Under the pieces are notes generated by a model. The model was not told the DNA's origin. It was given only the letters and a program-made list of their open reading frames with translations, and ran no database searches. A program made the position numbers and the translations under genes. A DNA stretch of 64,000 nucleotides from Verrucomicrobiaceae bacterium (GTDB taxonomy: Bacteria; Verrucomicrobiota; Verrucomicrobiia; Verrucomicrobiales; Verrucomicrobiaceae), in contig CANIBP010000020.1 in assembly GCA_947466075.1 (NCBI GenBank), positions 1 to 64,000 on the forward strand, read 5' to 3'. Positions 1 to 64,000 of the stretch are shown piece by piece; the first letter of the stretch is position 1; every line of letters starts with the position of its first letter.

Positions 1-891
1 AACATTCTCATGATCGGGCCTCCTGGCACGGGCAAGTCGATGATAGCTAAACGCATCGCCACCATCATGCCCGGCATGAGCGAGGAAGAAGCCATCGAAA
101 CTACCAAGATTCACAGCGCAGCAGGTTTGCTCAGCGAATCCAGCGCCTTTGTCGCCACGCGCCCGTTTCGTTCGCCGCATCACACCATCAGCGACGCTGG
201 CCTGCTCGGCGGTGGCACCAATCCCGGTCCTGGCGAAGTTTCCCTGGCCCATAATGGCGTCCTGTTTCTGGATGAACTTCCCGAATTCCGTCGCAGCACC
301 CTCGAAGTCCTCCGCCAGCCGCTTGAGGACGGCAAAGTCACCATCTCACGTGCTGCCGGCACCGTCACGTTTCCCGCACAGTTCATGCTCGTCGCAGCTA
401 TGAACCCATGCCCTTGCGGTTACTATGGCGACCTCAAGCGCGAATGCCGCTGCGGTCCGCCCATGATTCAAAGATACCGCCAGCGCATCAGCGGTCCTCT
501 TCTGGATCGCATCGACCTGCATGTGGAAGTGCCGCTCGTCGATTACAAGGCGCTTGCTTCGCACGACGGTGGCGAAGCATCCGAACCTATCCGCAAACGC
601 ATTGAAACTGTGCGTCAGCTTCAGCAGGAACGTTTCGCCAAGCAGCCCGGCGTTCATACCAACAGCAGTATGACGCCCCGTCTCATTAAAAAGCACTGCG
701 AACTCGACAGCGAAGCCGCCGGTTGTCTCGAACACGCCATGGCAGAGATGAATTTCTCCGCCCGTGCGCACGATCGCATTCTCAAAGTCGCCCGCACTCT
801 AGCTGATCTCGGTGGCCATGACAAAATCATCGCCGACAACGTCCTTGAAGCTATCGGCTACCGCACGCTGGACCGGAAGATGTGGGCGTGA
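1..891 (+). CDS. YifB/ComM family Mg-chelatase-like AAA+ ATPase (3' part)
   Basis: The frame is open from base 1, so the first codons lie outside the window and the ATG at base 10 is internal. Visible are Walker A (GPPGTGKS), Walker B ([10 protein letters not shown]), a Cys cluster (CPCGYYGD...CRC) and the C-terminal Mg_chelatase_C helical region ending in TLDRKMWA. This matches the C-terminal 300 or so residues of YifB/ComM, normally about 500 residues with an N-terminal Lon-like domain. ComM homologues act as a hexameric helicase promoting branch migration during natural transformation; whether this one does is inference. It ends 10 bp before the convergent UDP-glucose dehydrogenase gene. 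Confidence 0.93.
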
Positions 892-901
892 GTTTGTTGG
901 A

Positions 902-2293
902 TCACGTAGCCGGCTCTTGCGGTAGCGGCTTACCGATACTGTAAACCTTAAAGCCGATTTGACGTAGCTTGGCGTGGTCGAGCAGGCTGCGGCCATCAAA
1001 AATCCATGCGGGTTTAACCATGGCCTGATAAATGGCCTCAAAGTCTAGCGCGCGGAACTCATCCCACTCCGTGAGCACCAGTAGCGCGTGCGCTCCTTTG
1101 GCAGCTTGTAAAGCACTGGTGGCGAACTCGACGTTTGGTTCATCGGCCTGGATGGCGAGATCTTTGCAAATCTGCGCGGTGGTGACCTTCGGGTCATAGA
1201 TCGAGACGTTGGCGCGTTCTTCGAGCAGATCGCGACACACATAGATCGCGGCAGACTCACGGGTGTCGTTGGTGTCTTTCTTGAATGCGAAACCGAGCAC
1301 GGCGATGCGCTTGCCGGTGACGGTGTTGAATAGCGTGCGCAACACTCGTTCGGAGAAGCGATGCTTCTGCCAATCATTCATGATGATGACTTGATCCCAA
1401 TAAGCCGCCACTTCCGGTAAGCCGAAGTGTCCGCATAGATAAACGAGATTAAGAACGTCCTTCTGGAAGCAGGAGCCACCAAAGCCGACGGAGGCTTTGA
1501 GGAACTTTGAGCCAATACGCGAATCAGAACCAATGGCGCGCGCGACTTCATCCACGTCAGCGCCGGTTTTTTCACACAAAGCGGAGATGCTGTTGATGGA
1601 GGAGATGCGCTGAGCAAGGAAGGCATTTGCGACAAGCTTGGAGAGTTCGGATGACCACAGATTCGTCGTGAGAATGCGATCACGTGACACCCAGTTCGCA
1701 TAGACGCTAACCAGCGTTTCCACCGCAGCTAGGCCTGCCTCAGTCTGCTCACCGCCGATGAGGATGCGGTCCGGCTTGCTGAGATCCTTGACCGCAGTGC
1801 CTTCCGCAAGGAATTCGGGATTGGAGAGCACTTGATGCCGTAAACCTTTGGCATTCGCGCCGAGAATAGTCTGGATGGCCTCAGCGGTGCGTACTGGAAT
1901 GGTGCTCTTTTCGACGATGATCTTTGGCTCCTCAGCTACTTCAGCGATGGTGCGTGCCACAGACTCAACGAAGCGCAAATCCGCCGCTTTGTGCGCACCG
2001 ACACCGAACGTTTTTGTCGGCGTATTCACGCTGACGAAAATAATGTCCGAGTCGTGGATGCACTCTTTGACCGCAGTCGAGAAGAACAAGTTTCGTCCAC
2101 GTGCCTGACGCACCAGATCATCAAGGCCTGGTTCGTAAATGGGCAGTTCATCCGAATTCCAAGCCGCAATGCGGTCGGCATTGAGGTCCACCACATCAAC
2201 GCGGATGTGGGGGCATTGGGCGGCGATCATCGCCATCGTGGGGCCACCGACATAGCCGGCGCCGATGCAGCAAATTCTCATGGTAGGTATCAC
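902..2293 (-). CDS. ugd: UDP-glucose 6-dehydrogenase
   Basis: This enzyme oxidises UDP-glucose to UDP-glucuronate with two NAD+, supplying precursors for surface polysaccharide. The N-terminal Rossmann motif GAGYVGG, the EKSTIPV and [11 protein letters not shown] segments, the catalytic-Cys motif [10 protein letters not shown] and the C-terminal [14 protein letters not shown] segment are all present. At 463 residues, with the PTMAMIA and VVDLN wording, it looks like the long class otherwise seen in animals and plants rather than the shorter E. coli type. The ORF opens with GTG at 2293; the ATG at 2281 ([10 protein letters not shown]) sits right at the Rossmann fold and is an equally good start. 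No Shine-Dalgarno is visible for either. Confidence 0.93.
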
Positions 2294-2630
2294 TTTAAGA
2301 TTGGGGCCAATTGGCTGAACAGTTATAGCCAGAGGCTAAGTCGAGTCCATCACACAAAGGCATTTTTAGCTTTCGCATGGACCGTTCGCATTTTTTGAAC
2401 AAACGAACGCATTGGCACCATCTCAATGTCATTCAGCTGCAAAGCGTTGATCAATTGCCGATTGCACTCCAGCCGACTTGCGCCACTCTCACTAGTCTGA
2501 TGAACCTCAAACCTGCCAGCCGAATTGCGATTCGTGCCGTTGTAAAAACGGTGCGCGCCATTTGGCATGCCTAACTCCACGGTTTGAGGAACCTCGCTAA
2601 AGCGATCATCATTTCAAAATTCAATCAGAC
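2294..2630. other. 337-bp intergenic stretch, no supported gene
   Basis: This gap lies between the divergent ugd and DMT transporter genes. Short ORFs exist on both strands (65 and 76 codons) but neither has a recognisable domain, a convincing start or a ribosome binding site, and they overlap each other. It presumably holds promoters for both flanking genes. I see no strong hairpin or repeat. Confidence 0.5.
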
Positions 2631-3572
2631 ATGATGCCAGAAGGTAGCCCTCAGACCGGCACCTCCATGAGCATTCACTCTTCTGAACTCCAATTCCACT
2701 CGCGACGTGGCACGATCGCGATGCTCGTCTCATTGACTTGTTTCACCGGCAATGCCCTGCTGCTGAAGGACCTCTCCTCGCATCGTCATATCGACCCGTG
2801 GATGTCGCTGTGTTTCCGCAGTGTCATCGGACTAGTCATGACGATTGTTCTCTTTGCACCAGCAGGAAGTCTAAAGCTGCGCCGCTCGTTTCAGAGTTGG
2901 CTGCTTGCCTCGCGTGGCGTGCTCGGCGCGCTGGGGACGGCGGCATATTACACTACCATCGGTCCACTTGGAGCGGGGAAGGCTACGCTTATTGGCAATA
3001 CTTGGACCATCTTTGCCGCCATCATGGCCGCCTTCGTTTTGCATGAGAAACTCGGTGTGGTGAAACTCATGGGCATTCTATTGGCGCTGACAGGGCTATG
3101 TCTGCTCACGGGTATGGCCCCAGGCACAATGGCTCAATTCGGGCATCATGAATTGGTTGCGCTGATCGGTGCCGTGCTCGCTGCCGCTGTCGTTGTGGTG
3201 ATTCGTCAACTGACGCGCACGGAGACCAGCGCGACGATCTTCTCATCACAGTGCATCTATGCACTGCTGCTCTCGTTGCCGCTTGCGGCTGCGCATTTCA
3301 CCTCGCTGAATACGATGGACGTTGTCCTACTCGTTGCAGCAGCGTTGTGCGCCAGCATCGGTCAGCTTGCCATGACCGAGGGCTTCCGCTTCCTCTCCGT
3401 TGCGGCGGGGGGAGCCTTTCAGATGACGGTTCCTGTCCTCATTTCTCTCGCCAGCATCCTGTTGTTTGCCGAATCTTTCTCGTTCGCACAGGCTCTTGGT
3501 GGCCTGCTTGTGCTCTGGGGCAGTTACCACACCGTCATAGGCGGCTTTAGCAAGAAGCTTCAAAGCGCATGA
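2631..3572 (+). CDS. DMT-superfamily (EamA) transporter
   Basis: This is an inner-membrane protein of about 313 residues with roughly ten hydrophobic helices in two EamA halves; the first half begins near GTIAMLVSLTCF and the second near HELVALIGAVLAAA. Family members export small metabolites such as amino acids; the substrate cannot be read from sequence. Starts at 2631, 2634 or 2667 (MSIHSS) are all possible because the first 25 residues are hydrophilic. It ends 1 bp before the convergent tamA stop. Confidence 0.85.
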   Translation: MMPEGSPQTGTSMSIHSSELQFHSRRGTIAMLVSLTCFTGNALLLKDLSSHRHIDPWMSLCFRSVIGLVMTIVLFAPAGSLKLRRSFQSWLLASRGVLGALGTAAYYTTIGPLGAGKATLIGNTWTIFAAIMAAFVLHEKLGVVKLMGILLALTGLCLLTGMAPGTMAQFGHHELVALIGAVLAAAVVVVIRQLTRTETSATIFSSQCIYALLLSLPLAAAHFTSLNTMDVVLLVAAALCASIGQLAMTEGFRFLSVAAGGAFQMTVPVLISLASILLFAESFSFAQALGGLLVLWGSYHTVIGGFSKKLQSA

Positions 3573-3573
3573 C

Positions 3574-5610
3574 TCAGAACGCAAACCCCACCGTCACATG
3601 CAAAAAGCCGCTACTCTCCCCCGCCCTGCGGCTCGGATTGTGTCCATAGTCGATGCGAATCGGTCCGAAAGGCAGGTGGTAGCGCAAACCTGCACCGATG
3701 GCCTGCCGGAAGTCGGATGAGTAGGACAGTGGCGTAGCGTTGTTTCCACGTGCGAGGCTGCCGATGTCTCCAAAGAAGGCGAATTCAAAATTCGGCATGA
3801 TTTCATACGAAAACTCGGCGCTTGCGAATAGGGCAGAAGTGCCGCCTAACGGCGTGCCACCAGGTGTTACGGGGCCAAGTCGGCGCTGGCCAAACGAGCG
3901 CACGCTGTTCGGCCCGCCGTTGAACACGCGACTGTCGATGGGGATTTTCTCTGCGGGCGCACCTTGGATCGTTGCCAGTTCTGCACCCGCTGCGAAGCGA
4001 AATTTCTTCGTGATGGGCCGATACCATGCGCCGCGCAGGTCAGTGCGCAGAAAACTCACCCCTGATCCCAAAATATCCGTCGCACTCTCGATGCGTCCCG
4101 ACAGATACCAGCCTTTTTTCGGCAGTACCGGGCTGTCTCGCCGGTCATACATCACATTAGCGCCCAGACTCATCAGTGAGTAGCTCGCGGGGCCAGTTTC
4201 TTTCAGCGTTAGGATCTTGGAGTTGACGCTGTTTGCTGAAGTGCCGACGAATATGGAATAGCTCAGCGCCTGATTCACTCTTCGCGCCACATCCAAGCCC
4301 AGCGCTGTGCCAATGCGGTCGTATTCAAAACGATTGAACTGCTCCAACGCTAGCCGCAGCGTCGCCGCGTGCTGGGAATTAAACACAGCCGGATTGGTAA
4401 CGCTCACAAAGCCCACCGGACCCGCCACGCTGTAGCTCAACTCCGCTGCCAACGTATTGCCCGTGTCACGCCAGTTGGTGTTCTTGTAGGTCACGCCCAT
4501 TTGTCCGCCCAGGAACGTGTCGAAACCCACTTCAAAACCCAGCGCAATCGGTTTCGTCTGCTCACCCGTGATTCGCAGATTGCCTGCAGCCATGTTGCCA
4601 TTTTCAGGCAGCACCTTCGTGTCCAGCAGGGCAAACATGCCGGTATCCAGCGTGCGCTTGAACAAGAAATCTGCTTCTGTTGCTTCGTAAATCTGGCCCG
4701 TCAGCGGTTTGAACTTCGCTAACAGCACGCGTGTCGCACCGCGACTGAAACCCGGATGAGTCGTCACTCTTGCAATGCGAACTCGCTCGCCCGGCAGCAC
4801 ACGAAAAAGCACATCCACCGAGCCGCCACTCTTCCCCAAGGTGTATTCCGCCGCCGTCGTCGCATACAGCCAACCACTCTCCGCGCAGATCGTTTCCAGC
4901 CGTTGCTGAATCTGCTGCACACGTGCCTCATTGAACGGCGTTCCCTGCGCTTCCGTCATCTGCGCCTGCATCTGTTTTTCCAGCTCTGGTGGCGATCCCG
5001 TGATCTCCGCATGCCCAAACACAAACTTCGGCCCCGGCTTGATCTCCAGCGTCAAATCGCGTCGCATATCCGCACCCGTGTTTAAAGCTGGTAGCAGCAA
5101 AGTTTCCGCATTCAAATACCCTTCCGCGCGCAGGCGTCGCTGCACCAGTCCCGCGCCTTGCTGCATGTCTGCTTCCACCCATTGCGGCAGTTTCTTGTCC
5201 ACATCTTCGCGTTCAAGCGTCGGTTTGAGCAGATACTTCTTCAGTTCCTCTTCGGGCAGTGGTGTTTCGCCTTTCAGCGTCACGGTTCCCACTCGCACTG
5301 CCTTTCCTGGCACCGCCGTTAGACGTATGCCACCCGCTTCCATTTTCCACGTCACCTGAGCCTCCGGCCAGCCCGCACGAATGAAATGCTGTCGCACAAA
5401 AAACGCTAAATCATCCGCCAGCGGCTCTCCCGCGACTCCTGTGCCATTCAGTGTGAGCTGATCCATCAGCATCACCTTCAAATCATCCCACTGCGCCTCC
5501 TCCACGCCATCCACTGTCACCACCGTTTTGCCATACTTCACTTCATAAGCCTGTGCCATCTTGAGCATGCCAAGTGTCACCAGCACGCATATCCAATGAG
5601 TGATTCTCAT
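3574..5610 (-). CDS. tamA: TamA/BamA-family outer-membrane protein (Omp85)
   Basis: This is an Omp85-family protein of 678 residues: a signal peptide (MRITHWICVLVTLGML...), POTRA-like repeats over roughly residues 25-340, and a C-terminal 16-strand barrel. Barrel hallmarks are VRSFGQRRLGP (the VRGF-type lid-lock motif), GPIRIDYGHNP and a terminal aromatic residue (VGFAF). Such proteins work with TamB to insert proteins or move lipids at the outer membrane. The start codon overlaps the tamB stop (ATGA), and a strong Shine-Dalgarno lies inside the tamB 3' end, so the two genes are translationally coupled. TamA is preferred over BamA because of the tamB partner. Confidence 0.9.
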   Translation of the reverse strand: MRITHWICVLVTLGMLKMAQAYEVKYGKTVVTVDGVEEAQWDDLKVMLMDQLTLNGTGVAGEPLADDLAFFVRQHFIRAGWPEAQVTWKMEAGGIRLTAVPGKAVRVGTVTLKGETPLPEEELKKYLLKPTLEREDVDKKLPQWVEADMQQGAGLVQRRLRAEGYLNAETLLLPALNTGADMRRDLTLEIKPGPKFVFGHAEITGSPPELEKQMQAQMTEAQGTPFNEARVQQIQQRLETICAESGWLYATTAAEYTLGKSGGSVDVLFRVLPGERVRIARVTTHPGFSRGATRVLLAKFKPLTGQIYEATEADFLFKRTLDTGMFALLDTKVLPENGNMAAGNLRITGEQTKPIALGFEVGFDTFLGGQMGVTYKNTNWRDTGNTLAAELSYSVAGPVGFVSVTNPAVFNSQHAATLRLALEQFNRFEYDRIGTALGLDVARRVNQALSYSIFVGTSANSVNSKILTLKETGPASYSLMSLGANVMYDRRDSPVLPKKGWYLSGRIESATDILGSGVSFLRTDLRGAWYRPITKKFRFAAGAELATIQGAPAEKIPIDSRVFNGGPNSVRSFGQRRLGPVTPGGTPLGGTSALFASAEFSYEIMPNFEFAFFGDIGSLARGNNATPLSYSSDFRQAIGAGLRYHLPFGPIRIDYGHNPSRRAGESSGFLHVTVGFAF

Positions 5611-8600
5611 TGCTTCACCTCCTCATCCATCGCTCTCGCTGCCTGACCAAACCTCAGCACATAACCTAGCAGCGCCTTCATTCGACCCGTTTGCGTGAAT
5701 CGCCCGATGAAGCGCACCTTCGGCGTGATTTCATAGAGCGCCTGCATGCTGTCATTGGCACGATCTGCGCCGGAAGGATTGAAGGACGTGTGCAGACGTG
5801 GTGGTTCGTCGCTCACTGTCTTTTTCTTGTGAAACATTTTCCGATATGTCTCCGAAACGAAGAGAAAGGCTGCGCGCGTCATCGCCTCGCTTGCCATTTG
5901 AGAATTGTCGCCTCCGAGCGTCATTCCCGTGCCCAGCAGTGTCACAATGTCTGCCTCAGAGAGCGGCGGTGTGCTGGTGAAGCGTGTCTTCGGCGCTGCG
6001 GCATCGCCATAGACATAGAGCGAGATGTCATTGCTTCCCACGCGCGACTCACCGCGCACATCCAGCTTCGGCGTGAACGGTTTATCCGGATTCATCGTCA
6101 CCACGCCCTTGGTGATCTTCAAAAGACTGAACGGCAGCTTGAGCACCATGCGGTCCACATTCGCAAAGCCCGTGAGCCTCGGCGCTGCGCCGCTGCCGCC
6201 GAGCGCGATGTCGGCCGAGATCGCTCCATTCACCAAGTTCCCCGCGATGATCACCGGATCACGCGTCTTAACTTTCAGATCAAACGTCCAATCCTTGAGC
6301 ATCGGTGGTAGCGCCAGCTTCTGTTCAGATTTCGACGTGGAAGGCGGCGGTGGTGGTAGTTTTTCACCTTGCTGGATCATGCCCGTCACATTCGGCAACA
6401 GATTCACCTCCTGGAAAATCCGACCGCGCACCGCCTCCACCACGCCACTCACGCGCGCAGCCTTCAGATTGCCCACGCATGCGATGTCGGCATTCGCGCG
6501 CACGCTCGATGTCGGATTCCGCATCACCAGCGCCTCACGCGCCATCAGCGTCAGGTTAAAACTCGGCACCTTGGGATCAGCAGCATCAATCGTCCCACTA
6601 AGCTTCACCTTTCCGCCTGCAAGCATGGCCGAGATGTCCTCCAGCGTCGCTTTGCGATCATGCGTGCGCACCTTCACCCGCACATCCCGCACACTCGGCA
6701 TGTCCGCACTCACAAAGCCGATCTCGGCCGCCTCCATGTCGAGCGACGAATCAATCAGCGGAGCCTTCACCGTTCCGCCCACCTCTGCATGCAGTCGCAA
6801 TTTTGCTGGCACCGACTTCACCACTTCAGGTGCAAACTCGCGCACAAAACTCAAATCACTCTCCGGCAGGTCCAGCGTGGCCTTGAGAGGCAAATCCATC
6901 ACCAAATCCGGCTTCTGGATGAGTTCTGTTAAAACGAGCGGCATCTCCGCTTTTAGCGTCAGCGGCTTCAAGGGCGCTTGATCCACCTTCGCGTCCACCA
7001 CGAGCCGATTCGCCTTCAACGTCGTCAAAAAGTCCACATTCGCCGCCTGGAACGACTTCGGCACACCAGGAGCCTTCAACTCACGCAAACCCAGTTTCAC
7101 CGCCGCATCCAGCGCATCCAATCGACCGCCCACTTTGACCTCCGTGCTCAAAATTCCCGGCGGCACGTCCTTCACGCCCGCCGCTGCAGCGATTTCGTGA
7201 ATCGGCAGATCTTTTGCATTCAGCGCTATATCCAGCGGCAGGCCATTCATCACATCGAATGGAGCGATCACATGCCCGCTCATCAATTGCCGCTCCTTCT
7301 GCCAAAAACTCAGCTCACGCAGATTCGCCATCTTATCGTTCACTGTGCCGCTGGTGATGAGCTTCCACGGCCCCAGTACCACTTCCAGCTTCCCCAACTC
7401 CGCCGTCGTATTCACAAAAGTCGTGCGCAGATCCACATCCGCAGTTTCAGGCATGCCCGCCATCTTCACCGCCTTCGCATTCAGCGTCAGGCTTCCAGGC
7501 TTCAGCTTATGTGGCGATGCATCACCCGCAGCTTCTAGCTTCGCGACCAAGCTTCCGCTTTGAATCACCTGCACCTTAAAAGCCGCCAGCAACCGATTCA
7601 AACTCGTCAACTCCGGCAGCGCGATGTCACCATCCGCCTCAAAGCTCCACGGTGCCTCCAGCTTGGCCTTCGCGGTCAGTTTAATGTGATTCCGCTCATC
7701 CACCACGATGCGGCAGGGCTTCAGCACCACCTCACCTTTGGCCGCCACGGCCTTGATCTCCACCACTGGCAGCGGCGCATCGCCAAACTGGCCGTCCTTC
7801 ACGCTGACATTCATATCAGCATCCAAGTTCATCACATCATTCGCCATGAAGGCTGCTTTGCCCTGCGTCGCGATCTTGGCCTTCACTGGCTTTTCCAGCG
7901 GCGGCAGTCCAACCGTCTGCATCAGCCCAGCTGGATCATCCACCTTCACATTCCAACCCACCTTCACCGGCATCACCTCCTCCATCAGCACCTTCGCATT
8001 CAGCGCCACCGAATTCCCAGCGCCAAGGGCCAAGGGTGGCAGCGTCAGTGTTGCTTCCTTGCCATTGATCGCAAAGTCCGCCGCTAGCTTTGGCAGCTTG
8101 TAAGCCTCAAAGCCCAAGTCGCTGCCATCGACATGCCCAGCCACCTTCGTCGGTGTCGCACCCACACCCGCCGCATCCACTTTGAGTGCCACGAGACCCT
8201 TCACAGGTGGAGGCTTCGCCAAAAGCTGCGTCACATCACGCAGCATCACCTCCGCATGCGATTTCCATGTGATCTTCTGCCATTGAGAAAGATCCTGCGG
8301 CAATTCCGCCTCCGCTGTGACCTCCACCGAGTTCACGCCACGCAGCACCTTCAGTGCCGCGATCTCGGCATGCCCGTTATGCACACGAAACGGCATCACC
8401 ACCGAATCCAGCATCGCCCCAGCCGCCCGCACATCCGCTACACGCATCTCGCCCTTCACACTCAGATTCTCCGGCCCTTCCGCATGCAAATCGACATTCA
8501 CATGCTCAAACGTCACGTCAGGCGGCAGCTTGAACGCCACGAGATCGCCACTGCTGAGTTCAACCAACTTCACATCCGCCACAGCCTTCAACGGCGGCGC

Positions 8601-9398
8601 AAACAGCCCGCTCGCACGCACATCCATCTTCACCACTGCTTTACCAATCGCCGCCTCCACTCCCAGCGTCACCGCATCTTCGCCGAACTTCGTCAAATCC
8701 ACCGCCAGCGATTTTAACTTCGCGCCATACGGCAGATCCAGCCCCGAAATCGACAACGTGCGATCCCCCCAAGCTACATTCGCCTTCACATTCGCCACTC
8801 GCAGATCACCCGGTTCCATCTTGAACTCCGCGCATTCAAAAACGCCCGGCATGCCCTCACCCACTCGCAGCGATAGGCCACGCACCGTGATCTTCCCGCC
8901 ATCCGCCAGCGTCACCACTGCGTTCACATTCTCGATGTCGATCACCTTCGGCCAAACCAGCGGCGGCGGCTTGCCTGCGGTGGCTTTGGGGGCTTCAGGC
9001 GCCTTCGGTTCCGAATTCGGCAGCTTCAGCAGATCCAGCACCACATCGACATTCTTCAAAGCGATGCTCCTCACCACATCGATGTCCCCCGATTGCACCA
9101 GCTTCCAAGTGTCATAATCCACCGCCAGTTCACCGATCGACGCCCGCTCCACCAGCCATCCACTCGCTTCAATGCCACTGAGCTTCAGATCATTCAGCAC
9201 CGAGCCATCCACCTGCCACTTCAGCGTGATTCCCGCCATCTCCGCACCCTTCGGGCCTCCAAAGCCGATCACCCAGCGCAGCAGCGGCGCATGAAACACC
9301 ACCATTAGGACGAGCAGAGCCAAGCCAACGACCAGCAGTCGCTTCATCCACATCCACCAGCGGCGGGTCTTTTTCGTTACATCAGCAGGCACATCCAT
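5607..9398 (-). CDS. tamB: TamB-like translocation/assembly module protein (DUF490)
   Basis: A 1263-residue protein with one N-terminal membrane anchor (around residues 18-40, rich in Leu/Val after RRWWMWMKR). A long series of repetitive beta segments of AsmA/TamB type follows, then a C-terminal DUF490 region with the typical GNDISLYVYGDAAAPKTRF and EADIVTLLGTG wording. TamB spans the periplasm as a beta-taco groove and cooperates with TamA in outer-membrane protein or phospholipid delivery. Here tamB precedes tamA in the transcription unit, the reverse of E. coli tamA-tamB. It is divergent from the M28 peptidase gene. Confidence 0.9.
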   Translation of the reverse strand: MDVPADVTKKTRRWWMWMKRLLVVGLALLVLMVVFHAPLLRWVIGFGGPKGAEMAGITLKWQVDGSVLNDLKLSGIEASGWLVERASIGELAVDYDTWKLVQSGDIDVVRSIALKNVDVVLDLLKLPNSEPKAPEAPKATAGKPPPLVWPKVIDIENVNAVVTLADGGKITVRGLSLRVGEGMPGVFECAEFKMEPGDLRVANVKANVAWGDRTLSISGLDLPYGAKLKSLAVDLTKFGEDAVTLGVEAAIGKAVVKMDVRASGLFAPPLKAVADVKLVELSSGDLVAFKLPPDVTFEHVNVDLHAEGPENLSVKGEMRVADVRAAGAMLDSVVMPFRVHNGHAEIAALKVLRGVNSVEVTAEAELPQDLSQWQKITWKSHAEVMLRDVTQLLAKPPPVKGLVALKVDAAGVGATPTKVAGHVDGSDLGFEAYKLPKLAADFAINGKEATLTLPPLALGAGNSVALNAKVLMEEVMPVKVGWNVKVDDPAGLMQTVGLPPLEKPVKAKIATQGKAAFMANDVMNLDADMNVSVKDGQFGDAPLPVVEIKAVAAKGEVVLKPCRIVVDERNHIKLTAKAKLEAPWSFEADGDIALPELTSLNRLLAAFKVQVIQSGSLVAKLEAAGDASPHKLKPGSLTLNAKAVKMAGMPETADVDLRTTFVNTTAELGKLEVVLGPWKLITSGTVNDKMANLRELSFWQKERQLMSGHVIAPFDVMNGLPLDIALNAKDLPIHEIAAAAGVKDVPPGILSTEVKVGGRLDALDAAVKLGLRELKAPGVPKSFQAANVDFLTTLKANRLVVDAKVDQAPLKPLTLKAEMPLVLTELIQKPDLVMDLPLKATLDLPESDLSFVREFAPEVVKSVPAKLRLHAEVGGTVKAPLIDSSLDMEAAEIGFVSADMPSVRDVRVKVRTHDRKATLEDISAMLAGGKVKLSGTIDAADPKVPSFNLTLMAREALVMRNPTSSVRANADIACVGNLKAARVSGVVEAVRGRIFQEVNLLPNVTGMIQQGEKLPPPPPSTSKSEQKLALPPMLKDWTFDLKVKTRDPVIIAGNLVNGAISADIALGGSGAAPRLTGFANVDRMVLKLPFSLLKITKGVVTMNPDKPFTPKLDVRGESRVGSNDISLYVYGDAAAPKTRFTSTPPLSEADIVTLLGTGMTLGGDNSQMASEAMTRAAFLFVSETYRKMFHKKKTVSDEPPRLHTSFNPSGADRANDSMQALYEITPKVRFIGRFTQTGRMKALLGYVLRFGQAARAMDEEVKQ
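5615..5624 (-). promoter_or_regulatory. Strong Shine-Dalgarno of tamA inside tamB
   Basis: Read on the minus strand, GAGGAGGTGA lies 7 nt before the tamA ATG (core GGAGG) and is itself coding for the last residues of TamB. Most other starts in this window have no such motif, so this one likely fixes efficient coupled translation of tamA. Confidence 0.8.
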
Positions 9399-9533
9399 TC
9401 GATGCCTCAGATTGAAGCAAGTTTAATGCTCAGAAGGGAACGTTTTTCCACTATCTCGCAAATTCCTTCGATGAGAAGTCCAAGCGCAAAGTTTCTGCAA
9501 ACATCTTCGCCCGACGTATGTTCTTTCCCAATC

Positions 9534-12455
9534 ATGCGCCCACTGCTTTTTCTTTGCTTCACCGCTACTGCCCTCTTTGCCCAGACCGAGGCGGATTTCA
9601 TCACGAATACCCGTCAGCTCACGTTTGAGGGCAAACGCTCGGGCGAGGGCTACTTCAATGCCGATGGAACAAAGATGATCTTCCAGTCCGAGCGCGAGGA
9701 GGGAAATCCGTTTTATCAAATCTACCTGATGGACCTCGAAACGGGCGATCAGGAGCGGCTTTCGCCCGGCATGGGCAAGACGACCTGCGCGTGGATTCAT
9801 CCCGATGGCAAGCGCGTGCTCTTCGCCAGCACACACACTGATCCCGACTCGAAAAAACTCCAGCAGGCCGAGTATGAGGAGCGCAAGAACACCAAGGTGC
9901 GCCGCTACTCCTGGGACTACGACGAGCACTACGACATCTGGGAATACACGCTGGCCGATAAGTCGCTCAAGAACCTCACGCACACGCGTGGATACGATGC
10001 GGAAGGCGGTTGGTCACCGGATGGCAAGAAGATCGTCTTTGCCAGCAATCGTGCGGCTTATGAAGGCAAGCTGAGTAAGGAGGACGAGGAGCGCCTCAAG
10101 ATCGACAAACAATACTTCATGGAGATCTACACCGCCGATGCGGATGGCTCGAATGTGAAGCGCCTCACCGAAGTTCCTGGATACGACGGCGGGCCGTTCT
10201 TCAGCGCCGATGGCAAGCGCATCTGCTGGCGTCGCTTCACGCCGAAGGGCGATGTGGCGGAGGTCTGGACCATGAACGCCGATGGTAGTGATCAAAAGGC
10301 CATCACCATGCTCGGCGCGATGAGTTGGGCACCGTATTTTCATCCCAGCGGCGAGTATTTGATCTTCACCACGAACCTCAACGGCTTCGCGAACTTCGAA
10401 CTCTACATCGTCGATGCCGCTGGCAAGCATGCGCCCGTGCGCGTGACCAACACGGATGGTTTCGATGGCCTGCCCGTCTTCACACCCGATGGCAAGAAGC
10501 TCTCCTGGACCAGTGGACGTGCCAGCGGCGGCGCCTCGCAAATCTACATGGCAGATTGGGATCACGATCATGTGCTCACGGCCCTCGGCCTCAAAACCGA
10601 TCCGCAAGCCCCCATCGCTCAGTCCAAGACTCCTGATTTCACTCAAACCGCTGCTGACATTCGCGACGCTGACATCAAGCAACACGTGACCTACCTCGCC
10701 AGCGATGAACTCGGCGGCCGCCTCACGGGCACCGATGGTGAAAAGCTCGCCACGCAGTACTTCGCCGATGTCAGCAAGCAGATCGGCCTCGCGCCGATGG
10801 GCGATGACGACACCTACTTCGACAACTTCGACTTCACCGCAGGTGTCGCGCTCGGCGAAGGCAATACCTTGACCCTTCTTGACCAATCCTTGACCGTTGA
10901 CCAGGACTGGAAGCCTCTTTCCTTCTCGCAAAACGGCGATGTGGCTCCTGCTGGCATCGTTTTTGCCGGCTACGGCATCGAAACACCCGAAGAAGCCACC
11001 GGCACCGATGGCAAGAAGATCGAGACCTACAGCAGCTACGCGCATCTCGAAGTGAAGGACAAATGGGTTCTTGTCTTCCGCTACCTGCCTGAAGGCATCA
11101 CGCAAGAGCGACGCAACGAACTCAGCCGTTACGCCAGCCTGCGCTATAAGGCGCTCACCGCACGTCAGAAGGGCGCTCGTGGATTGATCGTCGTCAGCGG
11201 ACCGAATTCCAAGGTCGTGCAGCAGCTTGCGCCGATGACGTTTGATGCCTCGCTCGCCACCAGCGGCATCGCGGCGATCAGCATCACCGATGCCGTCGGT
11301 GACAAGCTGCTCGCCAGCGCTGGCAAGAAATTGAAGGACCTTCAGGACAAGCTCGACAATGGCGATCTCATGGGCGGCATCGAATGCACAGGCCTCAAGC
11401 TCGGCGCGAAGATCGTCATCCAGCAGGAGAAAAAAAAGGGCCGCAATGTGCTCGCGGTGCTGCCTTATGGCGACAAGCCCGATCCGCATGTCGCGCCGCT
11501 CATTGTCGGCGCTCATATCGACCACCTCGGCAGCAGCGGTGGCTCCAATTCCCGCGCGAAGGGCGATGAAGTGAACAAAATTCACCACGGTGCCGATGAC
11601 AACGCCAGCGGTGTCGGCGGCGTGCTCGAAATCGCCCAGTGGCTGGCTGATTTGAAGAAGCAAGGCAAGCTCACGCTGAAGCGCGACATCATCTTCGCCG
11701 CGTGGAGCGGTGAGGAGCTCGGATTGCTCGGCAGCAATCACTTCGTCGAAGCCTACGCCAAGATGATCAAGGGCGACGCCAACGCGAAGCTCACCGGCAT
11801 GTTCGCCGCGTGCCTGAACATGGACATGATCGGCCGCTTCCAGAAGTCCGTCGTGCTCCAGGGCCTGGGTAGCAGCTCACTATGGGCGAAGGAGATCGAA
11901 AAACGCAATGCGCCCATCGGCTTGCCCATCACGACTCAAAATGACGCCCATCTGCCCACCGACAGCACAGCGTTCTATTTGAAGGGCATCCCCACGCTCA
12001 ATGCATTCACCGGCTCGCATGCCGACTACCACATGCCGAGCGACACCGCTGACAAGATCGACTACGCGAACGCCGCGAAGATCACCAAGCTCATGGGCCT
12101 CATTGCCCGTGGCATCGCCACCACCGATACCGCGCCCGATTACATCGCCATGGAGGCTCCGAAGAACTCCGGCGTGCGCACCGGCCTGCGTGCGTATTTG
12201 GGAACGATTCCCGATTACGCCCAAGGCGACACCAAAGGCGTCAAACTCAGCGGCGTCTCCCCCATCGGCCCTGCCGCAAAAGCAGGCGTGAAAGCTGGCG
12301 ACATCATCATCAAGCTCGGCGGCAAGGACATCGCGAACATCTACGACTACACCTATGTGATGGGAGATTTGAAGATCGGCAAGGAAACGACGATCACCGT
12401 GCAACGTGAGGGCAAGAGCGTCGATTTGAAGATCACTCCCGGATCGAGGGATTAA
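9534..12455 (+). CDS. Secreted M28 aminopeptidase with PD40 propeller and PDZ domain
   Basis: The ORF is open from 9402, but the ATG at 9534 begins a clean signal peptide (MRPLLFLCFTATALFAQ), so about 973 residues are expected. The first 350 residues carry TolB-like PD40 repeats (GWSPDGKKIVFASN, FSADGKRICW, FTPDGKKLSW). A protease-associated insert follows, then the M28 zinc-peptidase core: GAHIDHLG, HHGADDNASGVG, AWSGEELGLLGS, NMDMIGR and GSHADYHMPSDT supply the two-zinc ligands and catalytic Glu. The last 90 residues form a PDZ domain (GPAAKAGVKAGDIIIKL). It probably removes N-terminal residues from peptides in the periplasm or outside the cell. It abuts the convergent lipoprotein gene. Confidence 0.9.
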   Translation: MRPLLFLCFTATALFAQTEADFITNTRQLTFEGKRSGEGYFNADGTKMIFQSEREEGNPFYQIYLMDLETGDQERLSPGMGKTTCAWIHPDGKRVLFASTHTDPDSKKLQQAEYEERKNTKVRRYSWDYDEHYDIWEYTLADKSLKNLTHTRGYDAEGGWSPDGKKIVFASNRAAYEGKLSKEDEERLKIDKQYFMEIYTADADGSNVKRLTEVPGYDGGPFFSADGKRICWRRFTPKGDVAEVWTMNADGSDQKAITMLGAMSWAPYFHPSGEYLIFTTNLNGFANFELYIVDAAGKHAPVRVTNTDGFDGLPVFTPDGKKLSWTSGRASGGASQIYMADWDHDHVLTALGLKTDPQAPIAQSKTPDFTQTAADIRDADIKQHVTYLASDELGGRLTGTDGEKLATQYFADVSKQIGLAPMGDDDTYFDNFDFTAGVALGEGNTLTLLDQSLTVDQDWKPLSFSQNGDVAPAGIVFAGYGIETPEEATGTDGKKIETYSSYAHLEVKDKWVLVFRYLPEGITQERRNELSRYASLRYKALTARQKGARGLIVVSGPNSKVVQQLAPMTFDASLATSGIAAISITDAVGDKLLASAGKKLKDLQDKLDNGDLMGGIECTGLKLGAKIVIQQEKKKGRNVLAVLPYGDKPDPHVAPLIVGAHIDHLGSSGGSNSRAKGDEVNKIHHGADDNASGVGGVLEIAQWLADLKKQGKLTLKRDIIFAAWSGEELGLLGSNHFVEAYAKMIKGDANAKLTGMFAACLNMDMIGRFQKSVVLQGLGSSSLWAKEIEKRNAPIGLPITTQNDAHLPTDSTAFYLKGIPTLNAFTGSHADYHMPSDTADKIDYANAAKITKLMGLIARGIATTDTAPDYIAMEAPKNSGVRTGLRAYLGTIPDYAQGDTKGVKLSGVSPIGPAAKAGVKAGDIIIKLGGKDIANIYDYTYVMGDLKIGKETTITVQREGKSVDLKITPGSRD

Positions 12456-14003
12456 TCACGGTCTGAACATGAACTCCGCCGTGTTCAGCAACGCCCACGC
12501 CACGTCTTGATCTGCCGCTGCTTGCTGTGAGATCGCAGCACGCTCGTTTGCTGAAGGCTCGCGGCCTAGCAATTCGAGAAACAGATCGTTGGTCTTGCCA
12601 CGTCTGGCTGCTGCCTTCTCGACGAGTTGATCATTCATCATGAATCGAACGAGTTCGTGCGAGACGGGCGTCAGGCTTTCGTCGGTCCATTCGCGTGTGC
12701 CGCGACCGAGCATGCGGAGTGGATGGCCTGCGGCTGGCACCTGCGGGATTTGGGCATCGAACTCAGCAGAAACCACCTTCCAGATGACTTCGGAAGGCAG
12801 GCGGCGGATTTGCGGTGCCGGGGCCAGGTAGCAGTCGTCCCAATCCGTGTTGTAATTGATGCCGGATCGTTGGTAAGCGTCTGTGCGGGCGAGGATGCGC
12901 TGGAATTCGCCAATGCGCCCACCACAGCGCAGAAACTCCTCAATGAGCACCTTGGGTGCCTGGGAAAAATCGCCGGGGGAGTTGATGTCCAGACCGATCC
13001 AGGTGGCACTGCCGCGTGGTGGGACTGTGGAGCAGCTTCGGGGGCTTTGACCAGGTTTTGGATCGAGCTGCAGGTCATGCCATGAAGGCGCATCGTCCAC
13101 GCCACCCACCGATTGCTTCAATGTTTGGCCCGGCATGCCGAACAGGCTGTTCCAAATCCGCAGGGAGGCCACCATCGCGAAACGCCGACCTTCTTCGCCC
13201 TGCACGATCCAATTCGAGACTTGGGTGAGTTTGTCTTCTTCGTCGGGGAGGTAGGGCCGATAGCCAGACAACTTGAGCACTGCTGGCTGGACTACATCTC
13301 CAGGTTTGCCATAGCGATATTTGTAGTCGTTCGGCAACCGCACTGCATTTTTCTCTGCGAAGCAAGCCGCGAACTCGTAGCACTCTTGTTGGGTGTGGCT
13401 GTTGAAAGCGTGATCGTGGCACATGGCGCAGTGAATATCCTCACCCAATATGGAATAGGCCGTCTCCACACTGGTGCGCATGGCATTGCCGCCGTCGCGC
13501 TGACGCATGTGACCACCGCCGATCATGTGAGTGATGATTTCGATGTAGGGCCGGTCTTCTGCCGCCGCCTGACGCAACCAGCCGATGCTCTCATCGCCAT
13601 CCTTCACGCGAAAGGCCTCTGCTAGCATGCGGAAGCGAACTTCAGCAGCGCCCGGCTCTTGCACCAGTGCGTCCGTGAGTTTGGCCCGCTTGTCAGGCAA
13701 TGCGTTCGCCAAGAATTCACGCGCCTCATCCGGTCGTGGCAGCCTGCCGGCGAGATCAATGCAGGCCCGGCGCAGGAAAGTGGAGTCATCCGCCAATCCT
13801 GGCAGACCGGGAAGGAGAGGCGTGTTCTTCCACTTCTCACGCTGTTCTTTGACGAGTTCGTAATCGTGCATCAGTGCCACGTCCACGCGTGCTGAAGCTT
13901 CTTGAAGCGATTCCGCCACCGCTGGCGGCGAAACCGTCTCCGCCATTTTCTTTTCGGGTGTGCAGGCCATCAGGAGAGCACAGAGCGGGAGGCAGCGTTT
14001 CAT
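12456..14003 (-). CDS. DUF1549-domain lipoprotein with CxxCH motif
   Basis: The start MKRCLPLCALLMAC is a lipoprotein signal with Cys14 as the acylation site. The region FLRRACIDLAGRLPRPDEAREFL is a DUF1549 (PSCyt2) signature, normally seen as RRxxLDLTGLPP. Further on, HCAMCHDHAF carries a CxxCH heme-c type motif that is characteristic of this planctomycete/verrucomicrobial family. At 515 residues it is shorter than the usual DUF1549-DUF1553 proteins, and the C-terminal half (RGTREWTDESLTPVSHELVR) looks like a trimmed DUF1553. The biochemical function is unknown; extracytoplasmic redox or polysaccharide-related roles are guesses from family distribution. Confidence 0.8.
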   Translation of the reverse strand: MKRCLPLCALLMACTPEKKMAETVSPPAVAESLQEASARVDVALMHDYELVKEQREKWKNTPLLPGLPGLADDSTFLRRACIDLAGRLPRPDEAREFLANALPDKRAKLTDALVQEPGAAEVRFRMLAEAFRVKDGDESIGWLRQAAAEDRPYIEIITHMIGGGHMRQRDGGNAMRTSVETAYSILGEDIHCAMCHDHAFNSHTQQECYEFAACFAEKNAVRLPNDYKYRYGKPGDVVQPAVLKLSGYRPYLPDEEDKLTQVSNWIVQGEEGRRFAMVASLRIWNSLFGMPGQTLKQSVGGVDDAPSWHDLQLDPKPGQSPRSCSTVPPRGSATWIGLDINSPGDFSQAPKVLIEEFLRCGGRIGEFQRILARTDAYQRSGINYNTDWDDCYLAPAPQIRRLPSEVIWKVVSAEFDAQIPQVPAAGHPLRMLGRGTREWTDESLTPVSHELVRFMMNDQLVEKAAARRGKTNDLFLELLGREPSANERAAISQQAAADQDVAWALLNTAEFMFRP

Positions 14004-14095
14004 GCCGGTTGCAACGTGCGGGGGTGCAAGTTCTTAGAATGGATCACATCGCGCAGGCTTGCGCAGTCCGATCGACTCGCTAAGGAACGCGTCCC

Positions 14096-15346
<1,251 letters not shown>

Positions 15347-15358
15347 AGTGACACTGCT

Positions 15359-15437
15359 GTAGGTCGGGTGTGGCGACAGCCCGCCCGACGTGAAGCGTGC
15401 GCTCAAGTCGGGCGGGCTAAAGCCACATCCGACCTAC
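15359..15437. repeat. REP-like 79-bp imperfect palindrome
   Basis: Two 31-nt arms (15359-15389 and 15407-15437), beginning GTAGGTCGGGTGTGG and ending CCACATCCGACCTAC, are complementary at 27 positions. They enclose a 17-nt loop. The GC-rich core GTCGGGCGGGCT pairs perfectly. It lies between the convergent purD and DUF362 genes, and its right end includes the DUF362 stop codon. It could act as a bidirectional terminator or mRNA stabiliser, or be a REP/BIME-type mobile repeat. No second copy is seen in this window. Confidence 0.8.
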
Positions 15438-16837
15438 TTTTTCGCCAAGCGTTCATCACTTTCCAGGTGCCCGGCCCAGCCGAAGTGGCAGCGGAATTCG
15501 AAGCAGTGCTTCATTTGCTCGAAGGGGCCGGTCCATTCGGGCTTGTTGGAGGAGACGGTGATGTCGGCGGGGGCGAAGCCTGTGATGGGGAGGCGCTGGA
15601 TGGCGAAGGCGTCGTTGAGGAGGCGGGTTTTTTTCCAGTTGAGGCCCATGAGCTGGGCGCTGACGCAATCAACGGTGACGGGATGCGTGCCGGCAAGGAT
15701 GACGCGGCTTTCGACGGGATCGCAGGACATGGGGCCGTCGCCATCGCCGCCGATGATGCCATCGACGATGGTGAGGTAGCGCAGCGGCTTCTCACGGCGT
15801 CTGCCGGTGCCGTCGAAGTAGAAGAAGCACTTGTGCAGATCGAGGATCATGCGCCAGGCGGTGTTGTTGCCGTGCCAGTTGCCGGAGCGGACGACTTCCT
15901 TGGTGTCGCCAAAGATGACGCGGCCGAGTTTTTTCAGGGGCACGAAGAGCTTGGAGAGGAAGAAGCGGCCAAAGAGGATTTTTTTGGCCGTGCGCATGAG
16001 CGTGCCTTCGAGCGCGCGTTTGGCGGAGGATTCGGCGAACTGATCACCACCTTCAGCGGGCGTGCCTTCGGTGTGGCGTGGCAGCCAGTTCGTGCGAGGC
16101 GTGGTGCCAACGAGGTTTTTCAGCGCGACGGTGAGTCCGACTTTTTTGTGCGTCTTGAGCTTGGGAATGTTGATGAGCACGTCCGCGTTCATCGGCGTGC
16201 GGCAGATGCGGTATTCGTGATGCGGGTCGGTGTGCTGGCGATTCGTCGTCGCGAAGTCGTAACTGGCTCCGTAGAGCTTGCCGAGGCCGGGATGGCCGAG
16301 GAATTCGCTGTCGGCATCGAGATGGATGTCCACCGCGCCGGACGGATCGCTGGGCAGTTCGCGCTTGGCGATGGTGACGCCGTCATCAATGGTCCATTCC
16401 TCGCAGCGCATGTCAAAGAGCAGGAAGGCGATGCCGGGGAACTCCTGCGTGAGATCGGTGATTAGATCGTCGAGGCGGTGAAGGCGGCGGATCGTGGCAA
16501 ACGACGAATCGCTCTGCGGCGCATCGCAGAGCGTGACGGAGCCACGACCTTGCAGCTTGCCTGCGGCCCAGCGGGCGACTTCGCGCACAACGGCGGGATG
16601 CGTGATGATGGTGATCCAGCCGTTTTCGTCCTCGGGCTTGCTGGCGTTGTGTTCTTTGACCCAGTTCGGTTTGAGGACAACGCGGTCGCCCGGTTTGATG
16701 AAGTCGTTGGCGAGTTCAAGCGCAGCGATGGCGGCCTCGATTTGCTGACGAAGAGCGACGGCATCGTCATAGCTGGCTTTGCCGCTGAAGACGGAGACTT
16801 TGGGAGAGCCGAACGAAGAGGGGGAGAGCGTGTTCAC
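15434..16837 (-). CDS. DUF362-domain protein
   Basis: A 467-residue cytoplasmic-looking protein with DUF362 wording: DRVVLKPNWV near the N-terminus, ADVLINIPKLKTHKKVG in the middle with ALKNLVGTTPRTNW, and LTIVDGIIGGDGDGPMSC further on. The family is found fused to ferredoxins or alone, and its function is not established. No iron-sulfur Cys cluster is visible here. The gene's stop is embedded in the adjacent palindrome, and its start is divergent from the M23 peptidase gene. Confidence 0.82.
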   Translation of the reverse strand: MNTLSPSSFGSPKVSVFSGKASYDDAVALRQQIEAAIAALELANDFIKPGDRVVLKPNWVKEHNASKPEDENGWITIITHPAVVREVARWAAGKLQGRGSVTLCDAPQSDSSFATIRRLHRLDDLITDLTQEFPGIAFLLFDMRCEEWTIDDGVTIAKRELPSDPSGAVDIHLDADSEFLGHPGLGKLYGASYDFATTNRQHTDPHHEYRICRTPMNADVLINIPKLKTHKKVGLTVALKNLVGTTPRTNWLPRHTEGTPAEGGDQFAESSAKRALEGTLMRTAKKILFGRFFLSKLFVPLKKLGRVIFGDTKEVVRSGNWHGNNTAWRMILDLHKCFFYFDGTGRRREKPLRYLTIVDGIIGGDGDGPMSCDPVESRVILAGTHPVTVDCVSAQLMGLNWKKTRLLNDAFAIQRLPITGFAPADITVSSNKPEWTGPFEQMKHCFEFRCHFGWAGHLESDERLAKK

Positions 16838-16907
16838 GTGGATGGGGAGTATTTAAGAGGGGCACGTTCTCTTTGCAACGCTGCGGCAACTGACGAATCT
16901 CTAGCGT

Positions 16908-17561
16908 ATGAAGAAAGGACTGCTGATCTTGGGGCTCGCTTTGGCGTTCGCAGGTGCGTTCGTTCTGCTTTGGCCTCGGGCGCAGCGAAAGCCGCTTGAT
17001 CCAGCTTTTCTGCGGCTCACGCCGCTAGAAACTGCCACGCTGCCGCTGGCAACGCGGTTTGATATGCCGTTGGGTTCGGAGCACGGGGCGTTCACCTACA
17101 ATGCGCGTGCGTTCCGTATTTCGCGTCACTTGGGCGACGATTTGAATGGCATTGGTGGTCAGAATTCGGATCTAGGCGATGCGGTTTACGCAGCGGGTGC
17201 CGGTCGGGTTGTTTTCGTGGGCGTTCCAGGGCCGGGCTGGGGTAAAATGGTGATCATCGCCCATCGACTGCCAGAGGGGGATGAACTCGGTCCGGTGGTG
17301 CAGACGATGTATGCGCATCTGGAGTCCATTCGAGTGCAAACGGGACAGACGGTGCAGCGTGGGGATCAAATCGGCACAGTGGGGACTGCCGACGGCCAAT
17401 ACCTTGCGCATCTGCATTTTGAGGTCCGAATGGGTCCCTATGTGAATCCTGGCCTGGGATATGCTGACACGGCTCTGAACCGAGTTTCGCCGGAACAGTT
17501 CATTCGTGCACGACGTGGTGCCGGACCGGCTGTTTTGAACCCGGCTCCAAAAAATAAATAA
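16908..17561 (+). CDS. M23-family (LytM-like) metallopeptidase
   Basis: A 217-residue protein with an N-terminal signal anchor (MKKGLLILGLALAFAGAFVLL) and one peptidase M23 domain. Zinc ligands are recognisable as H and D in RHLGDDLNG and the final HLHFEVR; YAHLESIRVQTGQTVQRGD is the usual M23 core turn. Such enzymes cut peptidoglycan crosslinks, or, when degenerate, activate amidases. The HxxxD and HxH ligands appear intact, so activity is plausible. It lies upstream of, and on the same strand as, a small exported protein. Confidence 0.88.
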   Translation: MKKGLLILGLALAFAGAFVLLWPRAQRKPLDPAFLRLTPLETATLPLATRFDMPLGSEHGAFTYNARAFRISRHLGDDLNGIGGQNSDLGDAVYAAGAGRVVFVGVPGPGWGKMVIIAHRLPEGDELGPVVQTMYAHLESIRVQTGQTVQRGDQIGTVGTADGQYLAHLHFEVRMGPYVNPGLGYADTALNRVSPEQFIRARRGAGPAVLNPAPKNK

Positions 17562-17628
17562 GAATTGCAAAAGACGGTTTGAAGGAAGCAGCTTCGCAAG
17601 CGTCATTCTCCCCATCCACCCTCACCCC

Positions 17629-18195
17629 ATGAGCTTGATCCATTTATTCTGCCTGCTGGCCCTGCTCATGTCCGAGGCACCAGCACAGCCGGTAAAATCG
17701 AAATCGGCGCCCGTCGCGTGTGAGGTGCTATGTGCAGAGCTGTTTGCAGCGATACGGGCGAATCCGGAGAAGATGGTGATGCGTCTGGAGGAAGCGCTGG
17801 TGATCCGTGAAGCGTGCGCTGCTGAGATAGTGACGGCGGCGATTGATGCGGTTAACTCAGACCCGGCGATGGTGCGCAAGATCGTGGAAACGGCCAGAGA
17901 TGTCGCGCCTGCTCGTGCGGCGGTCATAGCGGCGGCAGTGAAGCATTATTCGGCACCAAGCCTTGTGGCCAATGTCCGTGAAGAGGTGCGACGCGTGGAA
18001 CTGCCAGATGCCGTAAAGGTGAAAACGCTGCCAGGTGAAGAGGTGCGACGTGCCGAACTGCCGCTGATGACGCGCAGCATGCCCATCGTCGAAGTGCGAC
18101 GTGCAGAACCAGCCACCAATGCGCAGATGGCGGTGCAACAGCCCGAAGAGCCATTCAATTTGATGAATGTGCCGAAGGCGAAGCCGCTCAAGTAG
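17629..18195 (+). CDS. Small exported protein with three EVRRAE repeats
   Basis: I do not recognise the family. It is 188 residues long with a signal peptide (MSLIHLFCLLALLMSEAPAQ). A helical Ala-rich middle (LCAELFAAIRANPEKM...AAAVKHY) follows. The tail holds three near-copies of a short motif: EEVRRVELP at residue 118, EEVRRAELP at 137 and VEVRRAEPA at 154, also repeated at DNA level. The tail is Pro-rich. It lies 67 bp after the M23 gene and may share its transcript. An envelope-anchoring role is possible but only a guess. Confidence 0.7.
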   Translation: MSLIHLFCLLALLMSEAPAQPVKSKSAPVACEVLCAELFAAIRANPEKMVMRLEEALVIREACAAEIVTAAIDAVNSDPAMVRKIVETARDVAPARAAVIAAAVKHYSAPSLVANVREEVRRVELPDAVKVKTLPGEEVRRAELPLMTRSMPIVEVRRAEPATNAQMAVQQPEEPFNLMNVPKAKPLK

Positions 18196-18387
18196 GCTAG
18201 GGGCGGCTGAGTTGCTTTGCTTGCGGGCGAATCGGGCTGAGCTTGAATTGTGTATGTAACACCAGCGATTGTGTCGATCTGTGCGGGAACAAGTCTCTCA
18301 GGAGAGTAACGGCTGAATTATGGTGGCGATGCTAGGTCTGCCCAGCTAGCTTCAATAAAGACTCAAGACGACCTTGATACTCCACTC

Positions 18388-20211
18388 ATGAAAAACTCCA
18401 CGCGTGTTCAGTTTTGGGGAACCAGGGGTTCCATTCCTAGACCGGGGCGTGACACGTTGCGCTATGGTGGCAACACCTCCTGTGTGCAGGTTACCTCGCC
18501 CAAAGGAAGTTTGGTGATCATCGACTGCGGCACTGGTGCCCATGATCTCGGCCATTCTCTCGTGGCGCACGCCTCAGGCCCATTGCGCGGCAGTATTTTG
18601 ATCAGTCACACGCATTGGGACCACATCCAAGGGTTCCCGTTTTTTTCGCCTTTGTTTGTTCGTGGTAGCCAATGGGACATCTACGGCCCGGCAGGTCTCG
18701 GTCAGTCGCTCCGCGAAACTCTCGCGGGACAGATGCAATACTCCTATTTTCCGGTCACACTGGATGAGTTGGGTGCAAGCATTCGCTTCCATGATCTTGC
18801 CGAGGGTAGTTTTGAGATCGATGACGTTCGTATCAGCACGCGTTATTTGAATCATCCGGCTCTGACGCTTGGCTATCGCCTGGAAACTGCCAATGCCTGC
18901 ATGGTGTATGCCTGCGATCATGAACCATTTTCGAGAACGCCGGGGGTCTCCACGCCCATTCATGAAAATGATCGGCTGCACAGCGAATTTCTCTCAGGCG
19001 CCGATCTGGTGATACATGATGCGCAGTTCACCGACGCTGAGTATGCCGCCAAAAAAGGCTGGGGACACAGCCCGGTGGAATACGTGGCTGAGATGGGACG
19101 CCTGGCCGGTGTCAAACAAATGGCCTTTACGCATCATGATCCGGGGCGAACAGACGATGACATTGATCGTATCGTTGAAGCTGTGCGTTCCGAACCGCGG
19201 AAAACAGACGACACGTTGCAGGTGTTTGGTGCTGCTGATGGTCAGATCGTGGAGTTGAAGCGGACAGGCACAAATCAGGGGGGATTGGGAGGAAGGTCAT
19301 CCAAATCGGCGGCGATGCCTGCCATCAAAGATTCCCTGGTGATCATGGGTGTCGCAGACGCGGGACTGGCGGTGGCGCTAGCTGAAGCAGCGGTGGCCGA
19401 AGGTGTACGAACGGTGCATGTGTCTGATGGTGCGCGTGCGATGCAACTGGCCAAGACTGATACGCCATCGCTAATCCTCCTTGAGGACCAATTGCCGGAT
19501 CAGGATGGGCTGAGTGTTTGCCGAAGTCTGCGCTCGGATCCCGACCGCCGTCTCTCTGACGTGCCGATCGTCATTGTCGGGAAGCAGGAAAGATCCAGCG
19601 AAGGCATGGAGGCTGGTGCCACGGCCTGGCTGACCAAACCTTTCTCCATCCAATACGCCAAAGCCCAAATCCAGGCGTGGCTTATGCGCTCCGCCTGCCG
19701 TTGGATGCGCGCAGCCGTGCCATCGGATGAAGAATCGCGGCTCGCGGCACTCCATGACTTGTCGATACTCGATACGCCACCCGAGGAGAGATTTGACCGC
19801 ATCACACGCGTAGCTGCGGCTCTAGCGGATGTGCCAATCGCGTTGGTTTCGCTGGTGGATGAACACCGGCAGTGGTTCAAATCCTGCGTGGGGTTGGGAG
19901 TTAACGAAACCTCTCGTGAACTGGCTTTCTGCGCTCACGTGGCCTTGAGCCGCAAGCCGATGATCGTGTCAGACACGCTTCTGGACGACCGGTTTGCTGA
20001 CAGTCCGCTGGTCACCGGCGGGCCTCGCATTCGTTTCTATGCCGGCTTTCCGGTGTTTCACGATGATGGCGGCTGCTTGGGCACGCTGTGCCTGATCGAC
20101 ACCCGCCCACGGCAGTTTCCTGATGCGACGATTCAATTGTTCGCCGATCTAGCCAACGTGGTGCAGCAAGAACTCAATTCCAGCCCGCGATCTGTGGCGG
20201 TATCAAGCTGA
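18388..20211 (+). CDS. Metallo-beta-lactamase / degenerate receiver / GAF fusion protein
   Basis: A 607-residue soluble three-domain protein. Residues 5-290 form an MBL-fold hydrolase of the PhnP/RNase Z-like type, with HTHWDH (about 74-79), HDAQF and THHDPGRTDDD supplying metal ligands. Residues 310-430 resemble a response-regulator receiver with the TKPF lysine. However, the phosphoacceptor position reads LLEDQLP, placing Glu366 where Asp normally sits, and the usual N-terminal acidic pair is absent. Residues 445-600 are a GAF domain (LDTPPEERFDRIT, FCAHVAL, GTLCLID). The likely role is a signalling or sensing hydrolase, perhaps nucleotide- or redox-responsive. The catalytic substrate is unknown. 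Confidence 0.85.
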   Translation: MKNSTRVQFWGTRGSIPRPGRDTLRYGGNTSCVQVTSPKGSLVIIDCGTGAHDLGHSLVAHASGPLRGSILISHTHWDHIQGFPFFSPLFVRGSQWDIYGPAGLGQSLRETLAGQMQYSYFPVTLDELGASIRFHDLAEGSFEIDDVRISTRYLNHPALTLGYRLETANACMVYACDHEPFSRTPGVSTPIHENDRLHSEFLSGADLVIHDAQFTDAEYAAKKGWGHSPVEYVAEMGRLAGVKQMAFTHHDPGRTDDDIDRIVEAVRSEPRKTDDTLQVFGAADGQIVELKRTGTNQGGLGGRSSKSAAMPAIKDSLVIMGVADAGLAVALAEAAVAEGVRTVHVSDGARAMQLAKTDTPSLILLEDQLPDQDGLSVCRSLRSDPDRRLSDVPIVIVGKQERSSEGMEAGATAWLTKPFSIQYAKAQIQAWLMRSACRWMRAAVPSDEESRLAALHDLSILDTPPEERFDRITRVAAALADVPIALVSLVDEHRQWFKSCVGLGVNETSRELAFCAHVALSRKPMIVSDTLLDDRFADSPLVTGGPRIRFYAGFPVFHDDGGCLGTLCLIDTRPRQFPDATIQLFADLANVVQQELNSSPRSVAVSS

Positions 20212-21720
20212 CTATTTCGCCGGAATTTCGTTGAGAGTGTAGTAGCCGACCTTGTGCAGCAGTGTCTGTCCTTCGGTGTTTTTGACACCGTCGAGATGCA
20301 GCTCGTGAATGTGGCCTTTGGTGAGTGGTGAAATCGTGAGGCGCACAGATTTGCCATCTTCGGCGACTTTGGCGGCTGTGATCTTAGGAATGATCTCCGA
20401 AACTTCATCGCCGCCGTATTCCTCGCGATACGCATACGTGAACTCGCGCATGGAATAGCTCTTCACATCGCTTGCGGTAGTGGAATCAATGGGCTGCGTG
20501 AAGGTGAGTTCAAAGCCATCGGGCTTGGCGCGCATTTCATGGACTTCGAAGGGAGTTTTGCCGGTCCACTCGCATTTTTCAAAGCAGAAAGGCTTGCCGC
20601 CGCGCGCACCCCAGCCGCGATCACTGCCGCCGACGAAGACGCGTCCTTCTTCATCCATGCGCCCACCGATGAGACCGCTGGCGAAGCCACTGCGGAACGG
20701 AATCACGACTCCTTGCTTGATGCCGTTGACGGTTTCGAGGAAGACGCGGCTAAGATTGCTGTGGCTTTGATCGGCCACGAAAAGTTGCTTTGAGAATGGG
20801 CCGAATTTGCCTGCGCTGAGGTCGCAAATGATGGCGCTGGCACTGTTGCCGATCTTGCCATGCACGAGATATACCGCAGGTGGTAGGAGCTGCTTGATGC
20901 GTTCGCGTTCTGTCACCATGCGGTCAGGATCAACGTGAGGGGTTTTGTCTTTGCGGTTGCGTCCGTTACTAAAAGCTTCGGGTAACGGGTCGATGGGGCG
21001 TGGTCCCATGTTAGGCGCTTTGTCATACCAGATGTTGCCGCCGGGATGGCCCTGAAAACTGCCGGGGACGAGATGCTGGAGCGTGCATGAGCCGTGCCAC
21101 GGGCCTTGATTGTCGCAGTAGTAGGTTTCGCCATCAGCATCAAAGCCGAGACCGCCGGGGCTGCGAATGCCAGAGCAGGTGGGCACCATCTTACCATCGG
21201 GTTTGATGCGCAGAGCCCAGCCGCGAAACTCGGCGTTGCTGTTGAATGAACCGGTTAGGCAGAGCGTGACCCAGAGATCGCCCGCTTTGTCGAAGTGTGA
21301 GCCGATAGCGTATTCGTGGTAGTCGCCGGAGACGCCCCAGTGGTCACAGAAGTTGTCGAAGACATCAGCGCGTCCATCACCATCGACATCTTTGAGGCGT
21401 GTGATCTCGTAGCGGGTGGTGGCGTAAATGTTTTTGTCCTTCGGGTTATAGGCGATGCCGAGGACTTCGTGCAGACCGCTGGCAAAGAGCTTGTAGCTCA
21501 CGTTCGAGGTATCGCTGCTACCAGCGCCGCTGACGATCCAGATTTCACCACGGCGTGTGCCCATGATGAGTTTGCCATCGGGCAGGAGGTCGATGGAACC
21601 AACTTCGAGCGCGGTTTCCTTCGGTGTTTCAAAGGTGGTGATCTTGTAGAAGTCGGCTTCGACGGGATCAGCAGCGTAGATCGGAGCGCAAAGAGCGAGG
21701 ATGAGAAAAAGGCGTTTCAT
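20212..21720 (-). CDS. Secreted beta-propeller protein (glucose/sorbosone dehydrogenase-like, PVC type)
   Basis: The start at 21720 gives a clean signal peptide (MKRLFLILALCAPIYA); the ORF runs 11 codons further upstream. The 502-residue mature region has NHL/PQQ-dehydrogenase-like propeller wording (VGSIDLLPDGKLIMGTRRGEIW, VLGIAYNPKDKNIYATTRY, DVDGDGRADVFDNF), followed by a fibronectin-like C-terminal part. It resembles the propeller part of large PVC membrane-bound dehydrogenase proteins, but no CxxCH heme site is present. It lies 20 bp downstream of the cupredoxin-PA14 gene on the same strand, so the two are probably cotranscribed. A redox role on sugars is inference. Confidence 0.78.
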   Translation of the reverse strand: MKRLFLILALCAPIYAADPVEADFYKITTFETPKETALEVGSIDLLPDGKLIMGTRRGEIWIVSGAGSSDTSNVSYKLFASGLHEVLGIAYNPKDKNIYATTRYEITRLKDVDGDGRADVFDNFCDHWGVSGDYHEYAIGSHFDKAGDLWVTLCLTGSFNSNAEFRGWALRIKPDGKMVPTCSGIRSPGGLGFDADGETYYCDNQGPWHGSCTLQHLVPGSFQGHPGGNIWYDKAPNMGPRPIDPLPEAFSNGRNRKDKTPHVDPDRMVTERERIKQLLPPAVYLVHGKIGNSASAIICDLSAGKFGPFSKQLFVADQSHSNLSRVFLETVNGIKQGVVIPFRSGFASGLIGGRMDEEGRVFVGGSDRGWGARGGKPFCFEKCEWTGKTPFEVHEMRAKPDGFELTFTQPIDSTTASDVKSYSMREFTYAYREEYGGDEVSEIIPKITAAKVAEDGKSVRLTISPLTKGHIHELHLDGVKNTEGQTLLHKVGYYTLNEIPAK

Positions 21721-21740
21721 GACGGAAGTTTGGCGAGAGA

Positions 21741-23300
21741 TTACTGTATCCACTGGTAGGTGATGGCCATGGTGCCGGGTTTGGCAGGAATGACGAGATT
21801 AGCGCCGGCCATTTGGACTCCTGCTGCGGTGATCGTGAAGGGTTTCACGCCTTTAATGAGGAAGCTGCCGTCTTTGGCTTCAAACTGACCACTGGCGAGG
21901 CGATACCATGCGTTGGGTGGCAGTTTGCCGCTGACTTTGATGGTGCGAATGAGCTTGCCGTTGCCGTCGGGCTTGTTGCCGTTGCCTTCGACGGCAAAGC
22001 TCTCTTCGATCTCGGCGTTGTGCCAGGTGTAGCGGAAGGTGGGACTGCGTTTGGCGTCGAGCGAGTAGCCTTGCCACGCAAAGCCACTATAGCGTTTGGT
22101 TTTGTCCCAGGTTGGCCAGGCGGCATCAGGTTTATCGGTGACGAAAAAGGCGGGTGTGACTTCGCCGGTGGGTTGCAGCACGTCGTAGCCCAACGGTGGC
22201 TGATGACCGCCACCGCGTGAGTTCCAATGCTTGGAGGCGTCGATGAAGGCACCGCGCCAGATGAGCGCGAGGTTCATGCTCTCAGCACTCCAAGCGAGAT
22301 TGATGCCACCGGGATAGCCGACACCAATGCCGCGATTGCCCGCACCTTGGATGAAGTTCCGGTAGATCACGGGCTCGGTGGTGACAGCGAGCGGGATGGG
22401 ATCGAACTCCTTCTGCTTCTTGGTCCCGCCTTTCCAGTTTGGGTGCAGCCATTTCGACAGCGAGGTGATTTGGAAGTCGTTGCCTTTCCATGCGGCGTAG
22501 AGTTGGATGTTTGCAGCACCTTGGAAGTATTCGAGGCGGAACTCGTGCTCACCTTGTTCGAGCGGAATGCTCTTCTCTTTGATGTCGCCTGCGGGATGGA
22601 TGCCGTCGTAGGCGACGACTTCTTTGCCGTCGATGAGGAGACGTGAGCCATCATCGCTCGAGATGAAGAAGCGATACGGGCCTTTCTTTGGCGCATTGAG
22701 TTTACCGGTGAAGACGACGCCGAACTCGTTTTTATAGTCGTCGAGTTTCACCTCAATGAGGTTGCTGTCGATTTTGCCTTCGCGGTGCGGCTTGAGCTTG
22801 GAGAAGTCGGGCAATTGCTTCCAATTGCCGAGGTAGAGGGCGAAATGGAGGTCTTTGAGGCCTTCACCGGCTTTCATCACCTTCAGTTCGCCGCGCATGG
22901 TGAGTGCGTGACCGGGGAAGGTGCAGACATACGGATAGGTGCCGGGTTTTTCGGGGGCGGTGAAGGTGAGCGTCTCCTTTTCGTGTGGATTGAGCATTTT
23001 CGAGTGTGCCCAAATGCGTGGGTCATCAGGCAGCCAGTTGCGTTTGAGCGCGACTTCGGCGTTTTCCATCTGCTTCATCGCCATGGCGGCGGTATCGGTG
23101 CCGGGTTGGCAGAAAACGAGGTTGTGGGGCAGGTCGTCGCCGTTTTCAAAAGTGAGCTGCACCGGCTGGCCGGGCTGCACGAGCAGCTCGGGGGTGTCAT
23201 ATTTCATCTGCGCCGTCATGGTTTTGAGGCTGAGGACGGCGGTCTCGGCGGCACTTAGAGTCGTGGCGGCGAGGAGAAGGGCAAGCAGGGGGCGGAACAT
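21741..23300 (-). CDS. Secreted cupredoxin-PA14 protein
   Basis: The start at 23300 yields a signal peptide (MFRPLLALLLAATTLSAAE); the ORF continues 23 codons upstream without signal character. Residues 20-145 form a plastocyanin/azurin-like domain with a type-1 copper set: His in DLPHNLVF, then Cys, His and Met in YVCTFPGHALTMRG. A PA14-like domain follows (GPYRFFISSDDGSRLLIDGKEV). The last 200 residues (GGINLAWSAESMNLALIWRG and beyond) are a PVC-type extension without a name I recognise. It likely passes electrons to or from the adjacent propeller protein and binds carbohydrate through PA14; this is inferred from domains and adjacency. Confidence 0.82.
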   Translation of the reverse strand: MFRPLLALLLAATTLSAAETAVLSLKTMTAQMKYDTPELLVQPGQPVQLTFENGDDLPHNLVFCQPGTDTAAMAMKQMENAEVALKRNWLPDDPRIWAHSKMLNPHEKETLTFTAPEKPGTYPYVCTFPGHALTMRGELKVMKAGEGLKDLHFALYLGNWKQLPDFSKLKPHREGKIDSNLIEVKLDDYKNEFGVVFTGKLNAPKKGPYRFFISSDDGSRLLIDGKEVVAYDGIHPAGDIKEKSIPLEQGEHEFRLEYFQGAANIQLYAAWKGNDFQITSLSKWLHPNWKGGTKKQKEFDPIPLAVTTEPVIYRNFIQGAGNRGIGVGYPGGINLAWSAESMNLALIWRGAFIDASKHWNSRGGGHQPPLGYDVLQPTGEVTPAFFVTDKPDAAWPTWDKTKRYSGFAWQGYSLDAKRSPTFRYTWHNAEIEESFAVEGNGNKPDGNGKLIRTIKVSGKLPPNAWYRLASGQFEAKDGSFLIKGVKPFTITAAGVQMAGANLVIPAKPGTMAITYQWIQ

Positions 23301-23428
23301 GGGGCGCGGTTTTACGAAGAGGCGGGCAGTTCTCTTGCACGGAAGTCGCGGCGTCAATTTCACATACACATGATTTCATCCGCAGTTTGAGCTTGGCTTG
23401 AGGCCGGGGCTTTGGTTATTCTCACCCC

Positions 23429-23980
23429 ATGAATGAACGCACCTGGCATTTGCTCAAGGCTTCGGACAAGGAAGTTTATGGCCCCATCGATCTTGAAACA
23501 CTGCGTGGCTGGGCGGCTGACGCGAAAGTGTCGCCCCTCGACAAAATCTCCAACGATGACCGCATGAGCTGGCAGCGTGCGCCGATGATCGCTGAACTAC
23601 AGATGGATCATCTCGTGCAGATGCCGGATAACTATTTATACGGACCGACGAACGTGGCAACGATCCAAGAATTCCTCGCCACCGGTGAGATCGACGAAAA
23701 CGTGACTATCATTAACTGCCTGGACAATACGGAAGCGCGGCTGTCCGATCTGGGATGGTTCAAGGCCAGCCCGCATCAGGTGCGTAGTGCAGCCACGACG
23801 TTGTTGGGCACACAACGCCCAGAGGATGCCCGTGATCCCGCTGGTAATCAGTTTCAGCGCCGCATCTCAGCGCTGGAGAAGCAGGTGATGGAACTGCAGC
23901 GTGTTGTTGATGAGTGGCAGCAGGCCTACCATGGTCTGCGCCAGCAGTTCGTCGAAGCGACAGGCTGCGAGCCGATGTGA
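23429..23980 (+). CDS. GYF_2-like domain protein with C-terminal coiled coil
   Basis: A 183-residue soluble protein. The N-terminus reads WHLLKASDKEVYGPIDLETL followed by an acidic/hydrophobic stretch, the pattern of the bacterial GYF_2 domain; a second weaker copy may occur near LYGPTNVATIQEFLATGEID. The C-terminal RRISALEKQVMELQRVVDEW is a heptad coiled coil. GYF_2 domains are thought to mediate protein contacts; the partner is unknown. It converges on a small membrane protein gene with a 4-bp gap. Confidence 0.7.
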   Translation: MNERTWHLLKASDKEVYGPIDLETLRGWAADAKVSPLDKISNDDRMSWQRAPMIAELQMDHLVQMPDNYLYGPTNVATIQEFLATGEIDENVTIINCLDNTEARLSDLGWFKASPHQVRSAATTLLGTQRPEDARDPAGNQFQRRISALEKQVMELQRVVDEWQQAYHGLRQQFVEATGCEPM

Positions 23981-23984
23981 GTGA

Positions 23985-24251
23985 TCAGGACTCTTCGTTC
24001 TTATCCTCTAGTTCGAGTCCTGGCAGCGGTTTTGCTTTGTCGGCATAGCGGTCGAAACGGTTCGAGAGGATCAGCAGTGTGGGTGCCCATAAACCGACGA
24101 AAATGCCGAAACGTTCGGCATGGGCTTGCTCTTCTGGAGAGGAACTGCCCGCGCCATTGAGGAACCACCAGATCCAGATGGAAAGCAGGATGGAGAGCAT
24201 TCCCGCTTGAAAACAAATCGTGCTGAGAGTGCGGCAGATGGAAGGATTCAT
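23985..24251 (-). CDS. Small hypothetical protein with two membrane helices
   Basis: The tracked ORF (176 codons) runs into the divergent clpS gene, so the ATG at 24251 is the sensible start, giving 88 residues. Two hydrophobic stretches are visible (MLSILLSIWIWWFL and FVGLWAPTLLILS), separated by a short polar loop, with a charged C-terminal tail (LELEDKNEES). I do not recognise the family. The region upstream of 24251 codes for low-complexity sequence without signal character, supporting the shorter start. Confidence 0.6.
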   Translation of the reverse strand: MNPSICRTLSTICFQAGMLSILLSIWIWWFLNGAGSSSPEEQAHAERFGIFVGLWAPTLLILSNRFDRYADKAKPLPGLELEDKNEES

Positions 24252-24390
24252 GGGGCAAGACTGCCATGCTTTCAGGCCTTTCGGCAAGCATTGTCCGCTT
24301 CCAGCACAAATCAGGCGGATCAAATCGCATTCGCAGGCGCGTGGTGAGGGCGCTTGAGAGACGGCTGGGCTGAGGCATAGTAAGCGCAGA

Positions 24391-24762
24391 ATGATTCTCA
24401 CCGCCGACATCCAATGCGCTACGGCTCCGCCAAAGCGGCCGCGCGTCGCGCCGCAGCAGCCGCGGGTGAAGCCGCAGACGGCACCGCCTGAACTGGAGCC
24501 GCCGTGGCATGTCATTCTCCATGATGATGAGGTTCACACGCATGAGTATGTCATTGAAATGCTTGGTGCGGTCTTGGGTCATTCATTCGAACTAGCGCTG
24601 CGCATGGCACGTGAGGTGCATGCTTCGGGTCGTGTGATCGTGGCTACAGTTCACAAAGAACTCGCCGAACTGCGGCAGCAGCAAATCGAAGAATTTGGCC
24701 CCGACAAACGCGTGCCGGAATGCCGGGTCTCCATGCGGGCGACGATAGAGTGCTCGGAGTGA
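24391..24762 (+). CDS. clpS: ClpS, ATP-dependent Clp protease adaptor
   Basis: ClpS binds N-degron substrates and delivers them to ClpAP. The core WHVILHDDEVHTHEYVIEML contains the ligand-pocket residues of the family (VxLxNDDxxxxxxV, here HDD rather than NDD), and EVHASGRVIVATVHKELAE continues the fold. The 123-residue protein has a Pro/Gln-rich N-terminal extension of about 38 residues, in place of the usual short flexible tail. clpA is not in the window. It ends exactly where the convergent MFS gene ends. Confidence 0.9.
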   Translation: MILTADIQCATAPPKRPRVAPQQPRVKPQTAPPELEPPWHVILHDDEVHTHEYVIEMLGAVLGHSFELALRMAREVHASGRVIVATVHKELAELRQQQIEEFGPDKRVPECRVSMRATIECSE

Positions 24763-26031
24763 TCAGCGCTGCACGCGTGGCTCAGGAATGCCGCGCAGGA
24801 TCAGGATGGAAACGAGCGACAGAATCGCCGCGAGGCAAGCGACGAGGTAAAATGAGCCGCTCAGTGAAAAGATCACTCCACCGAGACTCGTCGCGAGCAG
24901 CAGTGACCACACATTGCAGAAACCGAGTACGGCCTGGAGCGTGGAACGACGCTCTGGCGGGCAGAGTTCGGCGGTGAGTGTGAGATCGCCCACACGATCT
25001 AGGAACAAGCCAAAGCCGAGAATGAAATAGGCAGCCGTGAAGCCACTGAACGAATGCGTCAGGCTCGCCCAGAGGCAAAGCGCTACGCAGACGAGGCGGG
25101 AAATGATCATCAACACCTTGCCGCCACAGTGATAGCCCAGCCAGGCGGCGAGCAAGCTGCCTAGAATCGTGCCGATGTTCTGGAAGGAAACGAAGTGCCC
25201 TTCATCCGCCTCCGGTCGGCCCGTGCTGTGCAGCGCATGCAGCGTGAGGAAGGAGACGACCATCAAATATCCCATGCCGGTAAAACGCGCGGCGATCAGC
25301 TTCAGAAGCTGCGGCTGCGCCATCAGCAGTCCTGGAAGGTTGCGCAGATAGCTCCAATAGCTGCCCGTGTGTGGATGATAGTGATGCGCGGCGGGAAGTT
25401 CGCGCATGAAAAGCTGCGAGAGCCAGGACAGAAATAGAAAGCCGAAGGCGATCAGATGCAGTAGCGCATAACCACGCTGTCCGGGCAAATGCGTTAGCGT
25501 TTCATGGATCACTGCCCCGGCCCCCATGCCGATGCATGCCTGCGTGATGTAGCGTGCGGCCCAGCCAGCGGCACGCACACGCTCTGGCACCATGCGCGTG
25601 ACCATTTCCATCCACGCCACCACGCCCACACCGCCAATAAGACCGGAGATGACCGGTGTCAGCACCACCACTGGCAGGAGCCATGGTCCGGCATCTTGCA
25701 CGAGCCACAGCAGCAGTCCGGTGATGAGATACGGCAACCGTTGCAGCAGGCCAAAGGTCATCACCCACGGCTTGAAGTGGGTCAGGCGTTCCACCAGCGG
25801 TGAGACAAACAGGCCCGCCATCGCAAAGGCCGCAGGCAGGAGCACTGGCATGATGGCAATGATGGCCGAGCGCCCGCCGAGCTGCTCCACCATCTTCGGC
25901 ATCACCGTTTCCGGCTGCAAAAAGGCCACGCCACCCATGTACAGCCCACCTTCCAGGCAGTGGCAGATGAAATTCCGCCGCACGACCTGCGGATGATGTT
26001 GATGATGTAAGGATGCGGTGTCGGAGGCCAT
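24763..26031 (-). CDS. MFS-family transporter
   Basis: A 422-residue inner-membrane protein with about 12 hydrophobic helices and a His-rich N-terminus (LHHQHHPQ). The organisation GLYMGGVAFLQPETVMPKMVEQLG, then LVERLTHFKPWVMTFGLLQRLPYL after helix 2, is that of an MFS protein. The N-terminal half resembles a group of uncharacterised bacterial MFS members. The substrate cannot be assigned. It is divergent from the ferritin gene, with 158 bp between them. Confidence 0.82.
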   Translation of the reverse strand: MASDTASLHHQHHPQVVRRNFICHCLEGGLYMGGVAFLQPETVMPKMVEQLGGRSAIIAIMPVLLPAAFAMAGLFVSPLVERLTHFKPWVMTFGLLQRLPYLITGLLLWLVQDAGPWLLPVVVLTPVISGLIGGVGVVAWMEMVTRMVPERVRAAGWAARYITQACIGMGAGAVIHETLTHLPGQRGYALLHLIAFGFLFLSWLSQLFMRELPAAHHYHPHTGSYWSYLRNLPGLLMAQPQLLKLIAARFTGMGYLMVVSFLTLHALHSTGRPEADEGHFVSFQNIGTILGSLLAAWLGYHCGGKVLMIISRLVCVALCLWASLTHSFSGFTAAYFILGFGLFLDRVGDLTLTAELCPPERRSTLQAVLGFCNVWSLLLATSLGGVIFSLSGSFYLVACLAAILSLVSILILRGIPEPRVQR

Positions 26032-26189
26032 CGCGGAAGACGTTCATCGTGGCGCGGAGTGGCCCAAAGGAAAGCAAATCGTCCTTCCCCTTGAGTTAGG
26101 GCGTCCGTAGGCCAAAAAATCATGGGTGCAGCCTTGCGCAGCCTTCGCACTACTGGTTCAATCGCCACACTCACACCACCCCAAACGAC

Positions 26190-26714
26190 ATGACGCTCAA
26201 TCCCAAACTCACCAAACTGCTCAATGAGCAGATCAACAACGAGATGTCCTCCAGCTACGTGTATCTCGCCATGGCGGCATGGTTCGAGCAGACGCCCTAC
26301 TCCGGCTTCGCACAATGGATGTTCACCCAAAGCCGTGAGGAAACCATGCACGCGCTGAAGTTTTACCAGTACCTCGTGGATCGCGATGCCAAGGTCGAGT
26401 TGCAGCCAATTGCGAAGCCAAAGATGGACTTCAAGTCCCCGCTCGATGTCTTCCAGCACAGCCTTAAGCAGGAGCAAAAAGTCACGCAGCAGATCAACGA
26501 CCTCTTTGAAGTCGCCGAGCAGGTCAAAGACCACGCCTCGAAGAACCTGCTGCTCTGGTTCCTCAACGAGCAGATGGAAGAAGAAAAAAACGTCGGCGAC
26601 ATGCTCGACCGCCTCAAACTCGCCGACAACGATACCGCCAGCCTCCTCGTCCTCGATCGCGAAGCAGGCAGCCGTCCGAGTGCTGCGGGTGGTGATGCAG
26701 GCGGCGGCGCTTGA
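26190..26714 (+). CDS. ftnA: Non-heme ferritin
   Basis: Ferritin stores iron as a 24-subunit cage and oxidises Fe(II) at a di-iron centre. Ferroxidase ligands are visible: Glu in EQINNEMSSSYVYLAMA, Glu and His in REETMHALK, Glu in LKQEQKV and Glu/Gln in FLNEQMEEEKN. At 174 residues it matches bacterial FtnA. The last 15 residues are a Gly/Ala-rich tail (AAGGDAGGGA), longer than usual. It converges on the Bat operon with a 7-bp gap. Confidence 0.93.
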   Translation: MTLNPKLTKLLNEQINNEMSSSYVYLAMAAWFEQTPYSGFAQWMFTQSREETMHALKFYQYLVDRDAKVELQPIAKPKMDFKSPLDVFQHSLKQEQKVTQQINDLFEVAEQVKDHASKNLLLWFLNEQMEEEKNVGDMLDRLKLADNDTASLLVLDREAGSRPSAAGGDAGGGA

Positions 26715-26721
26715 TTAAGTT

Positions 26722-29223
26722 TTACGGCACCAAGGCCACATCCCACGGCCACAGCGGCGTGTAGGTGGCGGATTCGATCCAGCCGCGTACGGGTTCGTCG
26801 CCGCTGGGGATTTCGACGTAGCTCCAGGCACCACGCTTTTCGAGCAGGTGCACTTGGCTGCCGGGCGGGATGTCGATGACGCTGCCGGAGGTGAGCGTGG
26901 CGGCGGTGTAGGCACTGACTTCGCGGGCGGTGACGACCATGATGTCCTTCACACGCTGACCCGCTTCGGGACGGATGGAAGCGAACGCGGCGGAGGGGAT
27001 GAAGATTAATAAGCCGATGATGCTGACGATCAGAGCACCTGTGCCAGAGGATTTGAGGATGAATGCCAAGATCGCGAGCAGAATGAGCCACACGCCAGCC
27101 GAGGCGATGATGATCCAGGTGTTTTTGTTCAGCAGCAGACTCCATTCAGCTAACGGAGAGTCTGCCTTGAAGCGGAAGAAGCGCAGTTTCTCATCGAGAT
27201 GCCGCAAATTCTGCCGCACTTCGGCATTCACCGGCTCCAGCAGTTGCGCGCGCTGATACCACATGGCGGCGCGGCCGAAATCATCCTGCCGGTAACGGGC
27301 GTGGGCAATGAGCGTGAAGACGGCGGCACTCAAAGCAGGCGGATTCTGACGGGTGAGTGATTCGCCGAGGTATTGTGCCTGCGTGAACTTGCCTTTTTCC
27401 AAGGCTTCGCGTGCCTGGCGGTAAAGCGTATCGGGAGATTCGTCCTCGGCGGCGTTCAGCGAGAGCGTAGCAAAAGCGGCGATGAGCAAGGCCGCGCGTT
27501 TCAGCAGTGGTGCCAGCGTATTCAAAATGCGGCTGCGTTCGCCGGTGCCGAGTGTTTGTGCTGCCGTCGGGGCCGCGGTGAAGCCCTGCGTTTCATAGCG
27601 TTGCAGAATTTGCCGCAGTTCCTCGTCTTTGATCTCATCAGGATGGCTGCGCTGGATGAAATGGGCGGCACGCTGAAGGAAATCGCGATCATCGAGGTCA
27701 CGCTGCTCCAAACCGCGCCACAACTGCTGCAATTCGCCGCGCAGACCGCCTGCGGTCTGTTCGCGATGACGGCGGAACCACGCCCAAAACGCGGCGAAGA
27801 TCACGAGCGCCGCCGGGATCGATTGAATCATCCAGAACCGAATGCTGCGGGTTAGCGGAGCGTTGGCGGTGGTTTGGTTCAGCCAGTGTGATTGCGCTGG
27901 CACGGTCATGAGGATGTCGCTGATCTGCGGCTTTGGCTGCTGCACGGGTGGCGGTTTCGGTGGCTCCACGCTGCCGCTGGAGTTTGCATCGACTGCGGTG
28001 GCGATCACGGCTCCAGGCTTGATGCGCAGCGGAATTGGCGTGGTGCGCGCGGCGACGTATTTTTTCTCTGTGGCACTGAAGAAGCTCAGTTCAAATGGCG
28101 GTAGCTCGGCATGAACCCTTTCCGGCACGAATACCATGGAGTAGCCGATGCGGCGCTGCGCGGTGGGCGTGAGATTGGGGTCAATCGGGCCATCGACGTT
28201 GTAGCGGCGCGGCGGGTAGGCTTTCCAGCCTTCGGGCGGCATCAACGAAGGCGGATTGAGCGCGTCGAAGTTGCCTGATCCATCAATGGTGATGTCCACG
28301 GCCAGTGGATCGCCCACGGCGAGTTCGTTCGGTGTGGCGGTGGCGCTGATGCTGAAATCGCCGACGGCACCGCTGAAGTGCGCTGGTTTGCCTTCGGTGG
28401 GGAGTGGCAGCACCTTGACCTTCACGTCCTGGCTTTTGACCACCTGCTTGCGTGGCTCGGCACCGCCCATGATCATGCCAAAGGGCAGGCCACGGCGCAT
28501 TTGGTTCTGGGTGTTGGTATCATAGACTTCGAACAACAGTTCGCAGGTGGCGGGGCCGACTTTTAAATCGCCTGCGTGCAGTGCGGAAAGTGTGCTGCGG
28601 TAGGTGATGACGACATAGCCGACGCCGTTGATGACGGTTTCGCTTTGATCGGCCTGCTGTGGGAATCGGGAGATGGCGAAGTCACTCTTGTTCACCTCAA
28701 TGAGACCGACACGACGCAGTGTCACGCTGCGCGGAACATATAGACTCGCGCTAATGGGCACCACCTCGCCCTGATAGATCTCGGTTTTGCCAACTTCGAT
28801 CTGAAACAAGGGCGTGGCGGCATCATCCGCAGCCTCAGGCGCTGCGGGGGCTTCAGCGACGACGAGGCGAACTTCGTTGGTCTTGAGAACTTCTCCATTC
28901 ACCAGCACTTCCTGCGGTGGAATGACAAACTCGCCAGGCTCCGTGCCTGCGACGCCCCAGGAGAGCTGGGTGGAAAAGACGCGCTGATTACCGCGAATCT
29001 CGATGTTCTGTGCGGTGGTGATGCCGGAATTCATCCCGACCTGCGCTGGCAACCGCAACTGCGGCACGCTTTGCACGGTGCCATTTTGAACGGTGATGAC
29101 ATAGCTGACCACCTGGCCGGTTTGCGCACGATCCGGCTGGACGTAGGCGCGCACGGTGGCGGCGGAGGAAATGCCGCTGCTGAATAAGATCAGGATAACG
29201 AACAGACGTTTGACGCAGTGCAT
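26722..29223 (-). CDS. BatD-BatE fusion protein
   Basis: The start at 29223 gives a signal peptide (MHCVKRLFVILILFSSGISSAA); TTG at 29262 and ATG at 29250 are alternatives. Roughly residues 20-480 are BatD-like Ig-type domains (AYVQPDRAQTGQVVSYVITV, GDPLAVDITIDGSGNFDAL), closed by a membrane helix. The second part has TPR-type repeats (YLGESLTRQNPP, YRQDDFGRAAMWYQRAQLLEP), two more helices, and a C-terminal bacterial SH3 domain (GSQVHLLEKRGAWSYVEI). The latter is the arrangement of BatE. The protein belongs to the Bat aerotolerance/envelope-stress system. It is the last gene of the operon. Confidence 0.85.
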   Translation of the reverse strand: MHCVKRLFVILILFSSGISSAATVRAYVQPDRAQTGQVVSYVITVQNGTVQSVPQLRLPAQVGMNSGITTAQNIEIRGNQRVFSTQLSWGVAGTEPGEFVIPPQEVLVNGEVLKTNEVRLVVAEAPAAPEAADDAATPLFQIEVGKTEIYQGEVVPISASLYVPRSVTLRRVGLIEVNKSDFAISRFPQQADQSETVINGVGYVVITYRSTLSALHAGDLKVGPATCELLFEVYDTNTQNQMRRGLPFGMIMGGAEPRKQVVKSQDVKVKVLPLPTEGKPAHFSGAVGDFSISATATPNELAVGDPLAVDITIDGSGNFDALNPPSLMPPEGWKAYPPRRYNVDGPIDPNLTPTAQRRIGYSMVFVPERVHAELPPFELSFFSATEKKYVAARTTPIPLRIKPGAVIATAVDANSSGSVEPPKPPPVQQPKPQISDILMTVPAQSHWLNQTTANAPLTRSIRFWMIQSIPAALVIFAAFWAWFRRHREQTAGGLRGELQQLWRGLEQRDLDDRDFLQRAAHFIQRSHPDEIKDEELRQILQRYETQGFTAAPTAAQTLGTGERSRILNTLAPLLKRAALLIAAFATLSLNAAEDESPDTLYRQAREALEKGKFTQAQYLGESLTRQNPPALSAAVFTLIAHARYRQDDFGRAAMWYQRAQLLEPVNAEVRQNLRHLDEKLRFFRFKADSPLAEWSLLLNKNTWIIIASAGVWLILLAILAFILKSSGTGALIVSIIGLLIFIPSAAFASIRPEAGQRVKDIMVVTAREVSAYTAATLTSGSVIDIPPGSQVHLLEKRGAWSYVEIPSGDEPVRGWIESATYTPLWPWDVALVP

Positions 29224-29255
29224 GAGAGGGGATGGCGTGAGTGCGGGCATGCGGT

Positions 29256-31268
29256 TCACCAATCTTTTTTGTTTGGCGGCGGGGTGTGGTAGCGGTTGGT
29301 CATTGGCCCGGTTATTTCATCCATGTATTGGCGGAGCAGTCCCTGCGCTTCACCGGGCGTAAAACCGGTGCGCGGATTGCGGGCTTCGCCTTCGGTGGGT
29401 TTGCGGTCTGTTTTTTTATCACCGCCTTCGCCATCGCCGGGTTTTTGCCCGTCTTTTCCCTGCTGGCCTTCTTTTTCGCCTTCTTTATCACCATTGGCGG
29501 CTTGCAGTCGGCCTTCGGGCAATTCCTTGGCGTCTTTACCGCCAATGCCGTCATCGCCTTCTTTCTTCTCGCCTTTGCCTTCGGATTCTTTTTTCTCAGC
29601 CTCGCCATTGGGGTCACTGCCTTCTTTGCCAGCGCCTTCCTGATCGCCTTCTTGACCTTCCTGGCCTTCGCCCTCCTCACCTTTCTGGCCTTTTTGACCC
29701 TTCTGGCCTTTGCCGTTTTGCTGCTCCTGCTGCTTTTTCATCTCGTCCATGACCTTGCGCAGATCGTCGAGCATTTTGGCAACGTGATCACGGTTCGCAT
29801 GCACTTCGGCGTTTTCAGGCTCAAGTTCGAGCGCGGCGTCGAGATGCCGCAGCGCGTCGGTCCAGCGCTGGATGGTAATCTTAGGCTGCTGCTGCAATCC
29901 GCGCGCGCCTTGATCATACAACGTGTGGCCGATGCCACGATGGGCGCGGGCACGCAGTGATTTGTCCTCGGTGTGCAGCACTTCGCTGAATTCCTTCACG
30001 CTGCTGTCGTAGTTGGTGAGTTCGTGCTCGGCGGCGGCGAGGCCATAAAGCATCTCCGCACGTGCGGCATCATCGTAACCGTTTTGTTTCAGTAGTTTTT
30101 CATACAGGTCACGCGCCTTGGTGAAATCGCGTTGCTCAAGCGCTTGGCGGGCATCTTCGGGAGATGGACCTTTCGACTGAAAGAAGGTGGCGATGGTATC
30201 AGAGACATTCGCCGCCTGCGCGGAAGGCGTTGGTGCGAATGCGATGACGGCCAGCGCCAGCACAAGTGGGCGTGCAGAGGGCCGCGGCAGGGCGCTGATG
30301 ATCCAAGCGAGCATGAGGAGGATTATACCCAGACCGAGCGGCCAAGCAAAGCGCTCAATCGGTCGCGAAGTTTGGCGGTTGGCGGATTGCTGCTCGGTCA
30401 GGCGGTCGAGGATGGGCTGGATGGAATTGCGGTTGAGTGGTTGGGCGCCGAGCTTGAGAAAGCGTCCGCCAGTGGCGGTGGCAAGCTGCTGCAGCACACC
30501 ACTTTCCAGCCGCGAACGCACCACATTGCCCGCGTCATCGCGAATATAGTCGCCCTCAACTTCGGGATTGGGAATGAGCGTGCCGCCTTCGGTGCCGACA
30601 CCGACCGTGACGATGACAACACCCGCGGCGGTGAGGCGCTGGATGTAGGGCACGAGGTTGGCGTCGGCATCGCCGCCGTCACTGAAAATCACCAGCGCGT
30701 AGTTGCTCTTGGGCAGTGTTTTGATCGCACGCAGCATCACATCCAGCAGATCGCCGAGATTGCTGCCGCCCCATTCGATGATGGTGTGGTCGAAGGCCTG
30801 CAAGGACTCGATGATGGCGTCGTGATCGGTCGTCAGCGGGGCCTGAAGATAAGCGCGACCTGCAAACGCCAGCAAACCGACGCGTTCACCGGCAAGTTCG
30901 ACCACCATATCATGTGCGGCCAGTCGTGCGCGGGTGAGACGATCCGGCGGCACATCGCGCGCTAGCATGGAACGCGAGGTATCGATGGCGATGAAGACGT
31001 TGCGGCCTTTGTCAGGGATTTCGAGTTTTTCCTCGCCCCAGCGCGGCTGCGCGGTGGCGATGATGATGCAGGCCATCGCCAGCGTATAGAGGATATAGAT
31101 GAGCCACGAGCGCCATAGCGACCTGCCGGTGACGAGATCGGGACGCAGCCGTGCGGCAGTGAACAGGCGCTCCGCCTGCGAGCCGTGCGCATCCACCCAC
31201 AGCTTCAATCCCACGAGCGCGGGAATGATCAGCAGGAACCAGAGCAGATGATCGTGGGCAAAAGTCAT
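29256..31268 (-). CDS. BatB-BatC fusion: von Willebrand A membrane protein with TPRs
   Basis: The ATG at 31268 (MTFAHDHLLWFLLIIPALVG) is preferred over the TTG at 31283. Two N-terminal helices precede a VWA domain with a MIDAS site (AIDTSRSML, WGGSNLGD, FSDGGD). A further helix (GLGIILLMLAWIISALP) and a signal-like stretch follow, then TPR repeats (ARDLYEKLLKQNG, ALRHLDAALELEPENAEV), typical of BatC. The last 190 residues are extremely rich in Gly, Glu, Lys and Gln. A strong hydrophobic ORF seen antisense to this tail is a shadow. It is probably a periplasm-facing complex component whose ligand is unknown. Confidence 0.87.
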   Translation of the reverse strand: MTFAHDHLLWFLLIIPALVGLKLWVDAHGSQAERLFTAARLRPDLVTGRSLWRSWLIYILYTLAMACIIIATAQPRWGEEKLEIPDKGRNVFIAIDTSRSMLARDVPPDRLTRARLAAHDMVVELAGERVGLLAFAGRAYLQAPLTTDHDAIIESLQAFDHTIIEWGGSNLGDLLDVMLRAIKTLPKSNYALVIFSDGGDADANLVPYIQRLTAAGVVIVTVGVGTEGGTLIPNPEVEGDYIRDDAGNVVRSRLESGVLQQLATATGGRFLKLGAQPLNRNSIQPILDRLTEQQSANRQTSRPIERFAWPLGLGIILLMLAWIISALPRPSARPLVLALAVIAFAPTPSAQAANVSDTIATFFQSKGPSPEDARQALEQRDFTKARDLYEKLLKQNGYDDAARAEMLYGLAAAEHELTNYDSSVKEFSEVLHTEDKSLRARAHRGIGHTLYDQGARGLQQQPKITIQRWTDALRHLDAALELEPENAEVHANRDHVAKMLDDLRKVMDEMKKQQEQQNGKGQKGQKGQKGEEGEGQEGQEGDQEGAGKEGSDPNGEAEKKESEGKGEKKEGDDGIGGKDAKELPEGRLQAANGDKEGEKEGQQGKDGQKPGDGEGGDKKTDRKPTEGEARNPRTGFTPGEAQGLLRQYMDEITGPMTNRYHTPPPNKKDW

Positions 31269-31272
31269 GAAA

Positions 31273-32301
31273 TCAGGTGGCAACCGGCTCAGGAGCCGAA
31301 TGCAGGACGGTTAACGATAGCAGCAGGGCGAGAAACAGTGCGATAGCCGAAACGGCGAGTGGAAAGGGAAATAATTCCTCGGTCTCGGTAATCTTGCGGC
31401 GCTCTATCTTGGTTTTTTCGAGTTGGTCGATGGTGCCGAACACATCGCTGAGCGAGTTCAGGTTCTGGGCCATGTAGAACTGGCCGTTGCCGATGGAGGC
31501 GACCTCTTTGAGCGTGCCTTCATCGAATAATTGCTGTCCTACCGGCGTGAAGGTGCCCCGTTTCGGATCAGGAATGCTATGAATGCCAGGTGTGCCGATG
31601 GCGATGGTGTAAATCTTGATGCCGAGCGTGGAGGCCAGTTTCGCGGCATCTTGCGGACTAAGGCGACCGGAATTGTTCGCGCCATCCGTCAGTAGCACGA
31701 TGACTTTGCTGGGTGATTTTTCGCGGCGCATGCGGTTGGCGGCGGAGGCGATGCCGGAGCCAATGGCGGTGCCATCACCGACACGCTGCGTCTGCACACG
31801 GTCGAGATTATTGATCAGCCAGTCACGGTCGAGCGTTAGCGGGCAAGGCAGATAGGTCTCACCCGCGAATGCCACGATGCCGATGCGGTCGCTGCGGCGG
31901 CCTTTGATGAAGTCCGACATCACGCGTTTCGCGGCGGTGAGGCGATTCACCGGTTGACCACCGATGTAAAAGTCTTCGATCAGCATCGAGAGCGACACAT
32001 CCACCGTGAGCATGATCGCTATGCCTTCTGCTTTTTCCTCATCAAACGACAGCACCTTCTGCGGCCGTGATAGCGAGGTGATGCCGAAGGTGAGGCTGAG
32101 CAGGATCAGGCCAAAGATGAAGCCGCCGAAGCCGTTGCGTGCGGGCCTGCCGAGATCACGCAGCAGCGAGGTGGTAGGAAACTTGATCGCCGCACGTTTG
32201 CCGCGTGAACCACGCAGCAGGGCGAACAACGGCACCAGCGGCAGCAGCAGCAGCCACAGCGGATGCAGAATCTGAAAATTAGGAATACCGGGGATCGTCA
32301 T
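31273..32301 (-). CDS. batA: BatA-like von Willebrand A membrane protein
   Basis: The ORF is open to 32526, but the ATG at 32301 (MTIPGIPNFQILHPLW) matches the family start; the upstream codons overlap the DUF4381 gene in another frame. At 342 residues it has two N-terminal helices, a VWA domain with MIDAS residues (TVDVSLSML, GDGTAIGSG, TDGANNSG) and a C-terminal helix (PLAVSAIALFLALLL). The start overlaps the DUF4381 stop by 23 bp, and the next gene begins 4 bp after this stop. It probably forms a membrane complex with the other Bat proteins under control of MoxR. Confidence 0.9.
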   Translation of the reverse strand: MTIPGIPNFQILHPLWLLLLPLVPLFALLRGSRGKRAAIKFPTTSLLRDLGRPARNGFGGFIFGLILLSLTFGITSLSRPQKVLSFDEEKAEGIAIMLTVDVSLSMLIEDFYIGGQPVNRLTAAKRVMSDFIKGRRSDRIGIVAFAGETYLPCPLTLDRDWLINNLDRVQTQRVGDGTAIGSGIASAANRMRREKSPSKVIVLLTDGANNSGRLSPQDAAKLASTLGIKIYTIAIGTPGIHSIPDPKRGTFTPVGQQLFDEGTLKEVASIGNGQFYMAQNLNSLSDVFGTIDQLEKTKIERRKITETEELFPFPLAVSAIALFLALLLSLTVLHSAPEPVAT

Positions 32302-32839
32302 GGTTGTACTCCTCCTGCATGCGGGCGATGGCCTGGTCGATGAGCGCGGTTGATTCTTCGTGAGTGCGCGGGGCAGGCATGAAGGAGATGTCATCGCAAA
32401 GATGAGCAATAGGCTCGAAACGTTCACGCCAAAAGCCTTGGGCGCGCGGAATGGGCACGCCAGGCGTGCGGTCCGGCCTGCCTTCAAAAATTTCACGTGT
32501 GGTGCGGGCCGGTGCCGGCACGGCATAGCGTTCCAAAAGGTAGCGTCGTAGGATCTGTGATACGCGATGGCTGATGTCCTGCGGCGGGATGGTCTGAATG
32601 CGTGCGCGCAGATCGTTCAATGCACGGAATGCGGAAGACCATGGCTTTCTCTCTGGCGCTGCTGGTAGCGCCTTAGGCCTGACAAGCAGCCAAACGATGA
32701 GCGCGATCAGCAAGGCGAGCACCAAGACTACCGACCAAGGCAACCACCATGGCGGTGGTAGGTTCACTGCATCGGGAGTCGGGAGTTGCGGAAACGGCAA
32801 TGGTGCCGGACCCGGAAGCTGTGCGAGCAACGTGGTCAT
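32279..32839 (-). CDS. DUF4381-domain membrane protein of the Bat operon
   Basis: A 186-residue protein with a Pro-rich N-terminus, one membrane helix (WSVVLVLALLIALIVWLLV) and a helical cytoplasmic domain (AFRALNDLRARI, ISHRVSQILRRYLLERY). This is the DUF4381 pattern, regularly found between DUF58 and batA genes. Its ATG overlaps the DUF58 stop by 4 bp and its end overlaps batA, so translation is coupled. The function is unknown beyond its operon membership. Confidence 0.85.
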   Translation of the reverse strand: MTTLLAQLPGPAPLPFPQLPTPDAVNLPPPWWLPWSVVLVLALLIALIVWLLVRPKALPAAPERKPWSSAFRALNDLRARIQTIPPQDISHRVSQILRRYLLERYAVPAPARTTREIFEGRPDRTPGVPIPRAQGFWRERFEPIAHLCDDISFMPAPRTHEESTALIDQAIARMQEEYNHDDPRYS

Positions 32840-33756
32840 CCGCGCTTCCTCCTTTTGCGTGAGCGGAAATACGCTTTCAAAGCCGGTACGTAATCTTCAT
32901 CCGTGCGCACGGTGATGCGCTCTACGCCGCTACGGCGTAGCAGGTGGATCAGATCATCCTGCCGTTTGGCCACACGCTCTTCGTAATGCGCACGCACGGC
33001 GGGATGGGAGGTGTTGACGAGGATTTGCTCACCAGTTTCGGGATCTTCGAGACAGACACGCCCCGCATCTGGCAGCGTGATCTCACGCGGGTCAACGATC
33101 TGTGCCGCGACCACGTCATGTTTTGCCGCCACTGCACGCAGGCTTTTTTCCCAAGCGTGATCCGGCGTGATAAAATCCGAGACAAGGATCACCAGCGCTC
33201 GATGAGCGATGCGTTCGAGAGCGAGATCGAGTGCGGGCTTGAGGTCGGTACCGTGCTGCTTCGGCTCATTGTTCAAGATGTCACGCAGGATGCGCAGTGC
33301 ATGCGGAGCGCCTTTGCGAGCCGGTAAATACTGTTCAATGCCGTTGGAGAACAACATCAGGCCCACCTTGTCCTGATTCTGCACCGCGCTGAAGGCAAAT
33401 ACGGCTGCGATTTCCGCTGCACGCTCGCGTTTCGAGTCCTCCTGGCTGCCATAGTCGCCGGAACCGCTGACATCGACGCAAAGCATCACAGTGAGCTCAC
33501 GTTCCTCGACGTACTTGCGCACAAAAGGGTCGTTCATGCGGGCCGTGACGTTCCAGTCGATGAAGCGCACGTCATCGCCGGGTTGATACTCGCGGAAGTC
33601 GTCAAACTCGATGCCCTGGCCCTTGAACCGCGAATGATACTGTCCGCCGAGCATTTCCTTCACCATGCCACGCGTGAGCAACTCGATGCGCCGCACGCGC
33701 TTGAGGATGCGCGTGAGCCTGGCGTCGTTGTCGTTCTGCGCAGTTTCCCGGTTCAC
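32836..33756 (-). CDS. DUF58-domain protein of the Bat operon
   Basis: A 306-residue soluble protein. The DUF58 signature is clear (QGIEFDDFREYQPGDDVRFI, continuing into DWNVTARMNDPFVRKY). A VWA-like fold follows with DVSGSGDYG as a MIDAS motif. DUF58 proteins are paired with MoxR ATPases almost everywhere, presumably as their adaptor or substrate. It starts 12 bp after the moxR stop and overlaps DUF4381 by 4 bp. It has a basic C-terminal tail (YFRSRKRRKRG). Confidence 0.92.
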   Translation of the reverse strand: MNRETAQNDNDARLTRILKRVRRIELLTRGMVKEMLGGQYHSRFKGQGIEFDDFREYQPGDDVRFIDWNVTARMNDPFVRKYVEERELTVMLCVDVSGSGDYGSQEDSKRERAAEIAAVFAFSAVQNQDKVGLMLFSNGIEQYLPARKGAPHALRILRDILNNEPKQHGTDLKPALDLALERIAHRALVILVSDFITPDHAWEKSLRAVAAKHDVVAAQIVDPREITLPDAGRVCLEDPETGEQILVNTSHPAVRAHYEERVAKRQDDLIHLLRRSGVERITVRTDEDYVPALKAYFRSRKRRKRG

Positions 33757-33768
33757 GGTGTGGGCGGT

Positions 33769-34770
33769 TTAAGGAACCGGCAGTTTGTCCAGCAGCGTCT
33801 TCACCACGTCTTCGCTAGTCACGCCTTCTGCTTCGGCTTCATACGAAAGCAGAATACGGTGACGCAGGATGTCGGGGGCGAGATCCTTCACATCTTGTGG
33901 GACGACGTAGTTGCGGCCGTTGAGGAAGGCCAGCGCCTTGGCGGCGAGGGCCAGATTGATCGTGCCACGTGGCGAGGCACCGCAGCGGATGAGTAGTTTC
34001 AAATGCGGTGCCAGCGTTTCAGGATGGCGTGTGGCATTGATGATCGCGACGATGTAGTCACGGATCTTCTCGTCCATGAAAAGCTGATTCACCACGACGC
34101 GACTGGCGGAGATGGTGGCGACATCGGTCACCGGACTCACATCAAGCTTCGGTGCCGAAGTGGCCATCGCATCGAGCACTTGGCGCTCTTCAACTGGCGT
34201 CGGGTAGGTGACGCGCACTTTGAGCAGGAAGCGGTCGAGCTGTGCTTCCGGTAGCGTATAGGTGCCTTCCTGGTCGATCGGGTTTTGCGTGGCGAGCACG
34301 AGGAATGGATCGGGCAATTTGTGGGTAGTTTCACCGAGCGTGACCTGGCGTTCCTGCATCGCTTCGAGCAGAGCGCTCTGCACCTTGGCTGGCGCACGGT
34401 TGATTTCATCAGCCAGCACGAGGTTGGCAAAGATGGGACCGAGGCGCGGTGAGAAAGAGCCGTCCTTGGGATGATACACCATCGTGCCGACGACATCCGC
34501 TGGCAGCAAATCGGGCGTGAACTGGATGCGCTGGAATTTTGCCTTCAAGGTTCCCGCTAGTGTTCGCACGGCGAGTGTTTTGGCCAAACCGGGCACGCCT
34601 TCGAGCAAAACGTGGCCGTTGGTCAGCAGTGCAACGAGCAGTCGATCAACGAGCTGCGTCTGACCCACGAGAACGCGGGCGATTTCGGTGCGAAGCGGAA
34701 CCACCCATGAGGCGGCTTGGATGATGGCTTCCTGATCAGGAACGGCGGGGGGGGCAACGGAGGCAGGCAT
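33769..34770 (-). CDS. moxR: MoxR-family AAA+ ATPase
   Basis: A 333-residue chaperone-like ATPase at the head of the Bat operon. Walker A reads GVPGLAKT, Walker B is LADEINRAPAKVQSALLEAM, sensor wording is ATQNPIDQEGTYTLPEAQLD, and the C-terminal lid domain is present. MoxR proteins are thought to load cofactors or remodel the VWA-domain proteins encoded beside them. The N-terminal coding region contains a run of eight C on the coding strand. Divergent from araD, with 116 bp between them that presumably hold both promoters. Confidence 0.93.
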   Translation of the reverse strand: MPASVAPPAVPDQEAIIQAASWVVPLRTEIARVLVGQTQLVDRLLVALLTNGHVLLEGVPGLAKTLAVRTLAGTLKAKFQRIQFTPDLLPADVVGTMVYHPKDGSFSPRLGPIFANLVLADEINRAPAKVQSALLEAMQERQVTLGETTHKLPDPFLVLATQNPIDQEGTYTLPEAQLDRFLLKVRVTYPTPVEERQVLDAMATSAPKLDVSPVTDVATISASRVVVNQLFMDEKIRDYIVAIINATRHPETLAPHLKLLIRCGASPRGTINLALAAKALAFLNGRNYVVPQDVKDLAPDILRHRILLSYEAEAEGVTSEDVVKTLLDKLPVP

Positions 34771-34886
34771 GTGAAGGTGGGTACTAGGTCAACGGGGCGG
34801 CATCCGCCGTCAACCAACAAGGATCAACGTATTAACGCCGCACACCGCCGTTTATGTTGCTGGAATTGTAAGAGGTTTGAGCTTTG

Positions 34887-35594
34887 ATGCCGCCAATGAC
34901 ACTCCAAGACCTCCGCGAACAAGTTTGTGAAGCCAACCGCGCTCTCGAACCCAGCGGCCTCGTGCGCCTCACTTGGGGCAACGTCAGTGGTATCGACCGC
35001 GGCTCGGGTCTGTGGGCCATCAAGCCCAGCGGGGTTGATTACGCTGCTCTCACACCCGCCGACATCGTTGTACTCGATCTCGACGGCAACGTCGTGGAGG
35101 GCAAACTGCGCCCCTCCTCCGACACGAAGACACATCTCGTGCTCTACCGCGAGTTTCCCGACATCGGTGGCATCACCCACACCCACAGTCTCTACGCAAC
35201 CATGTTCGCACAGGCTGGAAGCGAACTGCCGTGCTTCGGCACGACGCACGCCGATCACTTCTATGGCACCGTGCCCCTCGTGCGTGCACTTACACCGCAA
35301 GAAGTGGAGCAGGACTACGAGCACTTCACCGGCGTCGCCATCGTCGAGCGCCTGCGCGAGTTGAAGCTTAACCCGCTCGAAATGCCCGCGGTGCTGCAAC
35401 TCCACCATGCACCCTTTACCTTTGGTAAAAATGCGATGGACTCACTCAAAAACAGCATCGCTCTCGAAATGTGCGCCCACATGGCATTCTGTTCTGCCAC
35501 GCTAAACCCGACGATGCTTTCCATCCCGGACTACATCCTCGACAAGCATCATTTACGCAAACACGGACCGGGTGCGTATTACGGGCAAAAGTAA
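34887..35594 (+). CDS. araD: L-ribulose-5-phosphate 4-epimerase (class II aldolase family)
   Basis: This enzyme interconverts L-ribulose 5-phosphate and D-xylulose 5-phosphate. The family motifs are intact: TWGNVSGID, KPSGVDYAALTPADIVVLDL, RPSSDTKTHLVLY, zinc ligands in GGITHTHSLYAT and GTTHADHFYG. The tracked ORF opens with TTG at 34884; the ATG at 34887, 11 nt after AGAGG, is preferred, and the ATG at 34896 is an alternative. No other arabinose gene is nearby, so it may serve ascorbate or other pentose use instead. Confidence 0.9.
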   Translation: MPPMTLQDLREQVCEANRALEPSGLVRLTWGNVSGIDRGSGLWAIKPSGVDYAALTPADIVVLDLDGNVVEGKLRPSSDTKTHLVLYREFPDIGGITHTHSLYATMFAQAGSELPCFGTTHADHFYGTVPLVRALTPQEVEQDYEHFTGVAIVERLRELKLNPLEMPAVLQLHHAPFTFGKNAMDSLKNSIALEMCAHMAFCSATLNPTMLSIPDYILDKHHLRKHGPGAYYGQK

Positions 35595-35612
35595 GCTCCA
35601 CCACGAATACCT

Positions 35613-35831
35613 GTGAAAAACACCCCTACATTGGCCATCATTGGCACCCTGGCACTAGCGACACTCCCCAGTTGCTCAACGGAGAGTTATCACAAGTTTT
35701 GGAGAACCTTGGACCCGGCAGGCTACAAGCACACCCACAGCGCCAGTTTCAATCCTCAAAAATACCGGGGCAGCACTCTGCCTACCAACCTTCCGGCGAT
35801 AGATGAATCGGCCTTGGAAATCGCTCAGTAG
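35613..35831 (+). CDS. Small putative lipoprotein
   Basis: A 72-residue protein beginning at a GTG codon 18 bp after araD. The N-terminus MKNTPTLAIIGTLALATLPSC is a lipoprotein signal, with a plausible lipobox LPSC. The mature part (STESYHKFWRTLDPAGYKHT...) is short and has no domain I recognise. Whether it is cotranscribed with araD is unclear. Signal-sequence quality is the main evidence that this is a gene rather than a chance ORF. Confidence 0.6.
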   Translation: MKNTPTLAIIGTLALATLPSCSTESYHKFWRTLDPAGYKHTHSASFNPQKYRGSTLPTNLPAIDESALEIAQ

Positions 35832-35844
35832 GTTTGATGAACGC

Positions 35845-36645
35845 CTACTTTTGCTTCGCCCCATAACCCGGCTGCGGCTTGCCTTCGGCATCAAGTTTGC
35901 CACAGGTCCATAGCAGGCCGCGGGCGACGAGATCGAGATAGACGGGGTCCTGCATCGTAGCGTTGCCGTGACCGAGGGTGGTGCCGAAGACCTTGGCTGT
36001 GCCGTATTCGTTCACCCAGATCACGTTGTGATCCTTCTGCGTTTCCTCGCCGAAGGCTTTGGCTAGCGGAACAAAGCGGTCCCAGAGTTTTTCATTCTTG
36101 TAGAGCTCATCCTTGGCATTCAGCCACTCTTTGGGGAAGCCCTGCATCACGGGATGAGCGGCAGCGATGTTCTCCACCTTCAGATCTCGATTCTTCTCAT
36201 GGCTCATCGAGGTTTGGCCCACGCATTTGCGCCATTCATCGGTCTTCGCCATGCGGTAGCTGTGCGTTGAGCAGTGCAGCATCACCGCAGGCACACCATT
36301 AAAGTGCGCCTTGGCGATACCATCGACAAACGCCACATCCGTCACCGCGCCAAAGCACTCGTTGTGCAGGATCACGTCAAAGCCCTCCGCCCAGTTACCT
36401 TTTTCGTAGATGCTGATCTTGTGTGTTTTGTCGCCTTTGCCACCTGGTCCTTCCTCATGCACGATGGTGAATTCCACATTCGCACGGCTGCTAATGCCCT
36501 CGCTGAGGATGAGTTTTTGATTTTCGTAATCGTGACAGCAGCCACCCGTGACCATGAGGACTTTGAGCGGCTTCACGTCTTCAGCGGAGACGTTGAAGGC
36601 AAACAGGCAGACGAGGGAGAGAATGGAGAGCAGGTTGGAGCGCAT
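35845..36645 (-). CDS. ThuA-like domain protein, exported
   Basis: The ORF continues to 37140 but overlaps a real gene on the other strand. The ATG at 36645 begins a good signal peptide (MRSNLLSILSLVCLFAFNVSAED), giving 266 residues. The ThuA (glutamine-amidotransferase-like) fold is recognisable from VLMVTGGCCHDYENQK, FDVILHNECFGA and the VNEYGTAKVFGTTLGHG stretch. PVC bacteria carry many such secreted paralogues; a role in sugar metabolism is suggested by the family name, but no activity is proven. It is divergent from the dehydrogenase gene across 75 bp. Confidence 0.82.
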   Translation of the reverse strand: MRSNLLSILSLVCLFAFNVSAEDVKPLKVLMVTGGCCHDYENQKLILSEGISSRANVEFTIVHEEGPGGKGDKTHKISIYEKGNWAEGFDVILHNECFGAVTDVAFVDGIAKAHFNGVPAVMLHCSTHSYRMAKTDEWRKCVGQTSMSHEKNRDLKVENIAAAHPVMQGFPKEWLNAKDELYKNEKLWDRFVPLAKAFGEETQKDHNVIWVNEYGTAKVFGTTLGHGNATMQDPVYLDLVARGLLWTCGKLDAEGKPQPGYGAKQK

Positions 36646-36720
36646 GGCGGCTGCATTATCGCCAGCAGATGAGATTTTCTCACAAAATTCTATTTTTTCG
36701 GCTAACGATGCGGCCCTTTT

Positions 36721-37677
36721 ATGAAAATCGTTCTTCTCGACGCCCACACTGCCAATCCTGGCGACCTCACTTGGCAGCCACTCGAAGCCATCGCTCCCTG
36801 CGACGTTCATCCGCGCACGCCGCTGGATCAAATCGTAGCCCGTTGTGCCGGGGCGGAGATCGTGATCACTAACAAGGCACCGCTGACGCGGGAAATCATC
36901 GCCGCACTGCCGGAGTTGAAATACATCGGCGTCACGGCCACCGGCTTCAATATTGTGGATGTCGTCGCGGCTAAAGAACGCGGCATCGTGGTGACGAATG
37001 TGCCGGGCTACAGCACTCCGGCGGTCGCGCAGCATGTGATCTCGCTGATGCTGGAGCTGACGAACCACGTCGGTTATGCGGCGAAGAGTGTGGAGCAAGG
37101 CGGCTGGACGAAGTGCCCCGATTTCGCTTACTGGGACCATCCGATCATCGAACTGGCCGGTCGCACGCTCGGCATCATCGGTTATGGCGAGATCGGCAGC
37201 GCCGTAGCACGCATCGGCGTCGCCTTCGGCATGAAGGTGCTCGCCTCGAAGCGCACTTGGAAGGAACCGCCGCCCGCCGGCGTCGAAGCCGCCGAGATCG
37301 AAGATCTATTCCGCAATTCGGATGTGATCAGCCTGCACTGCCCGCTGACCGATGCCACGAAGCATCTCATCAGTGAACGCACGCTCGGTTTGATGAAACG
37401 CGAGGCCTTTGTGATCAACACCGGCCGTGGACCGCTCGTGGATGAAGCCGCTTTGGCAAAGGCCTTGAATGAAGGCCGCATCACCGGGGCCGGGCTCGAT
37501 GTGCTGTCTGTGGAGCCTGCGAAAGCAGACAATCCGCTGCTCAGCGCGAAGAACTGCCTCATCACCCCGCACGTCGCCTGGGCCAGCCGCGAATCACGCG
37601 CCCGCCTCATCGACATCACCGCCGCGAATTTGAAAGCGTTCCTGGCAGGGAAGCCGGTGAATGTGGTGAATGGGTAA
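36721..37677 (+). CDS. D-2-hydroxyacid dehydrogenase (NAD-dependent)
   Basis: A 318-residue member of the glycerate/phosphoglycerate dehydrogenase family. The NAD-binding glycine motif is GYGEIGSAVARIG. The catalytic Arg lies in NTGRGPLVDEAAL, followed by Glu in the LDVLSVEP segment and His in TPHVAWASRESR. The pattern, with AWAS after the His, resembles hydroxypyruvate (glycerate) dehydrogenase. The precise substrate is not certain. Confidence 0.88.
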   Translation: MKIVLLDAHTANPGDLTWQPLEAIAPCDVHPRTPLDQIVARCAGAEIVITNKAPLTREIIAALPELKYIGVTATGFNIVDVVAAKERGIVVTNVPGYSTPAVAQHVISLMLELTNHVGYAAKSVEQGGWTKCPDFAYWDHPIIELAGRTLGIIGYGEIGSAVARIGVAFGMKVLASKRTWKEPPPAGVEAAEIEDLFRNSDVISLHCPLTDATKHLISERTLGLMKREAFVINTGRGPLVDEAALAKALNEGRITGAGLDVLSVEPAKADNPLLSAKNCLITPHVAWASRESRARLIDITAANLKAFLAGKPVNVVNG

Positions 37678-37688
37678 GGTCGTGAAAT

Positions 37689-37704
37689 GCAAGCTTGAGC
37701 TTGC
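37689..37704. repeat. Short perfect hairpin downstream of the dehydrogenase gene
   Basis: GCAAGC-TTGA-GCTTGC forms a 6-bp stem with a 4-nt loop, 12 bp after the dehydrogenase stop. No T-run follows, so it is not a standard intrinsic terminator. It may be a remnant of a repeat element or a Rho-dependent stop aid. Confidence 0.4.
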
Positions 37705-37729
37705 TCCAACATCCGCCTAGTCTTTCCGT

Positions 37730-37951
37730 ATGGTCATTGAGCAACATCCATCTCTGCATGCCTTGAGTCTTGAGGACAAGCTCCAGCTTTCTGAGGAGCT
37801 GTGCATGGACGCCATGCTGGACGTGCAGCGCAATCCAGCCTTGCGGGAGCGTGTTCAAACGCGCATGGAGGAGTATCGCGCCGATCCTGACAGCGGCCTT
37901 TCTTGGGAGGAACTTAAAGGACGCATTCTCTCGCGTCAGAAAATTGCATGA
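37730..37951 (+). CDS. Addiction-module antitoxin (TIGR02574-type)
   Basis: A 73-residue protein with the layout of short helical antitoxins that precede RelE/ParE toxins: ALSLEDKLQLSEELCMD near the N-terminus and GLSWEELKGRIL near the end. The phrase LSWEELK is typical of this family. Its stop overlaps the toxin start (ATGA), the usual coupled arrangement. It should bind and neutralise the downstream toxin and may repress the promoter upstream. The downstream toxin is frameshifted as written. Confidence 0.8.
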   Translation: MVIEQHPSLHALSLEDKLQLSEELCMDAMLDVQRNPALRERVQTRMEEYRADPDSGLSWEELKGRILSRQKIA

Positions 37952-38265
37952 CAGAGATCATCTGGACGGCGGGTGCCGGGCGTGAACTCCAGGAGGTTTA
38001 CGAGCAGCTTGAGGACTATCACGAGGGCGACGGCGTGACATTGCTGGAAGACCTGGAACGAAATCTGGCTCTGCTCGCCGCCCAGCCGTTTATGGGCGGC
38101 TATTTTGAGAAGCCCACGCGCAAGCTGCTCATTGGACGGCGTTATGGTGTCATCTACTCTCCCGAGAACCGGGGGGGGGTGTGGTTCTGCTGGCTTTTGT
38201 CGATCTGCGCCGCGACTTGCAGCCACTACGCAAACGTATGCGTGACTGGTTTGGCGGACGCGAAT

Positions 38266-38267
<2 letters not shown>
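37948..38267 (+). pseudogene. RelE/ParE-type toxin, frameshifted at a G9 tract
   Basis: The first 75 residues (MTEIIWTAGAGRELQEVYEQ..., then RRYGVIYSPENRG) read as a RelE/ParE toxin. After the run of nine G at 38171-38179 the tracked frame turns to nonsense and runs into leuB. Shifting frame there restores VVLLAFVDLRRDLQPLRKRM followed by a stop at 38265-38267. This gives a normal toxin of roughly 106 residues if the run were G7 or G10. So this is either a broken toxin, a phase-variable one, or a sequencing error in a homopolymer. It overlaps the antitoxin by 4 bp. Confidence 0.8.
38171..38179. repeat. G9 homopolymer in the toxin gene
   Basis: Nine consecutive G between AACC and TGTGG. This is the exact place where the two frames of the toxin ORF meet. 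A run of this length is prone to slipped-strand length change and also to sequencing miscalls. Confidence 0.9.
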
Positions 38268-39401
<1,134 letters not shown>

Positions 39402-39610
39402 TTAGTGGATGAGGATGACGTGGATGGCAAGTGGGCGGGAAATGACGAGTGACGAATTTTCGAATGACGCGGGGGGCTTACTAAAGCATGGCCGATAGCG
39501 CGGAAAGCCTGAAACTTCCCCTTGCCAAAGAGGGGCTTTATGGTTCCTTCGCAGCCCCACATCCTAGAACACACACCGCCTGACAAGTTGTCGGGCCATT
39601 CAAACAAACC

Positions 39611-39871
39611 ATGAGCGAAGCAACCACCATCGATTCCACCTCTTTCAAGATGCACGACAAGGACACCGGCGGAGCCGACGTCCAAGTGGCTCTCTTGACG
39701 AAGCGAATCAATGACATCACGCAGCATCTTGCTGCGCATCAAAAAGATCACTCCACACGTCGTGGCCTCCTGCAAATGGTCGCACGCCGTCGCAAGCTGC
39801 TGGACTACCTCAAGCTGACCGCTGCGGAACGTTACCAGAAGCTGCTCAAGAGCCTGAATCTGCGTCGCTAG
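39611..39871 (+). CDS. rpsO: 30S ribosomal protein S15
   Basis: S15 binds 16S rRNA helices h20-h22 early in 30S assembly. The 86-residue protein carries the family core [19 protein letters not shown], then [20 protein letters not shown] and [11 protein letters not shown]. The N-terminal 15 residues ([15 protein letters not shown]) differ from the usual start. It is followed by an intrinsic terminator and then pnp, the classic rpsO-pnp order. Confidence 0.96.
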
Positions 39872-39883
39872 CAGAATTTCATG

Positions 39884-39914
39884 AGGGGTGATGCCATAAG
39901 CATCGCCCCTTTTC
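39884..39914 (+). terminator. Intrinsic terminator after rpsO
   Basis: The stem AGGGGTGATGC / GCATCGCCCCT (11 bp with one G-U pair) with loop CATAA is followed by a short T-run. It sits 12 bp after the rpsO stop and 133 bp before pnp, so read-through or a separate pnp promoter is expected. Confidence 0.85.
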
Positions 39915-39937
39915 TGTATCAGGCTTTTTCAAGCATG

Positions 39938-39988
39938 TCGGCGATTGCCGATGATCATGCTGCATGATGCGCCATCGCGCATCGCCGA
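39938..39988 (+). promoter_or_regulatory. Structured pnp leader (nested inverted repeats)
   Basis: TCGGCGAT (39938-39945) pairs with ATCGCCGA (39981-39988). Inside lie ATCATGC/GCATGAT around 39961 and GATGCG/CGCATC at 39966-39983, which compete for pairing. It ends about 60 bp before the pnp start. By analogy, the E. coli pnp leader folds into a hairpin cut by RNase III for autoregulation. The equivalent function here is inferred from position only. Confidence 0.45.
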
Positions 39989-40047
39989 CGGGCTGAATCC
40001 CGTGTTCCCATTTCACCCAAACCAAAACAACACACACACGCCAACCT

Positions 40048-42198
40048 ATGGCCATACACAAAGTAACCGCCGCCCTCGGACAGGGCACCATTGAAATCGA
40101 AACCGGCAAGTTTGCCAAACTTGCAGATGGAGCCGTCACCGTTCGTCTCGGCGACACCATCGTCATCGTCACCGCTGTCTCCGCCACGAAAGTGAAGGAC
40201 GGCCAGGACTTCTTCCCCCTCAGCGTTGAGTACAAGGAAAAGGCATCCGCCGCAGGCCGCTTCCCTGGTGGCTACTTCAAGCGCGAAGGTCGTCCGACCG
40301 AAAAGGAAATCCTCACCTGCCGCATGACGGACCGCCCATTGCGTCCGTTGTTCCCGAAAGGCTACTACTACGACACCCAGATCGTCGCCCTGCTCCTCAG
40401 CGCTGATGGCGAAAACGATCCAGACATCCTCGCGATCAACGGCGCATCCGCCGCGCTTTGCGTTTCCGACATTCCGTTTGCAGGCCCAGTGGGCGCTGTG
40501 CGTGTCGGTCGCCTCAATGGCGAGTTCGTTGCCAATCCAACCCAGTCGCAGCGTCTCGATAGCGATCTCGACCTCGTCTATGTCGGCAATGCCACAGACG
40601 TCATTATGATCGAAGGTGCCGCCAATGAACTGCCAGAAGCAGAATTCGTCAAAGCGCTGCACTACGCGCAAAGCGAAGTCACCAAGATCGTTGCTGCCCA
40701 GGTTGAACTGGCCAAGCTCGCTGGCAAAACCAAGCGCGAAGTCCCGCTCATGCTCGTCAAAGATGAGCTGCTTGAGATCGCCTATCAGATCGCGGGTGAC
40801 CGCATCGAAGGCGCTCTCTATCAGCCTTCCAAGGTTGCTCGCGGCAAGGCCGTCGGCGCGTTGAAGGACGAAGTGGAAACCGCCATCAAGGCCGCCTTCC
40901 CTACCGCTACTGGCTTCGAAATCAGCCAGGCCTTCGACTACCTCCAGAAGAAAGCCTTCCGCATCAGCATCCTCGACAAGAAGAACCGCTGCGACGGCCG
41001 TGGTCTCGACGATCTGCGCACCCTTTACGGTGAAGCCTCCGTGCTTCCTCGCACGCATGGTTCCGCCATCTTCTCCCGTGGCGAAACACAAGCGCTCGCC
41101 ATTGCGACGCTTGCTCCGGCTGATGAAGCTCAAGAAATGGACACCTACGCGGGTGGCCCAGAATCGAAGCGCTTCATTCTGCACTACAACTTCCCTCCGT
41201 TCTCCGTCGGTGAAACCGGTCGCTTCGGTGGCCAGAATCGTCGCGAAATCGGTCATGGTGCTCTCGCTGAGCGCTCCATTGCTCCCGTCATTCCTGCGAA
41301 GGAAGTCTTCCCTTACGCCATGCGCGTGAGCAGCGAAGTCATGGAGTCCAACGGCTCCACTTCGATGGCCTCCGTTTGCTCCGGCGTCATGGCCCTCATG
41401 GACGCAGGCGTGCCGCTGATCCGCCCTGTGGCTGGCATCAGCGTCGGCCTCGTCTCCGAGTTCGACACGAGCGACAAGATGTCCCGCTACCTCACGATGA
41501 TCGACATCCTCGGCAGCGAAGACCACTTCGGCGACATGGACTTCAAGCTCTGCGGCACCAGCGAAGGCGTCACCGGCTACCAGCTCGACCTCAAGCTTCC
41601 TGGCATCCCTTTGACCATCCTCGAAGAAGCCATCGTGAAGGCCAAGAGCGCCCGCACCATCATCCTCAACGCCATGCACGCCGCCATCGGCGAAATCAAG
41701 CCGCTGAGCAAGTATGCCCCGCGCATTGAGATCATCAAAATCAACCCTGACAAGATCGGTGAGCTCATCGGCCCTGGCGGCAAGAACATCAAAGCCATTC
41801 AGGCCGAGTCCGGCGCTGAGATCAGCATCGAAGACGACGGCACGGTGTACGTTTATTCCAACCGCAAGGAAGGCATCGAACGTGCGATCGAAATGATCAG
41901 CGGCACCTCCCAGGAAATCGAAGTGGGCAAGATTTACACCGGCAAGATCGTCAGCACGACGAACTTCGGTGCCTTCATGAACCTCGGCGGCAAGAAGGAC
42001 GGCCTGATCCACATCAGCGAACTGGCCGACTTCCGCGTCAACCGCACTGAAGACGTCGTCAAGACCGGCGACATCGTCACCGCCAAATGCCTCGGCATTG
42101 ATGACAAAGGTCGCGTGAAGATGAGCCGCAAGGCCGCGATGAAGGAAAAAGACGCAGCCGCCAAAGGCGAAGCTGCTCCTGCCGAAGACCTCGGTTGA
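40048..42198 (+). CDS. pnp: Polyribonucleotide nucleotidyltransferase (PNPase)
   Basis: PNPase degrades RNA 3' to 5' with phosphate and is a degradosome component. The 716-residue protein has two RNase PH domains (start near IEIETGKFAKLADGAVTVRL; second with RTHGSAIFSRGETQALA), the catalytic segment near FDTSDKMSRYLTMIDILGSEDHFGDMDFK, a KH domain (KINPDKIGELIGPGGKNIK) and a C-terminal S1 domain (GKIYTGKIVSTTNFGAFMNL). No Shine-Dalgarno is evident before the ATG. A strong terminator follows. A 778-codon antisense ORF here is a codon-bias shadow. Confidence 0.97.
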   Translation: MAIHKVTAALGQGTIEIETGKFAKLADGAVTVRLGDTIVIVTAVSATKVKDGQDFFPLSVEYKEKASAAGRFPGGYFKREGRPTEKEILTCRMTDRPLRPLFPKGYYYDTQIVALLLSADGENDPDILAINGASAALCVSDIPFAGPVGAVRVGRLNGEFVANPTQSQRLDSDLDLVYVGNATDVIMIEGAANELPEAEFVKALHYAQSEVTKIVAAQVELAKLAGKTKREVPLMLVKDELLEIAYQIAGDRIEGALYQPSKVARGKAVGALKDEVETAIKAAFPTATGFEISQAFDYLQKKAFRISILDKKNRCDGRGLDDLRTLYGEASVLPRTHGSAIFSRGETQALAIATLAPADEAQEMDTYAGGPESKRFILHYNFPPFSVGETGRFGGQNRREIGHGALAERSIAPVIPAKEVFPYAMRVSSEVMESNGSTSMASVCSGVMALMDAGVPLIRPVAGISVGLVSEFDTSDKMSRYLTMIDILGSEDHFGDMDFKLCGTSEGVTGYQLDLKLPGIPLTILEEAIVKAKSARTIILNAMHAAIGEIKPLSKYAPRIEIIKINPDKIGELIGPGGKNIKAIQAESGAEISIEDDGTVYVYSNRKEGIERAIEMISGTSQEIEVGKIYTGKIVSTTNFGAFMNLGGKKDGLIHISELADFRVNRTEDVVKTGDIVTAKCLGIDDKGRVKMSRKAAMKEKDAAAKGEAAPAEDLG

Positions 42199-42227
42199 TC
42201 CACATCCGCCAAATAATCCAAACCACG

Positions 42228-42256
42228 AAGGGGCCGCGACGAGCGGCCCCTTTTTT
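42228..42256 (+). terminator. Intrinsic terminator after pnp
   Basis: GGGGCCGC-GACGA-GCGGCCCC (8-bp GC stem, 5-nt loop) is followed by six T, with two A before the stem able to extend pairing. It is placed about 30 bp after the pnp stop. This is the clearest intrinsic terminator in the window. Confidence 0.92.
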
Positions 42257-42336
42257 ATGTTCGCCATGGATTGAAGAAGGAGTTGCAACAAAGACGACGT
42301 TCTGAGAAAACAAGTTCTGACTAACCTTAACGCATC

Positions 42337-43770
42337 ATGACCTCACGCCGTTCCTTCATCACGCAATCCGCTCTCGCCTTTACTGCTTTGTCCACCACCC
42401 GTGTTTTGGGGGCGAATGAGAAAATTCGTATCGCTTCCATTGGCCTTGGCGGGCAGGGCATGGGCAATGTGAGCCGCATGGCGAAGGTGCCGGGAGTAGA
42501 GATTGCTTACCTCTGCGATCCCGACACGACGGCTTTGGATCGGGCGAAGAAGGTGTATCCGCAGGCGAAGACGACACAGGACTTACGCAAGGTGATGGAG
42601 GACAAGGACATCGACGCTGTCGTCGTCTCCACGGGCAATCATTGGCATGTGCTGGCCTCAATCTGGGCGCTGCAAGCGGGGAAGGACGTCTATGTGGAGA
42701 AGCCGGTGTCTCACAACATCTGGGAAGGTCGCCAGTTGGTGGAAGCCGCGCGGAAGTACAATCGCATCGTGCAGGGCGGCACACAGCAGCGCAGCGATCC
42801 ACTGCAGGATGAGATCAAAGGATTCCTCGATGCGGGCACGATTGGAAAGATCAAATACGTGCGCTGCAATCACTACAGCATGCGTGCCTCCATCGGAAAG
42901 TTAGCGCAGCCGCTGACGCCGCCAAAGACGGTGAACTATGATGTCTGGCTTGGTCCGGCGAAGGATGAGCCGATCTACCGCGAAAAATTCCACTACGACT
43001 GGCATTGGAACTGGAACACCGGCAACGGCGAGATGGGTAATTGGGGGCCGCACATTCTGGATGATCTGCGCAACGTCGTGTTCCGCGATAAAGTGACGCT
43101 ACCGAAGCGTGTCATTGCCGGTGGCGGTCGTTTTGCTTGGGACGATGCGGGCGAGTCACCGAACACGCACTTCGCCTACATGGACACAGGCAGCATTCCA
43201 GTGATCGTGGACTTCCACAACCTGCCGCGTCAGAAGGGCATCAAAGCGCCGGATGTGTATCTGCGCCGCCGCACCGGAGCCTTCCTCATCATCGAGTGCG
43301 AAGGCGGCTACTACACCGGCAGCCGCGGCGGAGGCACGGCCTATGATGCTGAAGGAAAGAAACTACACACCTTCAAAGGCGACGGCGGCAAAATGCACGC
43401 GGCCAATTTCATCGCTGCCATCCGCAGCCGTAAACAAGCGGAACTCAAAGCTGAGATCGAAGCCATTCATTACTCCAGCGCATGGTGCCATCTCGGCAAT
43501 CTGTCCTACCGTCTTGGCCAGAAGTATAATCGCGAGCAGGCGGAGGCCGCAGTGAAGGACTTCCAGCCTTGGAACGACGTGATCGCCGATTTCCACGAAC
43601 ATCTCGTCAAAAACGAACTCGATGCCACGAAGCTCGACATCAAAATGGGGCCGATGCTGGAACTGGATGCTGGAAAGGAAACCTTCATCGGCGACACCGC
43701 CACACCTGAGGCGTTGGCGCTGCTCAAGCGTGAGTATCGCGCAGGCTACGAGGTACCGCAGCAAGTCTAA
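42337..43770 (+). CDS. Gfo/Idh/MocA-family oxidoreductase, Tat-exported
   Basis: A 477-residue protein with a Tat signal (TSRRSFITQSALAFTAL) and an N-terminal Rossmann fold (IASIGLGGQGMGNVSRMAK). It has the EKPVSHN motif of the family, where the Lys is catalytic, and a C-terminal beta domain. Secreted members abound in Verrucomicrobiota and Planctomycetota and are thought to act on sugars or glycans with tightly bound NAD(P). The substrate is unknown. The gene stands alone after the pnp terminator and ends 4 bp before mtnA, which is convergent. Confidence 0.9.
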   Translation: MTSRRSFITQSALAFTALSTTRVLGANEKIRIASIGLGGQGMGNVSRMAKVPGVEIAYLCDPDTTALDRAKKVYPQAKTTQDLRKVMEDKDIDAVVVSTGNHWHVLASIWALQAGKDVYVEKPVSHNIWEGRQLVEAARKYNRIVQGGTQQRSDPLQDEIKGFLDAGTIGKIKYVRCNHYSMRASIGKLAQPLTPPKTVNYDVWLGPAKDEPIYREKFHYDWHWNWNTGNGEMGNWGPHILDDLRNVVFRDKVTLPKRVIAGGGRFAWDDAGESPNTHFAYMDTGSIPVIVDFHNLPRQKGIKAPDVYLRRRTGAFLIIECEGGYYTGSRGGGTAYDAEGKKLHTFKGDGGKMHAANFIAAIRSRKQAELKAEIEAIHYSSAWCHLGNLSYRLGQKYNREQAEAAVKDFQPWNDVIADFHEHLVKNELDATKLDIKMGPMLELDAGKETFIGDTATPEALALLKREYRAGYEVPQQV

Positions 43771-43774
43771 AGCA

Positions 43775-44869
43775 TCAGAGTCTGGCGTGGAGTCGCTTTA
43801 ATGACTCCGCAGTCGCCTCATAAACACCGTGCTCAGTAATGAGCGCGGTGACGAGGTTGGCGGGCGTGACATCGAAGCCGTCGTTACGTGCTTGTGTGCC
43901 TGCGGGAGTGATGAGCACCTCCTCACGGTGCCCTTCAGCATTCAAACCGGGCATGTGCGTGACTTCGCGGGCGCTGCGTTGCTCAATAGGGATGTCGCGA
44001 ATGCCATCGGTGATGGTCCAGTCGATGGTGCTGACGGGCAGAGCAACATAGAAGGGCACATCATGTGCTTTGGCGGCCAACGCTTTGAGATAGGTGCCGA
44101 TCTTGTTCGCCACATCGCCCTGCGCGGTGACGCGATCGGTACCGACGATGACGAGATCGACGAGGCCACGCTGAAGCAGGTGCCCGGCGTTGTTATCGAC
44201 GATCAAGGTGTGTGGCACGCCATGCTCACGCAGTTCCCAGGCCGTCAGCGAGGCTCCCTGTCCGCGTGGTCGCGTTTCGCTGACCCATACGTGGATTTTC
44301 ATGCCCGAGTCGTGCGCCTGATAGATCGGCGAGATGGCGGTGCCCCAGTCCACGCAGGCGATCCAGCCCGCGTTGCAATGCGTCATGACATTCAGCGGGG
44401 CCGAGGGATCTGCTTTCTTCGCCTGGATGGCTTTGAACAACTCCAGCGCGTGCTTGCCGATAGAGTGGTTCGTTTGCACATCTTCATCGCAGATGGCATT
44501 CGCTTCATGCCAGGCGGCGTCGGCGCGTGATTCGATGCTGAGTGGGGAAACGATGCGCTTCATGCGGTCCAGCGCCCAGCGCAGATTGATCGCAGTAGGA
44601 CGTGTGGCATGCAAAACATCATACGCATTCTGCAGGCTGGCATCGGAGGCATCATCGCGCAGTGCGAAGAACATGCCAAAGCCAGCAGTGGCTCCAATGA
44701 GCGGCGCACCGCGCACCCGCATGACCTGGATAGCCTCGGCAGCGTCATCCATCGTCTGCAAGTCACGCCACGCGACCTGATGCGGCAAATAGGTCTGATC
44801 GACGATGCGGGCGATGCGATTGACGTGATCGGCTTCGATGGAGCGGTGCGGCTGGCCGTGGATGTTCAT
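43775..44869 (-). CDS. mtnA: S-methyl-5-thioribose-1-phosphate isomerase
   Basis: MtnA isomerises methylthioribose 1-phosphate to methylthioribulose 1-phosphate in methionine salvage. The 364-residue protein contains the family motifs RVRGAPLIGATAGFG, MTHCNAGWIACVDWGTA (catalytic Cys) and VGTDRVTAQGDVANKIGTY (catalytic Asp). Its start overlaps the mtnC stop by 4 bp. It is the last gene of the mtnB-mtnD-mtnC-mtnA operon. Confidence 0.95.
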   Translation of the reverse strand: MNIHGQPHRSIEADHVNRIARIVDQTYLPHQVAWRDLQTMDDAAEAIQVMRVRGAPLIGATAGFGMFFALRDDASDASLQNAYDVLHATRPTAINLRWALDRMKRIVSPLSIESRADAAWHEANAICDEDVQTNHSIGKHALELFKAIQAKKADPSAPLNVMTHCNAGWIACVDWGTAISPIYQAHDSGMKIHVWVSETRPRGQGASLTAWELREHGVPHTLIVDNNAGHLLQRGLVDLVIVGTDRVTAQGDVANKIGTYLKALAAKAHDVPFYVALPVSTIDWTITDGIRDIPIEQRSAREVTHMPGLNAEGHREEVLITPAGTQARNDGFDVTPANLVTALITEHGVYEATAESLKRLHARL

Positions 44870-45552
44870 GCGAGGGTGATTTCGGCGAGGGAAGTGATGG
44901 TAGGATAATCGTTGGTCGGCGCAGATTTGTTGCCGGGCCGAAGGGCGAGCGCAGTGAGCATGCCTGCGCTTTTGGCGGCGTTCAATTCATCCACGAGATC
45001 GCTCACGAATAGTATTTCATGAGCAGGCAGGGCGCAATCAGCAGCGATGGCGGTGTAACTGGCGGGTTCGCGTTTGGAGCCAGTGGTGGTGTCGTAGTAG
45101 CCGGAGAGGCGCGGGGTGAGGTCGCCAGCGGTGGTGTGGGCGAAGAAGAGGCGCTGGGCGTGGATGCTGCCGGAGGAGTAGATGCGAATTTCGTGGCCGT
45201 TTTCGCGCCAGTGGTCAAGCGCGGGCACGACATCGTCGAAGAGGGTGCTGCGGAGGTCGCCATTGGCGAAGCCTTGCTCCCAGATGAGGCCCTGGAACTG
45301 CTTGAGGCCGGTGACTTTGGCATCGGCATCCATGAGGCGATGCACGGCGGCTTCGGCATCGGCGGGATCGGCAAAGGGCGGAGAGCCTGCATCGCGTGCG
45401 AGCTGTTCCAGCGGTGCGCTGGCCCAATGCCTGGTGAGATAGCCAAGTGCATGCTTTCGCGCATACGGAAACATCACGTCATGCACAAAGGCGAGCGGCG
45501 AGACGGTGCCTTCGATGTCGAGCAGGATGAGTTTGCCGCGAAACTCGATCAT
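44866..45552 (-). CDS. mtnC: Acireductone synthase (enolase-phosphatase E1)
   Basis: A HAD-superfamily bifunctional enzyme that converts 2,3-diketo-5-methylthiopentyl-1-phosphate to acireductone. The HAD nucleophile motif is LLDIEGTVSPLAFV, typical of E1 enzymes, with SSGS in IYSSGSIHAQRLFF and the acidic segment FVSDLVDELNAAKSAGM. The length of 228 residues is normal. It overlaps mtnD upstream (ATGA) and mtnA downstream by 4 bp each. Confidence 0.94.
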   Translation of the reverse strand: MIEFRGKLILLDIEGTVSPLAFVHDVMFPYARKHALGYLTRHWASAPLEQLARDAGSPPFADPADAEAAVHRLMDADAKVTGLKQFQGLIWEQGFANGDLRSTLFDDVVPALDHWRENGHEIRIYSSGSIHAQRLFFAHTTAGDLTPRLSGYYDTTTGSKREPASYTAIAADCALPAHEILFVSDLVDELNAAKSAGMLTALALRPGNKSAPTNDYPTITSLAEITLA

Positions 45553-46142
45553 GCGGCGATGGTGACGGCTTGCTCGATGTGGATGCCTTTAGCGGCGAGG
45601 TAGTTCGGCCCAAAGCAAAGCGGCTGGTAGCCGCTGGCGATACCATCTCCGGTGTAGAGCGGCGTCCAACCGGCTTTCTCTTTGAAGAGGCGGATGGCGC
45701 GGATGCTGCGGTCGGCGCAGAGGTCAAACCAGTGCTTCGTGCCAGCGGGGACATTGATGAGATCGCCCTCATGCACCTCGATGGAATAGACGGGGTCGCC
45801 GTTTTCGGGGTTGATGTAGAAGATGCCGCTGCCTTTGACGATGAAGCGCACCTCGTCCTCGGCGTGGCGGTGCTCTTTGTTAAACTTGTCGAGCATCTCC
45901 TGGAGGTTCGGTACCTCGGGAGTGACATTGACGACATCCGCAGTGATGTAGCCGCCGCGTTCTTTCAGCGCCGTGACTTCAGGTTCATACGCTGCGAGGA
46001 TTTCCTCCTGCGAGGCGTCGCGGTCGATACGGCCCGCGACCGGCCAGCAGTCATAGTGAATGCCGTGTGGCAGGAGGAAGCTGCGGATGCTTTCTACGTC
46101 ATCAATGACGCGGTCTTCGGAGGGGATGCGTATGAGGGCCAT
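45549..46142 (-). CDS. mtnD: Acireductone dioxygenase
   Basis: A cupin metalloenzyme that, depending on Fe or Ni, turns acireductone into the methionine precursor 2-keto-4-methylthiobutyrate plus formate, or takes an off-pathway route. Metal ligands appear in KEHRHAEDEVRFIVKG (H, H, E), with the fourth His in GTKHWFDLCADR. The protein is 197 residues. It starts 15 bp after mtnB and overlaps mtnC by 4 bp. Confidence 0.94.
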   Translation of the reverse strand: MALIRIPSEDRVIDDVESIRSFLLPHGIHYDCWPVAGRIDRDASQEEILAAYEPEVTALKERGGYITADVVNVTPEVPNLQEMLDKFNKEHRHAEDEVRFIVKGSGIFYINPENGDPVYSIEVHEGDLINVPAGTKHWFDLCADRSIRAIRLFKEKAGWTPLYTGDGIASGYQPLCFGPNYLAAKGIHIEQAVTIAA

Positions 46143-46157
46143 GGGCGTGATACCGAT

Positions 46158-46820
46158 TCAGAACGAGCCTGTGAGCAAGCGCTTCTGCGTGACGACTTCG
46201 AATAGAAACTCAAGCACCTCGATCTGCCGCCGTGCGGCAGCGATGTCCGCACCCCAAGTGTAGAGGCCGTGTCCGGCCATGAGGAAGCCGTGGCGAAGAG
46301 GGTTGGCGGGGTCGGTGAGGCGGGATTCGATCGCACTGGCGAGGCTGGCGATGTCCTGCGTGTTTGGGTAGATCTCGATCACGGCCTCCGACTCGTGCGT
46401 GGTGATGCCGGAGAGGCCTTTGAGCATTTCGTAGCCGGAGATGCGCAGCACGCCGTCGTTGAGAAAATGCTCGCTGAGCACGGTGGCGGCCACGGAGTGG
46501 GTGTGGAGCACGGCTCCGGCTCCGTGTTTGGCCAGCGCGGTATGTAACAGCGCTTCGGCGGAAGGTTTGGGAAATGCCTCATCCAAGGACTCAGCGTTTT
46601 CATCCACGATGACAAAGTGGTCGGGCTGCAGGCGACCTTTGTCGAAACCGCTGCCGGTCATCAGCAGTGTCAGCGGTTCGCTGTCGATCACGACGCTGTA
46701 ATTGCTGCTAGTGCCGAGTGACCAGCCGCGACGATGGAAATCGCGGCCACATTCGATCAGTTCACCAATCTGAAGGTCGATCTGGTCGGTGGGAGGTGGC
46801 GTGGAAGCTTCAGTCAGCAT
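46158..46820 (-). CDS. mtnB: Methylthioribulose-1-phosphate dehydratase
   Basis: MtnB dehydrates methylthioribulose 1-phosphate in methionine salvage; it is a class II aldolase-fold zinc enzyme. Zinc and active-site wording includes AVLHTHSVAATVLSEH and GHGLYTWGAD, and the start-proximal GRDFHRRGWSLGTSSNYS is typical. The ORF opens at 46856, but the ATG at 46820 (MLTEASTPPPTD) fits the family better; neither start has a clear ribosome binding site. First gene of the mtn operon, divergent from the DUF1232 gene. Confidence 0.92.
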   Translation of the reverse strand: MLTEASTPPPTDQIDLQIGELIECGRDFHRRGWSLGTSSNYSVVIDSEPLTLLMTGSGFDKGRLQPDHFVIVDENAESLDEAFPKPSAEALLHTALAKHGAGAVLHTHSVAATVLSEHFLNDGVLRISGYEMLKGLSGITTHESEAVIEIYPNTQDIASLASAIESRLTDPANPLRHGFLMAGHGLYTWGADIAAARRQIEVLEFLFEVVTQKRLLTGSF

Positions 46821-46863
46821 TTTGTATGATGATTCGGGCGGCTGCCGACATGTCAATTAGGGT

Positions 46864-46885
46864 GATGTGGCAGATTCTCCACATC
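46864..46885. promoter_or_regulatory. Dyad in the mtnB/DUF1232 divergent region
   Basis: GATGTGG and CCACATC form a perfect 7-bp inverted repeat separated by 8 nt, within the 119-bp divergent intergenic space. It could be a regulator binding site for the mtn operon or a 5' UTR hairpin. No SAM riboswitch consensus is visible. Confidence 0.4.
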
Positions 46886-46939
46886 CAAGTGTTTGTACTG
46901 CCAACTGGACTTCGTTAACGCCTTTGGTTATTTTTTCTC

Positions 46940-47311
46940 ATGAATACCTCCAGCAGCGGCGAGCATGACGTGACCATTGAGAAAGTGAATCAGCGTTCGA
47001 AGGACATCGAGAACAAGCTACCGAAGCTGAAGCAGGTATTTGAGCAGGCGAAGATCATGCTGAGCATGGTGAAGGACTACTGGAACGGCGGCTACCGCGA
47101 GATTCCGTATTGGGCGATCAGTGCGGTTTCGCTGGCGCTGCTGTATGTGCTCAACCCTCTCGATGTGATCCCGGATGTGGTCATTGGCGTGGGCTATCTG
47201 GATGATGCGACGGTGGTGGCGTTTTGTTTGAAGCTGGTGCAGCGGGAACTGGAGAAATATCAGGAATGGCAGTCGGCGCAGGCCCAGAGGGGCAAAATTG
47301 TGGATGTGTAA
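46940..47311 (+). CDS. DUF1232 (YkvA-like) membrane protein
   Basis: A 123-residue protein with a helical N-terminus (NKLPKLKQVFEQAKIMLSM), a membrane helix (IPYWAISAVSLALLYVL) and the DUF1232 signature NPLDVIPDVVIGVGYLDDAT. The family is widespread and uncharacterised. A hairpin beyond its stop is better read as the terminator of the convergent discoidin gene. Confidence 0.85.
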   Translation: MNTSSSGEHDVTIEKVNQRSKDIENKLPKLKQVFEQAKIMLSMVKDYWNGGYREIPYWAISAVSLALLYVLNPLDVIPDVVIGVGYLDDATVVAFCLKLVQRELEKYQEWQSAQAQRGKIVDV

Positions 47312-47318
47312 AAACAAA

Positions 47319-47347
47319 ACCGCCGTGCAGGAGCGCTGCACGGCGGT
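47319..47347 (-). terminator. Terminator for the DoxX-oxidoreductase-discoidin unit
   Basis: ACCGCCGTGCAG / CTGCACGGCGGT gives a perfect 12-bp stem with a 5-nt loop. On the minus strand it is followed by a T-rich run (GTTTTGTTTTT), and it lies 26 bp after the discoidin stop. On the plus strand there is no T-run, though the stem may slow transcription from DUF1232. Confidence 0.88.
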
Positions 47348-47373
47348 GTGATCAAAGAAGCTGTCGATTAAAC

Positions 47374-48099
47374 TTACTTGGCAGGGGTGCCATAGACCTG
47401 AACTTCACAGTAGTGGTTCATGTCGTTGCTGGTGTTGCCATTGCTCCAGAGGCGCACGTAGCGGGCCTTGGTGCCTTTGGCGTCGATGACGCGGCCATGG
47501 TTGGTTTCGACGTAGGCTGGATCAGCGCCTTTGCCCATGGCGGAAGTATCGTCGTGGTCGGAGTTGAAGAGGGTGGTGACACCGGTCTTGAATTCAGGAT
47601 CGTCGGAAACCTGCACGAGCACGTCGATGTAAGCCTGAGCTTGCTTGTGGTAATGCCACATGGCGATCTTGTAGATGGTGGCTGGGGCTTCGAGGTCGAT
47701 CTGCACCCACTGCTTGCCGGGCATGAGTTCAACGAAGGAACCGTCAGCGCCATCGGCATCGCCGTCGGTGACGAGATTGAGGTCGCCAATGATCGGGGCG
47801 GCGTCGGAACTGGAGACTTTCTTGCCTTTGGCAAGGTTGGTGGTGCCCTTGGGGACCATGATGGACTTCACCACTTTGCTTGGGTCAGCCTTTTCAAGGT
47901 TCGGGAGCTCAGCTGGCACTGGAGTGCCGATAAACATGGGCTTGGGGAACTCGAGTTTGATTTCTTCGAGGTCACCAGCAGGGGCGGCGGCCGCAGGAGC
48001 AGCAGCGGAGCCACCGGCTTTGGCTTCTTCTTTCTTGCCGCAGGAGGCAAGGGTGATGGCGAGCGCGAGGCCCGTGAGGATGTGGAGGGTGTTTTTCAT
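47374..48099 (-). CDS. Discoidin (F5/8 type C)-like lipoprotein
   Basis: The signal MKNTLHILTGLALAITLASC ends in lipobox LASC with Cys20. A low-complexity linker (GGSAAAPAAAAPAGD) leads to a beta-sandwich domain whose wording (LAKGKKVSSSD, LVTDGDADG, WVQIDLEAPATIYKIAMWH, TKARYVRLWSNG) is that of F5/8 C carbohydrate-binding domains. It may anchor or recognise glycans at the cell surface. It lies 31 bp after the Gfo/Idh/MocA gene and ends in a strong terminator. Confidence 0.82.
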   Translation of the reverse strand: MKNTLHILTGLALAITLASCGKKEEAKAGGSAAAPAAAAPAGDLEEIKLEFPKPMFIGTPVPAELPNLEKADPSKVVKSIMVPKGTTNLAKGKKVSSSDAAPIIGDLNLVTDGDADGADGSFVELMPGKQWVQIDLEAPATIYKIAMWHYHKQAQAYIDVLVQVSDDPEFKTGVTTLFNSDHDDTSAMGKGADPAYVETNHGRVIDAKGTKARYVRLWSNGNTSNDMNHYCEVQVYGTPAK

Positions 48100-48129
48100 G
48101 GGGAGTGGTTGGATGCTCAGACTTGATCT

Positions 48130-49590
48130 TTAGGCTTGGAAGTCTTCGGGCTTGAAGATGTATTTGCCGCCCGCATCTTTGGCCTCATAAGCTTTGAGGA
48201 CGGTGACGCAGGATTTGAAAGCTGCTTCGACGTTGCAGGTGAGATGTGCCGGATTTTTGGTCTGCACGGCTTCGATGAAGTTTTGCACATGCGGTGAGTG
48301 CGGCTTGCGGCTGAGTTTCACGCCTAGCTCCCATTGCGCGAGGGCCTTGCTCTCACGCACGTCGGCAACACTGACGGCACCGTAGGACGGCGGCTTGGGT
48401 TTTTCCCAGTCACGTGGGTGCTCCCAGAACTTGTTCTTGGCCTTGTCGGCAGCTTTGAGGATGGGTGGGTTTTCGCCACCAGCGTATTCGTCCCAAGCCT
48501 GTCCGGGCTCGGCGTAGAGTTGATTGCCGGCGGTGTCGAGTTCGGAGATGATGGCGGTTCCACCAATGCCCATGTGCTTTTCATAGGCACCCTGAGAGCC
48601 GGTGGTGGTGAGCACCTGATAGTAAGCGCGGAGAGCTCCGGCGGGCGTTTTGAATTCGTAGATGCACAACATGTTGTCAGGCAACTCGAATGCCGGACGG
48701 CCTTCGGTGCCATCGAAGTAATCAATACCACCGCTGGCGATGACGGAGACTGGTGTGGAGTCATACATCCAGTTGAACATGTCGATTTGATGCGCGCCTA
48801 GATCGGAGAGTGGACCACCGCCAAATTTCTTGAAGAAACGCCAGTTGCGGAACTCCTCAATGCTAGCGTAGCCATGCTTCGCGAGGACCTCGGCGGGGAT
48901 GTCGTAACCTTTGACGGCACCCTGTGGAGCACTGCCGGAGACGCCACGATTCCATTGCGCATACGCGTGCGTGACGCGGCCGAGCATCTTGCCGGGCTTG
49001 ATGACATTGTCGCGTAGGTTGATGTAGCGCGGATTCGAATGACGCTGATGGCCGATCTGGAAGATGCCGGGGTTCGACTTGCCTGCGCGCACCATGTCTT
49101 TCGCGCCTTCGATGGTATTGCTCATCATCTTCTCGCAGTACACGTGCTTGCCTTTTTCGAGGCAAATGCGCGAGTAGGGGGCGTGCAGGAAGTCAGGTGT
49201 GGCGATGAAGACGGCTTCAATCGAAGGCTCCTTGTCGAGCATCTCGTTGATATCTTCGTAGATTTTGATTTCGCCTTCGACCTGATGCTTGTTTTCACCG
49301 AGGAAGCCACCACGCGTCTTCGCGACGGAGAACTTCCAGATGTCACACATGGCCACCCATTGAATGCCAGGAACATCTTTGGAGGCAACACGCAACGCGT
49401 TGCCCTGCGCACCACAGCCGACGAGGGCGCACTTGATCGTGCGACCTGCTGCCGTTTCTTGTGCGATGGCAGTTTTGCTAGTGACAAGATAAAGTCCGCT
49501 GCTGGTCAAAGCACTGGTGCGGAGAAAGCCGCGACGGTCCATGAAGCGGGACAGCGGCGCTGCGGGGGAGGGGAGAGGCTGGGAATTCAT
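48130..49590 (-). CDS. Gfo/Idh/MocA-family oxidoreductase, Tat-exported
   Basis: A 486-residue protein with a twin-arginine motif (MDRRGFLRTSALTSSGL). M1 at 49590 or M17 (49542) may be used; the latter starts just before the motif. The Rossmann motif is CALVGCGAQGNALR. The family active-site area HVYCEKMMSNTIEGAK has EKM where many relatives have EKP. The C-terminal domain reads FGGGPLSDLGAHQIDMFNWM. It lies between doxX and the discoidin lipoprotein on the same strand, suggesting a shared glycan-related function. Confidence 0.9.
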   Translation of the reverse strand: MNSQPLPSPAAPLSRFMDRRGFLRTSALTSSGLYLVTSKTAIAQETAAGRTIKCALVGCGAQGNALRVASKDVPGIQWVAMCDIWKFSVAKTRGGFLGENKHQVEGEIKIYEDINEMLDKEPSIEAVFIATPDFLHAPYSRICLEKGKHVYCEKMMSNTIEGAKDMVRAGKSNPGIFQIGHQRHSNPRYINLRDNVIKPGKMLGRVTHAYAQWNRGVSGSAPQGAVKGYDIPAEVLAKHGYASIEEFRNWRFFKKFGGGPLSDLGAHQIDMFNWMYDSTPVSVIASGGIDYFDGTEGRPAFELPDNMLCIYEFKTPAGALRAYYQVLTTTGSQGAYEKHMGIGGTAIISELDTAGNQLYAEPGQAWDEYAGGENPPILKAADKAKNKFWEHPRDWEKPKPPSYGAVSVADVRESKALAQWELGVKLSRKPHSPHVQNFIEAVQTKNPAHLTCNVEAAFKSCVTVLKAYEAKDAGGKYIFKPEDFQA

Positions 49591-49641
49591 AGGGCATTCA
49601 GGCGCGTGGTTTTGTTCACTGGCCGTTACGTCTGTGGGCGC

Positions 49642-50127
49642 TTATGCGGCCTTCTTTTTGGCGAGGAAGCCGTCGAGGGAAAAGGTCTTCGCCTTCGCGG
49701 TCACAAGAGCTGCCGCAACGATGAGAATGGAAAGGCCGATGTTGGTGACCATTTCCGTGTCGTCAGGGAGAGAGGCGAGGCCAAAACCAAGCATCAGGAA
49801 CACCAGACCGGCGGCGAGCAGACCGAACTCGGTGCAAATGCCAATGGCGACCCAAATACCTACCGGAATGAGAATGTAGCCGATCGTCGCAGCGAATGCG
49901 TTGCATGCGGATTCCGGCAGAAAGCTGTTGTCCGACATCAGTTTGGCAAGCGGGCCAGTCTTTTTTGAATAGTTATCCAGACCAAAGGTGGTGGTGGCGC
50001 CGTTGCCCCAGCGGAACTTGTCCAAGCCTGCCATGAAGAGACGCATGCCGACCCAAAGGCGTAGGAGAAGATGGGCGAAATCGTAACTATAGCTGCCGCA
50101 GCACTTGGAGGAGGATGAGTCGGACAT
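49642..50127 (-). CDS. DoxX-like integral membrane protein
   Basis: A 161-residue protein with about four hydrophobic helices. The first reads LLLRLWVGMRLFMAGLDKF, the classic DoxX start (LLRLxxGxxFxxxGxxK). The helices near IGYILIPVGIWVAIGICTEFGLL and TNIGLSILIVAAALV follow. The N-terminus is Ser/Cys-rich (SDSSSSKCCGS). DoxX proteins relate to quinone-linked thiosulfate oxidation in archaea, but bacterial members are mostly uncharacterised. First gene of the doxX-oxidoreductase-discoidin unit. Confidence 0.78.
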   Translation of the reverse strand: MSDSSSSKCCGSYSYDFAHLLLRLWVGMRLFMAGLDKFRWGNGATTTFGLDNYSKKTGPLAKLMSDNSFLPESACNAFAATIGYILIPVGIWVAIGICTEFGLLAAGLVFLMLGFGLASLPDDTEMVTNIGLSILIVAAALVTAKAKTFSLDGFLAKKKAA

Positions 50128-50385
50128 GAGGTTGGTCGGGTGTCGGGTTGTTAGAGAGGGGCGGATTTTGAACCGCTGGCCTTGGAAATCCAGCAGAATT
50201 TAGAACACACATACTTCGCAGATACGAATCACCGCAGTAGTTGAAAATGCTGGATATAATCATCGCGCTCATTCGGCGGCGTTCCTGCTGAAAGTTACGA
50301 TTTTGGTGCCCTTTGCTCAGCGGGCTTGCCATTCCATGCATATCCGCTTAGAAAAGGGCGCTTAATTCACTCTCCATAACTCTCC

Positions 50386-50841
50386 ATGAGCTCCCTCACT
50401 ACACCCAAGCTTCCAGCCCAAGGCATCCTCGAACCCCTAGGTGAAGAAGATCGCGACATCCTTAGCGGTTACGGCGAATTCCTTCCCGTGCAGCCCGGCC
50501 AGCATCTCATTGAGGAAGGCCAGCAGCAGAATAGCCTCTTCTTCGTCGTCTCTGGCAAATTCCACGCAACTGCCATGCGCGGCGGTCACAAGGTACTGCT
50601 TGGCTCGATTCAAAAAGGCGAAACGATCGGCGAAATCAATCTGCTCGATCCTAACGTTGCTAGCGCGAGTGTTACCGCAGTCGAATTTTCCCAGGTCTGG
50701 CGCATCGACGGTGAAACCCTCGAAATCTACATCAACGAGTATCCACGTGCCGCCGCCTGGCTGCTCATCGGTGTCGGTCGCACCATCTCCCACCGTCTCC
50801 GTGCGGTGAATGAGAAGATCGCCGCCTTCTACAGCGCCTGA
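50386..50841 (+). CDS. Stand-alone cyclic-nucleotide-binding domain protein
   Basis: A 151-residue protein consisting of one cNMP-binding (CAP effector) domain: FLPVQPGQHLIEEGQQQNSL, FVVSGKFHATAMR, GSIQKGETIGEINLLDP, and a C-terminal helix (RTISHRLRAVNEKIAAFY). There is no DNA-binding helix-turn-helix, so it is not a complete Crp/Fnr regulator. It may act as a sensor subunit. The upstream 258-bp gap contains a short direct repeat (ACTCTCCATA/ACTCTCCATG) next to the start and no gene. Confidence 0.85.
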   Translation: MSSLTTPKLPAQGILEPLGEEDRDILSGYGEFLPVQPGQHLIEEGQQQNSLFFVVSGKFHATAMRGGHKVLLGSIQKGETIGEINLLDPNVASASVTAVEFSQVWRIDGETLEIYINEYPRAAAWLLIGVGRTISHRLRAVNEKIAAFYSA

Positions 50842-50923
50842 TGCGGTGAAGGGTGTGAACGGACTTTGATGCGCATGAATGCCGCACTGGGAAGTCCGCA
50901 GCCAGCGAATAAGAAAATTACTC

Positions 50924-51307
50924 ATGTCAGGTCTGTTGCCATTTCCTCCGCACACCTCCTTGGAGGTAATCCAAGTCTTGTTCCTGCTCTTCGCAGGACA
51001 TGCGGTCATGGACTACCCCTTGCAGGGCGAGTTCCTCTCCACCTGCAAAAACCGCCACCTGCTCTACAAGCTGCAGGATCCCTCCCGCCCTCGGGCGATC
51101 TGGCCTTGGTGCATGACAGCGCACTGCCTCATCCACGCCGTTACCGTCTGGGCCATCACTGGCTGCTTTGTCCTCTGCGTCATCGAATTCGTCCTGCACT
51201 GGATCATCGACTTCGCCAAGTGCGAGAACTGGACCACCTTCAACCAGGATCAGGCGCTGCATTACCTCTGCAAGATCGCCTACGTCATCGCAGCGATGCT
51301 GTATTGA
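50924..51307 (+). CDS. DUF3307-like membrane protein
   Basis: The ORF opens at 50879, but ATG 50924 (MSGLLPFPPHTSL) lies nearer the first helix. The protein has about four helices. Key wording FAGHAVMDYPLQGEFL, followed by LIHAVTVWAITGCF and IEFVLHWIIDFAKC, matches DUF3307-type proteins (H..xDY...Q and HxxxD patterns). The function is unknown. It is followed directly by a palindromic spacer. Confidence 0.65.
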   Translation: MSGLLPFPPHTSLEVIQVLFLLFAGHAVMDYPLQGEFLSTCKNRHLLYKLQDPSRPRAIWPWCMTAHCLIHAVTVWAITGCFVLCVIEFVLHWIIDFAKCENWTTFNQDQALHYLCKIAYVIAAMLY

Positions 51308-51394
51308 AGTTCCAAGTTTCAGGTTTCAAGTGAGTCCCTGCGCGACGATTCATGCCTGGCAGAACTTGAAACCTTGAACCTGTAACTTGAAACT
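51308..51394. repeat. Imperfect inverted repeat of CTTGAAAC units
   Basis: The left arm (51308-51331, ending TTTCAGGTTTCAAGT) is complementary to much of the right arm (51364-51394, ACTTGAAACCTTGAACCT...). The right arm itself repeats CTTGAAAC-like words. The element fills the 95-bp gap between the DUF3307 stop and the next start. It looks like a small dispersed, MITE- or REP-like repeat; no second copy is seen in this window. Confidence 0.7.
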
Positions 51395-51402
51395 CTGAGC
51401 GT

Positions 51403-52803
51403 ATGCAACGCACCGCCATCCTGAACGTCGTCGGCCTCACCACGCGGCTCATTGGCGAGCACACCCCCGCGATCCGTGCATTCATCGAGCGCAACCGCTC
51501 CACGCTCATCGAGCCGGTGCTCCCCGCCGTCACCTGCACGGCTCAGGCGACTTATCTGACCGGCAGACTGCCGCGCGACCACGGTGCCGTCGCCAACGGC
51601 TGGTATGATCGTGAGTACGCCGAGCACCGCTTCTGGAAACAGCCCGAGCAGCTCATGCACGGCGAGAAACTGTGGGAGGCGCTCCGCCGCGTCGATCCGC
51701 AGTTCACCTGCGCGAAGCTCTTCTGGTGGTTCAACATGTATTCCACCGCGGACATCTCGATCACGCCACGTCCGCTGTATCCCGCCGATGGCCGCAAAGT
51801 CTTCGATATCCACACGCAGCCCATGCCGCTGCGGGATCGCATCAAAAAAGACCTCGGCCCCTTTCCCTTCCGCAGCTTCTGGGGCCCCGGCTCAGACATC
51901 AAATCCTCCATCTGGATCGCCGAAAGCGCCAAATGGATCGAGGAAAAGCACTGGCCCGGCCTCTCGCTCGTTTACCTCCCGCATCTCGACTACAACCTCC
52001 AGCGCGTCGGCCTCGACATGGAGAAAATCCGTTTCGACCTCCGTCAGATCGACAACGTCGTCGGCGATCTCATCCGCTTCTACGAGACACGGAACATCAA
52101 GGTCGTCCTCCTCTCCGAATACGGCATCACCAACGTCGAACAGCCCGTCCACCTGAACCGCGTCTTCCGCGAACGCGGCTGGCTCAGCATCAAAGACGAA
52201 CTCGGGCGCGAAACTCTCGACCTCGGCGGCTCCAAGGCCTTCGCCATCGCCGATCATCAGATCGCCCACGTCTATGTGAACGATCAGAGCCTCCTCGCCA
52301 ACGTGCGCGGCGCTCTCGAGGCCACGCCCGGCGTCGCCCAGGTGCTCGGCAAGATGGAAAAACATCTCCACGGCCTCAATCACGAGCGCAGCGGCGATCT
52401 CATCGCCATCGCCGACGCCAAAAGCTGGTTCACCTACTACTACTGGCAGGACGACCGCAAAGCCCCCGACTTCGCCCGCTGCGTCGATATCCACCGCAAA
52501 TGCGGCTACGACCCCGTCGAACTCTTCCTCGATCCAAAGCTCAAGTGGCCTAAGCTCAAGATCGCCGGCAAGCTCGCGAAGAAAGCTCTCGGCCAGCGCA
52601 TGCTCATGGACATCATCCCGCTCGACGCATCGCTCGTCAAAGGCTCCCACGGCCGCATCCCCGAAGACCGCAGCGACTGGCCCGTCCTCATCGGCGACTT
52701 CGACCAGCTCCCCCGCACCGGCATCCTCGCCGCCCACGAAGTCTGCAACCACCTCTTCCGCCTCTGCTCCAGCGGGCATGGGTATGGGAGTGTGGGGTTG
52801 TGA
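51403..52803 (+). CDS. Alkaline phosphatase-family (nucleotide pyrophosphatase-like) protein
   Basis: A 466-residue cytoplasmic protein with no signal peptide. The N-terminus TAILNVVGLTTRLIGEHTP, the nucleophile-area motif AVTCTAQATYLTG with DHGAVANGWYDREY, and the VYLPHLDYNLQRVG metal-site segment place it in the NPP/phosphodiesterase fold. The second metal motif reads LLSEYGITNV where nucleotide pyrophosphatases have SDHG. It resembles the phosphatase-like protein of the ebo polyprenyl-product cluster, but the other ebo genes are absent. The substrate is unknown. Confidence 0.82.
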   Translation: MQRTAILNVVGLTTRLIGEHTPAIRAFIERNRSTLIEPVLPAVTCTAQATYLTGRLPRDHGAVANGWYDREYAEHRFWKQPEQLMHGEKLWEALRRVDPQFTCAKLFWWFNMYSTADISITPRPLYPADGRKVFDIHTQPMPLRDRIKKDLGPFPFRSFWGPGSDIKSSIWIAESAKWIEEKHWPGLSLVYLPHLDYNLQRVGLDMEKIRFDLRQIDNVVGDLIRFYETRNIKVVLLSEYGITNVEQPVHLNRVFRERGWLSIKDELGRETLDLGGSKAFAIADHQIAHVYVNDQSLLANVRGALEATPGVAQVLGKMEKHLHGLNHERSGDLIAIADAKSWFTYYYWQDDRKAPDFARCVDIHRKCGYDPVELFLDPKLKWPKLKIAGKLAKKALGQRMLMDIIPLDASLVKGSHGRIPEDRSDWPVLIGDFDQLPRTGILAAHEVCNHLFRLCSSGHGYGSVGL

Positions 52804-52856
52804 TCTAATTAGCCAAGCCTAGCCAATCAAAAAATTGTTAGCCGCACTAACGTAAG

Positions 52857-53315
52857 ATGGAAGCACGGGCATCATATCTACTTGAGCAGACCGACACGGT
52901 TCTCTTTAGAGCTGGCGGCTGTCATGTCTTCGCGTTGACGCTCCGTTCCCTATATGGATACCCACTGCTTTGGGTCAAAGAAGACGAAAATCGTCATGAT
53001 CATTTGGCGTGTGATGCAGGCGGTGGATATGCATTGGATTTCTTTGGGGCCTTCACTCACGATGAGTATATCAAAGCAGCAAAACTCCATTCACGCCAAA
53101 TTGAGTTCGAGCCAATCGAGGAAGCAGAAGTAAGAGGTCGGTTTGTCTTTGTACCTGGTCGCGGCTATTACGCACATCCAGATTTCATGCTGCCAGCCAC
53201 GGAAAGGGCGAACACTTGGATCATGAAACACCACGAGTATTTTGACGGCGCAAAAAGGTGTGCGATTCCAGGGGTGAGCCGTGTGGAAGTGGCTAACCTT
53301 AATGAAATATTGTGA
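52857..53315 (+). CDS. Hypothetical protein with possible Cys-His-Asp arrangement
   Basis: I do not recognise the family. It is 152 residues and soluble. The motif RAGGCHVFALTL near the N-terminus, then RHDHLACDAGGGYALDFFG, resembles the Cys...His...Asp order of papain-like folds. That is suggestive, not proven. Base composition is visibly more AT-rich than the neighbouring genes, as if recently acquired. It converges on the SUMF1-domain gene. Confidence 0.6.
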   Translation: MEARASYLLEQTDTVLFRAGGCHVFALTLRSLYGYPLLWVKEDENRHDHLACDAGGGYALDFFGAFTHDEYIKAAKLHSRQIEFEPIEEAEVRGRFVFVPGRGYYAHPDFMLPATERANTWIMKHHEYFDGAKRCAIPGVSRVEVANLNEIL

Positions 53316-53330
53316 TTTTAGATTTCCCAA

Positions 53331-54200
53331 TTAACGGTATGGAACTAGGCCGGGGCGGAAGCCTAGGAACCAGTCCCGGTCGTTTGGGCTGCTGATGCTC
53401 CAGCTTGCTGAGCGGCAGTCGGCGGCGTCATAGTTCCAAGCGCCGCCGCGAAACACGCGAGCAAAACCAGTGACAGGCCCGGTGGGATCAATGCCGCCGA
53501 TGCGATGAGAGCGAACGCCCAACCAATCAGCGCACCACTCCCATACATTGCCATGCATATCTTGCAGGCCCCAAGCATTGGGCGGGTAACTGCCAACGAT
53601 GGTGGTCTGGTTCAAAAAAGGTCCCTTGATCTCGGTGCCGTAGGGAACGGCCCCATCACAGTTCGCCTCCAGGCCATTGAGCATGCTGCCGAAGTGGAAA
53701 GGCGTGGTTGTCCCCGCACGGCAGGCATATTCCCACTGCGCTTCCGTGGGCAGTGCATAGCGAAAGCCGCTGGGCAAATTTTCCTGTGCATTGAGTTTGT
53801 TGCAAAACTCTGCCGCATCATCCCAACTCACAGTCTCTACTGGCAGTTCCATGCTGCCTTTGAATTCGCTCGGATTGTTCCCCATCAGCGCCTGCCACTG
53901 CCCCTGAGTTACTGGCGTGCGTGCCAGCCAAAACCCCTGGCTGATCTGCACTTGGACTTGGTTTTCACATTCATCATGCCCTTCTTCATCTTCTGGGCAG
54001 CCCATGAGGAACTCGCCAGGTGGACACCAGATCATCTTCATGCCGAGACTGTTCGTGAAGCTGGCAGGTGCCAGGGTGTGTGCGGCATCCGCCTCGGCCA
54101 ACAGGCGATCCACCAAGTCCAACTGCTGCTCCACTCGCCGCACCAGCGTCTGCGGCGAGCTGAGCTGGAGTTCGAGCTTGGACTGCTTGGAGTGACTCAT
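53331..54200 (-). CDS. SUMF1 (formylglycine-generating-like) domain protein
   Basis: A 289-residue protein with no signal peptide. After an N-terminal helical region (QTLVRRVEQQLDLVDRLL), the SUMF1/C-type-lectin-like domain is clear: NSLGMKMIWCPPGEFLMG, PVTQGQWQALMG, LPTEAQWEYACRAGT, DMHGNVWEWCADW and RVFRGGAWNYDAADCRSA. True formylglycine-generating enzymes have a Cys pair in the last segment; only one Cys is present there, so sulfatase activation is unlikely. Its ATG overlaps the stop of the J-domain-like gene by 4 bp, suggesting a functional pair. Confidence 0.88.
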   Translation of the reverse strand: MSHSKQSKLELQLSSPQTLVRRVEQQLDLVDRLLAEADAAHTLAPASFTNSLGMKMIWCPPGEFLMGCPEDEEGHDECENQVQVQISQGFWLARTPVTQGQWQALMGNNPSEFKGSMELPVETVSWDDAAEFCNKLNAQENLPSGFRYALPTEAQWEYACRAGTTTPFHFGSMLNGLEANCDGAVPYGTEIKGPFLNQTTIVGSYPPNAWGLQDMHGNVWEWCADWLGVRSHRIGGIDPTGPVTGFARVFRGGAWNYDAADCRSASWSISSPNDRDWFLGFRPGLVPYR

Positions 54201-55147
54201 GGCTTTGATCCCTCAATGGCATCAGCTAGCCGTTTGATCTCCTGATCGAGCTTCATGGCCTGGGTTTGGAAGTAAGCATCCCACTCGGGATGCTGAGACA
54301 TGACACGGCAGGCGGCGGACTGCTGCACCGCTGCCAGCTCGGCACGGGCTTTTTCCAACGCGGCTCGAACGGCCTGAACGCGTGCCTGGAGACTGGCCTT
54401 TTGATCTGCCTCCGTGGCCTTGTCCGACGCGGTGAAGATGTCGGCCTCTGCCTGCGCTGCGATCTGCTGCACCCGCACCAAGTTCCCCTTCTCGTAAGCC
54501 TCGCTCAAGTCACGGAACATGGCCGCAGCGGCGGCTTGGTGCTCCAGAGGCACGACATCGGGGTGGCATTTCTTGGAGGCTTTGCGGAACAGACGTTTCA
54601 ACTCCTGCCGCTCATCTTCGGACAGCTCCCACTTCGTGCGGGCATCCTCCTCCTCACGAAAGGCGCTATCCTGCTGAAAGCTGTCGTAGTCTTGTTGTGC
54701 CTGCGCGTAGTCAGCGGCCTTCGCCGGGTCTGCCGCAGCTTCACGCTCGCGCAACAGCACGCGGAGACGCAGCAACTTCTCCAGCCGCGCGCCGAGGGAC
54801 TGATGATGCGCGGCATGAAAGCGGGCGATCTGATGCGCCAGCTCCGCCTGCTCGGCCTCAGCCTCGGCCAAATTGGAGGAGAGTCTCTCCAACTCGGCCT
54901 CCAGCAGCGTGATCTCGGGGTCCGTCCAACGAACGAGCCGGGTGCCCTCGGTAAGCGCAGTGGTAATGAGCCTGCCTGCCTCCGCATAACGGTGTGTGCT
55001 GAAACACTCGATGATATGCGCAATGCTGCCAATCTCCCGATGCGTCTGAAGCCTGGTAGCAGCAGATGAGGCCAGCTCGACATCGCCAAGATCAAGCAGC
55101 GCCTTCAGGGCTTGCAAGCGGGAGATGAGTTCGGAAGGAAGCGTCAT
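54197..55147 (-). CDS. J-domain-like coiled-coil protein
   Basis: The preferred start is ATG 55147 (MTLPSELISRLQALK). A GTG at 55177 overlapping the thiS stop (GTGA) is an alternative that would couple it to thiS. Most of the 316 residues are helical with coiled-coil character (TDPEITLLEAELERLSSNLA...). Around residues 190-235 the segment ELKRLFRKASKKCHPDVVPL has the HPD tripeptide and helix II of DnaJ J-domains. A cochaperone-like role is inferred. The SUMF1 gene follows with a 4-bp overlap. Confidence 0.75.
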   Translation of the reverse strand: MTLPSELISRLQALKALLDLGDVELASSAATRLQTHREIGSIAHIIECFSTHRYAEAGRLITTALTEGTRLVRWTDPEITLLEAELERLSSNLAEAEAEQAELAHQIARFHAAHHQSLGARLEKLLRLRVLLREREAAADPAKAADYAQAQQDYDSFQQDSAFREEEDARTKWELSEDERQELKRLFRKASKKCHPDVVPLEHQAAAAAMFRDLSEAYEKGNLVRVQQIAAQAEADIFTASDKATEADQKASLQARVQAVRAALEKARAELAAVQQSAACRVMSQHPEWDAYFQTQAMKLDQEIKRLADAIEGSKP

Positions 55148-55173
55148 GAATCGTTTGCTGGCTGCGTTTCGCC

Positions 55174-55374
55174 TCACCCGCCCGCCGTGATCTGCACGAT
55201 CTCGATCACGTCGCCATCACTCACCGTGGCGGTCTCAATCTCACGCAGCAGCAGCGCGGCTTGATTCTGCTCCACCACCACCGGCTTCCCGGCCAGCCCG
55301 ACGGCTGCGAGCAGCGACTTCACCGTCTGCGGGGCTTCAAACTCACGCTTCTCTCCGTTCAAAGTGATCTTCAT
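55174..55374 (-). CDS. thiS: Sulfur carrier protein ThiS
   Basis: A 66-residue ubiquitin-like carrier that, as C-terminal thiocarboxylate, donates sulfur for the thiazole ring of thiamine. It begins MKITLNGEKREFE, has VVVEQNQAALLLREIE and DVIEIVQITAGG, and the required terminal Gly-Gly is present. It lies 47 bp after thiH. thiG is not in this window. Confidence 0.94.
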   Translation of the reverse strand: MKITLNGEKREFEAPQTVKSLLAAVGLAGKPVVVEQNQAALLLREIETATVSDGDVIEIVQITAGG

Positions 55375-55421
55375 GGGATTAGAAATTCGTCATTCCTCAT
55401 TCTGATTTCATCATTGCGCCC

Positions 55422-56561
55422 TCAAGCCACCATCGTCGCGAGGATCGACGCATCCCAGTCCTTCCAAACGGGATCCAGGCCGCGCTGGCGCAGCATCTCG
55501 GCCACGCTTTGCGGCGAGCGTTGATCTGCGATGCCAAACTGGCCTTCGGCACGATTCGTCTCGGCCTTCGTCTCCACTTCGACGCGTTTGCCGCGTACGG
55601 TGAGATGTAGATCATCATTCCCAGCACCTGTGTAGCCGCCCGGCTCGGTATGACTGCCAGCGCTCATCACCGTGATGCCCAACGGTGCCAGCGCATCTCG
55701 CAACGGCGCGGACTCACGCGTGCTCAAAATGATGCCCACTTCTGGAAACGTGATGCGAAACGCGCAGATCGTCTGCACCAGCGCCCAATCGGGAAAATCC
55801 GTCATCGGCGTGAATCCGCCCGCCGCCGGACGCAGACGCGGAAACGCCACGGTGAAGGTCGATTTCCAGCAGTGTTTATAAAGATGCTCCAAATGCGCCG
55901 CCAATCGCAGCGCTTCAAGCCGCCAGTCGCTTAGGCCAAACAACGCCCCAATGCCGATACGACGAAAACCGCCCGCATAACCGCGTTCCGGGCACGCCAA
56001 CCGCCAGTCGAAGTCTTTCTTCGGCCCCGCCGTGTGCATGTCCGCATAAATACCGCGATCATACGTCTCCTGATACACCACGAGTCCTTCTGCGCCCGCC
56101 TTGACCATGTGCTCATACTCCGGTGCCTCCATCGGCCCGACCTCGATGCCAATTGTCGGCACAAAGTCACGCAACGCCCGGATACACTCCTCCAGATAGC
56201 CATCACTCACAAAGCGGGGATGCTCACCCGCCACGAGCAGGATGTTCCGAAAGCCCTGCGCCACGAGATGCTTCGCCTCGGCCACGACTTGCTCCACCGT
56301 GAGCGTCACACGTAGGATGGCGTTGTTGTCCCGCGAGAAACCGCAGTAGCTGCAGTTGTTCACGCACTCGTTCGAAACATACAGCGGTGCAAACAGCCGC
56401 ATCGTGCGCCCAAAGTTCCGCCGCGTGATCATCCGCGACTCCTTCGCCATCGCCTCGATCTGCGCCGGAGCCTTCGGCTCCAGCAACGCCGCAAACCGCT
56501 CCATCAGCAGCGATTTGCGCGCCGGGAGGGCATCAAGCGTGGGAATGAAGGTGGTTTGCAT
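55422..56561 (-). CDS. thiH: 2-iminoacetate synthase ThiH
   Basis: A radical-SAM enzyme that cleaves tyrosine to dehydroglycine (2-iminoacetate) for thiazole formation. The cluster motif is CVNNCSYCGF (CxxxCxxC). Family wording includes LVAGEHPRFVSDGYLEE, VVYQETYDRGIYADMHTAGP and LRPAAGGFTPM. The ORF continues to 56804 in sequence of odd composition, but the ATG at 56561 (MQTTFIPTLDALP) gives a normal 379-residue protein. It pairs with thiS. Confidence 0.93.
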   Translation of the reverse strand: MQTTFIPTLDALPARKSLLMERFAALLEPKAPAQIEAMAKESRMITRRNFGRTMRLFAPLYVSNECVNNCSYCGFSRDNNAILRVTLTVEQVVAEAKHLVAQGFRNILLVAGEHPRFVSDGYLEECIRALRDFVPTIGIEVGPMEAPEYEHMVKAGAEGLVVYQETYDRGIYADMHTAGPKKDFDWRLACPERGYAGGFRRIGIGALFGLSDWRLEALRLAAHLEHLYKHCWKSTFTVAFPRLRPAAGGFTPMTDFPDWALVQTICAFRITFPEVGIILSTRESAPLRDALAPLGITVMSAGSHTEPGGYTGAGNDDLHLTVRGKRVEVETKAETNRAEGQFGIADQRSPQSVAEMLRQRGLDPVWKDWDASILATMVA

Positions 56562-56607
56562 CAGGACTGCTTTGCATAGTCCGCAATCCGGCATCTGCAA
56601 TCCACAA

Positions 56608-56955
56608 TCACCCGACATACTGCGTGATGAACACCTCATTCCCCTCCGCATCGCGGAAGACGCCGAGTAAAATCGGCTCGCCTTCTCGCTGTTCGGGCGA
56701 TTGCAGGATCTTCGCGCCCGACTTCGCGATTTTCTCCGCAATCGCCAACACGTCCTCGTATTGAAAGCTAAGCCCGGTTGGATTGCGCGAGCTATCATGG
56801 CCACCGTGCAACGCGATGATCGCGTCGCCGTGACGCAGTTCGGTCCAGAACTCGCTCACGAACACTTCTTCTAGGCCGATCACATCGCGGTAAAAAGCCA
56901 CGGCGCGTTTCATATCGACCGCCATGAGCATGAACTTCACTTTTTCGGGCTTCAT
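56608..56955 (-). CDS. VOC-family (glyoxalase-like) protein
   Basis: The start at ATG 56955 (MKPEKVKFMLMAVDMKRAV) gives 115 residues; the ORF begins 13 codons earlier. The VOC fold is seen in FMLMAVDMKRAVAFYRDVIG, AIIALHGGHDSSRNPTGLSF and GVFRDAEGNEVFITQYV, the last containing the metal-binding Glu region. Such proteins include glyoxalases, dioxygenases and resistance proteins; the substrate cannot be inferred. It lies 46 bp upstream of thiH on the same strand. Confidence 0.82.
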   Translation of the reverse strand: MKPEKVKFMLMAVDMKRAVAFYRDVIGLEEVFVSEFWTELRHGDAIIALHGGHDSSRNPTGLSFQYEDVLAIAEKIAKSGAKILQSPEQREGEPILLGVFRDAEGNEVFITQYVG

Positions 56956-57033
56956 GGCGGCGAAACTGCCCGTGCCTGGCAAAACCGCAAGCACCTCGCT
57001 TGGCGGCAGACGGATTCACGCTACCATCGGCCC

Positions 57034-58491
57034 ATGCTGAAAAACATCGTCATACTTCTGCTCGCCTCGGCTTTGGCAGCTGTGCTGCTGATTCGCCATG
57101 GAGACGAACATACCCACATGGTGGAATCTGCGCCCGTGGTGCCAGTCCCAATGCCGCCTGCACCTGTGCTTCCGGCTCCCCAGCCTGTGACGGTGCTGCC
57201 TGAACCGACGCCACCGCCTCACCCGATCACAACCTTGCTGCGCGAAGCGCATGCCAACACCGCACTGGCTGGGGCCGCGATTGGTTTCTGCCTGATCAAT
57301 GCCAAGGGCGAGATCGTGCTGGCTGAGGATGCAGACACCGCCTTCATCCCCGCTTCCAGTCTCAAAACGCTCACCACCGCCACCGCCCTCGAAATCCTCG
57401 GGCCCGACTTTCGTTTTAACACAGAACTAAAATCCACCACGCCGATCAAGGACGGCATCATTCAGGGAGCGCTCGTCATCAGTGGTGGAGGTGATCCGAT
57501 GCTTGCCGTGGGCGATTTAAACTCATGGGCCGCTGATTTGAAGCAGCGCGGGCTCACACGAGTCACGGGCGGCATTCGTGGGGATGGCAGTCTGTTTCAA
57601 GGCAGCCTCTACGGCGATTTTTGGAACTGGGGCGACATTGGCAACGGTTACGGTAGCGGTGTGAGCGGCTTAAATCTCAACCACAACCGCTACATCGTCA
57701 TGTTTCGCGCTGGAGTATCCGTGGGATCACCTGCGGAGCTTCTCGGTATCAATCTCGACATTCCTGACACCAATTGGAAAAATGAAGTCACGACCGGCTC
57801 CGCTGAGTCAGGTGATGGCGTGGTCATTCATGGTGGTGAAAGCACCTCGGCGATTCATCTGCGCGGCACCGTGCCGCTTGGAGTCGCCAAATTTCAGGTC
57901 GCTGGAGCTGTACCAGATCCTGTGAGTCTCGCCGCGTATCTATTTCGCAAAGCATTGCAATCGGCGGGCATTCAAGTGGGAGCCAGCAAAGCCAGCGCTG
58001 GGCAGGCGACTCATTCGCTGCTGCAGCACTCCTCTCCACCGCTGATCGAAATCGTGAAAAGCATCCACACCACCTCCGATAATCACGAAACCGAATGCGT
58101 CTTCCGCATGCTTGGCGTGAAGGCGGGCAAACCGTCCGCCGAGGTCATTCGTGAACACTGGAAAACTCGGGGTCTCGATTTCATCGGCCTGCGCATGGAA
58201 GACGGCTGCGGCCTGGCACGTGCTGATTTCATCCGCCCGCAAGATCTCGCCCGTTTGCAGTTTCTTGCCGGTCAAGGTCCGCAGGGAGTTGCCTACAAAG
58301 CCTCGCTGCTATCCAAGGATGGCCTCAAATGGAAAGGCGGCGCGATGTCCGGTGTCCGCAGCTTCACCGGCTATGTCACGGGCAAGTCTGGCGAAGAATT
58401 CTGCTTCGCTTTCATGGTCAACCACTACACCGATGGCAAAGCCGTCTCCGAACTCAGTCAGCGCGTGATGGATGCGATGCTGGGGCTGTGA
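57034..58491 (+). CDS. dacB: D-alanyl-D-alanine carboxypeptidase/endopeptidase (PBP4, S13)
   Basis: A 485-residue peptidase of family S13. An N-terminal signal anchor (NIVILLLASALAAVLLI) is followed by a Pro-rich linker, then the penicillin-binding core: SxxK is SSLK (Ser108, Lys111), SxN is SDN (Ser348), and the third motif reads KGG (Lys434) where KTG is normal. SGLNLNHNRYIV and SGVRSFTGYV are typical DacB wording. It trims or cuts peptidoglycan peptides in the periplasm. The KGG change may alter beta-lactam or substrate binding but keeps the Lys. Confidence 0.9.
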   Translation: MLKNIVILLLASALAAVLLIRHGDEHTHMVESAPVVPVPMPPAPVLPAPQPVTVLPEPTPPPHPITTLLREAHANTALAGAAIGFCLINAKGEIVLAEDADTAFIPASSLKTLTTATALEILGPDFRFNTELKSTTPIKDGIIQGALVISGGGDPMLAVGDLNSWAADLKQRGLTRVTGGIRGDGSLFQGSLYGDFWNWGDIGNGYGSGVSGLNLNHNRYIVMFRAGVSVGSPAELLGINLDIPDTNWKNEVTTGSAESGDGVVIHGGESTSAIHLRGTVPLGVAKFQVAGAVPDPVSLAAYLFRKALQSAGIQVGASKASAGQATHSLLQHSSPPLIEIVKSIHTTSDNHETECVFRMLGVKAGKPSAEVIREHWKTRGLDFIGLRMEDGCGLARADFIRPQDLARLQFLAGQGPQGVAYKASLLSKDGLKWKGGAMSGVRSFTGYVTGKSGEEFCFAFMVNHYTDGKAVSELSQRVMDAMLGL

Positions 58492-58492
58492 A

Positions 58493-59119
58493 CTACTTCA
58501 GCTCCTGAATCCGCAGATTGCGGAACTTGTAGGTCTGCCCCTTCTCACCGTGATGCTGGATGGCGATCACGCCGCTGGCGTCCTTGTCATCTTCCACGTC
58601 GGTGGTCAGCACGCCGTTGACGAAAATCTTGAGGCTCTTGCCTCTGCACTCGATGCGGTAGGTGTTCCAGTCGTTGCGCTTGAAGGCCTCGACTGCACGA
58701 GCGCGGAACGCGGCTTCACTTTCGGCATTGCCCTTGATTGGGCTGATGAACCACATCCGGCGTCCTTCATCATACAAGCCACCGCTCCACTTGCGTTTTG
58801 CATCGCCATCGACTTCGGCCTGGTAGCCGAAGACTTTGTTCTTCTCCACGTGAGCGCGAAACATGAAGCCGCTGTTCGCTTGGCCTTCCGGCAGCAGGAT
58901 GTCGCCTTCAAAAATGAAGTCGCCGTAGGTTTTCTCGGTCACGACGAAGAATTTCTTGTCGCCGGTGAGATGAACTTCCCCATTCACGACTTCGATCTTC
59001 CCCCAGTCATACGCATTCTTCCATCCGGTCATCGTCTTGCCGTCGAAGAGCGAGACCCAGTCTTCTGCGGCGGCAGGAATGGCGATGGCGAGAGCGGCGA
59101 GGATAAGATGCTTTTTCAT
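58493..59119 (-). CDS. DUF1080 (3-keto-disaccharide hydrolase-like) protein
   Basis: The ORF runs to 59575, but the ATG at 59119 starts a clean signal peptide (MKKHLILAALAIAIPAAAEDW) and gives 208 residues. The DUF1080 wording is clear: WVSLFDGKTMTGWKNA, DFIFEGDILLPEGQANSGFMFRA and QHHGEKGQTYKFRNLRIQEL. These jelly-roll proteins are very abundant in Verrucomicrobiota and Planctomycetota; some family members hydrolyse 3-keto-glycosides. Divergent from the AbrB-Doc module over 81 bp. Confidence 0.9.
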   Translation of the reverse strand: MKKHLILAALAIAIPAAAEDWVSLFDGKTMTGWKNAYDWGKIEVVNGEVHLTGDKKFFVVTEKTYGDFIFEGDILLPEGQANSGFMFRAHVEKNKVFGYQAEVDGDAKRKWSGGLYDEGRRMWFISPIKGNAESEAAFRARAVEAFKRNDWNTYRIECRGKSLKIFVNGVLTTDVEDDKDASGVIAIQHHGEKGQTYKFRNLRIQELK

Positions 59120-59168
59120 GGTGGAGGTCCGAATCTGGCAGAATTGGCTTAAGAGGCAATCCAAGCTT

Positions 59169-59182
59169 GATGTTATAACATC
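59169..59182. promoter_or_regulatory. Perfect 14-bp palindrome, candidate operator of the AbrB-Doc module
   Basis: GATGTTATAACATC is a perfect palindrome ending 18 bp before the antitoxin ATG, and its centre TTATAAC resembles a -10 box. Autorepression by the antitoxin at such a site is usual for toxin-antitoxin modules. Binding here is inferred. Confidence 0.6.
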
Positions 59183-59200
59183 CGTGCCTACACTCCTTCC

Positions 59201-59422
59201 ATGGACCTCAAGCTCCGCAAAATTGGCAACTCTGTTGGCATCGTCTTGCCCAAAGAAGCACTCGCTCACCTCAAAGCCGAGGAGGGAGACACCATCGCAC
59301 TTACCGAGACTCCCGATGGTTATCGGGTCAGCCAAAGCCAATCCGACTTTGCCAAAACAATGGCGGTGATGAAAAGTCTCTCCCAGCGCTATCGCAACAC
59401 GCTTCGTGAACTTGCCAAATGA
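59201..59422 (+). CDS. AbrB/MazE-type antitoxin
   Basis: A 73-residue protein with the swapped-hairpin DNA-binding sequence LRKIGNSVGIVLPKEALAHL and EEGDTIALTETPDGYRV, typical of MazE/AbrB antitoxins. The C-terminal helix (FAKTMAVMKSLSQRYRNTL) should contact the toxin. It overlaps the Doc-type toxin by 4 bp (ATGA), and a palindrome lies just upstream. Confidence 0.88.
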   Translation: MDLKLRKIGNSVGIVLPKEALAHLKAEEGDTIALTETPDGYRVSQSQSDFAKTMAVMKSLSQRYRNTLRELAK

Positions 59423-59808
59423 AGGAGCCCTACTGGCTGACGCGCGAGGAGTGCCTGGCTCTGCACGAAATGATGGTAGCCCAATACGGCGGTGCGCTTG
59501 GCTTGCGGGATGAGTTTCTGCTCGAGTCAGCGCTCGCCAAACCGAAAAATGTATTTGCCTACGGCCATCCAACAATGGCGGACCTTGCCGCCGGTTATGC
59601 GACAGGGATCGTCAAGAACCACCCTTTCCTGGATGGAAACAAGCGAACCGGATTCATGATGGGGGCCGGTTTTCTGGAGCGAAACGGCTTTGAATTCTTT
59701 GCTAGCGAAGCGGATGCCGCCATTCGCACTCTAGCTCTCGCTGCCGGAGAAATGACCGAGTCTGCTTACGCGGCATGGCTTGAGACGAACTCGAGGCGGT
59801 TGAAATAA
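59419..59808 (+). CDS. Doc-type Fic-fold toxin
   Basis: A 129-residue protein of the death-on-curing family. The Fic/Doc active-site motif reads HPFLDGNKRTGF; Doc kinases typically have HxFxDANKRT, so the Asp-Gly pair gives a form between Doc and Fic. The N-terminal WLTREECLALHEMMVAQYGG is the standard Doc start. Doc phosphorylates EF-Tu in P1; the same target is assumed only by family. The C-terminus (WLETNSRRL) is complete and no frameshift is seen. Confidence 0.9.
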   Translation: MKEPYWLTREECLALHEMMVAQYGGALGLRDEFLLESALAKPKNVFAYGHPTMADLAAGYATGIVKNHPFLDGNKRTGFMMGAGFLERNGFEFFASEADAAIRTLALAAGEMTESAYAAWLETNSRRLK

Positions 59809-60068
59809 TCTGCTTCAGGCCCGCCACACGGCCTCCATCAGCACGAGCCACTCTTTGACAGTGTGGCCACCATCGTCACATGCCCGCGACTCCAGGAGAG
59901 CAGCGGCGAAAGATTGCAGCCGGAAATACTTATATCCCCTATCAAAACAGGCCTTCCAGCCCCCTTGTCACCGAGGCCTCCGGAATGGCAGGTTGGACGG
60001 TTGTTACCGTAAAATACAACCAATGATTGCATTCAGGGCATCTTCTCGTTTAAAAGGGCTAACCACCC

Positions 60069-62390
60069 ATGAAAATCGCACTTCTTGTTTCTATTTTTGC
60101 CCTCACGACTGCCGCTTACGCGCAGCCGAAGTGGATCGAAGCCGAATCCTTTGCGAATCCCGGCGGGTGGGTGCTGGAGACTCAGTTCATTGATGTGATG
60201 GGCTCGCCCTACCTGATGGCGCACGGCATGGGTAAAGTGGTCAAAGATGCCAGCACCGACGTCAAGGTGCCAGCGGGCGAGTACACGCTTTGGGCACGCA
60301 CGAAGAACTGGGTTGGTCCATGGGATGCGCCGGGAGCACCGGGACGCTTTGAGATCAGCGTGAATGGCGAGAAACTGAAGCATGAGTTCGGCGTCTCAGG
60401 CAAGGATTGGCAGTGGGAGAAGGCGGGGCCGGTCAAGATCACGGACGCAGGTGCCAAGATCGCGCTGCATGACCTCACGGGCTTCGATGGTCGTGTGGAT
60501 GCGATTGTGTTGAGCGCTGACGCAGCCTTCACGCCGACAACTGAGATAAGAAGGAAAATGCTGGGCCTGCCAGAGAAAGCGCCGGAGACAAGCGAGTATG
60601 ACCTCGTCGTCGTCGGTGGTGGTTATTCTGGCATGGGTGCTGCGATTTCCGGCGCACGCCAGGGTTTGAAGGTGGCGTTCATTCAGAATCGTCCGGTGCT
60701 TGGCGGCAATGGATCGAGCGAAATCCAAGTTTGGGCCATGGGCGGCACACGTCGCGGTTTGTATCCGCATTTGGGCGAGATCGTCGAGGAGTTCGCGGAT
60801 CGTGCGAGCAACAGCCCGGCGGCATCGCCGGATGAGTTCAATGACAAGCTCAAGGAAGAGACGGTGAAAGCGGAAAAGAGCATCGACCTCTTCCTCAACA
60901 CGCACGTTTATGGCGTCGAGATGAACGCGGATAAAAAGAACATCCGCAGCGTCACCGGCCTCGATACCAAGACGGGCAAAGAAACTCGCTTTGTGGGCAA
61001 GTTGTTCGTCGATTGCACCGGTCACGGCAGCGTGGGTGCGCTGTCAGGTGCGGAGTTCATGATGGAAGAAAAAGGCCGCATGGGCATGAGCAACATGTGG
61101 GTGATGCAGAACATGAAAAAGCCCGTCACGTGGCCCGCCACACCTTGGGCGCTGCCTCTCAAGCTGGAAGACTTCCCTGAACCGCGTGCCATGGAACCCG
61201 TCGGCAAAAAGAATGCCGCAAACATGGCCGGGTTCGATCTAGGTTACACGCCGGTAAAAAATCCCGAAGAATTTCTTCATGGTGAGTGGTTCTGGGAGAG
61301 CGGCTTCAATAAGCACCCGATCAACGACCTCGAACTCATCCGCGATCACAACTTCCGTGCCGTCTATGGTGCCGTCTCCGCTTTGAAGACGCTATCGGCT
61401 GATAAATACGCCAACTACGATCTCAGCTGGCTCGCCTACATCGGCGGACCACGTGAGAGCCGACGCATCGTTGGTGACATGATCCTCAATGGCGAAGACA
61501 TGGTGAAGGGCACCATTTATCCGGATGGCTGCGTGCCGACGACCTGGGATCAGGACCTGCACTACCCGAAAGAGCAGTATGCGAAGAATTTTCCTGACAA
61601 TCCCTTCATCAGCCGCGCCGAATTCGGCAAGCATACCGACCGCAAAAACGGTTACCCCGTGCCCTACCGCTGCTTCTACAGCAAGGACATCGGCAACCTC
61701 TTCATGGCTGGCCGCACTATCAGCGTGGAGCGTCATGCGCTCGGATCGACCCGCGTCATGCGCACCTGCGGTATGATGGGCGAAGTCGTCGGCAAAGCCG
61801 CCTGGATCTGCGTCCGCCACCACACCACACCGCGCGGCGTGTATGAGCAGTATCTCGATATTTTGAAGGATCTCATGAACCAACCCGGCGCGATGCGTCG
61901 CGACACGCTCGAAGCCGATCTCAAGCTGCCCGCCAATGCAAAGAAACTTCCGCCCGTTGCCGATGTCGGCATCGACGTGAAGAAGCTCGAAGGCATCGTC
62001 ATCGACGACACCGAGGCCGAACTGAACGGCAAATGGTCCCATGGCGAAGGCTTGAAGCCTTTCATCGGCAAGCACTACAGCTTCAGCAGCGACAAGGCCG
62101 CCAGCGCTCGCTTTGCCTTCAGCGTGAAGCAGACCGGCAACTACGAAGTCCGCATCTTCTTCCAACCTCACGAAAACCGCGCCAAGACTGCTCCCGTGAG
62201 CGTGCTGAGCGCCGATGGCGAAAAAACGATCACCGTGAACCAGACGAAGCCCGCGCCGCTGCCGCAGGGAGCTTACAGCTTAGGAACCTTCAAGTTCACC
62301 GCCGGTGAAGAAGCCGCTGTGATCTTCCGCACTGCGGGTGCTGGTGGAAACGTGCATCTCGACGCCGTGCAGGTGCTGCCAGCGAAATAA
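60069..62390 (+). CDS. Exported FAD-dependent oxidoreductase with flanking sugar-binding-like regions
   Basis: A 773-residue protein with a signal peptide (MKIALLVSIFALTTAAYAQ). The first 150 residues resemble a carbohydrate-binding beta domain (WIEAESFANPGGWVLETQF, VPAGEYTLWARTKNW). Residues 175-610 form a FAD-dependent oxidoreductase (DLVVVGGGYSGMGAAISGAR, VLGGNGSSEIQVW, FVDCTGHGSVGALSGAEF). The last 130 residues form another beta-rich domain (GNYEVRIFFQPHENR). This is a common PVC arrangement. The substrate, perhaps sugar-linked, is unknown. The 260-bp gap upstream holds no gene that I can support. Confidence 0.87.
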   Translation: MKIALLVSIFALTTAAYAQPKWIEAESFANPGGWVLETQFIDVMGSPYLMAHGMGKVVKDASTDVKVPAGEYTLWARTKNWVGPWDAPGAPGRFEISVNGEKLKHEFGVSGKDWQWEKAGPVKITDAGAKIALHDLTGFDGRVDAIVLSADAAFTPTTEIRRKMLGLPEKAPETSEYDLVVVGGGYSGMGAAISGARQGLKVAFIQNRPVLGGNGSSEIQVWAMGGTRRGLYPHLGEIVEEFADRASNSPAASPDEFNDKLKEETVKAEKSIDLFLNTHVYGVEMNADKKNIRSVTGLDTKTGKETRFVGKLFVDCTGHGSVGALSGAEFMMEEKGRMGMSNMWVMQNMKKPVTWPATPWALPLKLEDFPEPRAMEPVGKKNAANMAGFDLGYTPVKNPEEFLHGEWFWESGFNKHPINDLELIRDHNFRAVYGAVSALKTLSADKYANYDLSWLAYIGGPRESRRIVGDMILNGEDMVKGTIYPDGCVPTTWDQDLHYPKEQYAKNFPDNPFISRAEFGKHTDRKNGYPVPYRCFYSKDIGNLFMAGRTISVERHALGSTRVMRTCGMMGEVVGKAAWICVRHHTTPRGVYEQYLDILKDLMNQPGAMRRDTLEADLKLPANAKKLPPVADVGIDVKKLEGIVIDDTEAELNGKWSHGEGLKPFIGKHYSFSSDKAASARFAFSVKQTGNYEVRIFFQPHENRAKTAPVSVLSADGEKTITVNQTKPAPLPQGAYSLGTFKFTAGEEAAVIFRTAGAGGNVHLDAVQVLPAK

Positions 62391-62391
62391 T

Positions 62392-63207
62392 TTAAGCCGC
62401 GTCGGTGGGTTGTTGAAACATCTTGGCAATAGCAGAATCGTAATGTTTTCTCATTACAGCGTCTGTGACCATCTTCATCTTAACCACATCTTCTTGCTGA
62501 AGATCGGCCTGCTGTTTTTGCGCATGTGCGACTTGGTTCCCTCGAAGAAGATACAGTTCCTCAGCAAACATATCGATAATTGCGGCCGGCATCGCCAGGT
62601 CAGCGAATGCTTTTTTGAAGCATTTTAGCTCATTGTTCAGAGTTTTTGTTTTCAGGACGCGCCGAGTAACAAAAAACTCAAGAGATCGGTAAAAATTAAA
62701 AAACGCCTCTTTGCGAAAATTTAGGTCATAAAACTTGAGTCCTAGATGATAAATCCCTTTCAGATATTCTCGCTGAACTTCCACCTCAGGCTCTTCCATG
62801 AGGACAGGGCAAAGAGTGAACGCTGATCTAACGTCAACTTGAGACAGTTGACTCTTAGTGTCTGGGTATATCTCTGGCTTTGTTCCAAAGTGCGTTGCTT
62901 GACGTTGATTATGATCTACAAAAGCGAAAGCATCGGATGCAGTATGCTGGCAGTCCCAGTCAAAATGACCTAGAGTGGCTATGTTGAGCGCCATTAAAAA
63001 GCGGCTCAACATATGATAAGCCTCGCTTGTGAACAGCTTTGCTGGCTTGTCGCTTTTGAATTCATCCACAACCAAAAAGAAAGTTTCCGACTCAACATCG
63101 AGCACTTTAAATGGGCATCTCGGATGATTGAAACATTCGAATGCCGCCGCTTGAACAATATGCGAGTGGCTTCGGATTTTTGTCGAAACACTAAATGTCG
63201 GCTTCAT
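62392..63207 (-). CDS. HEPN-like hypothetical protein
   Basis: A 271-residue protein with AT-richer DNA than its neighbours. The first 160 residues are of unknown fold. The C-terminal part is helical, with a Tyr/Phe-rich helix (KEAFFNFYRSLEFFVTRRVL) and the segment LYLLRGNQVAHAQKQQADL. In this segment R and H are separated by five residues, the R-X4-6-H pattern of HEPN RNase or RNA-binding domains. A HEPN role is inferred from this motif only. It converges on the FAD oxidoreductase gene (1 bp between) and may share a transcript with the metal permease gene. Confidence 0.65.
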   Translation of the reverse strand: MKPTFSVSTKIRSHSHIVQAAAFECFNHPRCPFKVLDVESETFFLVVDEFKSDKPAKLFTSEAYHMLSRFLMALNIATLGHFDWDCQHTASDAFAFVDHNQRQATHFGTKPEIYPDTKSQLSQVDVRSAFTLCPVLMEEPEVEVQREYLKGIYHLGLKFYDLNFRKEAFFNFYRSLEFFVTRRVLKTKTLNNELKCFKKAFADLAMPAAIIDMFAEELYLLRGNQVAHAQKQQADLQQEDVVKMKMVTDAVMRKHYDSAIAKMFQQPTDAA

Positions 63208-63234
63208 TGGTTCTGGCAGACGATTATGGGGAGG

Positions 63235-64000
63235 TCACGCCACGCCTCTTCGCTTGCTGAACAGCCCGTATTTTGGACTGAAGATGTAGGCGAGGAGGAA
63301 GAAGGTGCCGAGGACGACGATGATGGTGGCGCTGACGCTCCAGCCGAGGGGGTAGGAGAGGAAGAAGGCGATCATGGAGCCGAGGGCACCGAGCAGGCCG
63401 CCGCCCCAGAAGAGCGTGCGGGCGTTGTTGGTGAGCAGATAGATCGTGGCGGCGGGAGCGACCATGAGGCCGACACTGAGGATGCAGCCGACGGCCTGCA
63501 GCGAAGACACGAGCACGAGGATGGTGACGGCGAAGGTGGCGTAGTTCAGCAGACGCACGGGCACGCCTAGACTGGCAGCGATGTTCGGCTCAAACAAATA
63601 GATGAGCAGCGGTCGTTGCAGCGTGGTGAGGGTGATGACGGCGATGGCGCTGATGCCAAAGGCGATCCACAAATCGGAGTCGGCCATGCCGATGATGCTG
63701 CCGAAGAGCCATTCATCGAGTTTTTGCCGCACATCGAGGTTTTTGAGGATCAGCAGGCCGGCGGCGAAGGCGGTGGTGTAAAGCACGCCCATGGCAGTGT
63801 CTTGATCGAGCCGGGAGGTGCGGGAAAGGAAGATGGAACCGAGGCCGACAATGAGCGCGGCGAAGATGGCTCCGATGAGGGCGCTCCATTGCGAAAGGCC
63901 GGCGATCAAAACGGCGACGGCGAGTCCAGGCAGCAATGAATGCGAGATGGTGCCGATCTTGAGCGCGGATTTCCGCAGCACGACGAAGGCGCTGACGAAG
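63235..64000 (-). CDS. Metal ABC transporter permease (MntB/ZnuB-like), partial
   Basis: The frame remains open to the window end (FVSAFVVLRKSALKIGTISH), so the start is outside. About 254 residues with seven or more helices are seen. TISHSLLPGLAVAVLIAGL is the family hallmark of manganese/zinc/iron ABC permeases, and LDEWLFGSIIGMADSD and GCILSVGLMVAPAATIYLL are further family segments. The ATPase and binding protein would lie upstream, outside the window. The metal is not determined. The C-terminus (SPKYGLFSKRR) is complete. Confidence 0.9.
   Translation of the reverse strand, partial: FVSAFVVLRKSALKIGTISHSLLPGLAVAVLIAGLSQWSALIGAIFAALIVGLGSIFLSRTSRLDQDTAMGVLYTTAFAAGLLILKNLDVRQKLDEWLFGSIIGMADSDLWIAFGISAIAVITLTTLQRPLLIYLFEPNIAASLGVPVRLLNYATFAVTILVLVSSLQAVGCILSVGLMVAPAATIYLLTNNARTLFWGGGLLGALGSMIAFFLSYPLGWSVSATIIVVLGTFFLLAYIFSPKYGLFSKRRGVA

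Follow-up and report, generated by a model that had tools for sequence, protein, structure and literature searches.

A metallo-beta-lactamase-fold protein with a degenerate receiver and a GAF domain, a candidate GAF-controlled cyclic-mononucleotide phosphodiesterase, in a bacterial clade of wide distribution

Within the window, i.e. the whole stretch of 64,000 nucleotides analysed here, a single open reading frame encodes a metallo-beta-lactamase (MBL)-fold hydrolase, a receiver (REC) and a GAF domain (Table 1). A sequence-only reading of this DNA had already placed the three domains in one polypeptide; Pfam confirmed this, and its coordinates and residue numbers proved exact. The three matches exceed the curated cut-offs: Lactamase_B_2 (PF12706) at residues 43-250 (E 6e-16, 59 bits against a cut-off of 27), Response_reg (PF00072) at residues 336-423 (E 6e-11, 43 bits against 30.2) and GAF (PF01590) at residues 465-595 (E 5e-19, 69.6 bits against 22.4, model positions 2-132 of 133). 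Genes for a hypothetical protein and an M23 peptidase lie 5' on the same strand, the 3' neighbour is convergent, both ORFs abutting, and no adjoining kinase gene was found by Pfam among the neighbouring ORFs.

Table 1. Features of the MBL-REC-GAF gene, in coordinates of the window
Feature	Coordinates	Strand	Basis and remarks
Whole ORF: MBL-fold hydrolase, pseudo-receiver and GAF in one polypeptide	18388..20211	+	607 aa; Pfam
Metallo-beta-lactamase-fold hydrolase domain, residues 5-290	18400..19257	+	Pfam PF12706; Foldseek
Metal-binding motif HTHWDH, residues 74-79	18607..18624	+	Ligand conservation; further ligands H156, D177, H249 and the pair D211/H227
Degenerate receiver core (pseudo-receiver), residues 314-420	19327..19647	+	Pfam PF00072; model fold; 0/39 clade members canonical
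Site of the receiver acidic pair, Val322-Ala323	19351..19356	+	Alignment
Phosphoacceptor site, Glu366, codon GAG	19483..19485	+	Sequence and alignment
Site of the conserved Thr/Ser, Gly398	19579..19581	+	Alignment
Receiver conserved Lys417, retained	19636..19638	+	Alignment; Lys kept in 7/39 of the clade
Helix alpha5 and connector to GAF, residues 421-464	19648..19779	+	Conserved; W439, E448, R451 invariant
GAF domain, Dcsbis-like, residues 465-595	19780..20172	+	Pfam PF01590; Foldseek; PDB profile search

Receiver columns were read from a MAFFT alignment of the window's protein with 75 relatives. The phosphoacceptor column is occupied by Glu366 and the acidic-pair columns by Val322-Ala323, with Asp324 one position further on, which confirms both the Glu replacement and the missing acidic pair reported by the sequence-only reading; to these our alignment adds Gly398 in the conserved Thr/Ser column, a point absent from that reading. 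Lys417 and the following Pro418 are retained. The opposite assignment, with Asp367 as the phosphoacceptor among otherwise conserved receiver residues, had been put forward as the finding that would speak against the Glu replacement; it is ruled out because Asp367 aligns at D+1, and the observation therefore stands. The structure prediction that had been proposed together with the alignment yields a complete (beta-alpha)5 receiver at residues 317-436, in which beta3 (362-366) ends at the Glu itself (AlphaFold2 run on 39 sequences, mean pLDDT 82.8, with a pTM of 0.55 at which relative domain placement is unreliable). The domain is thus recognised computationally as a receiver, PF00072 being above its cut-off, and has lost the key residues for phosphotransfer: one of the five canonical response-regulator residues, Lys417, is present, and V322, A323, E366 and G398 stand in place of the others. 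With Glu at the phosphoacceptor and the acidic pair missing, its sequence supports the earlier proposal, and makes it very likely, that this receiver does not undergo ordinary phosphorylation.

The proposed search for the same three-domain architecture, run as a genome-contig scan and a genus search, retrieved 38 other loci. Lactamase_B_2 and GAF were matched by Pfam in all 39 proteins, and Response_reg at E 0.01 in only 18 of them because the receiver is so degenerate. The word 'uncommon' in the sequence-only reading holds for density, the gene occurring in 1 of 289 genomes sampled from the window's phylum (the window's own) and in two other genomes among those searched within its genus, but not for span, since the record labels of the 39 proteins cover about ten bacterial phyla. 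Two of the record titles, naming Klebsiella pneumoniae (a metagenome bin) and a Halobacteria archaeon (L041 and L050), are probably misassigned, these proteins falling among bacterial homologues. In an MBL-domain tree the GAF proteins as a single clade were not rejected (AU p 0.915). The neighbourhood is whole and in the same order in the closest relative (L044; 88-92% identity), whose own copy of the gene (L044:4001-5820, = L010/L037; 90-95% identity) is divided into two frames by a break near residue 228; its dN/dS is still low, and the break is either recent or an artefact of assembly, the sequence coming from a metagenome bin. No recurrent flanking gene family, and hence no conserved neighbour or partner kinase, was found beside the clade loci, and the large flanking clusters look like shadow ORFs of the MBL-REC-GAF gene itself. 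MBL-REC-GAF is real and widespread, joins parts already known and follows a clear evolutionary pattern; the literature library searched yielded neither a description of this architecture nor biochemical work on it.

This pattern concerns the receiver and what follows it. A canonical site, defined as all five residue positions intact, is found in none of the 39 MBL-REC-GAF proteins, in 16 of 19 MBL-REC proteins without extension and in none of 16 proteins of a long class; two proteins outside the main sample agree, one with GAF being degenerate (L130) and one without GAF canonical (L131). Across the clade the phosphoacceptor residue is Glu in 25 members, Asp in 7, Gly in 3, Ala in 2, Gln in 1 and Thr in 1, with no fewer than 13 changes along the tree; Ser/Thr is kept at the Thr site in 10 of 39 and Lys in 7. 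Glu is therefore favoured, not required, at this position. The earlier suggestion that Glu locks the receiver, in its extended form a built-in phosphomimic holding the hydrolase constitutively on, draws on the prevalence of this residue, on its mimicry of aspartyl phosphate in NtrC (cited in PMC4395418) and on the replacement of Asp by Glu in plant PRRs and Ascomycota Rim15 (PMC12632262). However, it fails to explain the 14 members with Asp, Gly, Ala, Gln or Thr, the repeated change of the residue, and the loss in 29 of 39 of the Thr/Ser that couples this site to the output face; because Glu is not conserved we disfavour the lock as a general mechanism and regard it as improbable. Phosphorylation by a non-canonical route, for instance on Asp324 or Asp367, is more improbable still. 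The retention of Lys417 and of Pro418, invariant in the clade, and the occurrence of Asp324 in 22 and Asp367 in 10 of 39 members would accommodate it, but the first acidic position lacks Asp or Glu in all 39 and the second is acidic only once, and neither an adjoining kinase gene nor a recurrent neighbouring family could be found to serve such a route.

The long class comprises proteins of about 730-780 aa (L093, L096, L097, L099, L101, L103-L105, L108-L113 and L116), in most of which a single chain would unite a putative phosphodiesterase with a sensor of cyclic nucleotides and with a diguanylate cyclase; in alignment A2, cNMP-binding and GGDEF domains occur in 16 and 15, respectively, of 37 MBL-REC members. 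Two independent losses of phosphorylation, one in the GAF clade and one in the cNMP/GGDEF clade, are not established, because a tree joining both degenerate classes in one clade was not rejected (AU p 0.43). It is nonetheless tempting to speculate, at somewhat less than even odds, that the gain of a C-terminal sensor (GAF, or cNMP-binding plus GGDEF) displaced phosphorylation as the input and that the receiver was remodelled into a non-phosphorylated element transmitting a ligand signal to the N-terminal enzyme. If true, sensor gain would be a general and repeatable bacterial route to pseudo-receivers.

Loss of the phosphotransfer site raises the question of whether the domain has decayed into a functionless relic, a mere spacer. 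The receiver core is indeed the least conserved folded part of the protein, with a mean pairwise identity in the clade of 0.24, to be compared with 0.59 for the MBL domain, 0.48 for alpha5 plus connector, 0.54 for GAF and 0.42 for the receiver core of MBL-REC proteins, and Pfam fails to recognise it in more than half of the clade. On the other hand, dN/dS in the core between the window's protein and its two closest relatives is 0.09 and 0.14, and the receiver therefore looks constrained by purifying selection rather than a relic; the intact predicted fold, the invariant Pro418 and the presence of the receiver-aligned region in every clade member likewise make the relic unlikely. The invariant residues W439, E448 and R451 of the connector suggest, as far as sequence conservation can tell, that receiver and GAF are functionally connected.

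The GAF model of Pfam covers the whole domain, whose closest structure is Dcsbis (4zmu; 40% identity, 1.2 A, Foldseek best match), also the best match by sequence profile (E 2e-50, PDB profile search). Dcsbis forms a dimer through its GAF domain, which holds a large pocket (PMC4937426). The NKFDE motif of cyclic-nucleotide-binding GAFs was found by pattern search in 0 of 39 clade members. The GAF domain is probably the input of the window's protein.

As for the output, the hydrolase combines the PF12706 match with a full set of metal ligands: H74, H76, D78, H79, H156, D177, D211 and H227 are identical in 74 of 74 proteins and H249 in 73. Foldseek relates its fold to RNase Z, YhfI, PhnP-family enzymes, yeast PDE1 and Apyc1, with the arylsulfatase 8gyg also ranked high. 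The atypical class II enzyme Rv1339, a member of PF12706, is a cAMP phosphodiesterase (PMC9293780), and cAMP/cGMP are the preferred substrates of YhfI and of another, related MBL phosphodiesterase from B. subtilis (PMC9117128). The NCBIfam equivalogs for RNase Z (TIGR02651; 73 bits against a cut-off of 293) and for cyclic-nucleotide phosphodiesterases (NF041851; 37 bits against 400, with fold and metal site in agreement) both score far below their cut-offs, and the MBL domain is therefore filed under neither.

The genomic context bears on the substrate. The genome of the window contains five class III cyclase matches and nine cNMP-binding matches, one of which is a small ORF in the window itself (50488-50736, +; open frame of 153 aa). 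Class III nucleotide cyclases are present in 27 of 27 other host genomes tested versus 42 of 96 in the phylum sample, a comparison unmatched for genome size and phylum. No GGDEF match was obtained in the genome of the window (6.4 Mb, assembly about 94% complete) or in 4 of these 27 hosts, so c-di-GMP is unlikely as a shared substrate; this context, we infer, favours a cyclic mononucleotide over c-di-GMP. On balance, and by analogy with the characterised enzymes, we lean towards a cyclic mononucleotide as the substrate of the MBL domain. A different substrate, be it an RNA end, a sulfate ester, a nucleotide diphosphate or a compound of a phosphonate pathway, is rather unlikely: the Foldseek ranks of the arylsulfatase, RNase Z and PhnP-family enzymes and the two low equivalog scores speak for it, but the RNase Z score itself falls well short, relatives are fused to cNMP-binding and GGDEF domains, and cyclases occur in every host genome tested.

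Taken together, there is about an even chance that the protein is an atypical class-II cyclic-mononucleotide phosphodiesterase under GAF control, in which the former receiver acts as a non-phosphorylated coupling or dimerisation module. The MBL domain, with its intact binuclear-metal site, would cleave a cyclic mononucleotide, for instance cAMP or cGMP, as an enzyme like Rv1339; GAF would dimerise the protein and bind a small molecule; and its signal would reach the MBL active site by way of the conserved alpha5 connector and then the pseudo-receiver, standing in for the aspartyl-phosphate switch still present in the shorter MBL-REC relatives. The GAF-regulated metallo-phosphodiesterase envisaged by the sequence-only reading is supported to the extent that we infer it by such analogies. 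Points against this best reading are the RNase Z, sulfatase and PhnP-type likeness of the MBL fold and the Asp, Ser/Thr and Lys kept by 7, 10 and 7 of the 39 clade members.

Several known proteins share part of this organisation. The MBL-REC proteins (e.g. L076, L079, L088 and L131) resemble the window's protein in hydrolase, domain order and metal site but lack a C-terminal sensor, and 16 of 19, as well as L131, have a canonical receiver. In MBL-REC-cNMP_binding-GGDEF proteins (L093, L104, L111) a degenerate receiver again comes after the same hydrolase, and the C-terminal sensory part has cNMP-binding and GGDEF where the window's protein has GAF; their phosphoacceptor is mostly still Asp (12/16). 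Rv1339 (PF12706) and, with the same fold, YhfI and Apyc1 share the HxHxDH metal site, but the last two consist of the MBL domain only, as homodimers, and have neither receiver nor GAF. The same genome also encodes a 445-aa protein (L002; contig C10:49092-49943, -) joining a receiver to an MBL domain of 35% identity, in the opposite order REC-MBL, with the receiver N-terminal, its motifs read as canonical, and without GAF; homologous MBL matches to it occur in most genus genomes searched. Dcsbis (PA2771), which has the closest solved GAF, is a GAF-GGDEF diguanylate cyclase, so that its GAF controls GGDEF and not a hydrolase. The beta-LR16 response regulator (PMC4364456) is unrelated.

Bacterial pseudo-receivers and aspartate-less receivers retain, as here, the receiver fold but lack the residues of phosphotransfer, with Glu a known substitute for Asp, and the main text of surveys of these proteins (PMC12632262, PMC4395418) makes no mention of lactamase or GAF. 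The switching of bacterial pseudo-receivers was called a mystery in a 2025 review (PMC12632262). The clade described here may reveal widely distributed regulated cyclic-nucleotide phosphodiesterases, including in genomes that, like the window's, have nucleotide cyclases and no detected GGDEF. Moreover, the clade and its relatives form a matched comparison in which one and the same enzyme comes either with a canonical receiver but no sensor or with a dead receiver and a sensor behind it, so that swapping domains, with enzyme activity as a simple read-out, makes pseudo-receiver switching testable.

Follow-up and report, generated by a model that had tools for sequence, protein, structure and literature searches.

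The window, by which we mean the whole 64-kb stretch of DNA that was analysed, contains a two-gene toxin-antitoxin operon on the forward strand. The antitoxin gene (59201..59422, + strand) encodes a 73 aa protein of the TasA/TIGR02609 family, with an AbrB/MazE-type N-terminal DNA-binding domain and a predicted C-terminal toxin-binding helix. The toxin gene (59419..59808, + strand) encodes a 129 aa protein of the Doc (death on curing) family, with the active-site motif HPFLDGNKR at residues 68-76. Its start overlaps the antitoxin stop by 4 nt (ATGA, 59419-59422). A perfect 14-bp palindrome, GATGTTATAACATC (59169..59182), is located 18 nt before the antitoxin ATG. Within it lies the first of two 8-bp boxes of the form GTN4AC, GTTATAAC (box 1, 59172..59179), which is kept upstream of relatives, and the second, GTGCCTAC (box 2, 59184..59191), lies 12 bp from box 1. 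The initial annotation had placed an AbrB/MazE-type antitoxin ahead of a Doc toxin, and this holds: both open reading frames are as it described, and both proteins score over the cut-offs of their families.

Antitoxin and upstream control region

The antitoxin passes the curated cut-off of the NCBIfam model TIGR02609 'doc_partner' (72.3 bits, cut-off 55.9) and scores just over that of PF04014 MazE_antitoxin (25.2 bits, cut-off 24.7). In the family-model searches, MazE/AbrB models match the protein and no Phd model does. A phmmer search also matches it to the Enterococcus faecalis antitoxin 9vzc_B (E=3e-4). The AF2 model, of modest confidence (mean pLDDT 73), shows a beta domain (residues 1-45) followed by a helix (48-72), and its nearest folds, all weak matches, are MazE/SpoVT/VapB, with MazE listed first. 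The features of TasA-family membership are present, namely a GNS motif at residues 9-11 and the C-terminal end RYRNTLRELAK. In the alignment, K4, R6, and N10 correspond to K8, R10, and N14 of the E. faecalis antitoxin. In that protein Lys8, Arg10, and Asn14 contact DNA, and the triple alanine mutant does not bind DNA (PMC13034048).

The palindrome alone carries little weight as evidence and was rejected as such, since ~4.7 perfect 14-bp palindromes are expected per 64 kb and 3 are observed in the window. It becomes meaningful through its place before the antitoxin ATG and because its core is conserved upstream of related operons. The conserved unit is the 8-bp core GTTATAAC together with the second box GTGCCTAC 12 bp on, while the GAT/ATC arms outside the core differ from relative to relative. 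The predicted operator in the window is thus a tandem one, GTTATAAC-atcc-GTGCCTAC (59172-59191). The palindromic operator put forward in the initial annotation therefore stands in part: the perfect 14 bp are there, but they make up half of the conserved tandem operator and their arms are variable. Covariation of the arms was considered as proof of a 14-bp site and set aside as weak, with shuffles reaching the observed count at a frequency of 0.04-0.2.

The frequency of the tandem arrangement was measured in the relatives' upstream regions, thinned to 71, with dinucleotide shuffles and spacings of 8-24 as controls. The exact pattern GTN4AC-N4-GTN4AC is present at spacing 12 in 36 of the 71 regions (shuffles, mean 0.2), whereas exact GTN4AC pairs at the other spacings number 0-2 per spacing. 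When one mismatch is allowed, spacing 12 accounts for 50/71 regions compared with ~2 for shuffled sequences and 2-14 for the remaining spacings. The GTN4AC pattern was picked after some of the counted sequences had been viewed, but the spacing control is independent of that choice. The inner box bases (TATA), which lie outside the selection pattern, are likewise conserved, and covariation supports the centre pair of each box.

The exact tandem syntax is found in Verrucomicrobiota families distant from the window's own and in Nitrosomonas, Acetobacter, Methylobacterium, and Dolichospermum, and so in three phyla (Verrucomicrobiota, Proteobacteria, and Cyanobacteria). One-base variants of it occur in Nitrospina and Leptospira, and the Leisingera site reads GTATATAC-atgc-ATATATAC. 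In the 6.37-Mb draft genome, the 20-bp tandem pattern with GTTATAAC as first box appears once, at this operon. The one fresh detail of the operon is its predicted control site, which is made of two matching 8-bp boxes kept in related operons of several phyla. No publication joining GTTATAAC to toxin-antitoxin systems was found in the literature searched, though an earlier description may exist. The tandem operator is not universal, since the boxes are absent from five plasmid relatives of the TIGR02609-like type (L078, L081, L084, L086, and L088). A distant second Doc clade carries a different conserved element next to the antitoxin ATG. The second Doc of the same genome (L002, contig C15 92845-93168; 39% identity) has its own AbrB antitoxin, and in its clade the conserved element, approximately GTAATACATAGTTTTAC, ends right at the antitoxin ATG.

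The boxes coincide with the predicted promoter, in agreement with the initial annotation, which had the palindrome overlapping the likely promoter. The predicted -35 is TTGATG (59167..59172, + strand; TTGACG in many relatives), which matches the consensus at 4/6 positions and shares its last base with box 1. The predicted -10 is TACACT (59189..59194, + strand), located 16 nt after the -35 and 6 nt before the ATG, with its TAC shared with box 2. The pair encloses both boxes. The hexamer matches are weak (8/12), which explains why this promoter is not listed by a sigma-70 promoter scan. Of the 15 relatives in which a -35 is recognisable, 13 have the -10 at 5-7 nt from the antitoxin start. Only one of 41 judgeable loci (42 listed, one of them without an assigned start) shows a Shine-Dalgarno-like sequence after box 2 and ahead of the start, and no such sequence precedes the antitoxin ATG in the window (59194-59201) and in most genus relatives. 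With the promoter so close to the ATG and no Shine-Dalgarno sequence, a leaderless antitoxin message is predicted as the simplest reading. In other Verrucomicrobiota families (L049, L051, L052, L057, L059, and L063) box 2 directly abuts the antitoxin ATG, so the promoter there may be box 1 with TATAAC as the -10.

It is unlikely, though by no means far-fetched, that the operator consists of one palindrome, as described for E. faecalis and as drawn in the initial annotation, with box 2 simply belonging to the -10 region. Box 2 does share TAC with the -10 in the window's own genus, and the E. faecalis antitoxin bound just one of two oligonucleotides tested (PMC13034048). However, box 2 is still GTN4AC, and often GTTATAAC, at exactly 12 bp in loci with no following -10-like hexamer (e.g., L049, L058, L061, L079, L080, and L083), and the concentration of exact pairs at spacing 12 also speaks against a single site. 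So does an E. faecalis plasmid relative (L089), in which another GTATATAC stands ahead of the 10-bp E. faecalis site, 9 bp away.

Toxin fold and chemistry

The toxin passes the curated cut-off of TIGR01550 DOC_P1 (59.5 bits, cut-off 38.65) and matches PF02661 Fic (E=1e-17). Its nearest named relatives are from Prosthecobacter and other Verrucomicrobia, and its solved relatives by sequence are P1 Doc and E. faecalis Doc (9VZC). The AF2 model has a mean pLDDT of 92.7, and its best PDB match is P1 Doc (3dd7/3k33, TM 0.86; E 4.5e-7 for 3dd7). The Fic AMP-transferases are far weaker fold matches, the best Fic having an E of 7e-3.

The initial annotation had read HPFLDGNKRTG as intermediate between the Doc and Fic motifs. 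Compared with the published consensus sequences, HxFx(D/N)(A/G)NKR for Doc and HxFx(D/E)GNGRxxR for Fic AMP-transferases (PMC4257102), it is simply of the Doc type. Doc motifs may carry Gly ahead of Asn, as in (A/G)NKR, and the two families are told apart by the residue that separates N from R, which is Lys in Doc and Gly in Fic (PMC4257102, PMC13034048). The toxin has Lys in place of the second Gly of Fic, and where Fic has the GNGRxxR loop it reads GNKRTGF. Both the inverted binding of ATP and the kinase activity have been attributed to this single change of Gly to Lys (PMC7180214, PMC8401265). In one relative (L031, 1501-1884) the toxin is otherwise 88% identical and reads HPFLDGNMRTG, with Met for the catalytic-loop Lys at residue 75. 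This natural variant may be inactive.

A single EF-Tu gene of the host scores above the family cut-off, and its product ends in FAIREGGKTVGAGRVATILD and has a Thr within EGGKTVGAG. This residue is taken to be the equivalent of Thr382 in the E. coli protein. The Doc motif with its Lys and this candidate Thr, together with the characterised relatives, make phosphorylation of EF-Tu the default expectation for the toxin. In the E. faecalis relative, ATP was turned over to ADP with EF-Tu in an ADP-Glo assay (PMC13034048).

The toxin could instead be an AMP-transferase, or another nucleotidyl-transferase, of the Fic type, with gyrase or topoisomerase IV as its target and no EF-Tu kinase activity. 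PF02661 spans both Fic and Doc, the toxin motif opens with HPFxDGN as in Fic, and a Fic consensus of HPFx[D/E]GN[G/K]R has been given (PMC7479194). Nevertheless, this chemistry is improbable. With Lys at the G2 position, ATP cannot bind in the canonical way and takes up the inverted orientation that makes Doc a kinase (PMC8401265, PMC7180214), and the toxin sequence NKRTGFM lacks the second Arg of GNGRxxR. The fold match to Doc and the turnover of ATP to ADP by the E. faecalis relative also argue for a kinase.

Genomic setting and pairing in relatives

A TasA-type antitoxin is present in 87 of 90 loci, which are relatives of either protein and include some records more than once, and in most of them a Doc homologue lies just downstream. 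Plasmid partners annotated as AbrB/MazE and death-on-curing toxin occur in Proteobacteria (alpha and beta), Cyanobacteria, Acidobacteria, Spirochaetes (Leptospira), and Enterococcus. A profile built on the fetched loci also recovers antitoxins that accompany the distant Doc clade and that simple searches missed.

In the window, a 3-keto-disaccharide hydrolase gene lies on one side of the operon and a gene for an FAD-dependent oxidoreductase on the other. Two genus relatives (L092 and L095) have the hydrolase, a LacI-type regulator, and the FAD oxidoreductase without the toxin-antitoxin pair, and L031 and L032 have the pair between the hydrolase and LacI genes. From the window, where the pair sits, the LacI-type regulator gene is absent (59808-60069 region). 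The sites without the pair suggest that the operon is a local acquisition, or that the relatives have lost it. Another relative (L094, 2209-2433) has, at this genomic site, a TasA-like antitoxin gene (40% identity) on its own, no neighbouring Doc having been found. It is possibly a relic or a solitary antitoxin.

The palindrome is located in the intergenic region shared with the divergent hydrolase gene (58493-59119), but that it belongs to this gene is highly improbable, since TasA-type genes with very different neighbours also have the boxes upstream, and since in genus relatives the distance between the boxes and the antitoxin ATG is constant. The operon has no defence assignment, because PADLOC returned only partial matches of the toxin to Fic/Doc-domain candidate defence proteins (PDC-S23 and PDC-M59B, best E 1.5e-8) and none for the antitoxin.

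Proposed regulation and comparison with known AbrB-Doc systems

The locus is very probably an ordinary type II toxin-antitoxin operon, carried on the chromosome of a Prosthecobacter-like verrucomicrobium and belonging to the TasA-TasB family (AbrB/MazE-Doc, TIGR02609-TIGR01550), and we infer binding, repression, neutralisation, and EF-Tu kinase activity from the characterised relatives. The N-terminal AbrB-like dimer of the antitoxin would bind the two GTN4AC boxes, which lie between and overlap the -35 and -10, and would thereby silence the promoter of its own gene. Binding and neutralisation of the Doc toxin would fall to the C-terminal helix of the antitoxin (residues ~48-73, ending RYRNTLRELAK). 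Doc that is not bound would stop translation by phosphorylating EF-Tu on the conserved Thr.

The gene pair itself matters little, as the family it belongs to is large and already known. The tandem box syntax, on the other hand, offers a concrete operator model for the TasA family, in which one member was found with a published operator structure. It also bears on whether repression in AbrB-Doc systems is cooperative and toxin-dependent, as in P1 Phd-Doc. Whether TasA-family antitoxins use GTN4AC-N4-GTN4AC as a cross-phylum tandem operator, with two dimers (or toxin-bridged dimers) placed side by side on one promoter face, is an evenly balanced proposition. A tandem and toxin-assisted operator is favoured, though unproven, by the E. 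faecalis core, the double site of its plasmid relative, and the pneumococcal repeat and co-repression. If the operator is tandem, regulation would depend on the dose of Doc, as pneumococcal co-repression suggests, and the E. faecalis finding of a single operator that the complex does not bind would have come from testing an isolated 10-bp half.

The pairing of AbrB with Doc, which the initial annotation regarded as exceptional, is well documented. TasA-TasB was described in 2006 as a composite 'mazE-doc' system of Bacillus thuringiensis pGI1 (PMC1626090), and 55 Fic/Doc-AbrB pairs were counted in 2009 (PMC2701414). Pneumococcal phd-doc, of the TIGR02609 type and located in the tvr locus, was recognised in 2014 as a bona fide, auto-repressed toxin-antitoxin pair (PMC4257102, PMC6265443). 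Crystal structures of the E. faecalis pair, including operator DNA, followed in 2026 (PMC13034048; PDB 9VZC), and the model name 'doc_partner' already states the Doc pairing. The annotation itself had named, as evidence against its claim, the existence of numerous AbrB-Doc pairs of established function, and such pairs are largely on record in the literature and the family models.

With TasA-TasB (PMC1626090) the window shares a MazE/AbrB-like antitoxin upstream of a Doc-like toxin with the usual stop-start overlap, the GNS motif, the conserved antitoxin C terminus, and H(x)5NKR in the toxin. Unlike the plasmid-borne pair of pGI1, for which no operator analysis was found in the account as consulted, the present one is chromosomal. 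The E. faecalis chromosomal 'Phd-Doc' (9VZC) likewise has an AbrB-like N-terminal domain with Lys/Arg/Asn contacts to DNA (here by alignment), a C-terminal antitoxin helix on Doc (here predicted), and an operator core GTN4AC near the promoter. Its operator, TGTATATACA, is bound by the antitoxin in EMSA and contains the core GTATATAC, which is of the GTN4AC form; one operator was reported, and the toxin-antitoxin complex did not bind DNA (PMC13034048). The two systems differ in their low sequence identity and in the arrangement of the site, a single 10-bp palindrome there and two 8-bp boxes 12 bp apart here.

In S. pneumoniae phd-doc/tvrAT (PMC4257102, PMC6265443), the TIGR02609 antitoxin, the 4-nt gene overlap, and the inverted repeat over the -35 are all as in the window, and auto-repression is strengthened by Doc, being slight with Phd and nearly full with Phd and Doc. 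The candidate pneumococcal operator, GTAA.TTAC, lies over its -35 and is compatible with the GTN4AC box. The pneumococcal pair belongs to a type I restriction-modification locus, whereas the neighbours here are the hydrolase and FAD oxidoreductase genes. The P1 phage Phd-Doc system is similar in the Doc toxin fold (here modelled) and active-site motif, but its antitoxin has the unrelated Phd fold and its operators are two palindromes located downstream of the -10.
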